Shown here: positions 1 through 41,856 of the stretch, one piece after another
How positions within the stretch are numbered: position 1 is the stretch's first letter
Layout: each line of letters opens with the position of its first letter
Origin: a virus
Direction: 5' to 3' (one strand)
Virus record (IMG/VR): IMGVR_UViG_3300047678_000104
Coordinates: 1 to 41,856 of that record
Length of the DNA: 41,856 nt
The notes under the pieces: generated by a model
What the model saw: the letters and a program-made list of their open reading frames with translations, nothing else
Told to the model about the DNA's origin: nothing
Databases searched by the model: none
Made by a program: the position numbers and the translations under genes

Positions 1-13
1 TGTAATTTGCGAC

Positions 14-496
14 TTGCGCATTGTGCTTGATGAAAAATCGAAGCAACGATTCATCGACACCATCAAACGATTCAACGCCGGGCATATAAAGGTGATGTAT
101 GCGCCGATTCATATGGTGACCGGATGGCGAGTTGCAATGACCCCGGATGATTGTGAAATCGTTTTCTTAGGAAACAAGAACGACTTCACCCAAGCCGAAC
201 AAGTCCAAGCGATGGCGCGGCTGACTAATTCGTTTGGAGACTTCTGCGTGCGGTCGAAACCGTGCCCCACTTGCATCTATATTCCGGGGAGTCCGTTGCA
301 CGATGAGCTTCCCCGGCTTGAGGCTGAAGTTGCTGACCCGCACGTTGGGTTCAAATCGTACCGGGTTTGTCACGATTCAAAGGGCGTCTGTTGCCGGGGA
401 TTCTGGAACGCCCACAAGGATGATTTTCCGCTAGGTCAAGTTGCGCAACGCCTCAATTTTGTTAAATTCGTTGAAGGGAAAAAGCATGAGCACTGA
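14..496 (+). CDS. Cysteine-rich DUF6283-like phage protein (5' end uncertain)
   Basis: The first gene of the early arm encodes about 160 residues. The C-terminal half has a CPTC motif, then a CH dipeptide and a CCRGFW segment, a C-x2-C...CH...C arrangement that I associate with DUF6283-type phage proteins and that suggests metal binding. The biochemical role is unknown. The only start in the window near the N-terminus is TTG at 14, with no clear ribosome site, and the frame stays open back to base 1, so the true start may lie outside the window or across a circular junction. A second protein with a similar cysteine layout lies at 11841-12254. The stop overlaps the next gene by 11 bases. Confidence 0.7.
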   Translation: MRIVLDEKSKQRFIDTIKRFNAGHIKVMYAPIHMVTGWRVAMTPDDCEIVFLGNKNDFTQAEQVQAMARLTNSFGDFCVRSKPCPTCIYIPGSPLHDELPRLEAEVADPHVGFKSYRVCHDSKGVCCRGFWNAHKDDFPLGQVAQRLNFVKFVEGKKHEH

Positions 497-677
497 TATT
501 CGCGTTCCAAAACTTCCGAAGCCAAAGAAATGGTCAATCACTTTCGCGACCGACACCCCGGCTGGTTACGGCGGAAAGCACGACTTCAATACCAGGGGCG
601 AGCTTGACCGGTTTAAGCTCCGTGCCGCCGAGCGCATCGGCAAACTTTCCGACCACATCATTCAGGAGACACGTTGA
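486..677 (+). CDS. Small conserved-looking hypothetical protein
   Basis: This encodes 63 residues and is basic at the N-terminus (VPKLPKPKKW). I do not recognise it. The ATG at 486 is chosen over an upstream start at 441 because it lies next to the stop of the preceding gene (GCATGAGCACTGA), the tight overlap typical of this operon. The stop codon TGA overlaps the ATG of the HAD-like gene by one base, suggesting translational coupling. The middle contains a TPAGYGGKHDF segment and the C-terminus looks helical. Confidence 0.6.
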   Translation: MSTDIRVPKLPKPKKWSITFATDTPAGYGGKHDFNTRGELDRFKLRAAERIGKLSDHIIQETR

Positions 678-1150
678 TGATTATTGTTGACCTTGATAAT
701 TGCATCGCTGACGACGGTTGGCGGATTCCGAAAATTCTTTGGAGCAAGAAAAATCCAAACGAACGCTATCAAGACTATCACCAGTTATCGGCATTCGACG
801 AAGTGCGCAACGAGAAAATCGCGTATGCGGATGAGCCGAAGATTATTTTGACGGCACGGCCTGTTTCGTTTCACGCTATCACAGAGGAATGGCTGCGACG
901 AAAAGAAATTCAATACAAGCACCTGCTCATGCGAAACGTGAATGACTTCCGGCTTTCTTGGAAGGTCAAAGAGACACACGTTGATTGGCTTCCGCGATAT
1001 TACGATGTGCCGTTGTCGAGTATTCGGATGGCCTATGACGACCACCCCGAAATCGGCAATATGTATCGGCGCATGGGCATTCCGTTCACGCAGATGAAGA
1101 TTCACAATCTGGACGCCTACAAGAGTCCATCGCATGGAGAGTTAAAATGA
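677..1150 (+). CDS. HAD-superfamily phosphatase, phage polynucleotide-kinase-phosphatase-like
   Basis: This 157-residue protein begins with the HAD nucleophile motif DLDNCIADD (Asp5 and Asp7). It has a motif II-like ILTARP in the middle and a late acidic motif YDDHPEIGNMYR followed by MGI. That layout matches the small HAD phosphatases of phages and the 3'-phosphatase domain of polynucleotide kinases. The expected reaction is phosphate removal from nucleotides or DNA/RNA 3' ends, in the cytoplasm. No kinase domain is attached, and a deoxynucleotidase role is the main alternative. The ATG at 677 shares a base with the upstream TGA. A TTG at 674 is possible but less likely. The stop overlaps the next ATG (ATGA). 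Confidence 0.8.
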   Translation: MIIVDLDNCIADDGWRIPKILWSKKNPNERYQDYHQLSAFDEVRNEKIAYADEPKIILTARPVSFHAITEEWLRRKEIQYKHLLMRNVNDFRLSWKVKETHVDWLPRYYDVPLSSIRMAYDDHPEIGNMYRRMGIPFTQMKIHNLDAYKSPSHGELK

Positions 1151-1683
1151 CCGACCGAAAAATTGAAGCAGCAATGGAAGCAGTACGAACCAACATCTGC
1201 GCCGCCACAGTCTATATTGCAGGAGACACAGCCGTGCTGTCTTGTGAGATTTGCGGCCGCTCTGAACAGCAACAAACGGCAGGCAAAGGGTTTGCCCCTT
1301 GTGGTCGAGAACTTCGCCCGATGGCACTTGCGTCTTGGTTTGAGCAACCGTCTTTCGGCTCCGCCCTTCCGCTGACCGACGAACCGACCGAAGCACCGCT
1401 GACCGTTCCGGAAATCCTACGCGCGGGAGCGGATACATACGAACAGCGTAACAAGCTATACGGCGACAACTACAAACAGATTGGCCCCGTGCTTCGGGCG
1501 ATTTATCCGCAAGGGTTGCCTGCGACGATGACGGATGAGGATTGGAACCGGTTCGCCTGCTGGTTCCAAGTCTTATGCAAAGTGATTCGATACGGCGTGA
1601 ATATGCAGCGCGGTGGGCACAAAGATTCGGCTCACGATTCGGCTGTGTATTCGGCAATGCTGGAGGAGTTGACGGATGCCTAA
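1147..1683 (+). CDS. DUF6378-like protein with N-terminal cysteine motif
   Basis: This 178-residue protein appears to have two parts. The N-terminal third holds a CEICGR motif and another cysteine, possibly a small zinc site. The C-terminal half (about residues 88-176) contains AADTY-like and YGDNYKQIG segments, then KVIRYG and HKDSAHDSAVYSA. I recognise this as the DUF6378 pattern common in phage replication regions, an all-helical fold reminiscent of MazG-type nucleotide hydrolases. The function is not established. It sits between a HAD phosphatase and a proofreading-type exonuclease, so a nucleotide-pool role is plausible. The start is the ATG of an ATGA overlap. Confidence 0.72.
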   Translation: MTDRKIEAAMEAVRTNICAATVYIAGDTAVLSCEICGRSEQQQTAGKGFAPCGRELRPMALASWFEQPSFGSALPLTDEPTEAPLTVPEILRAGADTYEQRNKLYGDNYKQIGPVLRAIYPQGLPATMTDEDWNRFACWFQVLCKVIRYGVNMQRGGHKDSAHDSAVYSAMLEELTDA

Positions 1684-1900
1684 TTCATTCCGCAATCTGT
1701 TTCGATTCCGGTTTGCTCAAGACGAAAACATCGCCACCAAGCCACCGACTAAAATGGTCAATGTCGCAATCTTCGCCGGAAAGCGTGGCGACGAAAGAGC
1801 ATCCAAAATCGGTGACATGCGGATGACGGTCGAACAATGGGAAGATTTTGCAGCTGCCATAAAGTTCAGCGAAGTCTTTCACATCGTGGAGGAGAAATGA
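1676..1900 (+). CDS. Hypothetical protein, 74 aa
   Basis: The N-terminus is basic and aromatic (FRNLFRFRF). The rest is a mixed region ending in an acidic EWEDF-like helix. I recognise no family. The ATG at 1676 overlaps the end of the preceding gene by 8 bases and the stop overlaps the next ATG (ATGA), so it fits the continuous coding chain. Its reality rests mainly on this spacing. Confidence 0.55.
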   Translation: MPNSFRNLFRFRFAQDENIATKPPTKMVNVAIFAGKRGDERASKIGDMRMTVEQWEDFAAAIKFSEVFHIVEEK

Positions 1901-2121
1901 TTGCTGAAAAATTTGAGAAAGGAATTGTCACAATGGCCTCTTGGATAGACGAATACATGACGATGGTTGAGGATTGCGAGAAACGCGAAAGCAGACTCAA
2001 CGACTGGGAGCGCGGATTCATCGACTCCATCAAGAAGCAACTTGAGGATTGTGAGTTGCTTACTGGAAAGCAAATCGAACGACTCGAAACAATTTGGGAA
2101 AAGGCAACCAAGAATGGATGA
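1897..2121 (+). CDS. Small acidic helical hypothetical protein
   Basis: This encodes 74 residues, largely predicted helical, with a C-terminal LLTGKQIERLETIWEKAT segment. It resembles the LSxxQ-x-LxxIxxK ending seen in many small phage proteins and in the C-termini of some phage helicases or zinc-finger proteins. The function is unknown. The ATG at 1897 is preferred over the upstream start at 1837 because it forms an ATGA overlap with the preceding stop and follows a GGAGGAG-type ribosome site (gtggaggaga). It overlaps the exonuclease start by 8 bases. Confidence 0.62.
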   Translation: MIAEKFEKGIVTMASWIDEYMTMVEDCEKRESRLNDWERGFIDSIKKQLEDCELLTGKQIERLETIWEKATKNG

Positions 2122-2689
2122 CTTAAAACGTTGGTTGGTATTCGATACCGAAACGACAGGCCTCACGCTTCCGAGCGCCGCCCCGCTAGACCAGCAGCCG
2201 CAGATAATCGAGATTGCTGTTATGGAGCTTATCCACAACCCAACCCGCAACGTCACCAATGGTGCGCGAGTTATTGTGGGGTGTGATTGGACATACCTAT
2301 TTGACCCAGGCAAGCCGCTTACCGAGGAGATAAATAAAATCACAGGCCTGACGGATGACGACCTGAAAGGCAAACCGAGCTTTGCTGCCGCGCTTCCAGA
2401 GTTGATAAAAATCTTCCACGGTGCGCACGGTCTAATCGCCCACAATCTTCCGTTCGATTTACAGATGCTCGTGAACGAACTGCGCCGGTGCGGAAAGGAA
2501 TATGCCTTTCCATATCCGCCCGAACAAATCTGCACCGTTCAATCTTTCTTTCATCTCAAAGGCCGTCGAATGAAGCTAACCGAGCTTTATCAACACTTCA
2601 TGGGCAAGGAGCTTGACCAGAAACATCGCGCGATGAGCGATGTGGAAGCGCTGGCCGAAATCGTGGTTGCTTCGGAGTTACTAGATTGA
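2114..2689 (+). CDS. DEDDh 3'-5' exonuclease (DnaQ/epsilon-like)
   Basis: This 191-residue protein shows all three exonuclease motifs of the DnaQ-like DEDDh family. Exo I is FDTETTG (Asp11, Glu13), Exo II is AHNLPFD (Asp115), and Exo III is HRAMSD (His171, Asp176). These residues bind two metal ions and remove 3'-terminal nucleotides from DNA or RNA. It lies directly upstream of the PolIII-alpha-type gene with a 4-base overlap, so it is probably the phage's own proofreading subunit, the counterpart of bacterial epsilon. No clamp-binding motif was recognised. The ATG at 2114 was chosen because the protein then starts just before Exo I. Upstream starts would overlap the preceding gene heavily. 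Confidence 0.88.
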   Translation: MDDLKRWLVFDTETTGLTLPSAAPLDQQPQIIEIAVMELIHNPTRNVTNGARVIVGCDWTYLFDPGKPLTEEINKITGLTDDDLKGKPSFAAALPELIKIFHGAHGLIAHNLPFDLQMLVNELRRCGKEYAFPYPPEQICTVQSFFHLKGRRMKLTELYQHFMGKELDQKHRAMSDVEALAEIVVASELLD

Positions 2690-5544
2690 GTACAGACCTT
2701 TCCCCCAACCCTGTGGAAAAAACGGCTCTAAACGCATCCTATGAGCTCCGAAGCACCGTGCAACTGCGCATCCGCACCGAGTTTACGTTTGGCGAGACGT
2801 TCTGCGCCATAAAAGACATCATCCCAAGGCTCAAGGAAATAAACTGCCGATTTGCCGCGATTGTCGACACTGGGACATGGGGGCACGTCCAGTGGGATAA
2901 GGCTTGCCGGGATGCTGGGATTGTTCCGATGTTTGGCGTTCAAATCGCGGTCGTGCCTGACCTTGAATCGGATGACCGACCGGCGATGTGGTTTATTGCC
3001 CGAACAGCAGCCGGGTTGAAAGAGCTTTATCACTTCAGCACGCTCGCCAACACACAGGCCGTGCGAGGAGTTGCGCGGCTGAGTTATGAGGACGTTGAGC
3101 GGATGTCGAACGGCATCGCCAAATTCGCTGGCGCGGTAATGGATGTGGCATTCTTGAAGCGCATCGGCGCTTATGCTGACCTTGATGTATCGAGTCCGGT
3201 GGCGAATCGGAAAAAGAAACGCATGGGCATTCCGCTGGTCGCTGTCTCGGACAACTACTATCCACGCGCGCAGAATAAGTCCGTGTTTGAGATGATTGGA
3301 AAGCAGTCGAAGCCGACGCCGCAACATATTCTTTCGCCGGATGAGCTTATTGCTGAGCTTGGACTTGAGAATTTTGGGGTTGTTGAGTTTACGAATGCGG
3401 CTGCTGTCGCTGCTGACGTTCAACTTCCGGTCGCACCGCTCATTCGTCTGGAAGGGGATTTGGAAAAGCTCTGCCGGGATGGGATTGCGTTTCGCTTTCC
3501 GAACGGCTGGACGGCGGAGTATGAAGAGCGGTTGGTGTATGAACTTGGGATGATTCGGTCGAAAGACTTTGAGAGCTATTTTTTGATGGTTGCGGATATG
3601 GTTGTGTACGCAAAAACAAAAATGCTCGTTGGCCCATCGCGCGGCTCAGCAGCCGGTTCGCTGGTCTGCTATTTGATTCGGATTACGGAAGTTGACCCGA
3701 TTACTTCTGGGCTTGTGTTTGAACGGTTTATCGACGTGACCCGAAAAGACTTGCCTGATATTGACTTGGATTTTGTCGATTCCAAGCGCCACCTTGTTAT
3801 CGAATACCTGCGCGAAAAATACGGTGCGGAGCATGTCGCCCAAATCGGAACCGTCAGCACCTATCAGGCCAAATCGGCACTGGTCGCGATTGCGAAAAAG
3901 TTGGACATACCACCATGGGAAACGAACGCGGTGAAGGATGCCATCTTTGTCCGGTCTAGTGGTGACGCCCGTGCTAACTTTGCGCTGATGGATACGCTTG
4001 AGCAGACCGACCCCGGCCGCAAGCTGCTCGCGAAGCACCCCGCCATCAAGATTGCCGGCGAAATCGAGTCACACGCATCCCACACAGGCGTTCACGCTGC
4101 GGGCATCTTGGTCTGTAACGAACCGATAAAAAACTTTTGTTCCGTATCGGCGGATGGCGTTGCGCAACTCGATAAGAAAGACACAGAACGCCTCAACCTG
4201 CTGAAGATTGACGTGCTTGGTTTGCGTACGCTTGGCGTGCTTGAGGATTCTGGAGTGGATGTGGACTGGTATGGGATGAAGTATGATGACCCTGCCACGT
4301 TTCAGATTTTCAATGACCGAAAATATGCCGGCATCTTTCAGTTTGAGGGGCAGGCGCTTCAAGGTATCGGTGGGCAGATGACGGTCGAGTGTTTGGATGA
4401 CCTTGGCCACATCACGGCGCTGGCGCGACCTGGGCCAATGGCATCTGGCGGTGCGACCTTGTATTTGCAGCGACGCAGCGGTGCGATTGCCACGACCGTT
4501 CCGCACCCGTCCGTCATGCCCTATGTGAAAGACACGTATGGCGTGGTGATTTATCAGGAGCAGGTTCTGCGGATATGTAAGGAGCTTGGCCGGATGAATT
4601 GGGATGACGTCACGTTGCTTCGGAAAGCGATGAGCAAGACGTATGGTGATGAATACTTCGCCCAGTTCAAAAACAAATTTGTCGCGGGTGCGATGGAGGG
4701 AGGAGTGCCGAAGGATGCTGCTGACGCGATTTGGGAAATGGTCAGCACGATGGGTTCTTGGGCGTTCAACCTTGCACACTCATATTCGTATGCTGTCGTG
4801 TCTTATTGGACGGCTTGGCTAAAGGCTCACCACCTGCTCGAATTTTCGGCAGCGACCTTGCGGAATGCGAAGGATGATGAGTCGGTTGTTGCTTTGCTTC
4901 GCGAACTTGTGAAGGAGGGCATTGAGTACATCCCGTTTGACCACGAATTGAGCACCGAATTTTGGAGCGTTCAAAACGGCAAACTGGTCGGCGGTTTTAC
5001 CGGCCTCAAAGGCATCGGGGAATCGAAAGCCAAAAAGCTCATCGAGGAGCGCGCAGCGAATGGGGGCACGCTCCCATCTAAAACGCTGCAGAAGCTGTCC
5101 GAATGTGAAATCCTGTATTCCGACCTATTCCCGGCGAAAAATCGCTGGGGAGACTGGTATAACAATCCGGAAGCACATGGCTTGCGCCGGGGTTCAAAGA
5201 TAGTCGAGATAAAAGACATCGACGGAGAGGGGGAGTTTGTCTACATCGGACGTTTGCGCGATAAAGATTTGGGAGATTACAATGAGCCGATTAGAATCCA
5301 ACGACGCAATGGAAAGCGATACAGCGGGCAAACCCTTTTTCTGGATTTGAAGTTGGAAGATGATACAGGCAAGATTCTCACTCGCGTAGACCGGTTTGAG
5401 TTTGAAGCGATTGGCCGGAAGATTTGGGATGAAGCGCCGATTGATAGTTGGTGGCTGGTGCGTGGCGAGCGCCGGTTGTGGGGCAAAGCCGATAGCGGAT
5501 TCAAGATGATTTTTGTGTCCAAGATAATGCAGCTGGATGTTTAA
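2686..5544 (+). CDS. DNA polymerase III alpha-subunit-like (DnaE-type) polymerase
   Basis: This 952-residue C-family polymerase is shorter than bacterial DnaE (about 1160). The N-terminal PHP-like domain (about residues 20-235) lacks the expected histidines: RTEFTFGE stands where HxHxxxS is usual, so PHP catalysis is probably lost. The palm carries GPSRGSAAGS and LPDIDLDF (Asp358, Asp360), and KIDVLGLR supplies the third metal ligand (Asp509). A SHASHTGVHAAGILV segment, a helix-hairpin-helix (GLKGIGESKAKKL) and a C-terminal OB-like region follow. The tau-binding tail appears absent. The start is TTG at 2686, with GGAG 8 bases upstream, overlapping the exonuclease stop. It should replicate phage DNA, probably with host clamp and loader. 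Confidence 0.93.
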   Translation: MSTDLSPNPVEKTALNASYELRSTVQLRIRTEFTFGETFCAIKDIIPRLKEINCRFAAIVDTGTWGHVQWDKACRDAGIVPMFGVQIAVVPDLESDDRPAMWFIARTAAGLKELYHFSTLANTQAVRGVARLSYEDVERMSNGIAKFAGAVMDVAFLKRIGAYADLDVSSPVANRKKKRMGIPLVAVSDNYYPRAQNKSVFEMIGKQSKPTPQHILSPDELIAELGLENFGVVEFTNAAAVAADVQLPVAPLIRLEGDLEKLCRDGIAFRFPNGWTAEYEERLVYELGMIRSKDFESYFLMVADMVVYAKTKMLVGPSRGSAAGSLVCYLIRITEVDPITSGLVFERFIDVTRKDLPDIDLDFVDSKRHLVIEYLREKYGAEHVAQIGTVSTYQAKSALVAIAKKLDIPPWETNAVKDAIFVRSSGDARANFALMDTLEQTDPGRKLLAKHPAIKIAGEIESHASHTGVHAAGILVCNEPIKNFCSVSADGVAQLDKKDTERLNLLKIDVLGLRTLGVLEDSGVDVDWYGMKYDDPATFQIFNDRKYAGIFQFEGQALQGIGGQMTVECLDDLGHITALARPGPMASGGATLYLQRRSGAIATTVPHPSVMPYVKDTYGVVIYQEQVLRICKELGRMNWDDVTLLRKAMSKTYGDEYFAQFKNKFVAGAMEGGVPKDAADAIWEMVSTMGSWAFNLAHSYSYAVVSYWTAWLKAHHLLEFSAATLRNAKDDESVVALLRELVKEGIEYIPFDHELSTEFWSVQNGKLVGGFTGLKGIGESKAKKLIEERAANGGTLPSKTLQKLSECEILYSDLFPAKNRWGDWYNNPEAHGLRRGSKIVEIKDIDGEGEFVYIGRLRDKDLGDYNEPIRIQRRNGKRYSGQTLFLDLKLEDDTGKILTRVDRFEFEAIGRKIWDEAPIDSWWLVRGERRLWGKADSGFKMIFVSKIMQLDV

Positions 5545-5560
5545 CTAGAAAGGAGATTGT

Positions 5561-5866
5561 ATGATTAAGCTCGTGATTGATTTGGATGACGAACGACTGG
5601 CAAAGCTAGTCGATGACCTTGTATCAAAACGCATTGCCGAAATATCGACGGAGATTTTTGAGAAGCAAATCGAGGGCGTGCTGAACATTCAGGCTCAGCG
5701 TCTTGGGCAGAACAAGATAAACGAGATTGCGAAGCGAACGCTTGAAGAACAAGTTCAAAAAGCGATGAATAATGTGCTTGGCGAAGGTCATTATGCAAAG
5801 ACGGCAGTGATTAAAGGCGCCATCAATGCAGTCGCTGAGAAGATGATAAAAGAGTCCACAAGGTGA
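5561..5866 (+). CDS. Hypothetical helical protein downstream of polymerase
   Basis: This encodes 101 residues. A short strand-like start (IKLVIDLDDE) is followed by a long, mostly helical, charged region with many Lys, Glu and Gln. I recognise no family. The start has a strong ribosome site (AAAGGAGA, about 7 bases upstream of ATG) in the 16-base gap after the polymerase gene. The stop overlaps the next gene's GTG start. A replication accessory or DNA-binding role is only a guess from position. Confidence 0.6.
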   Translation: MIKLVIDLDDERLAKLVDDLVSKRIAEISTEIFEKQIEGVLNIQAQRLGQNKINEIAKRTLEEQVQKAMNNVLGEGHYAKTAVIKGAINAVAEKMIKESTR

Positions 5867-6216
5867 GAATGTGGATGGTTGACCCGGCGAAGATGTGCCC
5901 AAAGCATTTGATGGGTGAGCACGTCGAGCTTCACATGCTAATCGGAACGCTTCAAAAAGACAAAAGCGTCAACGGCTTTCTTAAGAAAGGGCTGATTGAG
6001 CCTGCGTCGATTTATAAGCGACACGATGTGCTTGCGAAAGAAATGGTGTTACGGGAGTTTGCGCACGAATCTCCGCTGCCTAAAATTTCGCTTCAGTCGA
6101 TTCGGATGAAGATTCGATACAACGGCGGAGATTACGACACGAAGGTTGACGTCAAGAAAGCAGAGGCCGATTTGCGGAAGCGATGTGTGCGATGCGACTT
6201 TCTTTTTTCACAGTAG
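5863..6216 (+). CDS. Pyrimidine dimer DNA glycosylase (T4 endonuclease V)-like protein
   Basis: This encodes 117 residues. The N-terminus MRMWMVDPAKMCPKHLMGEH matches the pattern I know from the pyrimidine-dimer glycosylase family, with an early Trp-x-Val-(D/N)-P, an L-x-GEH-x-E motif and a later SIYKRHD...LAKEM stretch followed by SPLP. The family cuts at UV-induced thymine dimers, but many phage members are short and unproven. The start could be GTG at 5863 or ATG at 5869. The latter has AAGGTGAG just upstream, but family proteins usually begin MRMW, which favours GTG. It overlaps the preceding stop by 4 bases. Confidence 0.75.
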   Translation: MRMWMVDPAKMCPKHLMGEHVELHMLIGTLQKDKSVNGFLKKGLIEPASIYKRHDVLAKEMVLREFAHESPLPKISLQSIRMKIRYNGGDYDTKVDVKKAEADLRKRCVRCDFLFSQ

Positions 6217-6219
6217 AAG

Positions 6220-6447
6220 ATGTCTGAAGACTCCGATGAATACCGCAGGCGCATTGTAATGCAAGACGCGAAAAATAATGCGCTTGATGCTGAGCGTCGA
6301 GAGAGGGAGTTGTGCGAGCACAGGAATGCCGATTGTGAAGACCTAAATCTTCATTATTGGAAATGTAACGCCTGTGGGGGTGTATTTCATTACAACTCGC
6401 ACGACCAACACATTCACAACGAGGTTCGGAAGAATGAAACCAAATGA
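6220..6447 (+). CDS. Small putative zinc-finger protein
   Basis: This encodes 75 residues. A charged helical N-terminal half is followed by CEHRNADC and then WKCNACGG and several histidines, giving C-x2-C plus Cys/His pairs that could bind one zinc ion. The layout resembles the short 'kCnaCGgvf' zinc ribbons common among phage proteins of unknown role. The ribosome site is weak. The stop lies inside the next gene by 14 bases. Confidence 0.6.
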   Translation: MSEDSDEYRRRIVMQDAKNNALDAERRERELCEHRNADCEDLNLHYWKCNACGGVFHYNSHDQHIHNEVRKNETK

Positions 6448-6910
6448 AGTCAGCGCCTATAAACGGCTCAAGAAAAACATCTGTGGGCCGTATGACCGGA
6501 TGGAGCGGGTTGAGAACGGGCTTGTTGATGGGATGCCTGATGTTAATTATTGCCTCCATGTTGGCGGTCTTTCTCCCGGTCGAGAGGGTTGGATTGAAAT
6601 TAAAGCTCCGACCGAACCGAAGCGCGCAACCACCGCTCTATTCGCGTCAAACCACCCTGTATCTGTGGAGCAACTCAATTGGCTACACGCGCAGCACATG
6701 TCCGGTGGCACGGGCTGGCTTTATATCGCGACCGAACAACGAACATTATTGATTCACGGCGGTCGAGTCTCCACCGCCTTTCGCCGGATAAACGAAATGA
6801 CGGTGCAGGAGCTTGAAGCGATTGCAAATTGGAAAGCCCCTGCGCCGGTCGGAAGTGCGAAGTTATTTTGGGAGGAGCTTCGCAGCACGCTTGAAAATCC
6901 GCCCCGTTAA
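6434..6910 (+). CDS. VRR-NUC / PD-(D/E)xK-type nuclease-like protein
   Basis: This 158-residue protein has the layout of phage VRR-NUC or Holliday-junction-resolvase-like nucleases. An early basic helix is followed by VENGLVDGMPDVNY (Asp of GxPD), then GWIEIKAP (the E-x-K pair), and later VSVEQLNWL with GGTGWLYI (Gln-containing motif). Enzymes of this fold cut branched or ssDNA-dsDNA junctions. The expected role is in recombination or resolving replication intermediates. The ATG at 6434 is chosen because AAG/GGAAG precedes it and the upstream start at 6374 would overlap the zinc-finger gene by 74 bases. The SNF2-type helicase lies about 1 kb downstream. Confidence 0.8.
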   Translation: MKPNEVSAYKRLKKNICGPYDRMERVENGLVDGMPDVNYCLHVGGLSPGREGWIEIKAPTEPKRATTALFASNHPVSVEQLNWLHAQHMSGGTGWLYIATEQRTLLIHGGRVSTAFRRINEMTVQELEAIANWKAPAPVGSAKLFWEELRSTLENPPR

Positions 6911-6924
6911 CAGAAAGGAAAATT

Positions 6925-7191
6925 ATGAAATACATTTGGGAATCATCCGACATAAAAGCAGGCGTATTTTTTCGTCGCAAAAGTCTCGGAATAACAGGCG
7001 TTTACCTCATCGGATACATGGCCAGTGCAACGGCAGCTTCTGCTGTGCCCGAATATCGAGTCATCTCATTGTCGGACGGCTGCGTGATGAATGGAAAATC
7101 GCCAGAGGAAATTGCATCGGCATTAAACGATGAGCCGAATGAGCCTTTGACGCGCGAACAAGTTGCTTCGATTCTTGTGGAGGCAAAATAA
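6925..7191 (+). CDS. Hypothetical protein, 88 aa
   Basis: The ribosome site is strong (AAAGGAAAATTATG). The N-terminal half resembles a strand-rich domain (a YRVISLSDG segment), and the C-terminus, with EPLTREQVASILVEAK, looks like a helical arm. I recognise no family. The stop overlaps the next ATG by one base. Confidence 0.6.
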   Translation: MKYIWESSDIKAGVFFRRKSLGITGVYLIGYMASATAASAVPEYRVISLSDGCVMNGKSPEEIASALNDEPNEPLTREQVASILVEAK

Positions 7192-7457
7192 TGGAAGCAC
7201 CAGTAGGCATCTTCGACAACATGGGAAAGCCCATTTCGTATGAGACAAAAGCGGTTGCGCTAAAGCACTGCGAAGCGATGGGGCTTGAGACTACAAGGGC
7301 AGTCGAGTGTATCGACAAGATGGCTGCGCAGCTTGAGCGTAACCGGCCATACGAAGCCCAGCAAATCGGTCGAGAGTATTTGGACTTGACTGGGATGTAT
7401 CGGTTGCTAGCCAGTTTACTGTCTGGGTCAATTCAAACCAAAAGGGCATCGAAATGA
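7191..7457 (+). CDS. Hypothetical helical protein, 88 aa
   Basis: The protein is mostly helical, with two cysteines and no membrane segment. The ATG at 7191 overlaps the stop of the preceding gene (TAATGG), and the stop overlaps the next start (ATGA). No family is recognised. Its reality rests on its place in an overlapping gene chain. Confidence 0.55.
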   Translation: MEAPVGIFDNMGKPISYETKAVALKHCEAMGLETTRAVECIDKMAAQLERNRPYEAQQIGREYLDLTGMYRLLASLLSGSIQTKRASK

Positions 7458-7690
7458 AAAACGTTGACAAGGCCGTAAACGATTTTGCTGAAGAAATGCT
7501 TTGTGTTTTTCTCGGATTTATTGGCGGAATATTTTTTGCTTTGTCGGTGCTCCTGCTGATACTTATTCCGAACTACATCAATGTTCCTGCGGTCTGTTTA
7601 ATGGCCGTTTCGTCCGCATTCATTCTGTGGCTCGGAATTTATCTTCACGTAAATCTTGAAAAGGAAAAACATAATGGCCAACATCACTAA
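7454..7690 (+). CDS. Small two-helix membrane protein
   Basis: This encodes 78 residues with two clear hydrophobic segments, about residues 17-38 (FLGFIGGIFFALSVLLLILI) and 44-66, followed by a charged His-rich tail. It is probably an inner-membrane protein. It lies in the early arm, far from the lysis cassette, so a holin role is less likely than superinfection exclusion or a host-takeover function, but nothing in the sequence decides this. It starts at an ATGA overlap. Confidence 0.6.
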   Translation: MKNVDKAVNDFAEEMLCVFLGFIGGIFFALSVLLLILIPNYINVPAVCLMAVSSAFILWLGIYLHVNLEKEKHNGQHH

Positions 7691-7907
7691 CCTCGAACCC
7701 CACGAACAGCGCGTGTTCACGGAACGGGATGAGCTTCAGCAAAAAATAACCAAGCTCAGTCTTTTCAAAGACAGCCCCAAGTGGGGAGGAGTCGAGCCGC
7801 TGGAGCAAGAGCTTTTGCTGATTCAGCTTTCGATAATGTGCTCATATCGAGACATGCTCAACTTGCGTATATCATTTTTTGCTGCGAAGCGGGATGCGCG
7901 TAAATGA
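7674..7907 (+). CDS. crAss001_48-related type small phage protein
   Basis: This encodes 77 residues. The pattern EPHEQRV...ERDELQQKITKL, then a gap, then EQELLLIQLSIMCSYRDMLNLRI, is one I associate with small proteins annotated as crAss001_48-related in many phages. All are of unknown function and predicted helical. The ATG at 7674 follows AAAAGGAAAAAC and lies just after an upstream in-frame start (7656) that lacks a ribosome site. The stop overlaps the helicase start by 4 bases. Confidence 0.65.
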   Translation: MANITNLEPHEQRVFTERDELQQKITKLSLFKDSPKWGGVEPLEQELLLIQLSIMCSYRDMLNLRISFFAAKRDARK

Positions 7908-9409
7908 CCACTCTCTATGACCACCAAAAAAAGGCGCTAGATTTTTGTGCAGGTCGCGACTACTATGCGCTGCTGATGGAGCAGGGAACGGGCAAGACCG
8001 CAACCGTCATCCACGACATCGCGCGAACTTGGAAAGACAACCCCAACGTAATTGTCTTTGCGCCCAACGGCGTGCATACAAACTGGACTCTGCGCGAAAT
8101 CCCGATTCACCTGCCCGAAGATATACCGGTGCGGCACGCCGCGTTTTATTCCGACCCGAACAAGAAAGAACGGGCTGCGCTCGAAAACCTTTTCACGAAC
8201 ACGAATGAGAAGATGCTTCGCGTGCTTACCATAAACTGGGAGTCCCTCATCCACGCCAAAGGGCTGGCAGCAATCCGACAGTTTCTTGAGACGTTCAAAA
8301 GGCCGATGGTCGTGGGCGACGAATCGCAGCGCATCAAGACGCCCAAAGCCGCGCGTACAAAGCAGATTCTCCGCCTGCGCAAGTACACGTCGCGCCGCGT
8401 AATCATGTCCGGCACAGCAATTCTCAGTTCGCCTTTCGACGCCTACTCACAGTTTGGTTTTTTGCACCCGTCGATTCTCAACCAGCCCACATTCGCATCC
8501 TTTCGCGCGGAACATGCTGAAATGCTTCCGAATGACCATGGATTGATGCGGCACATTGTCGAGCGAACAAAAGGCAAGCACATCCCGCAGTTGGTGGCGC
8601 GTGATTTTGACGGGATGCCGAAATGGAAAAACCTTGACCGGCTCGAAAGAACAATTTCGCAGCATTCGTTCCGTGTTCTCAAAAAGGACTGCTTGGGCTT
8701 GCCTGATAAGGTCTACAACCAGACCTTTTTCAACATGACCGCAAAGCAGCGCAGGCAATACATCCAGCTGCGCGATGATTTGAGGCTTCAGATTGACGAT
8801 GGCCGCATCGCGCCGGTCGCGCGTATAGCCGCGCTGACGAAGCTGTCGCAAATCGTTTCCGGTTACTTCATCATCCCCGGCACAAACACCGCAGAGCGGA
8901 TTGTCGAACCAAAGGACAACCCGAAGCTCGATGCGCTTAAAGAGTTGATTGAGGATGCCGAAGGGCAGATGATTATTTGGGCACGATTCCGGATTGAGAT
9001 TGAGGATATTTGCTGGCTGCTCAATAAGCTCGAAATTCCGCACGTTCAATACCACGGTGACGTAAAGCGCACCGACCGGCCGCAAGCCATTGCAGACTTT
9101 GAATCCGGTGCCGCTAGGGTGTTCGTTGGGCAGCAGGCAGCGGGAGGTACAGGCATCACCCTGATAGCGCCTAATAGCGCAGCCGATTCCATTCTAAACA
9201 TCTATTACAGCAACACATTTGCCTTGGAAGACAGGCTTCAGTCCGAAGACAGGTCGCACAGGATTGGTCAAGAAAAGACGGCGCTGTACACGGACATTAT
9301 TTGCCCCGGAACGATTGACGAAAAAATCGTTATGTCTTTACGGTCAAAAGTCGATTTGGCGCAGACCGTTTTGGGCGATAAAAGACGTGCATTGGCGATG
9401 CTCGAATAA
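7904..9409 (+). CDS. SNF2-family superfamily 2 helicase/translocase
   Basis: This 501-residue protein has the SF2 motifs in order: YDHQKKAL (Q-motif-like, near residue 5), Walker A EQGTGKT (Lys31, Thr32), motif II DESQ (139-142, in place of DEAH), motif III SGTA, and motif VI EDRSHRIGQ (Arg450, Arg453). The HRIGQ signature is typical of SNF2-type translocases. It should use ATP to move on double-stranded DNA and could aid replication restart, recombination or removal of host proteins. No extra domain is fused. Start and preceding stop overlap (ATGA). No primase was found near it, so it is not clearly the replicative helicase. Confidence 0.92.
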   Translation: MTTLYDHQKKALDFCAGRDYYALLMEQGTGKTATVIHDIARTWKDNPNVIVFAPNGVHTNWTLREIPIHLPEDIPVRHAAFYSDPNKKERAALENLFTNTNEKMLRVLTINWESLIHAKGLAAIRQFLETFKRPMVVGDESQRIKTPKAARTKQILRLRKYTSRRVIMSGTAILSSPFDAYSQFGFLHPSILNQPTFASFRAEHAEMLPNDHGLMRHIVERTKGKHIPQLVARDFDGMPKWKNLDRLERTISQHSFRVLKKDCLGLPDKVYNQTFFNMTAKQRRQYIQLRDDLRLQIDDGRIAPVARIAALTKLSQIVSGYFIIPGTNTAERIVEPKDNPKLDALKELIEDAEGQMIIWARFRIEIEDICWLLNKLEIPHVQYHGDVKRTDRPQAIADFESGAARVFVGQQAAGGTGITLIAPNSAADSILNIYYSNTFALEDRLQSEDRSHRIGQEKTALYTDIICPGTIDEKIVMSLRSKVDLAQTVLGDKRRALAMLE

Positions 9410-9461
9410 TGTTTTGCTAAGGTCGGAAAAGGAGCAAAATTACTTTTTTAGAAAGCGACAC

Positions 9462-9800
9462 GTGTCAATCGTCTACATAACACAAATCCCGTCTCGAATG
9501 GAAAACGGCGCATGGATTCCAACCATCGACGTTTCCCCCGCATCACAGCTCGGAGAGTTGAAGGTGCTTTTGCCTTCTGGCTTTAATTATCCAACTGCGG
9601 ACGAAGTTGTACCACAGTTGAAAAACGCATTGAGAGATTTTGACCCGGATAACGACTATCTCTTGTCGGTCGGTGACCCATTGGTGATTGCTGCTGCGTC
9701 TGCGCTTATCGCTTATGAGCACGACTATTTCCGCCTGCTGAAATGGGACAGACAGCAACGGCGATACATTCCAATCATGGTGAAACTATATGGCGGCTGA
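9462..9800 (+). CDS. Conserved phage protein of unknown function, 112 aa
   Basis: This encodes 112 residues. The sequence (SIVYITQIPSRM near the start, ELKVLLP in the middle, DDYLL-like LLSVGDP and RRYIPI near the end) matches a family I have seen in many phages next to the SSB-like gene. No function is known. The GTG at 9462 was chosen as the start. The frame extends upstream inside the helicase gene, but family members begin with this ITQIP segment. The ribosome site is weak (AGAAAG), though an AAAAGGAG lies 30 bases upstream. The stop overlaps the next gene by 11 bases. Confidence 0.65.
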   Translation: MSIVYITQIPSRMENGAWIPTIDVSPASQLGELKVLLPSGFNYPTADEVVPQLKNALRDFDPDNDYLLSVGDPLVIAAASALIAYEHDYFRLLKWDRQQRRYIPIMVKLYGG

Positions 9801-10341
9801 TTCGTTGCTTCAACTCTCACAACTCTGCATGCAGCTCATGGAAGCAGAGCGGAAAATGGACGATGCGGAAAAGGCATTTAAGGCAGCAAAGGCATACCAC
9901 TTTCAAATCTCATCCGAAGACATCCCATTGCTGATGTCGGAAATCGGCATCAAGGAAATCACCCTAAGCACGGGCGAAAAGGTCAGCATCAAAGACGAAA
10001 TTGCCTGTTCGATAACGGAAGCGCGTGAGGAGGCAGCGTTCAAGTGGCTTGAAGATAATGGCCACGACTCGATTATCAAAACAGAAGTTATCGTGTACTT
10101 CGGCAAGGGTGAATTTGAAAAAGCGGTTGAGCTTCGTGACAAGCTCGCTGATGATGAAGAGCTGGACGTTACGCCGCTGCTTACGCGCAACGTTCACGCG
10201 CAAACCCTCAAGTCATGGCTCAAGCAGAAAATCGAACTTGAGCAGTCCGAAGATAAGCCGGAAAATGACGTTGCGGTTCCGCTCGAATTGTTCGGTGCGA
10301 TGCCGTATTCGATGACCAAGATTAAAGCCCCAAAAGGTTAG
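9790..10341 (+). CDS. Conserved phage replication-region protein, 183 aa
   Basis: This encodes 183 residues. An N-terminal coiled coil (about 5-38, AERKMDDAEKAFKAAKAYHF) leads into IPLLMSEIGIKEITLSTGEKVSI and AFKWLEDNGHDSIIKTEV. This pattern recurs in phage proteins usually encoded beside an ssDNA-binding-like protein. No enzymatic motif is visible. A role as partner or chaperone of the neighbouring 297-residue protein is an inference from this pairing. The start overlaps the preceding gene. Confidence 0.65.
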   Translation: MAADSLLQLSQLCMQLMEAERKMDDAEKAFKAAKAYHFQISSEDIPLLMSEIGIKEITLSTGEKVSIKDEIACSITEAREEAAFKWLEDNGHDSIIKTEVIVYFGKGEFEKAVELRDKLADDEELDVTPLLTRNVHAQTLKSWLKQKIELEQSEDKPENDVAVPLELFGAMPYSMTKIKAPKG

Positions 10342-10351
10342 CAGCAGCGAC

Positions 10352-10371
10352 GTGGGGGCGCTTTCCTCCAC
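10352..10371 (+). other. Hairpin in the gap before the SSB-like gene
   Basis: The arms GTGGGGG and CCTCCAC pair over 7 base pairs (one G-U) with a 6-base loop. No T tract follows, so it is not a standard terminator. It lies in the 75-base leader of the next gene and may protect or fold that mRNA. Confidence 0.35.
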
Positions 10372-10416
10372 AATCTAACGGCGTGCGACGAGCAAGGCCA
10401 ATCATAGGAGTTTCAA

Positions 10417-11310
10417 ATGAGTAAAACAACGAGCAAGGCAGCAACAGCACCAAAGGGCGCAACCAAAGAGGCAAAGGCTGCCGAAGCACCGGCAAACGTT
10501 CCTGCAGTGGCTGAAGAGAAAACGACGGCGGTTGTTGTCGCTGGTGAAATTGACTTTTCGGCTGACGCGGGAGCGGGTACTGAAGGTGCTGACCGGGAAT
10601 CGTATGCGATTCCGTTTCTGGCCGTTCTGCAACCGATGTCGCCTGCGGTCGTTGATGGTGTAAACGAAAAGGCAAAGCCTGGCAAATTCATCAACACTGT
10701 GACGGGTGACGTGTACGATAGTCCACTGGTCATTCCTTGCGCGTTTCAACGCCGCTGGTTGCGTTGGACGCCGCGTGAGCTTGGTGGTGGATTCAAGGGT
10801 GAGTTGATGACGCCGGAAGTGAATAAGCTCCGTGAAGATGGTGCTGTTAAAGACCTCGATGGGCGCTTGTACTACCCGGAAGCGGACGGCTCAGTGAATC
10901 CGAAAAAGTGCGACAGGCTTGCTGATACCCGGTCACACTTCGTCATGATTGTCGATGCCGCTGACGCGGACATCGGAACGCCTGCTGTTTTTCCGCTCAC
11001 CAGCACCGGTACGAAAACATCCAAAAACTGGCTCGCCAGAATTGAGGCGACAAAAAAGAAACGCGCAGACGGAACATCCTACACAGCCCCATCTTTCGCT
11101 CAAGTGTATCAACTTAGCACCGAGAAAAAGACGAACGACAAAGGCACGTGGTGGGTTCCGATTGTTACCCCTGTTAGCGAAGTGAAAGCGTTGCAGCTGT
11201 ACGAAATGTGCAAAGCCTTTAATGCGCAAATCAACGCCGGTGCCGTATCCGTCGCCCATGACTCGATGGATGGCGTTGCTGGTTCTGAAGGCAGCGGTGA
11301 AGGTTTCTAA
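10417..11310 (+). CDS. Candidate phage ssDNA-binding protein, 297 aa
   Basis: This encodes 297 residues. A low-complexity Ala/Lys/Thr N-terminus (1-40) leads to a conserved core. It has YAIPFLAVLQPMSP, then KPGKFINTVTGDVYDS with VIPCAFQRRWLRW, and later HFVMIVDA and KNWLARIEA, and it ends in an acidic Gly/Ser-rich tail. This arrangement (an LP-x-L-x-LLQ segment followed by G-x-NTVT-x-xVY and an IPC-F-R-W block) is a recurring phage family in replication modules. The acidic tail is like that of SSB proteins, so ssDNA binding is my inference, not proven. It has its own ribosome site (AGGAG, 10406-10410), a longer leader than its neighbours and a terminator just downstream, suggesting higher expression. 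Confidence 0.72.
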   Translation: MSKTTSKAATAPKGATKEAKAAEAPANVPAVAEEKTTAVVVAGEIDFSADAGAGTEGADRESYAIPFLAVLQPMSPAVVDGVNEKAKPGKFINTVTGDVYDSPLVIPCAFQRRWLRWTPRELGGGFKGELMTPEVNKLREDGAVKDLDGRLYYPEADGSVNPKKCDRLADTRSHFVMIVDAADADIGTPAVFPLTSTGTKTSKNWLARIEATKKKRADGTSYTAPSFAQVYQLSTEKKTNDKGTWWVPIVTPVSEVKALQLYEMCKAFNAQINAGAVSVAHDSMDGVAGSEGSGEGF

Positions 11311-11328
11311 AGTCAGCGCTTGACCTTG

Positions 11329-11359
11329 AGGCCGGTGCTGTGAGGGCATCGGCCTTTTT
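11329..11359 (+). terminator. Rho-independent terminator after the SSB-like gene
   Basis: The arms AGGCCGGTGC and GCATCGGCCT form a 10-bp stem with one G-T pair and a 7-base loop, followed at once by a TTTTT run. It starts 18 bases after the stop codon at 11310. Read-through or a second promoter must serve the genes that follow. Confidence 0.85.
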
Positions 11360-11377
11360 CATTTAGAAAGGAAGATT

Positions 11378-11611
11378 ATGGAACGGGTTCAAATTATCCG
11401 CATGAGCACTGCAGGTTGGATTTGCGTTTTCGTTTCGGCACTATCGTTCGTGGCTGGGCTTCTCGCTGCACCGTCCATCCTACAAATAACGCGCACCAGC
11501 GAAATTGAAAAGGCCCGCGCGAAAGGATTCATGAACGGACTCGCGTGCAACACCAAGAACCGGCGTGAGTGGCCAATCGACGGCAAAGACCCTTGTGGGG
11601 CAAAACAATGA
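11378..11611 (+). CDS. Small single-pass membrane protein
   Basis: This encodes 77 residues. One hydrophobic segment (about residues 11-32, AGWICVFVSALSFVAGLLAA) is followed by a charged, cysteine-containing tail. It resembles a signal-anchor or single-pass protein facing either side. The ribosome site AGAAAGGAAG precedes the ATG. The stop overlaps the next ATG by 4 bases. The function is unknown. Confidence 0.6.
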   Translation: MERVQIIRMSTAGWICVFVSALSFVAGLLAAPSILQITRTSEIEKARAKGFMNGLACNTKNRREWPIDGKDPCGAKQ

Positions 11612-11844
11612 GCAAGCTCCCTCCCGCGCGTAAGGGCGATGCGAAGCGGTTTCTGCTTATCTGCGACGCGGCCATGAACAAGTCACCCTTCACCGATTCG
11701 CTTGCGGTAAAGCTGGAGGGTGCGAAGTCGATGGCCGAAATCAGACAAGTCATCGACTCATACGAAATCCGCCGCCAGCAAATTCAAGACCGCGTGCGCG
11801 ACGATACCGAACACGCAGCAAAACAACAGAAAGGAAAACGATGA
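11608..11844 (+). CDS. Hypothetical basic helical protein, 78 aa
   Basis: This encodes 78 residues with a charged, helical C-terminus (RRQQIQDRVRDD and a Lys-rich end). The ATG at 11608 forms an ATGA overlap with the stop of the membrane protein gene and is preferred over an in-frame start at 11569 inside that gene. No family is recognised. Confidence 0.58.
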   Translation: MSKLPPARKGDAKRFLLICDAAMNKSPFTDSLAVKLEGAKSMAEIRQVIDSYEIRRQQIQDRVRDDTEHAAKQQKGKR

Positions 11845-12254
11845 TAAAAGAACTGACCCAGCACCTCGTCGCGCTTATCGACGCGCGAATGGAGCGAACG
11901 AACAAAAAATATTTCACGCCGCACAAGCCGTGCCGTGAATGCCCGTTCCGGGAAAATAGTGCGCCGGGATATTTTGGGAGTTATACCGCACAGGATTACC
12001 TAGCCATTGCGCACGGGGATGGAATCGCGTCTTGCCACATGACGCTGGATGCCGGGATTCCTGAAAGGTCGGAACGCCATTGCACCGGCATCGCGCTGTA
12101 TCGAGCTGCGGTTTGTAAAACGCCCATGAGCAAGGCCGCCCACGCTCATCAGCGGAAAGTGGTTGCGAAATACGGTCTAAAAGGCATTCTGGGGTATGCC
12201 CAATTCCGTCTACACCACCGCGTCATCAATAAAGCCCAAGAGAAGCAGTTATAA
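11841..12254 (+). CDS. Cysteine-rich DUF6283-like protein (second copy of the type)
   Basis: This encodes 137 residues. After a helical start (1-25), the core has PCRECPF, then APGYFG, CHMTLD, HCTGIAL and AVCKTP, giving CxxC, CH and two more cysteines. This matches the PC-x2-CP...SAPGY...CH...C pattern of DUF6283-like phage proteins. Metal binding is likely, the function unknown. The first gene of the window has a related cysteine layout but little other visible similarity. It starts at an ATGA overlap. Confidence 0.75.
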   Translation: MIKELTQHLVALIDARMERTNKKYFTPHKPCRECPFRENSAPGYFGSYTAQDYLAIAHGDGIASCHMTLDAGIPERSERHCTGIALYRAAVCKTPMSKAAHAHQRKVVAKYGLKGILGYAQFRLHHRVINKAQEKQL

Positions 12255-12355
12255 AGCCCTTAAAGGCGAAAACGATTTGGGGGTGTATCTTTGCCCTACC
12301 CCGCAGCAGAAAACGTCTTAAAACCCATCTAAAACAACTCTTTTTTGGAAAGAAA

Positions 12356-12787
12356 ATGAACCTAACATTCAAAGCCCTCAGAATTGCCAATTTGCACCGA
12401 TTGTCCCAGTTCAAGAATCGACATGGCCAGCTTGTCCATTCAAAACCGGACGGCTCCGACTGGTCGCCGGCCCAATGGCTTCAGGCCGTTATTGGTGAGC
12501 TTGGCGAATATGCAAACGAGCGCAAGAAATTCGAGCGTGGTGATTTGACCGCTGAAGAATTTCAAATCAAAGCCGGGAAAGAATTGGCAGATGTGCTAAT
12601 TTATTTGGACATCCTCGCTGCCCAACTTGGCCTTGACCTTGGATTCGAGGTGGCCAAAAAATTTAACGAGGTCAGCGACCGGGTTGGAAGTACAATTTTC
12701 ATCAACGAGCGGTCAACGGTAGTCGATAAATCGCAAGACATTGGCACGCGTGACCGTGTTCTGTACAACGTCGACTGGAGAGAATAA
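12356..12787 (+). CDS. MazG-like NTP pyrophosphohydrolase
   Basis: This 143-residue protein has the MazG-fold metal motif: E48-x2-E51 (GELGEY) and, 24 residues later, E76-x2-D79 (KELADVLIYLD). This ExxE...ExxD set binds magnesium and converts NTPs or dNTPs to NMPs plus pyrophosphate. The C-terminal 40 residues are an additional, unrecognised extension. Phage MazG proteins are thought to act on (p)ppGpp or damaged nucleotides, but which substrate applies here cannot be told. The gene has its own ribosome site (TTTGGAAAGAAA) after a 101-base non-coding gap with no obvious terminator. Confidence 0.85.
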   Translation: MNLTFKALRIANLHRLSQFKNRHGQLVHSKPDGSDWSPAQWLQAVIGELGEYANERKKFERGDLTAEEFQIKAGKELADVLIYLDILAAQLGLDLGFEVAKKFNEVSDRVGSTIFINERSTVVDKSQDIGTRDRVLYNVDWRE

Positions 12788-12788
12788 G

Positions 12789-13058
12789 ATGAGCGCGAAG
12801 CAAGTCCCCATGGCATACCTCAAGCCGTCGCACGGAGTTGTTCGCGAACATTTAGGCATTCCGATTACGGCGGAAATAGTCGCACGGCCTATCGCTTCAT
12901 TCATCGTCTTTCGCTCCACCAAAGACCCAATCAAATATTGGGGCATCTTGGCGACCAAGCCATCAATCATCTATCGCAACGTCTGCTTCAATTGCGCGAT
13001 GATGCTTATGTTCCCCCGGCAGCAACCGCCAGAGCCGATACCAGCCAGCGTTAAATAG
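12789..13058 (+). CDS. Last early-arm hypothetical protein, 89 aa
   Basis: This encodes 89 residues. A predicted strand-rich middle (SFIVFRSTKDPIKYWGIL) is followed by an NVCFNCAMM segment with C-x2-C. I recognise no family. The ATG at 12789 starts 1 base after the MazG-like stop and is preferred over an internal start at 12741. It is the last gene before the convergent terminator. Confidence 0.55.
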   Translation: MSAKQVPMAYLKPSHGVVREHLGIPITAEIVARPIASFIVFRSTKDPIKYWGILATKPSIIYRNVCFNCAMMLMFPRQQPPEPIPASVK

Positions 13059-13063
13059 GCAAC

Positions 13064-13095
13064 AAAAAAGGGAGTCCGTGGACTCCCTTTTTTTT
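13064..13095. terminator. Bidirectional rho-independent terminator between convergent arms
   Basis: A perfect inverted repeat, GGGAGTCC / GGACTCCC, with a 2-base spacer is flanked by six A's on the left and eight T's on the right. Transcripts from the + early arm and the - late arm would each end in a U tract. It lies 6 bases past the last + gene and 26 bases past the last - gene. Confidence 0.93.
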
Positions 13096-13120
13096 CGTCT
13101 GCTGTATGAAGAAACGGCTG

Positions 13121-13459
13121 CTAGGCTAGTGCGTCTTGTCTTCGCAACGCTCGCTGCCGGTGCCACGGCTCCGCCGATTTAGCGAGTGCCGCGTTGGTGG
13201 TGCGACTGTCCGTCCTTTCGACATACGCGATTGCAGGGATGGCGTAGAAACGACGCACGCTTGCAACGCTGTCTTCGCGAGCCGCTTTCAAATTTGTGAC
13301 AGCGGTCGCGACCGTGAAAGACATTCCAACTTTCACAACCGATGCCTTTGGCGTTTCGTCTCGATATCGGTGCTCAATCGTCATCGAACTCGCAGCCGTG
13401 CTCAGCAAGCCGGCAACAATACACCCCAGCAACATCACTTGGTTTCTGCTAACTCTCAT
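13121..13459 (-). CDS. Putative exported protein, last late-arm gene
   Basis: This encodes 112 residues. The N-terminus has basic residues, then a hydrophobic run (VMLLGCIVAGLLSTAASS) that looks like a signal peptide. A lipobox-like LLGC lies very early, so lipidation is doubtful. The body is charged. It follows the spanin genes and has a strong ribosome site (AAAGGAGACAG). A link to lysis or host-envelope change is possible but unproven. Confidence 0.6.
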   Translation of the reverse strand: MRVSRNQVMLLGCIVAGLLSTAASSMTIEHRYRDETPKASVVKVGMSFTVATAVTNLKAAREDSVASVRRFYAIPAIAYVERTDSRTTNAALAKSAEPWHRQRALRRQDALA

Positions 13460-13564
13460 TACTGTCTCCTTTGAAGGATTGTGTGAATACTAAGAAAAGG
13501 TTTCTGGGGATTCCGGCCACCAGAGCATCGCATGAGTTTTGAACGCGAGCAAGCTAACTGTAAT

Positions 13565-14092
13565 CTATTTGGTGACGGTGGTAAACTGTTTTAACGCCAA
13601 ATATGCAGCGCTGTACATTTTGCGGCAACTCTCTAATTCGACGCGCCATTGGTGCGCCGTTCCGTAGTTTCCGGTGATGATGGTTTCGACTTCAGAAATT
13701 GCAAGTCCGGAATCGGCGTTGACCAATCCACTGGCGGGGGTGCTATCGACGGGCAAGCCTGCGGCGGCACGGTTGTGGTGGAGCACGAGGCCAACAGGAA
13801 CAACGCAGCGAGCATCAGCAATCTTCGTAACATATACAGGCACCTCAGTAACGTTGTGAATTGTGTTTGTGCGAACTTGCAAGACCTTATTCGCTTCAGC
13901 AATTTCGAGCTTGCGATGGGTCTGAACTATTTCGGAATTGAGCGTGGTCACCTTCGCGACGTGCTCCTGCTGAGCTTTGGCGACTCGAACTTCAACTGCT
14001 GCCGCGCCGTCCGCACGTTGCCAAACCCCAACTCCGACCAAGCTCAACAGCCACGCGAGCGCGACCGCGCCTATGACGTATGGATTAAACAT
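13565..14092 (-). CDS. Rz: Rz-like inner-membrane spanin subunit
   Basis: This encodes 175 residues. An N-terminal signal-anchor (about 5-24, YVIGAVALAWLLSLVGVGVW) is followed by a long alpha-helical, coiled-coil-prone periplasmic region (about 35-75) and a C-terminal region with VELESCRKMYSAA. This is the layout of i-spanins, which span the periplasm together with an outer-membrane lipoprotein partner and fuse the two membranes at lysis. A lipoprotein gene lies inside this gene in another frame. It starts 3 bases after the EF-hand gene's stop. No other spanin pair is visible in the window. Confidence 0.82.
   Translation of the reverse strand: MFNPYVIGAVALAWLLSLVGVGVWQRADGAAAVEVRVAKAQQEHVAKVTTLNSEIVQTHRKLEIAEANKVLQVRTNTIHNVTEVPVYVTKIADARCVVPVGLVLHHNRAAAGLPVDSTPASGLVNADSGLAISEVETIITGNYGTAHQWRVELESCRKMYSAAYLALKQFTTVTK
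13633..13833 (-). CDS. Rz1: Rz1-like outer-membrane spanin lipoprotein, embedded in Rz
   Basis: This encodes 66 residues and lies completely inside the i-spanin gene in a different frame. The N-terminus MLRRLLMLAALFLLASC is a lipoprotein signal with lipobox LLASC. The mature part is short and proline-rich (VPPQACPSIAPPPVDW), the hallmark of Rz1-type o-spanins. The inner ATG at 13833 is chosen because GAGGTG lies 7 bases upstream and the signal peptide starts there. An in-frame ATG at 13902 would add an unlikely 23-residue head. Confidence 0.88.
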   Translation of the reverse strand: MLRRLLMLAALFLLASCSTTTVPPQACPSIAPPPVDWSTPIPDLQFLKSKPSSPETTERRTNGASN

Positions 14093-14095
14093 CGG

Positions 14096-14311
14096 TCACC
14101 ATTTGATATAGGTGGTGGCAACGAGAGCACCGGCAATAAAGCTGATGATAGCGATAACAAGATTTTCTTTCCAGTCGTCAACAAAATCGGCCTTTGCCGT
14201 TTCGAGCGCCGTGTACACGTCTTGGCGATTGACTCTGCCATCCCGGTTCGCATCAAGTTTTTCGTTGAGCCTTGCTGCTGCTGCGTCGATAATTTTGTTT
14301 CCCATTTCCAT
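14096..14311 (-). CDS. EF-hand-motif single-pass membrane protein in lysis cassette
   Basis: This encodes 71 residues. Residues 20-31 read DANRDGRVNRQD, a good calcium-binding EF-hand loop (D-x-N-x-DG-x-V...D). The C-terminus is a hydrophobic segment (about 50-66, LVIAIISFIAGALVA) ending in a short basic tail, so the protein is probably tail-anchored. It sits between the endolysin and spanin genes, so a holin or antiholin role is conceivable but not shown. The ATG at 14311 (after AAAGGAA) or the ATG two codons later could be the start. Confidence 0.72.
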   Translation of the reverse strand: MEMGNKIIDAAAARLNEKLDANRDGRVNRQDVYTALETAKADFVDDWKENLVIAIISFIAGALVATTYIKW

Positions 14312-14377
14312 TTCCTTTCAGAGTGCCACTGAACCGCAGTGGCCACGGTGATTTAATTACACGCCCTTTGGAACTTG

Positions 14378-14755
14378 TTACGGGTAAAACGTCCGATTGC
14401 CAGAGCGCGGTGGCTGGTCTTGAAGGTGACACCACGATTTTGTTGCTGCGGGGTGCTCGCGATAAAGACCATACTGCTCAAGAATTTCATCCGTCAACCA
14501 ATCATCCAGCGCACCATCATTGTCCGCGATATCAATCGCATGCCCGGTCATGTGCTTGCTGTTGGGGGCTGCATTCGGAACGCCAGCATTGAATGCTGGT
14601 GGACGATACCCTGACCGCAATTCGGCATCCGGCTCTGGGCAATCTCCGTCTATGAGAAGTCGGTTGACCTTTTCGAGCAGGCCTTTAGCCGCCAGTTCAA
14701 CTTCCTCTGGCCAATCGGTCGCGTGTTGCGTTAGGTATTCGATGACTGTAATCAT
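14378..14755 (-). CDS. Endolysin, M15-family peptidase
   Basis: This encodes 125 residues. It contains the M15A zinc motif HMTGHAID (H68-x2-G-x-A-x-D75, in SKHMTGHAIDIAD) and the second ligand at WCH (H110), preceded by SGYRPPAFN. These form the active site of D-Ala-D-Ala-type and L-Ala-D-Glu peptidases that cut peptidoglycan cross-links. No signal peptide is visible, so release by a holin is expected. The neighbouring upstream gene is a multi-pass holin candidate with a 4-base overlap, and spanins lie downstream. Confidence 0.9.
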   Translation of the reverse strand: MITVIEYLTQHATDWPEEVELAAKGLLEKVNRLLIDGDCPEPDAELRSGYRPPAFNAGVPNAAPNSKHMTGHAIDIADNDGALDDWLTDEILEQYGLYREHPAATKSWCHLQDQPPRSGNRTFYP

Positions 14756-15141
14756 GATTGGTCAACCTTTTTTTCAAGACGTTGATAAACCTTTTCGAGC
14801 AACCTTGAGCCGCCGTATCCACCAGCAAACACCGCGATAGCAGCGAGATAAGCGGGTGGTTGGATATGAAGTGCGGCATAGAACACGATTAGACCGGCAG
14901 ACGTGCTACTAACAAAATCAATCGTAATACGCAACGGAACGCTTACGCCCTCCTCAGCCTTTGCCCAACGCTGTATGTTGGCAGCGAGACATCCCCAGAC
15001 CGATAGCGCGAACGCATAGATGTATTGGAAGATTGGTACGCCATCCGGCAAAACAAGAACCGGCTCTGCAGCAAGCACAGTGCAGGCCGTACCAAGCCAG
15101 ATAATGAGCTTGGCCATTCGAGTAAATTTTGTCAGACTCAT
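14752..15141 (-). CDS. Holin candidate, multi-pass membrane protein
   Basis: This encodes 129 residues with about four hydrophobic segments (near 10-26, 38-57, 74-92 and 96-111) and a charged C-terminal helix rich in Lys and Glu (LLEKVYQRLEKKVDQS). This is a common layout for holins that open the inner membrane to let an endolysin out. It lies directly upstream of the endolysin (start of one overlaps stop of the other). No specific holin family is recognised. Confidence 0.72.
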   Translation of the reverse strand: MSLTKFTRMAKLIIWLGTACTVLAAEPVLVLPDGVPIFQYIYAFALSVWGCLAANIQRWAKAEEGVSVPLRITIDFVSSTSAGLIVFYAALHIQPPAYLAAIAVFAGGYGGSRLLEKVYQRLEKKVDQS

Positions 15142-15150
15142 CGCGCACCC

Positions 15151-15579
15151 TTAATTTTGAGCAATGCTTTTTGTTGAAAGTTTTATTTTCCGGGATATGT
15201 TCGCTTCGCGAATCCAAGACCATCCAGCAAACAAGGCATACAATGGACTAACCAGGGTCAGAGTATCCGCGCCGCCCTCAAACGAATGAACAAAGATGGC
15301 GAACCAAGTGACGGCCAGAATTGACAGCGACATGTCCCTGCAGAACCTATCCGCGTTCCCCTTGTATTCTCCGTAAAGCGACACAAGTAGCAGCGCCCCA
15401 AAGCCAACCAGCCCCGCGCTGAATAACCATCCCCCGCTCTGCGCGTGAACTATCCCGGATAGACCGACGTGATAATCAAACAGCACGCCTCCAATCCCGT
15501 GCGCAATCGAAAGAACAGCGAGAAAAAGACGTGTGTAGAACATGGTGTCGCAGATTGAGCTTCGACGGTCTGTTGGCAT
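15151..15579 (-). CDS. Multi-pass membrane protein at the head of the lysis cassette
   Basis: This encodes 142 residues with about four hydrophobic stretches (roughly 15-35, 46-67, 84-99 and 107-122). It could be a second holin, an antiholin or an unrelated membrane protein. It precedes the four-segment holin candidate by 9 bases and follows GAGG at its start. No family is recognised. Confidence 0.62.
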   Translation of the reverse strand: MPTDRRSSICDTMFYTRLFLAVLSIAHGIGGVLFDYHVGLSGIVHAQSGGWLFSAGLVGFGALLLVSLYGEYKGNADRFCRDMSLSILAVTWFAIFVHSFEGGADTLTLVSPLYALFAGWSWIREANISRKIKLSTKSIAQN

Positions 15580-15588
15580 GATTGCCTC

Positions 15589-15966
15589 TTATGCGGTTTG
15601 GTTGGCTTCAGCTTGAGCATTGGCAAGCGCAATTTTAGCTGCCTCCAATTCCGCAAGCGCATTTTCCAAAGCCACTTTCTGCGCTTGAACTTCTGCGACC
15701 GCAGCTGCTTGCTTGTCCCGCTCTGCGTTTTGTTTGGCGATAAAGTCAGTACTAAAAACTGCGACATTTTCGGGGTTCCAAGTCGCGTAAGCAATCGCAA
15801 CTACCTGAGCCGGAACGTTGGCTAAATCGGTTCCAGGGTAAAGAGTCGTGGAGTGTTTTTGTGAAGCAATTTCAACTCCGTCCTTTTTAACGATGGTGTT
15901 CTCAATCCAAAAAACGGCACCAGAAGCATCGACGCGAGTTGAATGGATTTTCTCTTCAGTAAACAT
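15589..15966 (-). CDS. Tail-fibre-linked protein with C-terminal coiled coil
   Basis: This encodes 125 residues. The N-terminal half (to about 72) looks like a small beta-rich domain (IHSTRVDASGAVFWIEN); the C-terminal half is an Ala/Glu/Gln-rich coiled coil (about 80-125). It follows the tail fibre gene by 10 bases, so a fibre assembly or fibre-attached role is inferred. The ATG at 15966 with AAAGGAAAA upstream is preferred to the start at 16011, which lies within the tail fibre gene. Confidence 0.65.
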   Translation of the reverse strand: MFTEEKIHSTRVDASGAVFWIENTIVKKDGVEIASQKHSTTLYPGTDLANVPAQVVAIAYATWNPENVAVFSTDFIAKQNAERDKQAAAVAEVQAQKVALENALAELEAAKIALANAQAEANQTA

Positions 15967-15976
15967 GGCTTTTCCT

Positions 15977-17611
15977 TTATGTTGCCGCTTCGTATACACA
16001 AGACAATACAAAGTCGGATGTGTTAGTAAAATTTGCGTCTGTTACGGCAACCTCTGCTGCTGCTCCTTGCGTTTTAAGCCCGACAAAAGTATTGCCTGAC
16101 TGAGCGTATGAAACTACTGCGCCGCCCAACCCTGCGCCGTTTGCCGCCATTACCCCAGGCGCGACAGGAAACTGTGTCGCGTTTACGGTGAATGGTAATC
16201 CGTTTATGGTTGCTGCCCCGGTTGATGAACCTTTTGATGTGAGTTGCACGCGGATGTAAATCGAGACAAGGCGGCCAATTTTTGTATACCGTCCAAGCGT
16301 GTTTGCTGTGTATGTGACACCTACGCCTGCACCGCCAAATGTTATCGTTGGGGTGAACGTTCCCTCCTCATAGTCATCAAGCGTGTTGACGTTGCTGCTT
16401 GCGTTCTGTGTCGCTGGAAATTTAATTTGACCTGCCGCTGCACCTGAAATATCCACAAGCGAACTTACTGCTGCCGAACCGGTAACATCAAGCGCGACGG
16501 TTGGGGCAGTAGTCGAGCCTATACGAACATTACCAGCAAAGGCGCTGTTAGCGCCGCCAGACCCATAAAATTCCCATTTATTAGAGCCAGATGTGACGGC
16601 AGAAGCAACACCGTAATTATTTGTCGAGCCTGACTGGTCAAGAACTCTAACGCCATATGCCGATGTTCCTGCTCCTAATCCTTGATTATCAACCCACAAA
16701 CCGTGTGAATTTGTTATTACGCCCGTGCTGCTTCGCGAAACAGCTCTTGCTTCATACGCATAAGAGTTTGTTATGTTCCCGCTGCCGCCGATAATGATGA
16801 TTGAGCGATAGCCAGCGGCACTGTTGACCGGCGCAGAGTTTATGCTGCGAGCTGATACGCTTGACCCCGCAACAGCGTCGCATCCAGAGCCACCTGTCAT
16901 GTCAACAATTGCGTCGCCAGTTATTCCAGAAATGTTTGTCGCAAACGTTGAGCCTGTCATCGTAGAGCGGAAATTCATCGTCCTAAAATCTGATGCTGAT
17001 GCATTTCCTGCTGCGGTTGCCCTTAAAACAAGACCATTTGTTGTCCCTGCTGGATAAGTTGTCGGTTGGTAGTAGATGGTGCCGTAATTCCCGTTGCCAA
17101 CATCAGGCGTGCCTGTAAAAAGACGAAGGTAGTTACAAGCCATCGCAGCTTGTGTTGTTTGCCCAATCGCCGTGCCATCAATGGTGCCACCGGTGATTGC
17201 GACCGCATTGGCGTTTTGCTGCGCCATGCTTCCGAGCGGGGTGCCGAAATACAGCGACCGATAATCAATCCACGACGTGATAGTTGACGCGCCGGTGACG
17301 ACTCGATAAAGCAGAACCCGTCCGACTGTGAACGCTGTTGTGTTCGATGAAACGACGCCGGTTGTGGAATCAAACTCCACATAGTTGGTTGCCGAAGCGG
17401 CAAGCGTCAAGGTTCCGTTGGCGATGAGCGTATAGACACCACCTACCCACATCTGACCCCCATAGAAGGCCCAAATGAGTCCGGCTGTACCTTGGATACG
17501 GTTCGCGAGCGTCATCGCGTTAGAAGCAGCATTAAGCAGCGCGTTGGCCGTTACCTCTTTTTGAGCTTGGGTCGATTGAATTAAATCGAGCTGCGTTGTG
17601 CTATTGGACAT
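15977..17611 (-). CDS. Tail fibre / receptor-binding protein
   Basis: This encodes 544 residues. The N-terminal part has TTQLDLIQSTQAQKEVTANA, recalling the start of DUF2793-like tail proteins that attach to a baseplate, followed by a long Gly/Thr/Ser/Asn-rich beta region. A late TLDDYEEGTFTPTITFGG segment (about residue 415 on) is typical of receptor-binding fibre tails, and the C-terminus ends in compact beta-rich repeats. Low charge and Ser/Thr/Gly richness fit a trimeric fibre. It is expected to bind the host surface. It follows the tail-tip genes and has a clear ribosome site (AAGGAT). Confidence 0.82.
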   Translation of the reverse strand: MSNSTTQLDLIQSTQAQKEVTANALLNAASNAMTLANRIQGTAGLIWAFYGGQMWVGGVYTLIANGTLTLAASATNYVEFDSTTGVVSSNTTAFTVGRVLLYRVVTGASTITSWIDYRSLYFGTPLGSMAQQNANAVAITGGTIDGTAIGQTTQAAMACNYLRLFTGTPDVGNGNYGTIYYQPTTYPAGTTNGLVLRATAAGNASASDFRTMNFRSTMTGSTFATNISGITGDAIVDMTGGSGCDAVAGSSVSARSINSAPVNSAAGYRSIIIIGGSGNITNSYAYEARAVSRSSTGVITNSHGLWVDNQGLGAGTSAYGVRVLDQSGSTNNYGVASAVTSGSNKWEFYGSGGANSAFAGNVRIGSTTAPTVALDVTGSAAVSSLVDISGAAAGQIKFPATQNASSNVNTLDDYEEGTFTPTITFGGAGVGVTYTANTLGRYTKIGRLVSIYIRVQLTSKGSSTGAATINGLPFTVNATQFPVAPGVMAANGAGLGGAVVSYAQSGNTFVGLKTQGAAAEVAVTDANFTNTSDFVLSCVYEAAT

Positions 17612-17620
17612 TTTGTATCC

Positions 17621-19717
17621 TTACGAAAGAATGATTGTTGCTTGTGCGCCGTCGCCTATTGCCGCCGAAATCTGACAGACCTTTGTCGTGAGAGTCGTTT
17701 GTCCAGAACCAAAATCGGTTACCTGCTGAGCGAGCGTGTAAGTTGCGGCCGGGGTTAAGGTTAGGATTGAACGGACTATAACTGAGCCGTTGTAGATGTC
17801 TAGCCGGTATGACTCTGTGGCTTGGTCAAGTGGCACGTCCGTATTGTTTGACCAATAATTGACTACACGAGCGCGACGAACCCAAGCAAAATCAATATCA
17901 CCTGACACGCGCTTGGTCGCGAATCCGAACACAGGGCTGAACGGCTTTAGGCGCTGGCCGTTAAATTGCATGATTGCCTGTGAATCGGTGAACACGCGCG
18001 GTGGAACGCCAAACGTTATTGCCGAATAAAACAAAGGCGTATTCAGCGCCGTCCCTTCAACCGTCACATTCGCATAGTTTGAAAGAATCGCGAACCGGTC
18101 ACCAACCGCGTGCGTCAACATCGCCGCATCTGTTCCCTGCTTGCCGCGTATGAAGTTGCTAAGGGTGTAGGTTTGGCTTGCGATTAGCTCTGCGAATTGA
18201 AACTGCAAAAGCTCATCCCCAATTATGCAAAAATTCTTTCCAGCATAAAGCTCATCCAGCGTAATCGACGCCAGCGAGCCGTTCGCAATCTTGACCGTCA
18301 CCCTGCTGAGCAAATCGACTTGGTTACCACCCTGCCAATTCGGAAGCACGGTTGTTGCCCAGCCCATCGGCACGGCTGCTCCGACCGAATCGGCAACGAC
18401 CGAATAGCTTGAGCCGGAATCGCGTGAGCGATAGAGCGTTGCGCCGCCCCATTGGAGCGATTCATTGACCGGGCTTGCGATTGCGTAGAATCCCAGCACG
18501 TCTCCCGTCGCATCGTCAAGCGGTGCGATGTCTAGTATGCCGAGCCGGGTTGAAGACTTCGGCACCACATTCGTAGTCGCAGGGTCAACCGGGCTTCCGG
18601 TTACGGTCTGCGTGGTTGCGTTCGTGTTCTGAACAACAGCATCGTATCGGCTAATCATTCCGTCATCAGACAACTTCAGAAGTCGAACCTCAAACACAAG
18701 ATTGCCCTTGTGAAGCGTGATTACGTCTGTCGGCTCCAGCTGCGCATACTTACGCGAGAGACTAATCTGAATTTTGGTTCGCTCTGCCCACGACTGATAG
18801 AGAATTGACTGAGCGAGACGCGCGGCCTGCTGAGCCGTAAAAACAACAGGCATGTCAATCGATAAAAGGTTGCGTGCCTTTCCAGTCAAGCGCCTTGCAT
18901 ATTGCGAGCCTTTCTGATAAAGCCCGTCCACATCCATGTAGTTGACTTGGATGGTCTGTGGCAACGTGGTCTCATCGTCTCGATGTGTCGTGATTGCGTC
19001 TGATAGTCCGTTGTTCGACTTCTCAACCTGATAGTCTGTCTCTGGAATGTCGATGATGGATGGCTGGCCACGAGGAATGAATTTTATTTTTCCTTCGCTT
19101 TCGACTGCCTCAATCTGAAACGCTTCGCGAAGCGGTGCAATCGCATCCCGTGCATTTGTCGCTGTCGATATCAAATACCCTTCACACGAAATCGCATCCA
19201 CCATCGTCGTGTCAACATAATCGGTAACAGTAACGCCAACAGGAATAACTTCAGCAGCAACGCTTTTAACAATCGAGCCAACCGTTGTTGCTGCTGCCGT
19301 TATTGAGGATGGTGATGGGTAGACGTAGAACGCACCGGGGTTGGCGACCAGCACGCCTTTGTACGAACCCGCACCGGCCATGTTGCTGTTCGTGATTGGG
19401 TTGTTGAAAGTCGAATTTATTTGGGCAAGGTTTTCCGAGTATCGCGCGATGCCATAGCTTGGATAAAGAATGTTCTCCGATTCGTCGCATTCAAGGCTTT
19501 GCATCGGATTCGCAGCAACAGGCGAAATCGACGCTGTAGCAGTTACGGTTGCGCTTTCAAGGTCGGCCACAAGAACACGCTGAACGTTTGAGCCTGTGGT
19601 GTCATAGGTGGTAAATGCGATTGCGCTTTTTTTCGGCAACACCAGTGCGCCTGACAGAATCTCGCCAGCATTAAAGGCACTTCTAAAATCGAGCGTTGCG
19701 CCTTGCTTAAACGCCAT
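17621..19717 (-). CDS. Tail tip hub protein, C-terminal part
   Basis: This encodes 698 residues. The N-terminal 150 residues look like beta-propeller-type repeats. Then a hub-like region follows (about 160-350, AISCEGYLISTATNARDAI, then QIEAVESEGKIKFIPRG), with beta-rich domains further on (GVPPRVF-type and NFIRGKQGTDAA segments). That order matches the distal half of GTA-like or J-like tail-tip proteins, where the N-terminal half lies in the preceding gene. The start ATG (19717) shares its A with the preceding TGA (TGATG). Whether the two parts act as one joined protein is open. Confidence 0.8.
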   Translation of the reverse strand: MAFKQGATLDFRSAFNAGEILSGALVLPKKSAIAFTTYDTTGSNVQRVLVADLESATVTATASISPVAANPMQSLECDESENILYPSYGIARYSENLAQINSTFNNPITNSNMAGAGSYKGVLVANPGAFYVYPSPSSITAAATTVGSIVKSVAAEVIPVGVTVTDYVDTTMVDAISCEGYLISTATNARDAIAPLREAFQIEAVESEGKIKFIPRGQPSIIDIPETDYQVEKSNNGLSDAITTHRDDETTLPQTIQVNYMDVDGLYQKGSQYARRLTGKARNLLSIDMPVVFTAQQAARLAQSILYQSWAERTKIQISLSRKYAQLEPTDVITLHKGNLVFEVRLLKLSDDGMISRYDAVVQNTNATTQTVTGSPVDPATTNVVPKSSTRLGILDIAPLDDATGDVLGFYAIASPVNESLQWGGATLYRSRDSGSSYSVVADSVGAAVPMGWATTVLPNWQGGNQVDLLSRVTVKIANGSLASITLDELYAGKNFCIIGDELLQFQFAELIASQTYTLSNFIRGKQGTDAAMLTHAVGDRFAILSNYANVTVEGTALNTPLFYSAITFGVPPRVFTDSQAIMQFNGQRLKPFSPVFGFATKRVSGDIDFAWVRRARVVNYWSNNTDVPLDQATESYRLDIYNGSVIVRSILTLTPAATYTLAQQVTDFGSGQTTLTTKVCQISAAIGDGAQATIILS

Positions 19718-21183
19718 CACCAACCCCCAGAAGATTTTGTCGTTGCTGTAACAATTAGCTCAGTAAAATTTGCGAGGGGGTCAACGAGTTGAACCCAGCC
19801 GCCTTCAAACGCGACATACATCCAATCCGCATCCGACGAAATGCTGTGGAGCTTTTTTATGTACTGTGTTGTTGCCGAAAGTCCACCGGGTGGAGGTTGA
19901 AGTGCGACCGTCAGCGAATCGTATTGTTCTGTGTCCGGCCTCCAGCCCCATTTGCCGATGTCGGCATAGCGAACACCGATTGTGTTAAAGGCATAGTAGT
20001 CGCGTTGCTGAACGATACCGCCGATGCGCGTGATTTGAAGCACGTCTGATACGCCCAAGCCGGGGGAGCCAAAGCCGATTAGCTGCTTGCTGAACTCGTC
20101 CCAGAACAAGACCGTTGGTGCTAAGTCGGTTGACCACGTTTTCTGAGACTTGATTGCGCCGGTGTCTGGGTTTATTTCATAAGCCGTCATCGTCGCACCG
20201 CCGAATCCGCTATCACTCCGCAGAGCAATAATCGAATCGACATCCGGGATGTAGGCGATGACGTATGAAAAGAATGTTCCGCCGCCCCGCACGGGTTGAT
20301 TCGGAATCCCCAGCAACAGAAATTCGTTTGGCGCTTTTGTGTTCAGGTCGAGAAACGCGAGCTGCGGGGATGCGCTTGTATAGATGCAAGAATTTGACCA
20401 AACGCGGCCACGCTTTTTATCAACCCAGCTGCGGCCGGAAGTTGGATATTGCTGACCGGGCATTGTGAAGTACGAGCCGCTCACATCATACACGCCCGGA
20501 TTGCCGGATGAATTGGCAATAAGCTCTGGCGCGCTGAGCGTGTTCGTTGTGGCCTGCTGCAAAACTTCAAATTCAAGCGTTGGTAGTCGGTTCCCGTAGT
20601 TGGCCAGCTGCATCGTATCAAAAACAACATAGGCCGTTCCGCGATACGCGGGAGTATCCACGCCCTTGTCGGCAAAAATGGTTGGGTCTTGGAGTTGGGC
20701 GTTGTCGCCAAGATACACGCGCATAGTGGCAGCAATCTCGCCATTCTTTTCGAGCTGGTCTGGCGTTGCGGTATCGCTTACGTCATAGATGAGGATTTTG
20801 TTTGCCCAGATTCGTCGCACGCCCTGAATCGTGCCGCGACATAGCGCAACAGCAAAGCTCGCGTCATACGAATAGGTAACTTGAACGACTCCGCCGCCGC
20901 CCTTGCCGCCTTCATCAGATTCTTTTTTCGTTTCGTGCAAGTCCGTAGACCAAATCAAATTCCCCGGCACCCGCATCTTCCCAAAGACTTCCGGGATGCG
21001 GTCGCCATATGACGAGTTTTGAATTTTTAGGTCTTGTAGGCGTGGACCTTCCGAAACAATTTTTTCAGCCGAAATCGCGCCGCCAAGCGCAGACCCAAGC
21101 GCATAGCCGATGGAGCCGCCGATGCCGGGCAGCAGCGCATTCCCAATGACCGAGCCGGCAACACCAAGAACTAGGCTTGCCAC
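19717..21183 (-). CDS. Tail tip protein, N-terminal part
   Basis: This encodes 488 residues. The first 35 are hydrophobic and Gly-rich (LVLGVAGSVIGNALLPGIGG), then comes a typical LQDLKIQNSSYGDRIPEVFG segment. This is the N-terminus of the GTA-like tail tip protein (host-specificity type), which builds the hub and contacts the host. From about residue 230 on, repeated beta-strand units (DVDSIIALRSDSG, YEINPDTGAI) resemble a propeller domain that seems to be cut by the end of the gene. The start is GTG at 21183, overlapping the NlpC/P60 gene; AAGGTGGAA lies upstream. Confidence 0.82.
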   Translation of the reverse strand: MASLVLGVAGSVIGNALLPGIGGSIGYALGSALGGAISAEKIVSEGPRLQDLKIQNSSYGDRIPEVFGKMRVPGNLIWSTDLHETKKESDEGGKGGGGVVQVTYSYDASFAVALCRGTIQGVRRIWANKILIYDVSDTATPDQLEKNGEIAATMRVYLGDNAQLQDPTIFADKGVDTPAYRGTAYVVFDTMQLANYGNRLPTLEFEVLQQATTNTLSAPELIANSSGNPGVYDVSGSYFTMPGQQYPTSGRSWVDKKRGRVWSNSCIYTSASPQLAFLDLNTKAPNEFLLLGIPNQPVRGGGTFFSYVIAYIPDVDSIIALRSDSGFGGATMTAYEINPDTGAIKSQKTWSTDLAPTVLFWDEFSKQLIGFGSPGLGVSDVLQITRIGGIVQQRDYYAFNTIGVRYADIGKWGWRPDTEQYDSLTVALQPPPGGLSATTQYIKKLHSISSDADWMYVAFEGGWVQLVDPLANFTELIVTATTKSSGGW

Positions 21184-21587
21184 GATTCCACCTTGTAGTC
21201 AAACATCGCAATCAATCTCCGCTTCCAAATCGCGTCAAACGGCTCTTCAACAACCCGTCCGATTACGGAGTATGAATGAATGATGGTGCCGGTTGATTTG
21301 GAATAGAGGCCGAAGTGCTGCGGCTCGGAAACGATATTGAAGAGCAAAATGCAACCCTCTTTCAATTCTGATATTTTTATCAGCTCGCGACCGACATGCC
21401 CCATGAGCACTTTCGGATTCGGCCGCATGCTGTAATCCCGTGCTTCAAAATCCGAAATCCCAAGCTCACGCGCCACACCCATGACCAAACCGATGCAATC
21501 GACGCCTACGCCTTTCAAACGACCTTGATGGTGGAACGGGGTGTCCAACCAATTTCGGGCGCTTCTAGCCACATCCTCGCGCGTCAA
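21171..21587 (-). CDS. NlpC/P60-type tail peptidase
   Basis: This encodes 138 residues. The active-site Cys sits in GVDCIGLV (Cys31), the His in PQHFGLYS (His91), with a third polar residue likely at His104. This is the NlpC/P60 cysteine peptidase of GTA-like tail assembly modules, thought to cut peptidoglycan locally during DNA entry or to help tail tip assembly. It starts with TTG at 21587, following a near-perfect AAGGAGGTG ribosome site that lies in the end of the preceding gene; stop and start overlap (TTGA). Confidence 0.9.
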   Translation of the reverse strand: MTREDVARSARNWLDTPFHHQGRLKGVGVDCIGLVMGVARELGISDFEARDYSMRPNPKVLMGHVGRELIKISELKEGCILLFNIVSEPQHFGLYSKSTGTIIHSYSVIGRVVEEPFDAIWKRRLIAMFDYKVESWQA

Positions 21588-22435
21588 GACACACCTCCTT
21601 GCTTCATCATCCCGTCAATTCCCGGAATATCCGGGAAACCTTGGAAGTTTATGATGTTGTTGAACCGATTCTTGCAGGTGTCTCGCGACTTATCGCACCC
21701 GGCCACCGTCGTTACGGATTGGCCGGGAATGAGCGAATAGGGGAATGCCTCTTGGAAGGTAAATGCGCCGGTGGCGGTGTTGTATGACTTAATCTCTTTT
21801 GAAATGCCGGAATTGTCCCCAGCATTGAGCGTGAATAAACCGCCAACAAAATAATCTGTTCCCTTTCCCGCCAATCCGCTCGACACGATTGAGGTCTGGC
21901 TAACGACCGATGTGAGCGTGTCCGAAAAGGTTAGAGGTGCGAGGTTGACGGTACAGCGACTTGAGCCCAAATCGGTATCGCACGACGGGGAATATGACCG
22001 ACCAAAAAATTCAGCGAACGGCTGCGCCATCCCGCGCAGCTCCGCTTTATACGAATTGCGCATTGAGCTAATCGTGCCGAGCGTTCCGGTGCGGAGAATG
22101 TTTTTGCCGAGCGCAAGGTTGGTGTAATCGACTTGAAAAATCTGGATGGCGGCATAGTCCCATTTCCCACCAATCAAATCAGCATCCGTTATCGAGCTGC
22201 TGGTGAGCGCCCCGATGACCTCAAGATTGTCAACGCTCAAGTCCTCATTCGAGTCAATCGCAGAAGCGTTCATGCCGGTCGATGCGACGTATGTGTTGCC
22301 GTCGATGACGAGGTCACGGCTGTTGCTAGTAAAAAAGTATTGCGTGCCGTCCGTTCGCGTAACGTTCCAGCAGGTCGCAAGCGTAAGAACATCAAGCTGT
22401 AGCGCGGCAAGCATCCCAACCGAAAGATTCTTCAC
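21584..22435 (-). CDS. DUF2163-like tail protein
   Basis: This encodes 283 residues. Several segments (LATCWNVTRTDGT, FTSNSRDLVIDG, SIDNLEV-like DLSVDNLEV, and CTVNLAPL near residue 165) match the DUF2163/BR0599 family found in the tail tips of GTA-like phages, between the DUF2460 and NlpC genes as here. It is thought to connect tail tube and hub. GTG at 22435 is chosen because it overlaps the preceding stop (GTGTGA) and because sequence between 22436 and 22468 would overlap the upstream gene. Confidence 0.83.
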   Translation of the reverse strand: MKNLSVGMLAALQLDVLTLATCWNVTRTDGTQYFFTSNSRDLVIDGNTYVASTGMNASAIDSNEDLSVDNLEVIGALTSSSITDADLIGGKWDYAAIQIFQVDYTNLALGKNILRTGTLGTISSMRNSYKAELRGMAQPFAEFFGRSYSPSCDTDLGSSRCTVNLAPLTFSDTLTSVVSQTSIVSSGLAGKGTDYFVGGLFTLNAGDNSGISKEIKSYNTATGAFTFQEAFPYSLIPGQSVTTVAGCDKSRDTCKNRFNNIINFQGFPDIPGIDGMMKQGGVS

Positions 22436-23043
22436 ACTCGAATCTCCACGATGGGAATTGACGACCATTCAAAGAATCCGCCTTGCGCTTCGCGTCCACC
22501 GACCATGTTGTCAATGTCGAACCGAACCGGCACGTCAAACTCCCCCTCCCAAGTGTACTGGCCGATGCTTGTAAAGGAAACGGGCGTGACCTTGCCTGTG
22601 TTGACGTCCACGGTGTACTGCGATGGAGAACTTTGAAGGACACCGAGCTTGTAGAGCTTGAACGGCGCGGCCACGAGCTTCTGAATGATTCGGGTATCGG
22701 TCTGCGCACCAACGGTGTAATTTTTAACGCATTGGATAACGCCAGCAGCTCCCGTCGCAACAAACGTTCCGTCCGAAGCAGCAACCTGAAAGTCCATGAA
22801 GTCTTTGAACCGGAATCCGTTGGCCTTGCCTTTCATTGCCCGGAAAAAAGCAATCGCAGCCGCTTTGTCTTGTTCGGTTCTAAGTCCGCTAGAGATATCC
22901 CACTGGCCTATCGAGTCCTGCCAGTTTATGTTGCGCTGCTCGAATCCGTTATTCAGCAGAACGATGGATGTGCTGTACCCAGCGCCGCCCTGTGCCCACG
23001 CAGCAATATCGTCTGGAAAACGAGGTGTCTCAAGAAAGGCCAT
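22432..23043 (-). CDS. DUF2460-like distal tail protein
   Basis: This encodes 203 residues. The protein begins with FLETPRFPDDIAAWAQGG and later has GKANGFRFKDFMDF, both hallmarks of DUF2460 (TIGR02217) tail proteins, the distal tail protein of GTA-like tails. It forms the ring where tail tube meets tip. It follows the tape measure gene with a 1-base overlap (TAATGG) and precedes DUF2163, the standard order. Confidence 0.92.
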   Translation of the reverse strand: MAFLETPRFPDDIAAWAQGGAGYSTSIVLLNNGFEQRNINWQDSIGQWDISSGLRTEQDKAAAIAFFRAMKGKANGFRFKDFMDFQVAASDGTFVATGAAGVIQCVKNYTVGAQTDTRIIQKLVAAPFKLYKLGVLQSSPSQYTVDVNTGKVTPVSFTSIGQYTWEGEFDVPVRFDIDNMVGGREAQGGFFEWSSIPIVEIRV

Positions 23044-25505
23044 TATTTGTTTCTCCGCATTGCCTTAGAAACGCTTGCGCCTGACTTCGCGGCAATCTGC
23101 TGCTGTGTCCGCAAATCGGTCGGTGCCGCAATCGTGAAGCTGTTGTTGACTGTGAATCCGCCTGCACCGTTTGGTATGATATCGCCGGATGTTTTCGGTA
23201 CGAACATTTCTGGCCCACGCTCACCAACTAAATACGGCGTTCCACTGTTAACTCCTCCGCCCATCGCCTTTGGTCCACCGAAGATGGACGAAAAGAAAGT
23301 GGTGAGTATGTTTCCGAATCCAGCACCGCCTCCCGGTGCGCCCGGTGCTCCACCGCTAAAGATGGCCTTGGCGATATTGTCGGCAGCGAGCTTGGCAAGA
23401 GAAGCGGAAATGGAGCCGATGAAATCTTTGAACGCACGGCTAAGAGATTTTGTCCCTGTCGCGACGGATTCGATGAGGCTGCTCAGTCCGGATTGAATCG
23501 AATCGGTTGCCGATTGAGATGCAGACCGGCGCTCAATATTCATCTGCCTGTCGATAGCCACGATTTGCGCAGCTGCTGAACGACGGATGTTGACTTCTTG
23601 TTCGGCTAGTTGAGCGAGCACGACCAAATCGCCATTCGCAATCGCACGTTTCTCTTCAATCTCCTGCAACTCGATGGTGAGTTTTTTGGCTGTCAACTCT
23701 CGCTGAATCGCCAACTCTTGTTCTTTCGTTATCTCGCGAAGCGCAAGCAAATTCGCCGCTGTCGCTGTCTCCGCGTCAATCTCCGCGATGCCCGCTGCTT
23801 TGCGACCGGCAATGCGCGTCTCCTCTAACGCCTTTGCCAGCGCCCGTTCCGCGTTTGCTGCCGCTCGCGCGTTCGTAACAACAGCGCCATATCGCTGAGC
23901 CTCTAAAACCTGAAGCTCACCCACCACCTTCGCCATTTGCGTCTGTAGCTTTAGGCTTTCTTGCGTGTTTTTTCCGGCACCTTGATTCCGGATTGCCTCT
24001 TGCTCTTTTTTCTTTTCCTTAATCGCCTCATCAATACCCTTCAGCTCAATGGCGAGCTTGGCGTCATAAAACTCCTTGAGGCTGATGAGGTTGTTTTTGT
24101 ATGCATCGTCATACGCGGCCTGTGCCTGCTTGAGATTCTCTTTGATGAGATTTAGTTCAGCGGTTGAACGGGCTTTTTCTAGCGCAATCCGGTTCGCAGC
24201 ATTCTCATCCTTTTCGGGTGCGCTCTTGGTTCCCTGCTTCCCGATGATTCCTGCTGCGGTTCCTTTTTCGGAAAACGAACCGGTGAGCGCCTTGTCAATA
24301 TCTTTCTTGCCCTTTTCGGCAATCTTGACTGTGTTGTTGACTCCCTCTTGCGCGATGTTTGCAAGGTCGGTGAACCCCTGCTTCCAACGCGCGACAGCAC
24401 CCTTGAAGTCGCGCTTGAATGCAAGCTCGATTACTTCGCCTGCCGTAACGGCAACCGCGCCTAGCCCAATGAGAAGTGTCTTGATGACTTCGACTACAAA
24501 TTCAACCGCGATTCGGAGACTGATAAAAACAACCTCAATCATCCGCACGATATTCTGAAAAAACTCCATCGGCGTTACAGCGGTTCCACCGGACGCAAAC
24601 GCGGATGCGATTACTTTTATGACTGACTTGATGCTGTCAAAAACGATTCCAGCAACAGCCCCCATCGAATCGGTCACCGCGTCTCGAATTGTCATAAACG
24701 AATTGACGAATGTTTCGGTGAATTCGATAATGGTTGGGCCAAAGCTGGCAAACTTTTCGGCCAGCTCCGTGAAGCGTGGGATAAACGCAGATGCGATTGT
24801 GCGCCGCGTTCCTTCAAGAACATCATCAACGTCTTTGATGGCGAGCTTGTAGGCTTTGTTTGCAGCAAGCCCTTCAGTCGTGAGCGTTAAATTTAGCTCG
24901 CGATTCTTGACAATGTTGGCCTGAATCGACGCCTCAGTTACCTTCATTATCTTGCTTAAGTCTGCGCCGCTTCGTCCAAACAGCTCCATAGAGACGATGT
25001 TGCGGTCAACGCCCTGCTTGTATTGCTCTGTTATCGCCCCAGCTTCCCGGATAAGCGTTTGGGTGTCGCGAAGATTGCCATTTGCATCGCGCGTTACTAA
25101 GCCATATGACTTCAGACCATCTTCGTTGTTCTTGAGTTGGCGCGAAAACTTTTGAAAGACACCAAGATAATCCTCTTGTGTTACACCAACGTCCTCAAGC
25201 GACTCGCGAAGTCCGCCCGCGCGTTCGCCCGTGATACCAAGCGTGCGAGCAAACTTCGCAGTCTCACCATCGGCCTTGATGGTGTCATCAATCATCCCCT
25301 TGAGGGCGCTTCCGCCCGACACGACTGCAGCGACAGCAGCAAGACCTGCTGTGATTTTTAGAAAGCCAACGTTCAGTGATTCGAGATTTTGTTTCATCTT
25401 GCCGGTTGTGTCGGACACTTTGTCCCCGGCCTGAGTGAGCTTGCTTAGAAGCTCCGCAATCTCGGCACCAAACTTTACTTTCACGCCATCATTTTCGCCA
25501 GCCAT
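23043..25505 (-). CDS. Tape measure protein
   Basis: This encodes 820 residues. It has long alpha-helical stretches with many Ala, Lys and Glu, a hydrophobic region near residue 50-70 (LKITAGLAAVAAVVSGG), a large coiled-coil region around 420-630, and near the C-terminus the tape measure signature TPYLVGERGPEMFVP. The protein sets tail length and passes DNA and probably helps cross the cell wall. The ribosome site is GGAG. It follows the tail chaperone genes as in other siphophages. At roughly 1.5 angstrom per residue this predicts a tail of about 120 nm. Confidence 0.95.
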   Translation of the reverse strand: MAGENDGVKVKFGAEIAELLSKLTQAGDKVSDTTGKMKQNLESLNVGFLKITAGLAAVAAVVSGGSALKGMIDDTIKADGETAKFARTLGITGERAGGLRESLEDVGVTQEDYLGVFQKFSRQLKNNEDGLKSYGLVTRDANGNLRDTQTLIREAGAITEQYKQGVDRNIVSMELFGRSGADLSKIMKVTEASIQANIVKNRELNLTLTTEGLAANKAYKLAIKDVDDVLEGTRRTIASAFIPRFTELAEKFASFGPTIIEFTETFVNSFMTIRDAVTDSMGAVAGIVFDSIKSVIKVIASAFASGGTAVTPMEFFQNIVRMIEVVFISLRIAVEFVVEVIKTLLIGLGAVAVTAGEVIELAFKRDFKGAVARWKQGFTDLANIAQEGVNNTVKIAEKGKKDIDKALTGSFSEKGTAAGIIGKQGTKSAPEKDENAANRIALEKARSTAELNLIKENLKQAQAAYDDAYKNNLISLKEFYDAKLAIELKGIDEAIKEKKKEQEAIRNQGAGKNTQESLKLQTQMAKVVGELQVLEAQRYGAVVTNARAAANAERALAKALEETRIAGRKAAGIAEIDAETATAANLLALREITKEQELAIQRELTAKKLTIELQEIEEKRAIANGDLVVLAQLAEQEVNIRRSAAAQIVAIDRQMNIERRSASQSATDSIQSGLSSLIESVATGTKSLSRAFKDFIGSISASLAKLAADNIAKAIFSGGAPGAPGGGAGFGNILTTFFSSIFGGPKAMGGGVNSGTPYLVGERGPEMFVPKTSGDIIPNGAGGFTVNNSFTIAAPTDLRTQQQIAAKSGASVSKAMRRNK

Positions 25506-25507
25506 AT

Positions 25508-25750
25508 CTACTCCATTGGAAGCATCGTCATCAAATCTTCAATCTTGCCGACCGGCTCTGAGTCTTTTTCCCCTTTGCCAAGATAAGCAGCGACCATGAT
25601 ATGAACGGGTGGATTGTCAGCCCAATAATCCCTCATTTCTTCAAACCTTGGGAGTGTCATAAATTCGTCTATGTACTCCCAAGTCCAACCTGTGGCGGTT
25701 ATCAATAGGCCGTATGCTTCGCCCCAATCTAGCGGACGGCCTGTGCTTCC
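25508..25750 (-). CDS. Tail chaperone C-terminal extension (T part, made by -1 frameshift)
   Basis: This open frame encodes 80 residues when entered by a -1 shift near 25750. It has no ATG near its start. A TTG at 25705 would leave out a segment that clearly belongs to the family: PLDWGEAYGLL just before ITATGWTWEYIDEFM. It ends in a charged region (GKGEKDSEPVG). In siphophages this T region is fused to the G protein by programmed frameshifting and helps load the tail tube protein onto the tape measure. The fused product would have about 184 residues (104 + 80). The frame is closed by TAA at 25760-25762. Confidence 0.75.
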   Translation of the reverse strand, partial: GSTGRPLDWGEAYGLLITATGWTWEYIDEFMTLPRFEEMRDYWADNPPVHIMVAAYLGKGEKDSEPVGKIEDLMTMLPME

Positions 25751-26061
25751 CCCGCTGGCTTAACGCCTGCTGCGCTGAAGATTCGAGACATCGTCACCTC
25801 TGCGTTCGCCATGTTGAGATTTTCTTCAACAAACTCTCGCGAGAGGTCTGGCGACTGCGACGAAAGGGACATGTGAACAATATCCACAATCGCATCCATC
25901 ACCTCGATACTTGGCACGGCGTCGTTTGAATTCGCGCTCGCGAGCTGCGCCGCGTTCAACTTCACCAGCAGCGGCTGCACGGCTTTCAGGGTTTTGAAAT
26001 TCAACGGCTGAAGACGACCGACCATTTCATCAAGGGTCTTGCTGCTTTCGTTTGCGCTCAT
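25729..26061 (-). CDS. Tail assembly chaperone (G protein)
   Basis: This encodes 110 residues, mostly helical (LNFKTLKAVQPLLVKLNAAQLA), lying between the major tail protein and the tape measure gene, where tail chaperones lie in siphophages. It is expected to keep the tape measure soluble during tube assembly. A fraction of ribosomes should shift into the -1 frame near the end to make the longer GT form. ATG at 26061 follows AAAAAAGGAATCAC. The name rests mainly on position and the overlapping frame. Confidence 0.78.
   Translation of the reverse strand: MSANESSKTLDEMVGRLQPLNFKTLKAVQPLLVKLNAAQLASANSNDAVPSIEVMDAIVDIVHMSLSSQSPDLSREFVEENLNMANAEVTMSRIFSAAGVKPAGEAQAVR
25747..25755 (-). promoter_or_regulatory. 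Likely -1 ribosomal frameshift site (GGGGG run)
   Basis: In the G reading frame the sequence runs GCG GGG GAA GCA. A run of five Gs allows the P-site Gly tRNA to re-pair one base back. The -1 frame has a TAA at 25760-25762 and the G frame ends with TAG at 25729-25731, so any shift must fall in this window of about 30 bases. The heptamer is not the classic X-XXY-YYZ type. Confidence 0.6.
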
Positions 26062-26091
26062 GTGATTCCTTTTTTATTAGAGACAGGGTAC

Positions 26092-26134
26092 AAAAAAGGC
26101 TGGACTGCCCACCCTGTAAGAGAGCAGCCCAGCC
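26092..26134 (-). terminator. Rho-independent terminator after major tail gene
   Basis: Read on the - strand, GGCTGGGCTGC and GCAGTCCAGCC pair over 11 bp with one G-U pair and a 15-base loop, followed by TTTTTT. It starts 12 bases after the major tail gene's stop and lies inside the late operon, so it should reduce transcription of the chaperone, tape measure and tip genes. Confidence 0.85.
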
Positions 26135-26146
26135 AAAAGCGCAGCG

Positions 26147-26905
26147 TTACTCCGAAGTTGACCAATAGCCTACGTTGCCAGAGCCGTCATCAAACGCTTC
26201 CGCCTCGAAATCAGGGACTGTGAAATCTTCGAGCTTGGTTGCGAGTGAAAGTTTATTGCTCACGCAGTTCGGCAAACGCATTGTGAAATTCTTGTTGTTG
26301 TACGGGACAACAAGCGCGGCTTCAAACGATGGCTGATAACCAAGCGTCATGTTCCGCATCGTTTGCTTTTTCGCGACGGTGCTTGTAGCGGTGTAGCGGA
26401 AGCTGATGAAAACGGTCTTGGTTGCATCGGCAGCAGCAAACGTATACAAGCCGGCAGCGACCGAATACTGCCCGGTGACGGGAGCGGATGCGACGCGGGT
26501 GTATGGGATGCCTTGGGAATCGGTTACACCCAAATCAGCAACCCACGTTCCTGAGGATGGTGGTGGCGGCGTGATGGTGAAAGGCGTTGATGGGATAACA
26601 GAGCCTGTCGTGTCTTGGAAAAGCGTGTCAATGCCGTTGGCCAAGGTCTGGCCAAAGAAAATCGCGTTCAGCATCAGGCCGCTGAGGTTTGCAAACTTCG
26701 CCTTCAAGTTGATGCTGCCGGTTCCGCGACCGATTGCGACGGGGAACTGAAGCGAGCCGTACAACTTTTTGGTGCTGAATGCGAGGTCAACGGTCACCTC
26801 TTGCAGCGTGCCGAACTTTACCGGTGTTGGGTTTGTGATAGCGACACCGGATGCGTCAAACAATGGCGTCCCAAAAAGGACACCCGAACCAAAAGCATAT
26901 TGCAT
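26147..26905 (-). CDS. Major tail protein (tail tube)
   Basis: This encodes 252 residues. The N-terminus YAFGSGVLFGTPLFDASGVAI and the later mix of beta segments (FGTLQEVTVDL, TKKLYGSLQFPVA) with few Cys residues fit a tail tube subunit. An apparent insert with TPPPPSSGTWV and VTGQYSVAAG lies near residues 110-160. The gene is followed by a terminator and has a strong ribosome site (AGGAGATTTATC), as expected for an abundant structural protein. It lies two genes after the HK97-gp10-like protein and directly before the chaperone. Confidence 0.82.
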   Translation of the reverse strand: MQYAFGSGVLFGTPLFDASGVAITNPTPVKFGTLQEVTVDLAFSTKKLYGSLQFPVAIGRGTGSINLKAKFANLSGLMLNAIFFGQTLANGIDTLFQDTTGSVIPSTPFTITPPPPSSGTWVADLGVTDSQGIPYTRVASAPVTGQYSVAAGLYTFAAADATKTVFISFRYTATSTVAKKQTMRNMTLGYQPSFEAALVVPYNNKNFTMRLPNCVSNKLSLATKLEDFTVPDFEAEAFDDGSGNVGYWSTSE

Positions 26906-26915
26906 GATAAATCTC

Positions 26916-27359
26916 CTATTGTGGGAGGAACATTGTTACAGGGATGATGACTACGGCTTGGTCACCCAATACGCCTTCATCGGTTTCGATTGGCCCATCT
27001 ATTCGGCACCGCTCAACAAGCCCACCGAGGGTTTGTTCACCTGTTAGCGCGGATGGTAAAATGTTTTCAACAAACTGGTCAATCAGTGGGTTCAAAATCT
27101 GCATCGGGGGAACCAGTAATTCTCCGCCCGTTTTCGCATACATATAAATCGTCGCCTCAAGCGTCCAGCGGGTGGGCATTTTCTGCGTAAATTCTGCGGT
27201 CTGCGAGCCTTGTGTCATAAACAGCGCAGGTTGGTCTGTGTTGCCGACTTCTGACCAATGGACTAAACGACGGCTGGTTGTTTTCCAAACCTTCGCCTGT
27301 GATTCGTCGCCAATCGCTTTTTGGAACAGTGCTTCATATATCGTTTCGCGTGGACTCAT
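26916..27359 (-). CDS. Tail terminator / tail completion protein candidate
   Basis: This encodes 147 residues. An N-terminal amphipathic helix (ETIYEALFQKAI) leads into a beta-rich body with WTLEATIYMYAKTGG. It lies between the HK97-gp10-like gene and the major tail gene, the place of the tail terminator that caps the tube in siphophages. No signature was recognised, so the call depends on position and general fold. The start overlaps the previous gene's stop by 4 bases. Confidence 0.6.
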   Translation of the reverse strand: MSPRETIYEALFQKAIGDESQAKVWKTTSRRLVHWSEVGNTDQPALFMTQGSQTAEFTQKMPTRWTLEATIYMYAKTGGELLVPPMQILNPLIDQFVENILPSALTGEQTLGGLVERCRIDGPIETDEGVLGDQAVVIIPVTMFLPQ

Positions 27360-27850
27360 AAAGCGCCTCGCAAAGTGGTTGTAATTACAGAAAGCATTTC
27401 CTTTTCAATCTCCGGGGTCATTTCCCGTAAAGCCGAACGGAGGAATGACCGCTCAGGCATGTTTACGCGCCTTGTATGCCCCCTTACGGCGATTTGAATT
27501 GGGCCGCTGCGTATCTCCCTGCCCCATGCCACTTTAATCGTTCTCAAGTGTTCCTGCACGGTCACGTTCCCTTTGAATCCAAATTCGTGCGGACGAGCAT
27601 ATGGAACGTTTGTGCCGACGATGCCGACGATGGACGAATCTGTTTTGATGACTTTCTGCGTTATTGACCTGCGCAGCGTACCGGTCGGTGCGCGCAAGAC
27701 TTGGCCAGAAAGTTTGTCCTGCTTAACAATTCCTTGCAGCTTAATCGTGAGCCGCAAAATAACCGTGGCCAAGCGGTCGCGCGTGATTGGCCCAATTCGC
27801 AAAAGTTTTTTTGCGAGAACTTCGCCGCCGATGACTTCGCCCGTAATCAT
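27356..27850 (-). CDS. HK97-gp10-like head-tail joining protein
   Basis: This encodes 164 residues. Segments PTGTLRRSI, VGIVGTNVPYARPHEFG and MPERSFLRSAL match the gp10-like family, in which a 'Y-A-x-x-x-EFG' followed by 'P-x-R-x-F-L-R-x-A' is a hallmark. These proteins take part in the neck or the completion of the tail. The gene order (connector, gp10-like, terminator, major tail) is normal for siphophages. Confidence 0.85.
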   Translation of the reverse strand: MITGEVIGGEVLAKKLLRIGPITRDRLATVILRLTIKLQGIVKQDKLSGQVLRAPTGTLRRSITQKVIKTDSSIVGIVGTNVPYARPHEFGFKGNVTVQEHLRTIKVAWGREIRSGPIQIAVRGHTRRVNMPERSFLRSALREMTPEIEKEMLSVITTTLRGAL

Positions 27851-28389
27851 ACCGGTGACATTTTCCGATATTGGTTGATGACGGTGCGAACGTGTGGCGG
27901 AATATCGGCCACGCTGTATGAAGTCGTTCCCCCGGCGATTGCCTTGCTTGTTTCACCAACTCGATTGCGACGGCGGTAAACCTCAGCGGCCAAATCGACG
28001 CACGCTTGCTTAAGGTCTGCGGGCACCGACGCATACCCCGCTGTGTATACCACTGTGACGTTCTGAATCCCTTTGGGAAAAACTTCGTTGTTAAGGATGA
28101 CCGAATAATCGTCAAACCGATACCCGGATGAACCGAAGCTAGTTGCAGCCGCTTTCGCGACTCCGTTGACGGTGAGTGATGAGATTGCTGTTACCGGGAA
28201 AAAGCTCAAGACTTGCCGAACGTTCCCTGAGCCGTCATAGGTCGCCGTGTATTGCTGCGTCTCGATGTCTCGATTGATTATTGACGAAATCAAGACAGAT
28301 GCTGATTTAATGGCTGACTCGATGACGGGGTCATCGGTCGCACCACTAATGGAGAGGTATGCCTTGAGGTCGTCAATAGTTGCAAGCAT
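27847..28389 (-). CDS. Head-tail connector (gp6-like) protein
   Basis: This encodes 180 residues. The N-terminal TIDDLKAYLSISGATDDPVIESAIKSA segment is the typical helical start of gp6/gp15-like head-tail adaptors, the middle has a beta-rich FFPVTAISSLTVNG, and the C-terminus is helical (DLKQACVDLAAEVYRRRNR). It probably forms the ring below the portal. The start follows AAGGAAAC. Confidence 0.85.
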   Translation of the reverse strand: MLATIDDLKAYLSISGATDDPVIESAIKSASVLISSIINRDIETQQYTATYDGSGNVRQVLSFFPVTAISSLTVNGVAKAAATSFGSSGYRFDDYSVILNNEVFPKGIQNVTVVYTAGYASVPADLKQACVDLAAEVYRRRNRVGETSKAIAGGTTSYSVADIPPHVRTVINQYRKMSPV

Positions 28390-28398
28390 TTTGTTTCC

Positions 28399-28614
28399 TT
28401 ACTTGTCCGTCTTTTTAGCAGAAGCAGGAGCTGCTGGTGTTTCGGTCGCTGCGACATCTTCCGCAACGATGCCATAACCCCAAAGGGTCGATGGGATGTC
28501 TTCACGCTCAATAGTCCCATCACCATCGAGCTTGCCGTTGTTAATGGCGCGCCGTTCGCCTTTTACCTCGAACACGGTGTTGAGCGATTCGGGAGCCGTC
28601 AACTTGACTTTCAT
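28399..28614 (-). CDS. Small hypothetical protein, 71 aa
   Basis: This encodes 71 residues, a short beta-rich stretch followed by an Ala/Pro/Lys/Thr-rich tail (TPAAPASAKKTDK). I recognise no family. It lies between the repeat-containing gene and the connector gene, overlapping the former by 4 bases. A minor head or neck part is possible. Confidence 0.55.
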   Translation of the reverse strand: MKVKLTAPESLNTVFEVKGERRAINNGKLDGDGTIEREDIPSTLWGYGIVAEDVAATETPAAPASAKKTDK

Positions 28615-28913
28615 TTGCCACCACCTTTCGATTCTTTATCCGGTTCGGTTGCAGGGGCATCCGTCTTTGCGCCCTCACCTTCAGGGGAATCCGTCTTTGC
28701 GCCCTTGCTTTCAGGGGCATCCGTCTTTGCGCCCTTGCCGGATTTTGGAGGCTTCACTTCTTCATCGTCATCATCCGCATACGTGAACCCGTGGTTCAGC
28801 GCTGCTTCGATTGCTTCTGGTGAATTGACTTCGATGTGACCTTTTTTCAGCGGAACTTCATTGCCGCCAAAAGAAAAGCCGCCGCAGTTTTTTGGTGCCT
28901 TCAATCGTGCCAT
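28611..28913 (-). CDS. Small protein with acidic/charged repeat tail
   Basis: This encodes 100 residues. The first 50 look like a small folded domain (CGGFSFGG, HIEVNSPEAIEAALNHGF), similar in feel to short phage proteins that end in an FxY turn. It is followed by an acidic patch and three copies of GAKTD(A/S)P repeats, then a Lys/Gly tail. The ATG at 28913 follows AAAGGAAATATC. The upstream in-frame start at 29000 lies across the capsid gene's terminator and is rejected. Confidence 0.65.
   Translation of the reverse strand: MARLKAPKNCGGFSFGGNEVPLKKGHIEVNSPEAIEAALNHGFTYADDDDEEVKPPKSGKGAKTDAPESKGAKTDSPEGEGAKTDAPATEPDKESKGGGK
28652..28741 (-). repeat. Three 30-bp tandem repeats
   Basis: Three adjacent 30-bp units begin at 28652, 28682 and 28712 and are nearly identical in their first 24 bases. 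Each encodes a ten-residue unit starting GAKTD. They lie inside the reading frame of the 100-residue protein. Confidence 0.9.
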
Positions 28914-28961
28914 GATATTTCCTTTCGATGTAACGTTGCTGTTGGGATTTTGTAGAGCAAG

Positions 28962-28993
28962 AAAGGGCAGGGGCAAAAGCCCCCACCCCTTTT
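28962..28993 (-). terminator. Hairpin terminator after the capsid gene
   Basis: On the - strand, AAAGGG pairs with CCCTTT and GGGGC with GCCCC, separated by a small internal loop, with a TTTT loop. A short T-rich run (TTTC) follows. It starts 16 bases after the capsid stop. The weak T tract suggests partial termination. Confidence 0.6.
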
Positions 28994-29008
28994 CAATCAC
29001 CTTCGGTA

Positions 29009-30496
29009 TTAGCCGTTGGCGATATTTCGGATGACACCGAATGCCGGCGTGAAGAAGTTTTGCAAAACTTCGTCAACATACACGCCATATTCGTACTTCC
29101 GGCTGCGTTGTGGCCACTCAATTTGATAGTAGTCACGACGGTTCAACATGCGCAGAACCGATGAGACGTTGCTCAACGGGTATGGCAGTTGGTCGCAGTA
29201 GAAGATGATGGTGCCGGGTGGAACGTTCGGATGGATGCGGATAGGCAACTCAACCGCGCCGTTCATACCGAACTTGTTCATGTAGGACTGAACAAGCGTA
29301 CCACCAGCAATTACGCCCTGCTTCACATCGAACACAAAGCGCTGTGATGCGCTAGTGCCGGCCACCAAAACTTTCTTGGTAATGTTTTGGGCTTCTTGCG
29401 AGTTGACATAGATGTCGGTTGGGCTCAAGCGATAGTTATCCCAGAACGACTGCAACGCCAAATCAATCTCAACAATGCCGCCCGCGCCGTCCGAAGTCAG
29501 CGTTGTGCCCGTGCCCGGCGTACCGGTCGCGAGCGTGCGAACGTAGGCATTGCTGCCCGGCGTTGCGATTTGTGGCAAGAGGCCGCTGAACACGAGGTTA
29601 TTCAGGCTGTTGTCGGCAATAACTGCCGATGCGTTTTGCGTGCCGGTTGCGGTTGCGCTGATAACGACGGAATTGATGGTTGTAATAGCACCGAGCAATT
29701 CGTTGCTAGCAGTACCCCAGAACCAGGCGAACGCGACAGCACCGTTGGTGAAGGTGGTCGATGCGCTGATGGTCGAAGTTGCACCGGTCGTTGCCTGCGA
29801 TGCGACTGCAGACTTTGCCGATGAACCGCCGCCATACGAATCGGTCGAGCCGTCAGCGTTGGTGCGGTTAACAACGAGCGGGATACCACCAGCAATCGAC
29901 GCATTGCCGTAGCCATCGAGCGTAAGCGCGACAACATACACGTTATACGTCGCAGCCGCCAGCGAACCACCGGTTGTCGAGGTTGACAGGGATGGAGTTG
30001 CTGGGGTGCCGAGTGCCAGTGTTGGGTTACCACCGACAATCAAACGCTCCTCTTGAATCATCAGCGAACGCAGCAAGCCTTCAACGGCCAGCGACTTGAC
30101 ATCGTCAAAGCCCTTAGCAGCAAAGTCAGCTTCATACGTCGCATAGTCTTCAAGACCAAGACCGGCGAAGGATGCTTGGTTGTTGGTAACAGTGGTCGAG
30201 ATAACACCGCCGCGATTGCCTTGGCTAACGCCTGCCGACAGACCGGTGGTGTTAATACCGGTGATGGAGCGCCAGTTGGCCTGAATACCCGTTCCACCGG
30301 TGACACGCGGGATGCGGTTGCGCAGTGGGGTGATAACGGGATAGAGCTTTTTGGCCGGTGCTTCGAGGTCATAGGCCGTGATACCAGTTGTTGCCGAACC
30401 AGATTGCAGATACGCCTTCAACAGCGCATCGCTAGGATTCTGACGAGCAGCAGTCAACGCATCGAGCGATTGACGAGCCATTTCAGATGCATTCAT
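29009..30496 (-). CDS. Major capsid protein (HK97-fold)
   Basis: This encodes 495 residues. The N-terminal part (about 1-165) includes YPVITPLRNRIPRVTGG and ANWRSITGIN, and a middle part (about 168-290) is Thr/Ser/Ala-rich and strand-like. A later part holds IYVNSQEAQNI, GAVELPIRIHPNVPPGT and DYYQIEWPQRSRKYE. This is how HK97-type capsids with an inserted domain look. It follows the protease/scaffold gene and precedes connector genes. The ribosome site is CGAAAGGAATC. No removed leader is obvious. It is expected to be the most abundant virion protein. Confidence 0.85.
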   Translation of the reverse strand: MNASEMARQSLDALTAARQNPSDALLKAYLQSGSATTGITAYDLEAPAKKLYPVITPLRNRIPRVTGGTGIQANWRSITGINTTGLSAGVSQGNRGGVISTTVTNNQASFAGLGLEDYATYEADFAAKGFDDVKSLAVEGLLRSLMIQEERLIVGGNPTLALGTPATPSLSTSTTGGSLAAATYNVYVVALTLDGYGNASIAGGIPLVVNRTNADGSTDSYGGGSSAKSAVASQATTGATSTISASTTFTNGAVAFAWFWGTASNELLGAITTINSVVISATATGTQNASAVIADNSLNNLVFSGLLPQIATPGSNAYVRTLATGTPGTGTTLTSDGAGGIVEIDLALQSFWDNYRLSPTDIYVNSQEAQNITKKVLVAGTSASQRFVFDVKQGVIAGGTLVQSYMNKFGMNGAVELPIRIHPNVPPGTIIFYCDQLPYPLSNVSSVLRMLNRRDYYQIEWPQRSRKYEYGVYVDEVLQNFFTPAFGVIRNIANG

Positions 30497-30540
30497 TTTG
30501 ATTCCTTTCGGTCTGTTACTGATTGTTGATGTTGGTTAGT
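30497..30540 (-). promoter_or_regulatory. A/C-rich leader before the capsid gene
   Basis: Read on the - strand, the leader has AACATCAACAATCAGTAAC, then GACCGAAAGGAATC and the start codon. It lacks hairpins and resembles the leader of the 250-residue structural gene at 36184-36936 (AACATCAACAACAATCAAG, then TAACGAAAGGAATC). The similarity suggests shared translational signals. Confidence 0.5.
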
Positions 30541-30576
30541 TAATGGGAGGGTTGGTTGGTTAAGGAATGGCTCTGC

Positions 30577-32076
30577 TTAAAGCGCAGTGCCGCCTGATTT
30601 GTGAAGCTCTTTGATGCTTGTGGCAACATCATTGATGCCGCCGTCCTTGTTAAGAATCGGGTTAACTTTTTCGGGCTTCGTATCGCCCAGCACTTCATCC
30701 GACTTCGCGACAGCACGCAGAACGACGCGCGCCGGTGCGGGTTGGTTTTCGAGAATTTCGAGCCGCTTGCTGAGAGCTGAAACGGTTTCTTGATGTGCCT
30801 TGTTGATTGCGTCAATCTCTGCCTTCAGCAACGCTTCCGCTGCTTCAGGCTTGGCGACATGCGTTGGTGCGAACTTGGCGATGAACGTCTTGAGCGATTC
30901 GATGGAAGCGGCACGGCCTGTTTCGTCTCCAACCGACTTAATCAGCTCAGACACAGGCGACATTCCGTCAACCTTATCCATCATCTGCATCACAGCGCCA
31001 TAGCCGGTCGTGCTGTTCATCGAAGTCTGCCCTATCAACTCGGCAGTCTCTTCAACGACCATCATCTGTAGCAAATCGCAAGCGGCCTTTAGCAACTTGC
31101 TCATCGACTCAGGCAGCATCGAGCTGGCATCCTTTTCCGCCGCCTGCTCATACGCGACTTCATCGCTCAAGCTCTTCAGCGTACAGATAGCAGACGCAAG
31201 ACGCGACACAGTGTACATTCCCTTTTGCAACGTACCGTCCGCTTCAAGCGCCAAGATGGTTCCCTTGAGTGCATCTGCTTTTGCGACGGCTTCGGCTGCG
31301 GAGAGAGACGATTTGACATAGGCGATGACTTGACCGACGTTGATTTTTGAATCTTCCATCAACTTCGCGAGCGCAGCAACATCGCTTTCGGTTCCGTTGA
31401 CGACATATTCTGCCTTTTCGGCTTCCTTGTCTTCATCGGCTTTGACTTCACCCTTGTCTTCGCCAGCATTTGCTGCCTTGTCTTCCTTCGCTTTTTTTGC
31501 TTTTTCTTCAGGCGTCATTTCTTTCTTGTCTTCGTCCGTTGTGACTGGCGTTTCGGCCTTAACAACAAACTCAACTTCGGCGGTCGAGCCGTCTGCCTTT
31601 TCGATGCTGAAAAATTTCGCATCAGGCAAACACGCCCGGTCAACCAGCGACAATTCGTTTGGCTTCGCTGTGAAGCGGGTGACGGGCGTTGTCCCATCTT
31701 CCTTTTTCATTTCCGCATCTTCCCACTTGTTCGCGTATGCGCCGCCGATGCTGAAGCCGGTGTAGACACCTTCCAAGACTTTTTTCCACTCTTGGTCATC
31801 GACAACTTTTGCGACCACAGGAATCTGACGGTTGGCATCGTCAAATTCAACCTTGATGAGTTTGCCTGCTGCGGTCTTGCCGTGCATGGCACGGAGATTG
31901 CCTTGGGATTGACCGTTGGTCGCCTCCATCGTCTCAGCAACCCACTTCTCGAAAAATGGCTTGCTGGTCGCATAGTCCATAATCTCGCCACTGCGGTCAA
32001 CCTTCTCCGCCGTCGCGATGCCATAAACAAGGCGCTTGCTTTCATCAACCTTCGACAACTGTGCATAGATGTTCAT
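30577..32076 (-). CDS. Prohead protease with scaffold-like C-terminus
   Basis: This encodes 499 residues. The N-terminal 165 residues look like the XkdF-like/prohead protease fold: RAMHG (His65), then EGVYTGFSIGGAY (Ser109) and FTAKPNELSLVDRACLP. His and Ser fit the catalytic pair of this type of maturation protease. The rest (about 170-499) is charged, Ala/Glu/Lys-rich and helical, with a coiled coil, as in scaffold domains. The gene lies upstream of the capsid gene. A single fused protease-scaffold protein is the simplest reading. The ribosome site is GGAG. Confidence 0.82.
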   Translation of the reverse strand: MNIYAQLSKVDESKRLVYGIATAEKVDRSGEIMDYATSKPFFEKWVAETMEATNGQSQGNLRAMHGKTAAGKLIKVEFDDANRQIPVVAKVVDDQEWKKVLEGVYTGFSIGGAYANKWEDAEMKKEDGTTPVTRFTAKPNELSLVDRACLPDAKFFSIEKADGSTAEVEFVVKAETPVTTDEDKKEMTPEEKAKKAKEDKAANAGEDKGEVKADEDKEAEKAEYVVNGTESDVAALAKLMEDSKINVGQVIAYVKSSLSAAEAVAKADALKGTILALEADGTLQKGMYTVSRLASAICTLKSLSDEVAYEQAAEKDASSMLPESMSKLLKAACDLLQMMVVEETAELIGQTSMNSTTGYGAVMQMMDKVDGMSPVSELIKSVGDETGRAASIESLKTFIAKFAPTHVAKPEAAEALLKAEIDAINKAHQETVSALSKRLEILENQPAPARVVLRAVAKSDEVLGDTKPEKVNPILNKDGGINDVATSIKELHKSGGTAL

Positions 32077-32109
32077 TTTGACGCTCCTTTATTTGCAAAA
32101 AGTATATTG

Positions 32110-33111
32110 CTATTCTTGAATCTCAGGGGATAAAACCGGAACTACATCACAAAGGCAATTTGGGTGATAAGGTGGTCCCATATCCCCGGATGGAAACGGT
32201 GCATCTAAGTCGATTACATCGGCAGCTTCATTCTCGTCACAGACATCCTCCTCTGGATGGAGGTCTGACAAAATGCTTTTCTTTCCAGACACTTGTCCGC
32301 TTTCTTTCCAAGCATCCAAGTTTCCTTCCACGTGCGCATTCGCAAGCTCTGTCCGCGCAATCATTTCCGCACGGGCGTCTGAAAATCCGTAACTCTCCGC
32401 GATGGTGTCTGCGAGCGAATCGACGGTTGGGCCATCTTCCAGCGAATCGGCAATGATGTTGCGCAGGCCTTCGCGAGTCGTGCGTGTGATTGATAAATCG
32501 GAATTGGGGTTGTCCACGAACTGCCCAAGGTCATTGTCCCAGCGCATTCCAACGAGGTCTGCCGCGCGGTCGCGCGCAAAGTCAACCGCGTGTCGATTGA
32601 CCAGCTTAATAATCGCCTCATCATCCGCAAACCCGATAACGCCAAGCCCGGTCGCGCCGCCCTGCTTATATGCAGCCAAAAGGTCATCCCGTATCGCATC
32701 CAGAAAGTCTCGCGAATATCCTTCCAAATCGAGCTGTCGCAATATCTTATCAATCTCATCATCCTCATCCGTCTTTCGGAGAAGCGCGATGAGGTCTGCT
32801 TTCTTGGTGGACGCCTTTAAGATTTGCTGGGCAATCTTTTTTGGCCAATTCGCAAACACCGCCTTTATGCGCTTGTTTGTTTTGCCTTCGGTCGCGAGCA
32901 CGTACCGTTTTACCGGGGGCAAACGGTCTGCCCCTTTAGAAAGCGATAAGAGACTGCAGAAACAGGCTGATTGGGTATTGTACCCACCGAAGATTTTTAA
33001 CAGCGTAGCGTGTTGTATAGGCAGCTTCCGGGACAAAAGAACCCCCAGACTTGCCTTAGGCAAATCAGCATGCTTCTGATTACGGAAGATGGATGCGAGA
33101 TTTGCGCGCAT
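32110..33111 (-). CDS. Head morphogenesis protein (Mu F / SPP1 gp7-like)
   Basis: This encodes 333 residues. The C-terminal third has ARTELANAHVEGNLDAWK, then HPEEDVCDENEAADV and YHPNCLCDVVP. The A-R-T-E-x-A-x-A and HPNC-x-C motifs are signatures of the Mu F / SPP1 gp7 head morphogenesis family, where Cys/His residues suggest a metal site. These minor head proteins associate with the portal and are often ejected with DNA. The N-terminal half is basic and helical. It overlaps the previous gene by one base (TAATG). Confidence 0.88.
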   Translation of the reverse strand: MRANLASIFRNQKHADLPKASLGVLLSRKLPIQHATLLKIFGGYNTQSACFCSLLSLSKGADRLPPVKRYVLATEGKTNKRIKAVFANWPKKIAQQILKASTKKADLIALLRKTDEDDEIDKILRQLDLEGYSRDFLDAIRDDLLAAYKQGGATGLGVIGFADDEAIIKLVNRHAVDFARDRAADLVGMRWDNDLGQFVDNPNSDLSITRTTREGLRNIIADSLEDGPTVDSLADTIAESYGFSDARAEMIARTELANAHVEGNLDAWKESGQVSGKKSILSDLHPEEDVCDENEAADVIDLDAPFPSGDMGPPYHPNCLCDVVPVLSPEIQE

Positions 33112-33413
33112 TAGATTGGCCGTGAAGGGAGTTTCTTGGCGAGCGATAGAACGCGCTGCGGGTTGTTCGTGGTAACGACTACGCCGATGTCATAGTCCAC
33201 GTTTGGTAATGTGCTCGCAAACGGCACCAAAACGTCTGTTCCCGAAATGATGGCGGTTCCGTTGATGATGTTTGTCGGGTTTGGGTCAGTTCCGTAAGTC
33301 ACGCTGACAACCACGATTGCGCCGGTTAGCACGTCGCCCGATGGGACACCGTTGCCAAACTTGTACGTCAGCACGTTCTTGTCGTTCGGAGTGATGGTGC
33401 TAAAGTTGTCCAT
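33111..33413 (-). CDS. Small beta-rich hypothetical virion protein
   Basis: This encodes 100 residues, mostly predicted strands (VLTGAIVVVSVTYGTDP and FASTLPNVDYDIGVVVTTN), like a small Ig-like or jelly-roll module. It follows the repeat-containing gene with a 14-base overlap, so it may decorate the same structure. No family is recognised. Confidence 0.6.
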   Translation of the reverse strand: MDNFSTITPNDKNVLTYKFGNGVPSGDVLTGAIVVVSVTYGTDPNPTNIINGTAIISGTDVLVPFASTLPNVDYDIGVVVTTNNPQRVLSLAKKLPSRPI

Positions 33414-34989
33414 AGTATTTCCAAGTGGCTACAAAATCGGTTTCGGAAAGCTCGCAAGTCAAATCGCGAACAGGCAATCTGCTAGATAAATCGAGCGCAG
33501 GCAAAACGGCAACAAAAAGTTTAGACCCAACCGGCGCATTAAGCGTAGCAACCGCGTCAATCAGCGTTACCGACTCTGCGACCGACATAACGAAGATTTG
33601 CTGAGCTGTCAGAATTTCCGAAGCGACAAGCTGCTCAATCATCGCCGCAAACGTTACCGTGCTCACCGAAAGCATATCAACAACCGCGCCCACTTCGTCT
33701 ACCAGCGCCACGCGAACCATCGTTGCTGCACAAGAATCGACGGCAGCGATTGCCTCTGCCACCGAACCGTTCGTGATGAGCTGAGCCGTTACGGTATCGA
33801 CGGCTGCGCCGGTTTCGGATATGGCGCTGATAGTCGTGCGCGAACTTGAGACGGTATCTGCGGCCGCGCCGGTTTCGGATATGGCGCCTGTTATTGGTGC
33901 GGATGAACTCTGGGTGTCGATGGCTGCGCCGGTTTCGGATATGGCCGCTAGGGTTGCTTTGGTTGCTGCCGGGGCATCTACTGCCGCGCCGGTTTCGGAA
34001 ACAGCGGCAACCAGCGTCTCTGTGGCCGAAACGGTATCTACTGCCGCGCCCGTTTCGGCCTGCGCGGCTAAAAGCGTTTTAGTCGATGACACCGTATCGG
34101 CTGCTGCGCCCGTCTCTGCCTGCGCGGCTAAAAGCGTTTCAGTAGCTGAGACAGTGTCAGTTGCAGCCAATGTTTCATCTTGTGATGCTGAAATGACTCC
34201 ACCGCCCGTTACCGTCGCATCCACGATGTCCGGCTCAAAGAAAAAATAATTTGCATATCCCGGATATGCAGTCTCTGCCGTTCCTGGCGGTGGATTTGGC
34301 AAATCGTCTAGGCTGGTGATGCAGGTGATTGAGCCTGAACCAATACTCACGGCACCATAGCCAAAGTCTCGCGCATCGTTTGCTTCGGCCCCTGATAAGT
34401 TGATTGAGTAAACAGCCTGGCCGTTTTTGAAAAATGTTATGTCTGCCGAATCAATCCCAAACGGTGCAGACCTTACACCGACCGATATAACATCACCCGT
34501 AGTAAACGTTTCGACCGTCGCAAGCAAAACACCTTGTGAATATATTTCGCCTGTCGCCCAATATCCGTAGTTGTAAGCAGAAAGGCCCAATTTTCCTAGA
34601 AAATCTGTTAGGCTGGAATTATCAACTCCAACGCTTTGTGTGCTTGAGTCCCCAACATCTATTCTGAAAGCTGTGTAAGACCAGAATGAATTGACATCAA
34701 CAGCCGTCGTTCCTGCAAACGCTCTTTCTACACCGCTTGAACAGGATGCCGTAAAGCCATCATTTGTCAAAACAATGTTTGGGCCAGTTTGATTACCATT
34801 TTGGCCGCTAACCCCTATGAAAAAATTTGGAGGGATGAAATTCCAAGCCGGTTGCAAAACTGATGCGGAGATAACTAACAACTCAAGAGGCAAAAACACG
34901 TCGCCCCCAACGGCACGTTCCTGCATCGGGATTGCAAAAGACTGAACCGGCTTGTAGCCGGTTGGTCCAAATTTTCGGCGGACTGTCAC
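33400..34989 (-). CDS. SPRY-like domain plus repeat-containing virion protein
   Basis: This encodes 529 residues. After a short arm (1-40), residues about 45-245 look like a concanavalin/SPRY-like domain (WSYTAFRIDVGD, ADITFFKNGQAVYSINL). Then about eleven 20-residue repeats (consensus E-T-G-A-A-x-D-T-V-S) occupy roughly residues 265-485, and a C-terminal beta part ends with a conserved FVATWKYYG. The pattern suggests an elongated surface protein, perhaps a head fibre or decoration. The start is GTG at 34989, with a weak ribosome site. It is placed in the head gene block, not near the tail fibre. Confidence 0.68.
   Translation of the reverse strand: MTVRRKFGPTGYKPVQSFAIPMQERAVGGDVFLPLELLVISASVLQPAWNFIPPNFFIGVSGQNGNQTGPNIVLTNDGFTASCSSGVERAFAGTTAVDVNSFWSYTAFRIDVGDSSTQSVGVDNSSLTDFLGKLGLSAYNYGYWATGEIYSQGVLLATVETFTTGDVISVGVRSAPFGIDSADITFFKNGQAVYSINLSGAEANDARDFGYGAVSIGSGSITCITSLDDLPNPPPGTAETAYPGYANYFFFEPDIVDATVTGGGVISASQDETLAATDTVSATETLLAAQAETGAAADTVSSTKTLLAAQAETGAAVDTVSATETLVAAVSETGAAVDAPAATKATLAAISETGAAIDTQSSSAPITGAISETGAAADTVSSSRTTISAISETGAAVDTVTAQLITNGSVAEAIAAVDSCAATMVRVALVDEVGAVVDMLSVSTVTFAAMIEQLVASEILTAQQIFVMSVAESVTLIDAVATLNAPVGSKLFVAVLPALDLSSRLPVRDLTCELSETDFVATWKYYGQL
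33541..34200 (-). repeat. Eleven 60-bp in-frame tandem repeats
   Basis: A 60-bp period runs through this region without any indel. The four best copies share the + strand core GCGCCGGTTTCGGA (near 33806, 33866, 33926 and 33986); others are diverged but stay in phase. Each unit encodes 20 residues. They lie inside a coding frame and have no spacers. Confidence 0.92.
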
Positions 34990-34992
34990 GAG

Positions 34993-36153
34993 TTATTCGC
35001 TAACAAAGGTGAACTGACCGTTGTAGTTGGTGGCTGTTGTTGCCGGCTTCGTAATCTCCATCATCGACAAGCAAGCATTGTCATAAATGCTTTGCAGGTT
35101 GATTGCTGAATAAAGTCCGTCGATGATGGAAACGATGTTCGCGATTGGGCATGGGCAGAACGCGATTGGGTGGCCAAGAACAAAGTCAATCGTTCCCGTC
35201 GCAACCGCTGCCGAGCACTGCATCTGCGTCAACGCTTTAACGCCAGCCGTTGTTGCTGCGAGCGGCATAAACCAGTTACCAACAGCAAGGTCAACCCCGC
35301 CAACAACGCAGGCCGACACGCCAGCAATCGACGGAAAGTTGTTTCCCGTTCCGCCACCAGCATCTGTAAATTGACAAACGTTCCAGTTATGCGCAGTTGC
35401 TGCAAGCACAGTTGTTGGGTTTGCTGGGAAGCAAAAGTTGCCACCAGCGTAATCGCCGTTTGTTGCTGTTGAAGATTGATAGCGAGTCGGAACCCCAGTA
35501 ACTGCTTCGGTCGCTGTGCTGTTCATTGTCTTTGCTACAGAAAAAATTCGGTCGTATAAAAGCAATGTGTTGACCGCACTTGCACTGATTGACGCGTTCA
35601 GAAAGTGAAGCGTGTTTGCGTTAGTCGGATTAGCAAAACGCAAAGCCCCTGTCGAGCCTTGTGTTGGTACGGTTCCGCCTGGGGCAGAAGCAGCAGCGGC
35701 ACCGGCTGATGGTAGACCTGCGCGCGTCCAAAGGTCGTTACTGTTGCCGATTGCGTTTGCTGCTACTCCTGTTTTGGAGAAAATCGGGTACTGTCCCTTG
35801 CCGCCTGTAACTGCTGCGATGATTTGTGAGATATTGCTGAATGCCCCGAGTTGTCGCGAACCACGCGCCATTGCAGCTTGACTCCGCTTACGCTCACGTG
35901 TGAGGATGTCTTGAAAACGGTCACGAGCCGATGCATCAGAGCCTGCGCGGATGCGGCCGATGAAATCACCTCCCGCGCAGACATACACTTCCCCCGGAAC
36001 GCCAGCCAGCGCAATCGGTGGGCCATACCATTTCTCCATGGCCTTTGAAACGCTTTCGGTCTGCCCCTTTCCTAGAAAGCGCTCAAGGTGCTGACTGTGA
36101 GTTGGCTTTGTCGGGAAAGGTGCCCTTGTGCTGCTCATCGACATACGGCTCAT
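34993..36153 (-). CDS. Putative virion structural protein, 386 aa
   Basis: This encodes 386 residues. It has a Ser-rich start, then EVYVCAGGDFIGRIRAGSD and a helical stretch (DRFQDILTRERKRSQAA), then a long Ala/Thr/Gly/Asn-rich region with NANTLHFLNASISASA and a C-terminal part with HPIAFCPCPIANIVSI. The low charge and high Ala/Thr/Asn content resemble virion proteins. No known family is recognised. It has a strong ribosome site (AAAGGAATAATC) and is followed after 3 bases by the repeat-protein gene. Confidence 0.62.
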   Translation of the reverse strand: MSRMSMSSTRAPFPTKPTHSQHLERFLGKGQTESVSKAMEKWYGPPIALAGVPGEVYVCAGGDFIGRIRAGSDASARDRFQDILTRERKRSQAAMARGSRQLGAFSNISQIIAAVTGGKGQYPIFSKTGVAANAIGNSNDLWTRAGLPSAGAAAASAPGGTVPTQGSTGALRFANPTNANTLHFLNASISASAVNTLLLYDRIFSVAKTMNSTATEAVTGVPTRYQSSTATNGDYAGGNFCFPANPTTVLAATAHNWNVCQFTDAGGGTGNNFPSIAGVSACVVGGVDLAVGNWFMPLAATTAGVKALTQMQCSAAVATGTIDFVLGHPIAFCPCPIANIVSIIDGLYSAINLQSIYDNACLSMMEITKPATTATNYNGQFTFVSE

Positions 36154-36183
36154 GATTATTCCTTTGTTGTAGAACGCACTACG

Positions 36184-36936
36184 TTACACGGCAAGCGAAT
36201 AAGTTACATTAAGCGTGTCCGTATTCACAACCCCTTTATCGCCGCCCGTAAAGAGACCTGCCGAGAACAGTATGCCGGTCGTGCCGTCTTTGGTCGAGAC
36301 AGTCGTCAAGAACGCGCCCTTGACGGTGCCTGTGCCCGTGATAGAGAATACGACGGCTGCTGAAGTTGACTTGGAACCGCCCGATGCTGCTGACCACGCT
36401 GGTGCTGGACGTGTACCCTGCGAATACGTTGGGGCATTCGTCGCACCGGCTTCTAGCCAACCCGCGTGAGACGCCATTGTGTCGCCTGATACGATGGATG
36501 TATAGCTAGTTGACGAAATGAGGCCAAGGAAAAACGCGGCTGTGTATCCAGAACCGGCCAAGAACTTGTCCAGCAATTCGTTCTTGCCGACCGTCACGAC
36601 TAAATTTTCAATCGCATCTTCCCACTTCAGGATTTGCATCCCAGCCATCTCATCGCGCAAATCCATTCGAGTCCGAGTGAGTGGCTTGCCGTAGCGCAAG
36701 GCCAGCACCGCGCGACTAAGGCCACCGACAATACCACGACGATGGAGCGCCGATTCAATCGTGTCCGAGCGTTTGCGAAGTTTGATGAAGGCTGGCTTGA
36801 GGTGCTCTGGAGTTTCGAAGCATTTGACTGTGTAGCGCCCTTTGAGCGTAATCGTTTCACCAATCACGGCATTGCGGCCGATAGTGGCACCAACTCCATC
36901 CTTTGCGTTGCCGCGTTCACCTGTGTTACCGTTCAT
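36184..36936 (-). CDS. Putative virion structural protein, 250 aa
   Basis: This encodes 250 residues. Residues 1-45 contain a short arm with GATIGRNAVIGETITLKG. The middle holds basic, helical segments (LKPAFIKLRKRSDTIESAL), and the last 100 residues are strand-like (STSYTSIVSGDTM, GTGTVKGAFLTTVST), similar to capsid-decoration or tail proteins. Its leader resembles that of the capsid gene, suggesting it is well expressed. No family is recognised. Confidence 0.62.
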   Translation of the reverse strand: MNGNTGERGNAKDGVGATIGRNAVIGETITLKGRYTVKCFETPEHLKPAFIKLRKRSDTIESALHRRGIVGGLSRAVLALRYGKPLTRTRMDLRDEMAGMQILKWEDAIENLVVTVGKNELLDKFLAGSGYTAAFFLGLISSTSYTSIVSGDTMASHAGWLEAGATNAPTYSQGTRPAPAWSAASGGSKSTSAAVVFSITGTGTVKGAFLTTVSTKDGTTGILFSAGLFTGGDKGVVNTDTLNVTYSLAV

Positions 36937-36978
36937 GATGATTCCTTTCGTTACTTGATTGTTGTTGATGTTAATTTG
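36937..36978 (-). promoter_or_regulatory. A/C-rich leader resembling the capsid leader
   Basis: On the - strand it reads AACATCAACAACAATCAAG, then TAACGAAAGGAATC before the ATG at 36936, close to the capsid leader at 30497-30540. A weaker likeness is seen before the 63-residue gene (CGTCAATCACAGAACGAAAG). Confidence 0.45.
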
Positions 36979-36980
36979 AA

Positions 36981-37172
36981 TTACGCAGCTGGGGCTTCAG
37001 GCTCCATAAGCTCAGACTCCAAGAACCAGCGTGAGTGAGGCTCGCCATTCTCCGTGTACTGGACAAGAATCTCTTTACAGTCCGCGTCTTGGTTCCAACG
37101 AACTTCCATGATTGTGCCGACAATTGCGGCAGGGACAATTTGTTTTACCTGTGTTCCAATTTTCGTGTTCAT
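36981..37172 (-). CDS. Small SH3-like hypothetical protein
   Basis: This encodes 63 residues with a beta-rich body (IGTQVKQIVPAAIVGTIMEV, ILVQYTENGEPHSRWF), resembling small KOW- or SH3-like folds that some phages encode next to portal genes, and an acidic end. The function is unknown. Its start overlaps the portal stop by 4 bases and is preceded by CGAAAGGGAACAGC. Confidence 0.6.
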   Translation of the reverse strand: MNTKIGTQVKQIVPAAIVGTIMEVRWNQDADCKEILVQYTENGEPHSRWFLESELMEPEAPAA

Positions 37173-38614
37173 GCTGTTCCCTTTCGTTCTGTGATTGACG
37201 TTACGTTTGTTGATTGTGGCTGGCCGAACTGTGGTTGCCGGCTCGCGTTGATTGCTGCCCTTGTTTCGGGCGTCATCGGTTTCTTTCCGAGCCGTTCCCG
37301 AATCTCATCCGCAGAATCGACGCCAGCATCGACATAAATCTTGTCTACTTGTGCTTGGTCTACTGCAGACAGCTCCTTGTTTGTCTTCCAAACAAACTCA
37401 ATGTCCGGCTCGCCATACTCAACCCGGATAAGACGGTCAAAGAATTTTTTCAACCAATTGAGCATTGGTACAAGTCCTTCCCGCAGCGCATTCTCGGACG
37501 ATGTTTCTGCGACCGACCGGTTGACCTCTTTGATGAGGGCTGTTGGTGGAATGGAGAATGCGAAACAGATGATGCGTGCAAGCCATTCGTCATACGCATC
37601 CTTCATAATTTCGGCTTTGGGGAAATGAATCTTGGACGCATCGAGCGGCACAAACTTCATCTTGCGACGTTGAGCAGTATCGCCCTCAAGCATCGTGTCC
37701 CAATAGACCTGAAAGTTTTTCAACGTCTCCATCGACCACGTATCAGGAACACCAGCAATTGCCTCTGGGATGTTTCCTTCGGTGTAGTATTGAAGCTGGC
37801 TAATTTGCCGACGCAGCGCGATGGACACGGTCACGATGACCTGCTCCACAGGCGAATATCCGTATATGCGATTTGTACGTGGGTTGCGCATCGAGTAGAT
37901 GAGCTCATCGCGCGTGTAGTCAACAGCGGGCAAGCCCTTGAGAACTTGCTGATATGCCGCGCCCTGCTCTGGGGTCGGTGTACGTCCGAACTGGTCGATG
38001 ACGCGCTTTATAGTGCCAGCATCAACAAGGTCAAGGCTATACAGTTTGCCACCACGTGTCTTGCGCGGATAGACAGCAACAGCATCGATGACAAGCAGGT
38101 CTTCAATAATCATCCGAACCCAACTGCCCCAATCGTGCTCCTTGTCGGGGGATTGGAAAAAATCTTTTACCGCTTTGAGACGTTCTGGCGAAACAGTCTT
38201 GCCTGCGGCAGTGACGATGTCAAACTCATAGCCCTCGATTTGGTCTTTGCGCGTCTCGATAACAAGGCGCAGCAAATCATATCCATCAGCGAGCGCACGC
38301 AATTCGTCAAACGAAACTGCGCTGTATGAACGTGGTCGAGTGTTGGTGTTGTAGCTGACCGGATAATCGAGCATGCGGCCAGCAACGTCTTTAGGCGCAA
38401 CAGGATTGAGCGGCTGCCCAGGCCCAAACCATCCGTTTGTTACGTTGGCTTCTGCTTGAGTGCCGGCACCTGCGACCAGCCCTTCAGGAATCTCAACAAT
38501 CTTCCCTCCACCAGCAGCGGCGTTCACCTTTTCGATTGGCGAAGTTGCACCGGCCTCTTTTGCTCCGATGAACTGCTCTGCCTTTTGAAGCGCATTAATT
38601 ATGCCATTGAACAT
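37169..38614 (-). CDS. Portal protein
   Basis: This encodes 481 residues. Portal-type segments are seen: LLRLVIETRKDQIEGYEFDI (stem region), SWVRMIIEDLLVIDAVAVY, ELIYSMRNPRTNRIYGYSPVEQ and IICFAFSIPPTAL with NRSVAETSSENAL. These match the phage portal family (HK97/SPP1-like). Twelve copies form the DNA entry ring at one capsid vertex. It follows the terminase and HEFYGNQ-type genes. The ribosome site is a GGGG-type. Confidence 0.93.
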   Translation of the reverse strand: MFNGIINALQKAEQFIGAKEAGATSPIEKVNAAAGGGKIVEIPEGLVAGAGTQAEANVTNGWFGPGQPLNPVAPKDVAGRMLDYPVSYNTNTRPRSYSAVSFDELRALADGYDLLRLVIETRKDQIEGYEFDIVTAAGKTVSPERLKAVKDFFQSPDKEHDWGSWVRMIIEDLLVIDAVAVYPRKTRGGKLYSLDLVDAGTIKRVIDQFGRTPTPEQGAAYQQVLKGLPAVDYTRDELIYSMRNPRTNRIYGYSPVEQVIVTVSIALRRQISQLQYYTEGNIPEAIAGVPDTWSMETLKNFQVYWDTMLEGDTAQRRKMKFVPLDASKIHFPKAEIMKDAYDEWLARIICFAFSIPPTALIKEVNRSVAETSSENALREGLVPMLNWLKKFFDRLIRVEYGEPDIEFVWKTNKELSAVDQAQVDKIYVDAGVDSADEIRERLGKKPMTPETRAAINASRQPQFGQPQSTNVTSITERKGTA

Positions 38615-38615
38615 T

Positions 38616-39467
38616 TCAGCCCCTGTTCTTGATAGAGAGTTTTACAGCAGGCGCATTCCGGTTCCATGATGCCGACAGGGACGCGACGCGGCCATCAAAC
38701 ATGTGTTGATATTCCATCGTCTGGTCGGTCGATGAAACGGAATTGATACGGCCTAAAAATCCTTTGTTGATAAGCTCTGTCTGAGCGCCCTTGTACACGC
38801 GCATAACCGTGTTCAGCAAATCGGGTGTAGGCTCGAATGAGTCTGCGAACTCGGCAGCACGTCCGTCGTTTTGTAAATGGTCAACTAAGTTTTTCAGCGA
38901 ACCCTTCGACACGTGCTGATTGGAGCCGTCGCTGCGCTTGCTCATGTCGGATGTGTCTGACTTATTTGCCCGTGTGTATCTTGCATTCTTCGCCTGTTGA
39001 GTGAGTGACTTGTATTTCGCATACAAGTCTTTCGACTTTTGTTCAACAGCGTTGTAATCTTTCATCGACACTTCCTGTGTTGATGTGAATGGCTTCATCG
39101 CTTCCTTTACATCAAGCACGGCAAAGGAGGCTTGCTGATATGCCTTGGCGGCTGCGTCCATCGCCTTGTCGTCGCCATCCTTAATACCCGCTGCGAGCTT
39201 ATCAGCAGTCGACTCTTTAGCTGCAGCCGTCTTCTCAGCGGCACTCACCTTTTCGCTGATTTTGGTGCTGACCTGCTTGCGCTCCTCTTTGTCGCGGTCA
39301 ACAGCGCCATTGCTGTCACCACCACCTTCGCCATCACTGTGTTGGTTGCCGTAGAACTCATGGCCGACCGGAGGTGCCTTGAACATCGCATCGTGTTTCG
39401 CAAATCTCTCTGCGCGCTTGATAGCCTCTTGGTCATCCATCAGCGCCTCACGAATATTCTTGAACAT
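38616..39467 (-). CDS. Structural/scaffold-like protein with VGHEFYGNQ motif
   Basis: This encodes 283 residues. The start (FKNIREALMDDQEAIKRAERF) leads to VGHEFYGNQHSDG, a short motif seen at the N-termini of many phage proteins of uncertain function. Then comes a long helical, Ala/Lys/Glu-rich coiled coil (about 55-160), and a C-terminal globular part with SASWNRNAPAVKLSI. The ATG at 39467 is preferred over the start at 39620 because GAGGGGATAG precedes it and it follows the terminase stop. A scaffold or portal-linked role is possible. It lies between terminase and portal. Confidence 0.65.
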   Translation of the reverse strand: MFKNIREALMDDQEAIKRAERFAKHDAMFKAPPVGHEFYGNQHSDGEGGGDSNGAVDRDKEERKQVSTKISEKVSAAEKTAAAKESTADKLAAGIKDGDDKAMDAAAKAYQQASFAVLDVKEAMKPFTSTQEVSMKDYNAVEQKSKDLYAKYKSLTQQAKNARYTRANKSDTSDMSKRSDGSNQHVSKGSLKNLVDHLQNDGRAAEFADSFEPTPDLLNTVMRVYKGAQTELINKGFLGRINSVSSTDQTMEYQHMFDGRVASLSASWNRNAPAVKLSIKNRG

Positions 39468-39469
39468 CT

Positions 39470-41161
39470 CTATCCCCTCTGCCAGTATGGTACGTTGTCG
39501 GTCGGTGATGCCTTTGCCTCTTCTGCCTTTTTCGCAACATGGCCTGCGTGTTCGGATGAAAGCAAATCGAACAACGCCATCCCAGACATGTTCTCCATCG
39601 GCGCATTCGCATACACGCACGAATCGCCTTTGTCTGGTGAACGGCCTAACCGCTTCACAACACTTGTCGATGACTCATCGTCTTTTGACTCAACCTTAAT
39701 GCCGCGCGGTGTTAGCTCCCAGCGGAACGCGGAAAGGTCGGATGCCAACTCGTCATCAGGTGGCAATTCCATTTCAATCCCGTTGCTAGGGTCAAGACAC
39801 TCTCTCATATGCCAATAGGCCGCGCTGCGCTTGTTGAAGAATTTGAGATTGCCTTGCTTGCTTGTTCGCTCACTCGATTCAGCACCATTAAACGGCATTG
39901 TTTTGAATGAGGCTTTTGTGAAGTCTACTGGAGACGAACCGACACCGATTGCATCGATGGTGATTATTGTTGATGCGTCCGGATTGACGTTGATGATGGC
40001 TTGTACGACTTTTGGGCCATCGTTCGTCGTGACTCCACTGTGGATGACTTGCTGCTCGATTCGGTTGCCAAATCGCGGAGTGAGCACGGTTCTGTCGCGA
40101 CCACCGCGCGCAACATCCACGCCCAACTGAGACATCTTGCCGAAAGTCGGATTGCGATTGGCTTTCCAGCGTTCCTGTGCCGCCCGTATCCAAGCAGACG
40201 GAATAACTGTCCACGGGTCTTCAGTCATCCCCGCTTCAAAGTCGCCATACAGCATGATGGAGCGCAAAGGCTCTGGCATCGCTTGGAGCGTGGCCACATA
40301 TCCATTCTCAATCAGAATCGGATTATCACGCACCGACGCGAAAATAAACGTGCGTGACTTTGGAAAATAAATGTCCTCAACCTTTACCAACTTCTCATCA
40401 AACTCATAGACGTGATTGCCGTCTTTGTCGATGATGAACTGGTCGCCACTTTTGACCTCGATGTCTTTCCCGGCGATGGTCGTGAACCAACGCAACTCTC
40501 CCGGCTTGGCCTTGTTGGGGTGATTCTTGTCGAGCCATGGCGCGAAGTATCGAATGACCCAACGCCCCTCCTCAGTCGTTGGAGGGTTCATGGTACAGAT
40601 TACGCGGCAACGCTGGTTCTTGCGCGTGGTACGATTCCAGCCTGTGATGAATCGGAATTGATACTCAGAAAATTCAGTCAGCTCATCGAAGCCATAGAAG
40701 TCGCGCGGCTGGCCTTGATGCGCCATCACGTCTTTCTCATACTGGAGCGAACCGAAGTACAAAATTGCACCATTGTGAAAGCGCCAACGGTGTAGCGATT
40801 CGTTGTATGAGTCTTTTGACGACTGCGTGTCTTCGGGGTTGTATATCTGCCGGCTGCGGTCGATGATGGCCGTTAGCGATGGATAGACGCGACGGAAGAT
40901 GATGCCGCGCCAGCAGTTACGCGCCGCGCCCAAGAGCAAATCGGATTTGCCGCCACCGGCCTGTCCGCCGTATCCCAGCACGTCTGCTTTCGATTCCAAA
41001 GCCATGCGCTGGGGGTGTTGCGTTCCATCTTCGTGGTCCGGAAACGGTTTCCACAATCGACGATGGCGCAGCTCCTCCTGAAGCATCTTGATGACGCTGG
41101 GATGTGCGAGCCTTTGAAGTTGCGCCGTTATGAGTGAGAAGTTAGTCACTGAGCGATTCAT
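39470..41161 (-). CDS. terL: Terminase large subunit
   Basis: This encodes 563 residues. It has an N-terminal ATPase with Walker A GGQAGGGKS (residues 65-73) and Walker B FYGFDE (155-160, Asp159, Glu160), then the C-terminal RNaseH-like nuclease with GVDVARGG (Asp349) and ITIDAIGVG (Asp403). It cuts concatemeric phage DNA and pumps it into proheads. It is not clear from the sequence whether packaging is cos or headful. The ATG at 41161 is chosen because it leaves a 20-base overlap with the small subunit gene; an upstream start at 41194 would overlap more. Confidence 0.95.
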   Translation of the reverse strand: MNRSVTNFSLITAQLQRLAHPSVIKMLQEELRHRRLWKPFPDHEDGTQHPQRMALESKADVLGYGGQAGGGKSDLLLGAARNCWRGIIFRRVYPSLTAIIDRSRQIYNPEDTQSSKDSYNESLHRWRFHNGAILYFGSLQYEKDVMAHQGQPRDFYGFDELTEFSEYQFRFITGWNRTTRKNQRCRVICTMNPPTTEEGRWVIRYFAPWLDKNHPNKAKPGELRWFTTIAGKDIEVKSGDQFIIDKDGNHVYEFDEKLVKVEDIYFPKSRTFIFASVRDNPILIENGYVATLQAMPEPLRSIMLYGDFEAGMTEDPWTVIPSAWIRAAQERWKANRNPTFGKMSQLGVDVARGGRDRTVLTPRFGNRIEQQVIHSGVTTNDGPKVVQAIINVNPDASTIITIDAIGVGSSPVDFTKASFKTMPFNGAESSERTSKQGNLKFFNKRSAAYWHMRECLDPSNGIEMELPPDDELASDLSAFRWELTPRGIKVESKDDESSTSVVKRLGRSPDKGDSCVYANAPMENMSGMALFDLLSSEHAGHVAKKAEEAKASPTDNVPYWQRG

Positions 41162-41543
41162 CCCCGGCCGCAACGCCAAGTTTTTGGAGCACAACGATTA
41201 GTTGCTCAATCTCCTTCTCACCCATCGAAGCAACTTTTGTCGCATCGATAATGCTGATGGGTTTATCACCACCCTCAATTGCAATCGGCATCTTCTTGTG
41301 TGTGTAGGGAAGCGCGACCTGCGCCGCCCACATCTTGTCTGCCTTTCCGTATGTGCCTGTTTGGTCACGCAAAATCTGCAACGCGAAGTCAAGAGGCATC
41401 AATCCAGAGTCGATTTGCTTCGCAGCTAGAAGCTCCTTGCCAATGGTTCGACGGTTCTTGGTGCCTTTGGCTTTGCCGGCAGGATTGGCCACAAAGCCCT
41501 TGGGTGGGCCACGTTTCTTTTTGGATGGAGGCAAAAGAGCCAT
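41142..41543 (-). CDS. terS: Terminase small subunit candidate
   Basis: This encodes 133 residues. A basic Lys/Arg-rich N-terminus (PPSKKKRGPPKGFVANPAGK) of AT-hook or DUF5681-like appearance is followed by helical segments and a C-terminal EKEIEQLIVVLQKLG helix. It lies directly upstream of the large subunit, as small subunits do. It should recognise the packaging site. The ATG at 41543 is chosen over an upstream TTG at 41573 because GGGAAACAA precedes it. Identification rests on position and composition. Confidence 0.75.
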   Translation of the reverse strand: MALLPPSKKKRGPPKGFVANPAGKAKGTKNRRTIGKELLAAKQIDSGLMPLDFALQILRDQTGTYGKADKMWAAQVALPYTHKKMPIAIEGGDKPISIIDATKVASMGEKEIEQLIVVLQKLGVAAGDESLSD

Positions 41544-41609
41544 TTGTTTCCCAATCAAATATTTAGATAACAAGCAAAAATCATTTCAACGCACAATGGT
41601 CGTGGCGCG

Positions 41610-41644
41610 GCACGGCTTTCGTCGCGATTCTAGGTCGCACGGCT
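41610..41644 (+). repeat. Direct repeat GCACGGCT in the non-coding end
   Basis: Two copies of GCACGGCT lie 27 bases apart, at 41610-41617 and 41637-41644, each followed by CGATT-like bases. They could be protein-binding sites for terminase or an activator. Eight bases is short, so chance is possible. Confidence 0.4.
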
Positions 41645-41779
41645 CGATTGCGTAAAGAAAGATTTTTGCCGACAAAGTTTCACCAAACATATTCCTTCAA
41701 CACGTCAATTCCACTTCTGCAAATTGGACCTCGATTCAAGAAACTGGAACAAATTTAGAAATCTTTATCTGCCCACTTC

Positions 41780-41801
41780 AAAAGTCTATTTTTAGACTTT
41801 T
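41780..41801. other. Perfect 9-bp hairpin with T-loop
   Basis: AAAAGTCTA and TAGACTTTT are perfect inverted repeats around a TTTT loop. It could be a two-way terminator between divergent promoters, a protein site or an origin part; T tracts are short. It lies 236 bases right of the small terminase start. Confidence 0.55.
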
Positions 41802-41856
41802 CGCGCGTTGCACGCTGCCCGTCGAATCGCCTATTTTTTAAGCGCCCATGGGGTGA

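Follow-up and report, generated by a model that had tools for sequence, protein, structure and literature searches.

A repeat-protein gene and its conserved partner, g386: a candidate virion-surface module between the portal and capsid genes of tailed phages

Introduction

Why would a phage carry a gene with a long array of short tandem repeats among its head genes? The question is raised by a single IMG/VR virus record of 41856 bases, termed the window below. The initial annotation of this DNA described the repeat protein as a possible surface fibre or decoration of variable length. To that description the present analysis adds a conserved partner gene, g386, many different repeats of 20-23 residues occupying one genomic slot, and the spread of this arrangement across unrelated phages.

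Gene order in the window

The head block of the window is encoded on the minus strand. It begins with terminase (39470-41194, PHROGs match) and a 334-residue open reading frame, followed by the portal gene (37169-38614; phrog_2662, E 3.6e-68, and Pfam Phage_portal), which forms the upstream border of the cassette. Next come g250 (36184-36936; phrog_8123 family), g386 (34993-36153) and the repeat gene (33400-34989), which is listed among the open reading frames with a GTG start and encodes 529 residues. The small g100 gene (33111-33413) overlaps the repeat gene at its 3′ end, and a MuF or SPP1 gp7-like head morphogenesis gene (32110-33111; Phage_Mu_F at 34.8 bits, above the cut-off) forms the downstream border. 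A protease-like gene and a 495-residue protein of phrog_13692 complete the order. PHROGs matches in the block cover terminase, portal, MuF/head morphogenesis and protease. We take the 495-residue protein to be the major capsid protein, the function annotated for its homologues in Arthrobacter phages. Beside its gene, a small protein (28611-29000, minus strand) contains a separate 30-bp tandem repeat at 28652-28739 with GAKTDAPES-type units.

The end of g386 lies 3 bp before the repeat gene and in the same frame, with a TAA stop and one codon between them (34987-34995). The repeat gene thus lies between the portal and the MuF-like and capsid genes, in the head region rather than near a tail fibre, as first annotated. 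Downstream of the head genes lie the tail genes: a head-tail adaptor and tape measure come first, a J-like protein and a 544-residue open reading frame (15977-17611, minus strand) last. By our reading of its sequence, this last frame resembles a canonical tail fibre, with a typical C-terminal tip sequence, so that the window phage seems to have a tail-fibre-like gene apart from the repeat gene; its single PHROG match is to a family of unknown function. Two neighbouring frames (17621-21183, minus strand) share the J-like protein family, phrog_4271, between them: the first matches profile positions 1-220 and the second 749-1306.

The repeat array

The repeat protein consists of an N-terminal 40 residues, a SPRY/ConA-like region at approximately residues 50-235, the repeat array, and a C-terminal 45 residues. 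The array comprises eleven in-phase units of 60 bp, or 20 residues, at 33538-34197 on the minus strand, equivalent to residues 265-484; the same eleven phased repeats had been placed one codon away, at 33541-34200. The DNA identity of the array to itself is 0.55 at a lag of 60, 0.50 at 120 and 0.46 at 180, compared to a top identity at any lag of 0.395 in a codon-shuffle control (n=500). Glutamate occupies unit position 8 in all eleven units and aspartate or glutamate occupies position 14 in all eleven; the period is free of insertions and deletions, as proposed. TRF called the array only as two partial arrays.

Eleven is the correct number for phase, but only seven units are well conserved (33778-34197, minus strand), because units 8-11 (33538-33777, minus strand) are degenerate. 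These four share 28-53% DNA identity with other units, while pairwise identity among units 2-7 is 50-78%. It had been suggested that the central copies are most alike and the outer ones diverged. Neighbouring units are the most alike, and divergence is greater toward the C-terminal side of the array than toward the N-terminal side. Among units 1-7, mean identity falls from 0.65 between neighbours to 0.38 between units six apart. In addition, where two units agree in amino acid (A, V, T, S, G, L or P), the codon is also the same in 40% of cases, compared to the 27% that the codon usage of the gene would give. Because likeness drops with distance and codon sharing is above expectation, the units probably arose by tandem duplication followed by divergence, which supports the earlier proposal that the array grew by unit duplication.

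A SPRY-like region does lie N-terminal of the repeats in the same protein, as the initial annotation stated, but its score against Pfam SPRY (PF00622) is 14.9 bits (E 0.029, residues 108-192), below the gathering cut-off of 26.3 that defines membership. The protein matches no PHROG at E≤0.001 and has only sub-threshold matches in Pfam, and it thus falls in none of the known tail-fibre or decoration families of these two collections. A search of IMG/VR and a phage collection with the whole protein gave no relative (best weak match E 9e-3); the phage collections were searched with low-complexity filters, which weaken repeat searches. Sequence searches of the PDB with the protein, a repeat profile and a g386 profile returned nothing convincing. 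An AlphaFold2 model of the protein made without an alignment was uninformative (pLDDT 33) and was discarded.

Relatives of the capsid protein and of the repeat

The stretch between portal and capsid genes is variable among 80 relatives found by capsid protein. In some (e.g. L007) the MuF gene directly adjoins the portal gene, while others have inserts of 2-6 kb, and in L010, L030, L044 and L058 the inserts code for other short-period repeat proteins. In one locus (L015:1781-7435), two truncated portal copies, each ending in a different C-terminal domain, come after a complete portal gene, as if portal C-termini had been swapped as cassettes, and in another (L043:2349-4142) a MuF-like protein has an intein-like insert that ends in an HN/C junction.

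When IMG/VR was searched with 150 residues of the array, 13 loci were found. One of these, L105, was rejected as a tape-measure-like protein matched by chance. The others have related units of the form E-[ST]-G-[AS]-A-x-D, in most cases with a period of 20 or 21 residues, in proteins of 333-1494 residues whose non-repeat parts differ from protein to protein. The L102 protein has a Gly-rich region (Gly_rich_2, sub-threshold), and by our reading a LamG-like region in L095 and a SPRY-like region in L093 accompany the repeats. Homologues of g250 adjoin or sit near these ETGAA-type repeat genes in L093, L095, L096, L097, L100, L102 and L104, as do relatives of g100 in L099 and L104. The portals of such relatives include podovirus-type phrog_1216 (L093) and phrog_113 (L102), compared to phrog_2662 in the window.

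Pairing of g386 with repeat genes

The gene upstream of the array, g386, has no match in Pfam and none in PHROGs at E≤0.001. A single-sequence search with g386 found nine loci, and an alignment search found 80 loci in IMG/VR plus another four in bacterial assemblies, of which 67 remained after removal of near-identical copies. Relatives of the window g386 are 36-64% identical to it. Nearly all loci are metagenomic, with open reading frames called mechanically.

For 64 of the 67 loci, it was feasible to ask, with block shuffles as the control, whether the next open frame encodes a tandem repeat of 16-27 residues. A tandem-repeat protein is the next gene after g386 in 53 of these 64 dereplicated loci, an approximate count because two positives (L138 and L170) may be in the wrong frame. 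By the same test, no tandem repeat was found in 51 genes just upstream of g386 or in 36 second-downstream genes. A cruder test applied earlier, before dereplication, had given 62 of 79 loci. The repeat period is 20 residues in 20 loci, 22 in 11, 21 in eight and 23 in seven; the rest have periods of 16, 17, 18 or 24. Most partner genes begin no more than 33 bp from where g386 ends. The window itself has g386 directly upstream at a 3-bp gap and a repeat within the 16-24-residue range in the next gene, where the test gave period 20 and a z of approximately 28 against block shuffles. L089, L123, L124 and L176 each carry a tandem series of two to four g386 copies.

A distant, shorter branch of g386 provides a small replication of the pairing. 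The searches with the repeat or the capsid protein, independently of g386, had led to L100 and L010, and both loci encode shorter proteins that align with the g386 profile (hhalign E 2.8e-13 and 8.7e-11). More loci were found with the L100 protein as query, and a repeat protein with a period of 20-23 is the next gene in L201 (the L100 contig), L202, L203 and L204.

Such regular pairing bears on whether the repeat protein belongs to the virion at all. It could instead be a secreted or intracellular repeat protein encoded by a passenger gene, and PHROGs give no signal for a virion location. The close pairing with g386, nearly without gaps and within the packaging and head operon of different phages, nevertheless makes a passenger gene very unlikely.

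The repeats themselves are far less uniform than g386. When 51 repeat partners were compared by BLAST, they fell into 23-40 groups, depending on threshold and masking, while their 51 g386 proteins formed one group. Position and approximate unit length are thus kept, while unit sequence is not. Either replacement or extreme divergence of the repeat sequences could produce this pattern.

Copy number, added domains and a shared N-terminus

Closely related g386 genes are followed by arrays of different lengths. In L129, L131 and L137, g386 is 94-95% identical, and the partners carry approximately 7, 9 and 7 units; a strict unit pattern counts 7, 8 and 7, with one extra L131 unit seen by eye. The partner in L119, whose g386 is 74-76% identical to that trio, has 17 units. 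Repeat number thus varies among relatives, as a fibre of variable length had led the initial annotation to expect, and an identical number in all relatives, which would have spoken against expansion, was not found. Other domains are added as well. The L137 partner has a Gly_rich_2 domain (Pfam, 61.9 bits, above cut-off) between the first unit and the remaining array, and the L184 partner has a LamG domain.

An N-terminal segment of approximately 40 residues (...W.PTL..DPxxPxLPLE) is common to at least 28 of the partner proteins, while their bodies differ. The motif was picked after inspection of the sequences, and its profile was built from 23 partners. All members were recovered in leave-one-out tests. 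Outside this set, the profile found four more partners at E<0.01 and the L148 partner, which had stood among the controls because its open reading frame was miscalled; all true controls fell short of 0.1. A single segment for all partners was rejected: only about half carry it, so it does not strictly define the module. The N-terminus of the window protein was not detected by profiles of 23-27 partners, and a phmmer search with it gave no significant relative (best non-self match E 0.35).

A conserved N-terminus with a hypervariable body is the usual plan of tail fibres, and this raises the alternative that the repeat protein is a tail or neck fibre for host recognition that is merely encoded in the head block. 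The position of g386 next to the portal in podophages and the Gly_rich_2 domain in L137 would agree with such a role. We nonetheless consider it quite unlikely, given that the gene block sits among head genes and that the frame at 15977-17611, which follows the tail genes of the window phage, appears by our reading to be tail-fibre-like.

Movement between phages

Open reading frames of at least 330 residues upstream of g386 include portals of phrog_156, 21, 537, 1216, 12, 2662, 12082 and other families. Ten upstream frames were tested singly, and their best portal matches were phrog_12, 12082, 1216, 156 (three times), 145 and 21, while two were terminases. Because the upstream portals come from different families, this distribution suggests that g386 and the repeat gene move horizontally together as a cassette.

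Predicted structure of g386

An AlphaFold2 model of g386, based on 52 sequences, is confident (pLDDT 89.4, pTM 0.71) and consists of N-terminal helices followed by a predicted jelly-roll-like β sandwich. By VIA-align its neighbours score no higher than Z 5.4; among them are viral jelly rolls, trimers of the TNF-like kind, the tip of the BclA fibre and a capsid chain of cyanophage Pam1. All of these matches are below Z 8, a range in which chance arrangements occur. The predicted fold is a common arrangement and no proof of kinship. Birnavirus VP2, found by Foldseek in the PDB at E ~5e-4, was rejected as a match since its TM-score was 0.15. In BFVD, the strong matches to the g386 model are all uncharacterised phage proteins.

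The predicted fold is compatible with a role in capsid decoration only, in which g386 would be cement-like, the repeat protein would help to stabilise the capsid as an accessory and bind no receptor, and repeat variation would be near-neutral drift. The gene block does lie between portal and capsid genes, and trimeric cement proteins on podophage heads provide a precedent (PMC9698820). However, the match to the Pam1 capsid chain (7eel_H, Z 4.8) that also points this way is weak, tied with many unrelated jelly rolls and within background. Moreover, the SPRY-like, LamG and Gly-rich additions to the partner proteins fit ligand binding better, which leaves decoration alone unlikely.

A candidate virion-surface module

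The reading that we favour, if only by a little over an even chance, is that g386 works as a pair with the repeat gene, a two-gene module that specifies an appendage on the virion surface, with both proteins presumably present in the virion. The putative jelly-roll-like g386 protein would be the conserved base, and the 529-residue protein the appendage, its N-terminus docked on that base. The N-terminus of the window protein is missed by the shared profile, so that for this protein docking is suggested by gene position. The 20-residue units may form a stalk or array whose length and reach are set by gain and loss of units. The SPRY-like region of the window protein could then bind a surface ligand, just as SPRY-like, LamG-like or glycine-rich parts of the partners generally may bind host or environmental ligands.

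A broader proposal, which we put at somewhat under even, is that this is a mobile virion module of unrelated tailed phages in which unit length is kept at 20-23 residues while unit sequence is replaced or diverges, so that selection would act on stalk geometry and length rather than on sequence. The module appears to be undescribed relative to Pfam, PHROGs, the PDB and the open-access literature; the last, searched mostly at abstract level, yielded no description of the pair. If the proposal is correct, the genes between portal and capsid in many uncultured phages would encode a virion-surface system that has gone unrecognised, and two groups of "hypothetical" proteins would gain names. A second adhesin or decoration gene could be predicted from its place in the genome, independently of similarity to known fibres. 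The loci would also provide a natural series for asking why repeats stay at 20-23 residues while their sequence is free.

Comparison with known systems

Several known systems resemble parts of this arrangement. The gp8.5 protein of phi29-type phages is an optional head fibre that, like the repeat protein, is encoded among head genes. Compared by sequence families only, however, the repeat protein has no match to this family in PHROGs or Pfam, and we know of no conserved jelly-roll partner gene for gp8.5. Collagen-like or glycine-rich tail fibres are alike in having low-complexity repeats in virion fibres, and L137 and probably L102 have Gly_rich_2 beside their repeats. In contrast, the ETGAA unit lacks Gly-X-Y and the window protein has no tail-fibre PHROG match.

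BACON is a carbohydrate-binding domain that is far longer than the 20-residue units. BACON repeats of crAss-like phages are likewise tandem repeats in a phage protein and have been studied as evolving arrays (PMC6949934), but no BACON match was found in the window protein with Pfam. T4 Hoc and other capsid decoration fibres are similar in that an accessory virion protein joins a conserved capsid-binding domain to a variable string of units (PMC10385173). The units of Hoc are whole Ig-like domains, while those of the window protein, in which Pfam found no Ig domain, are 20 residues long. In addition, the capsid-binding domain of Hoc is C-terminal, whereas the conserved segment of the g386 partners is N-terminal.
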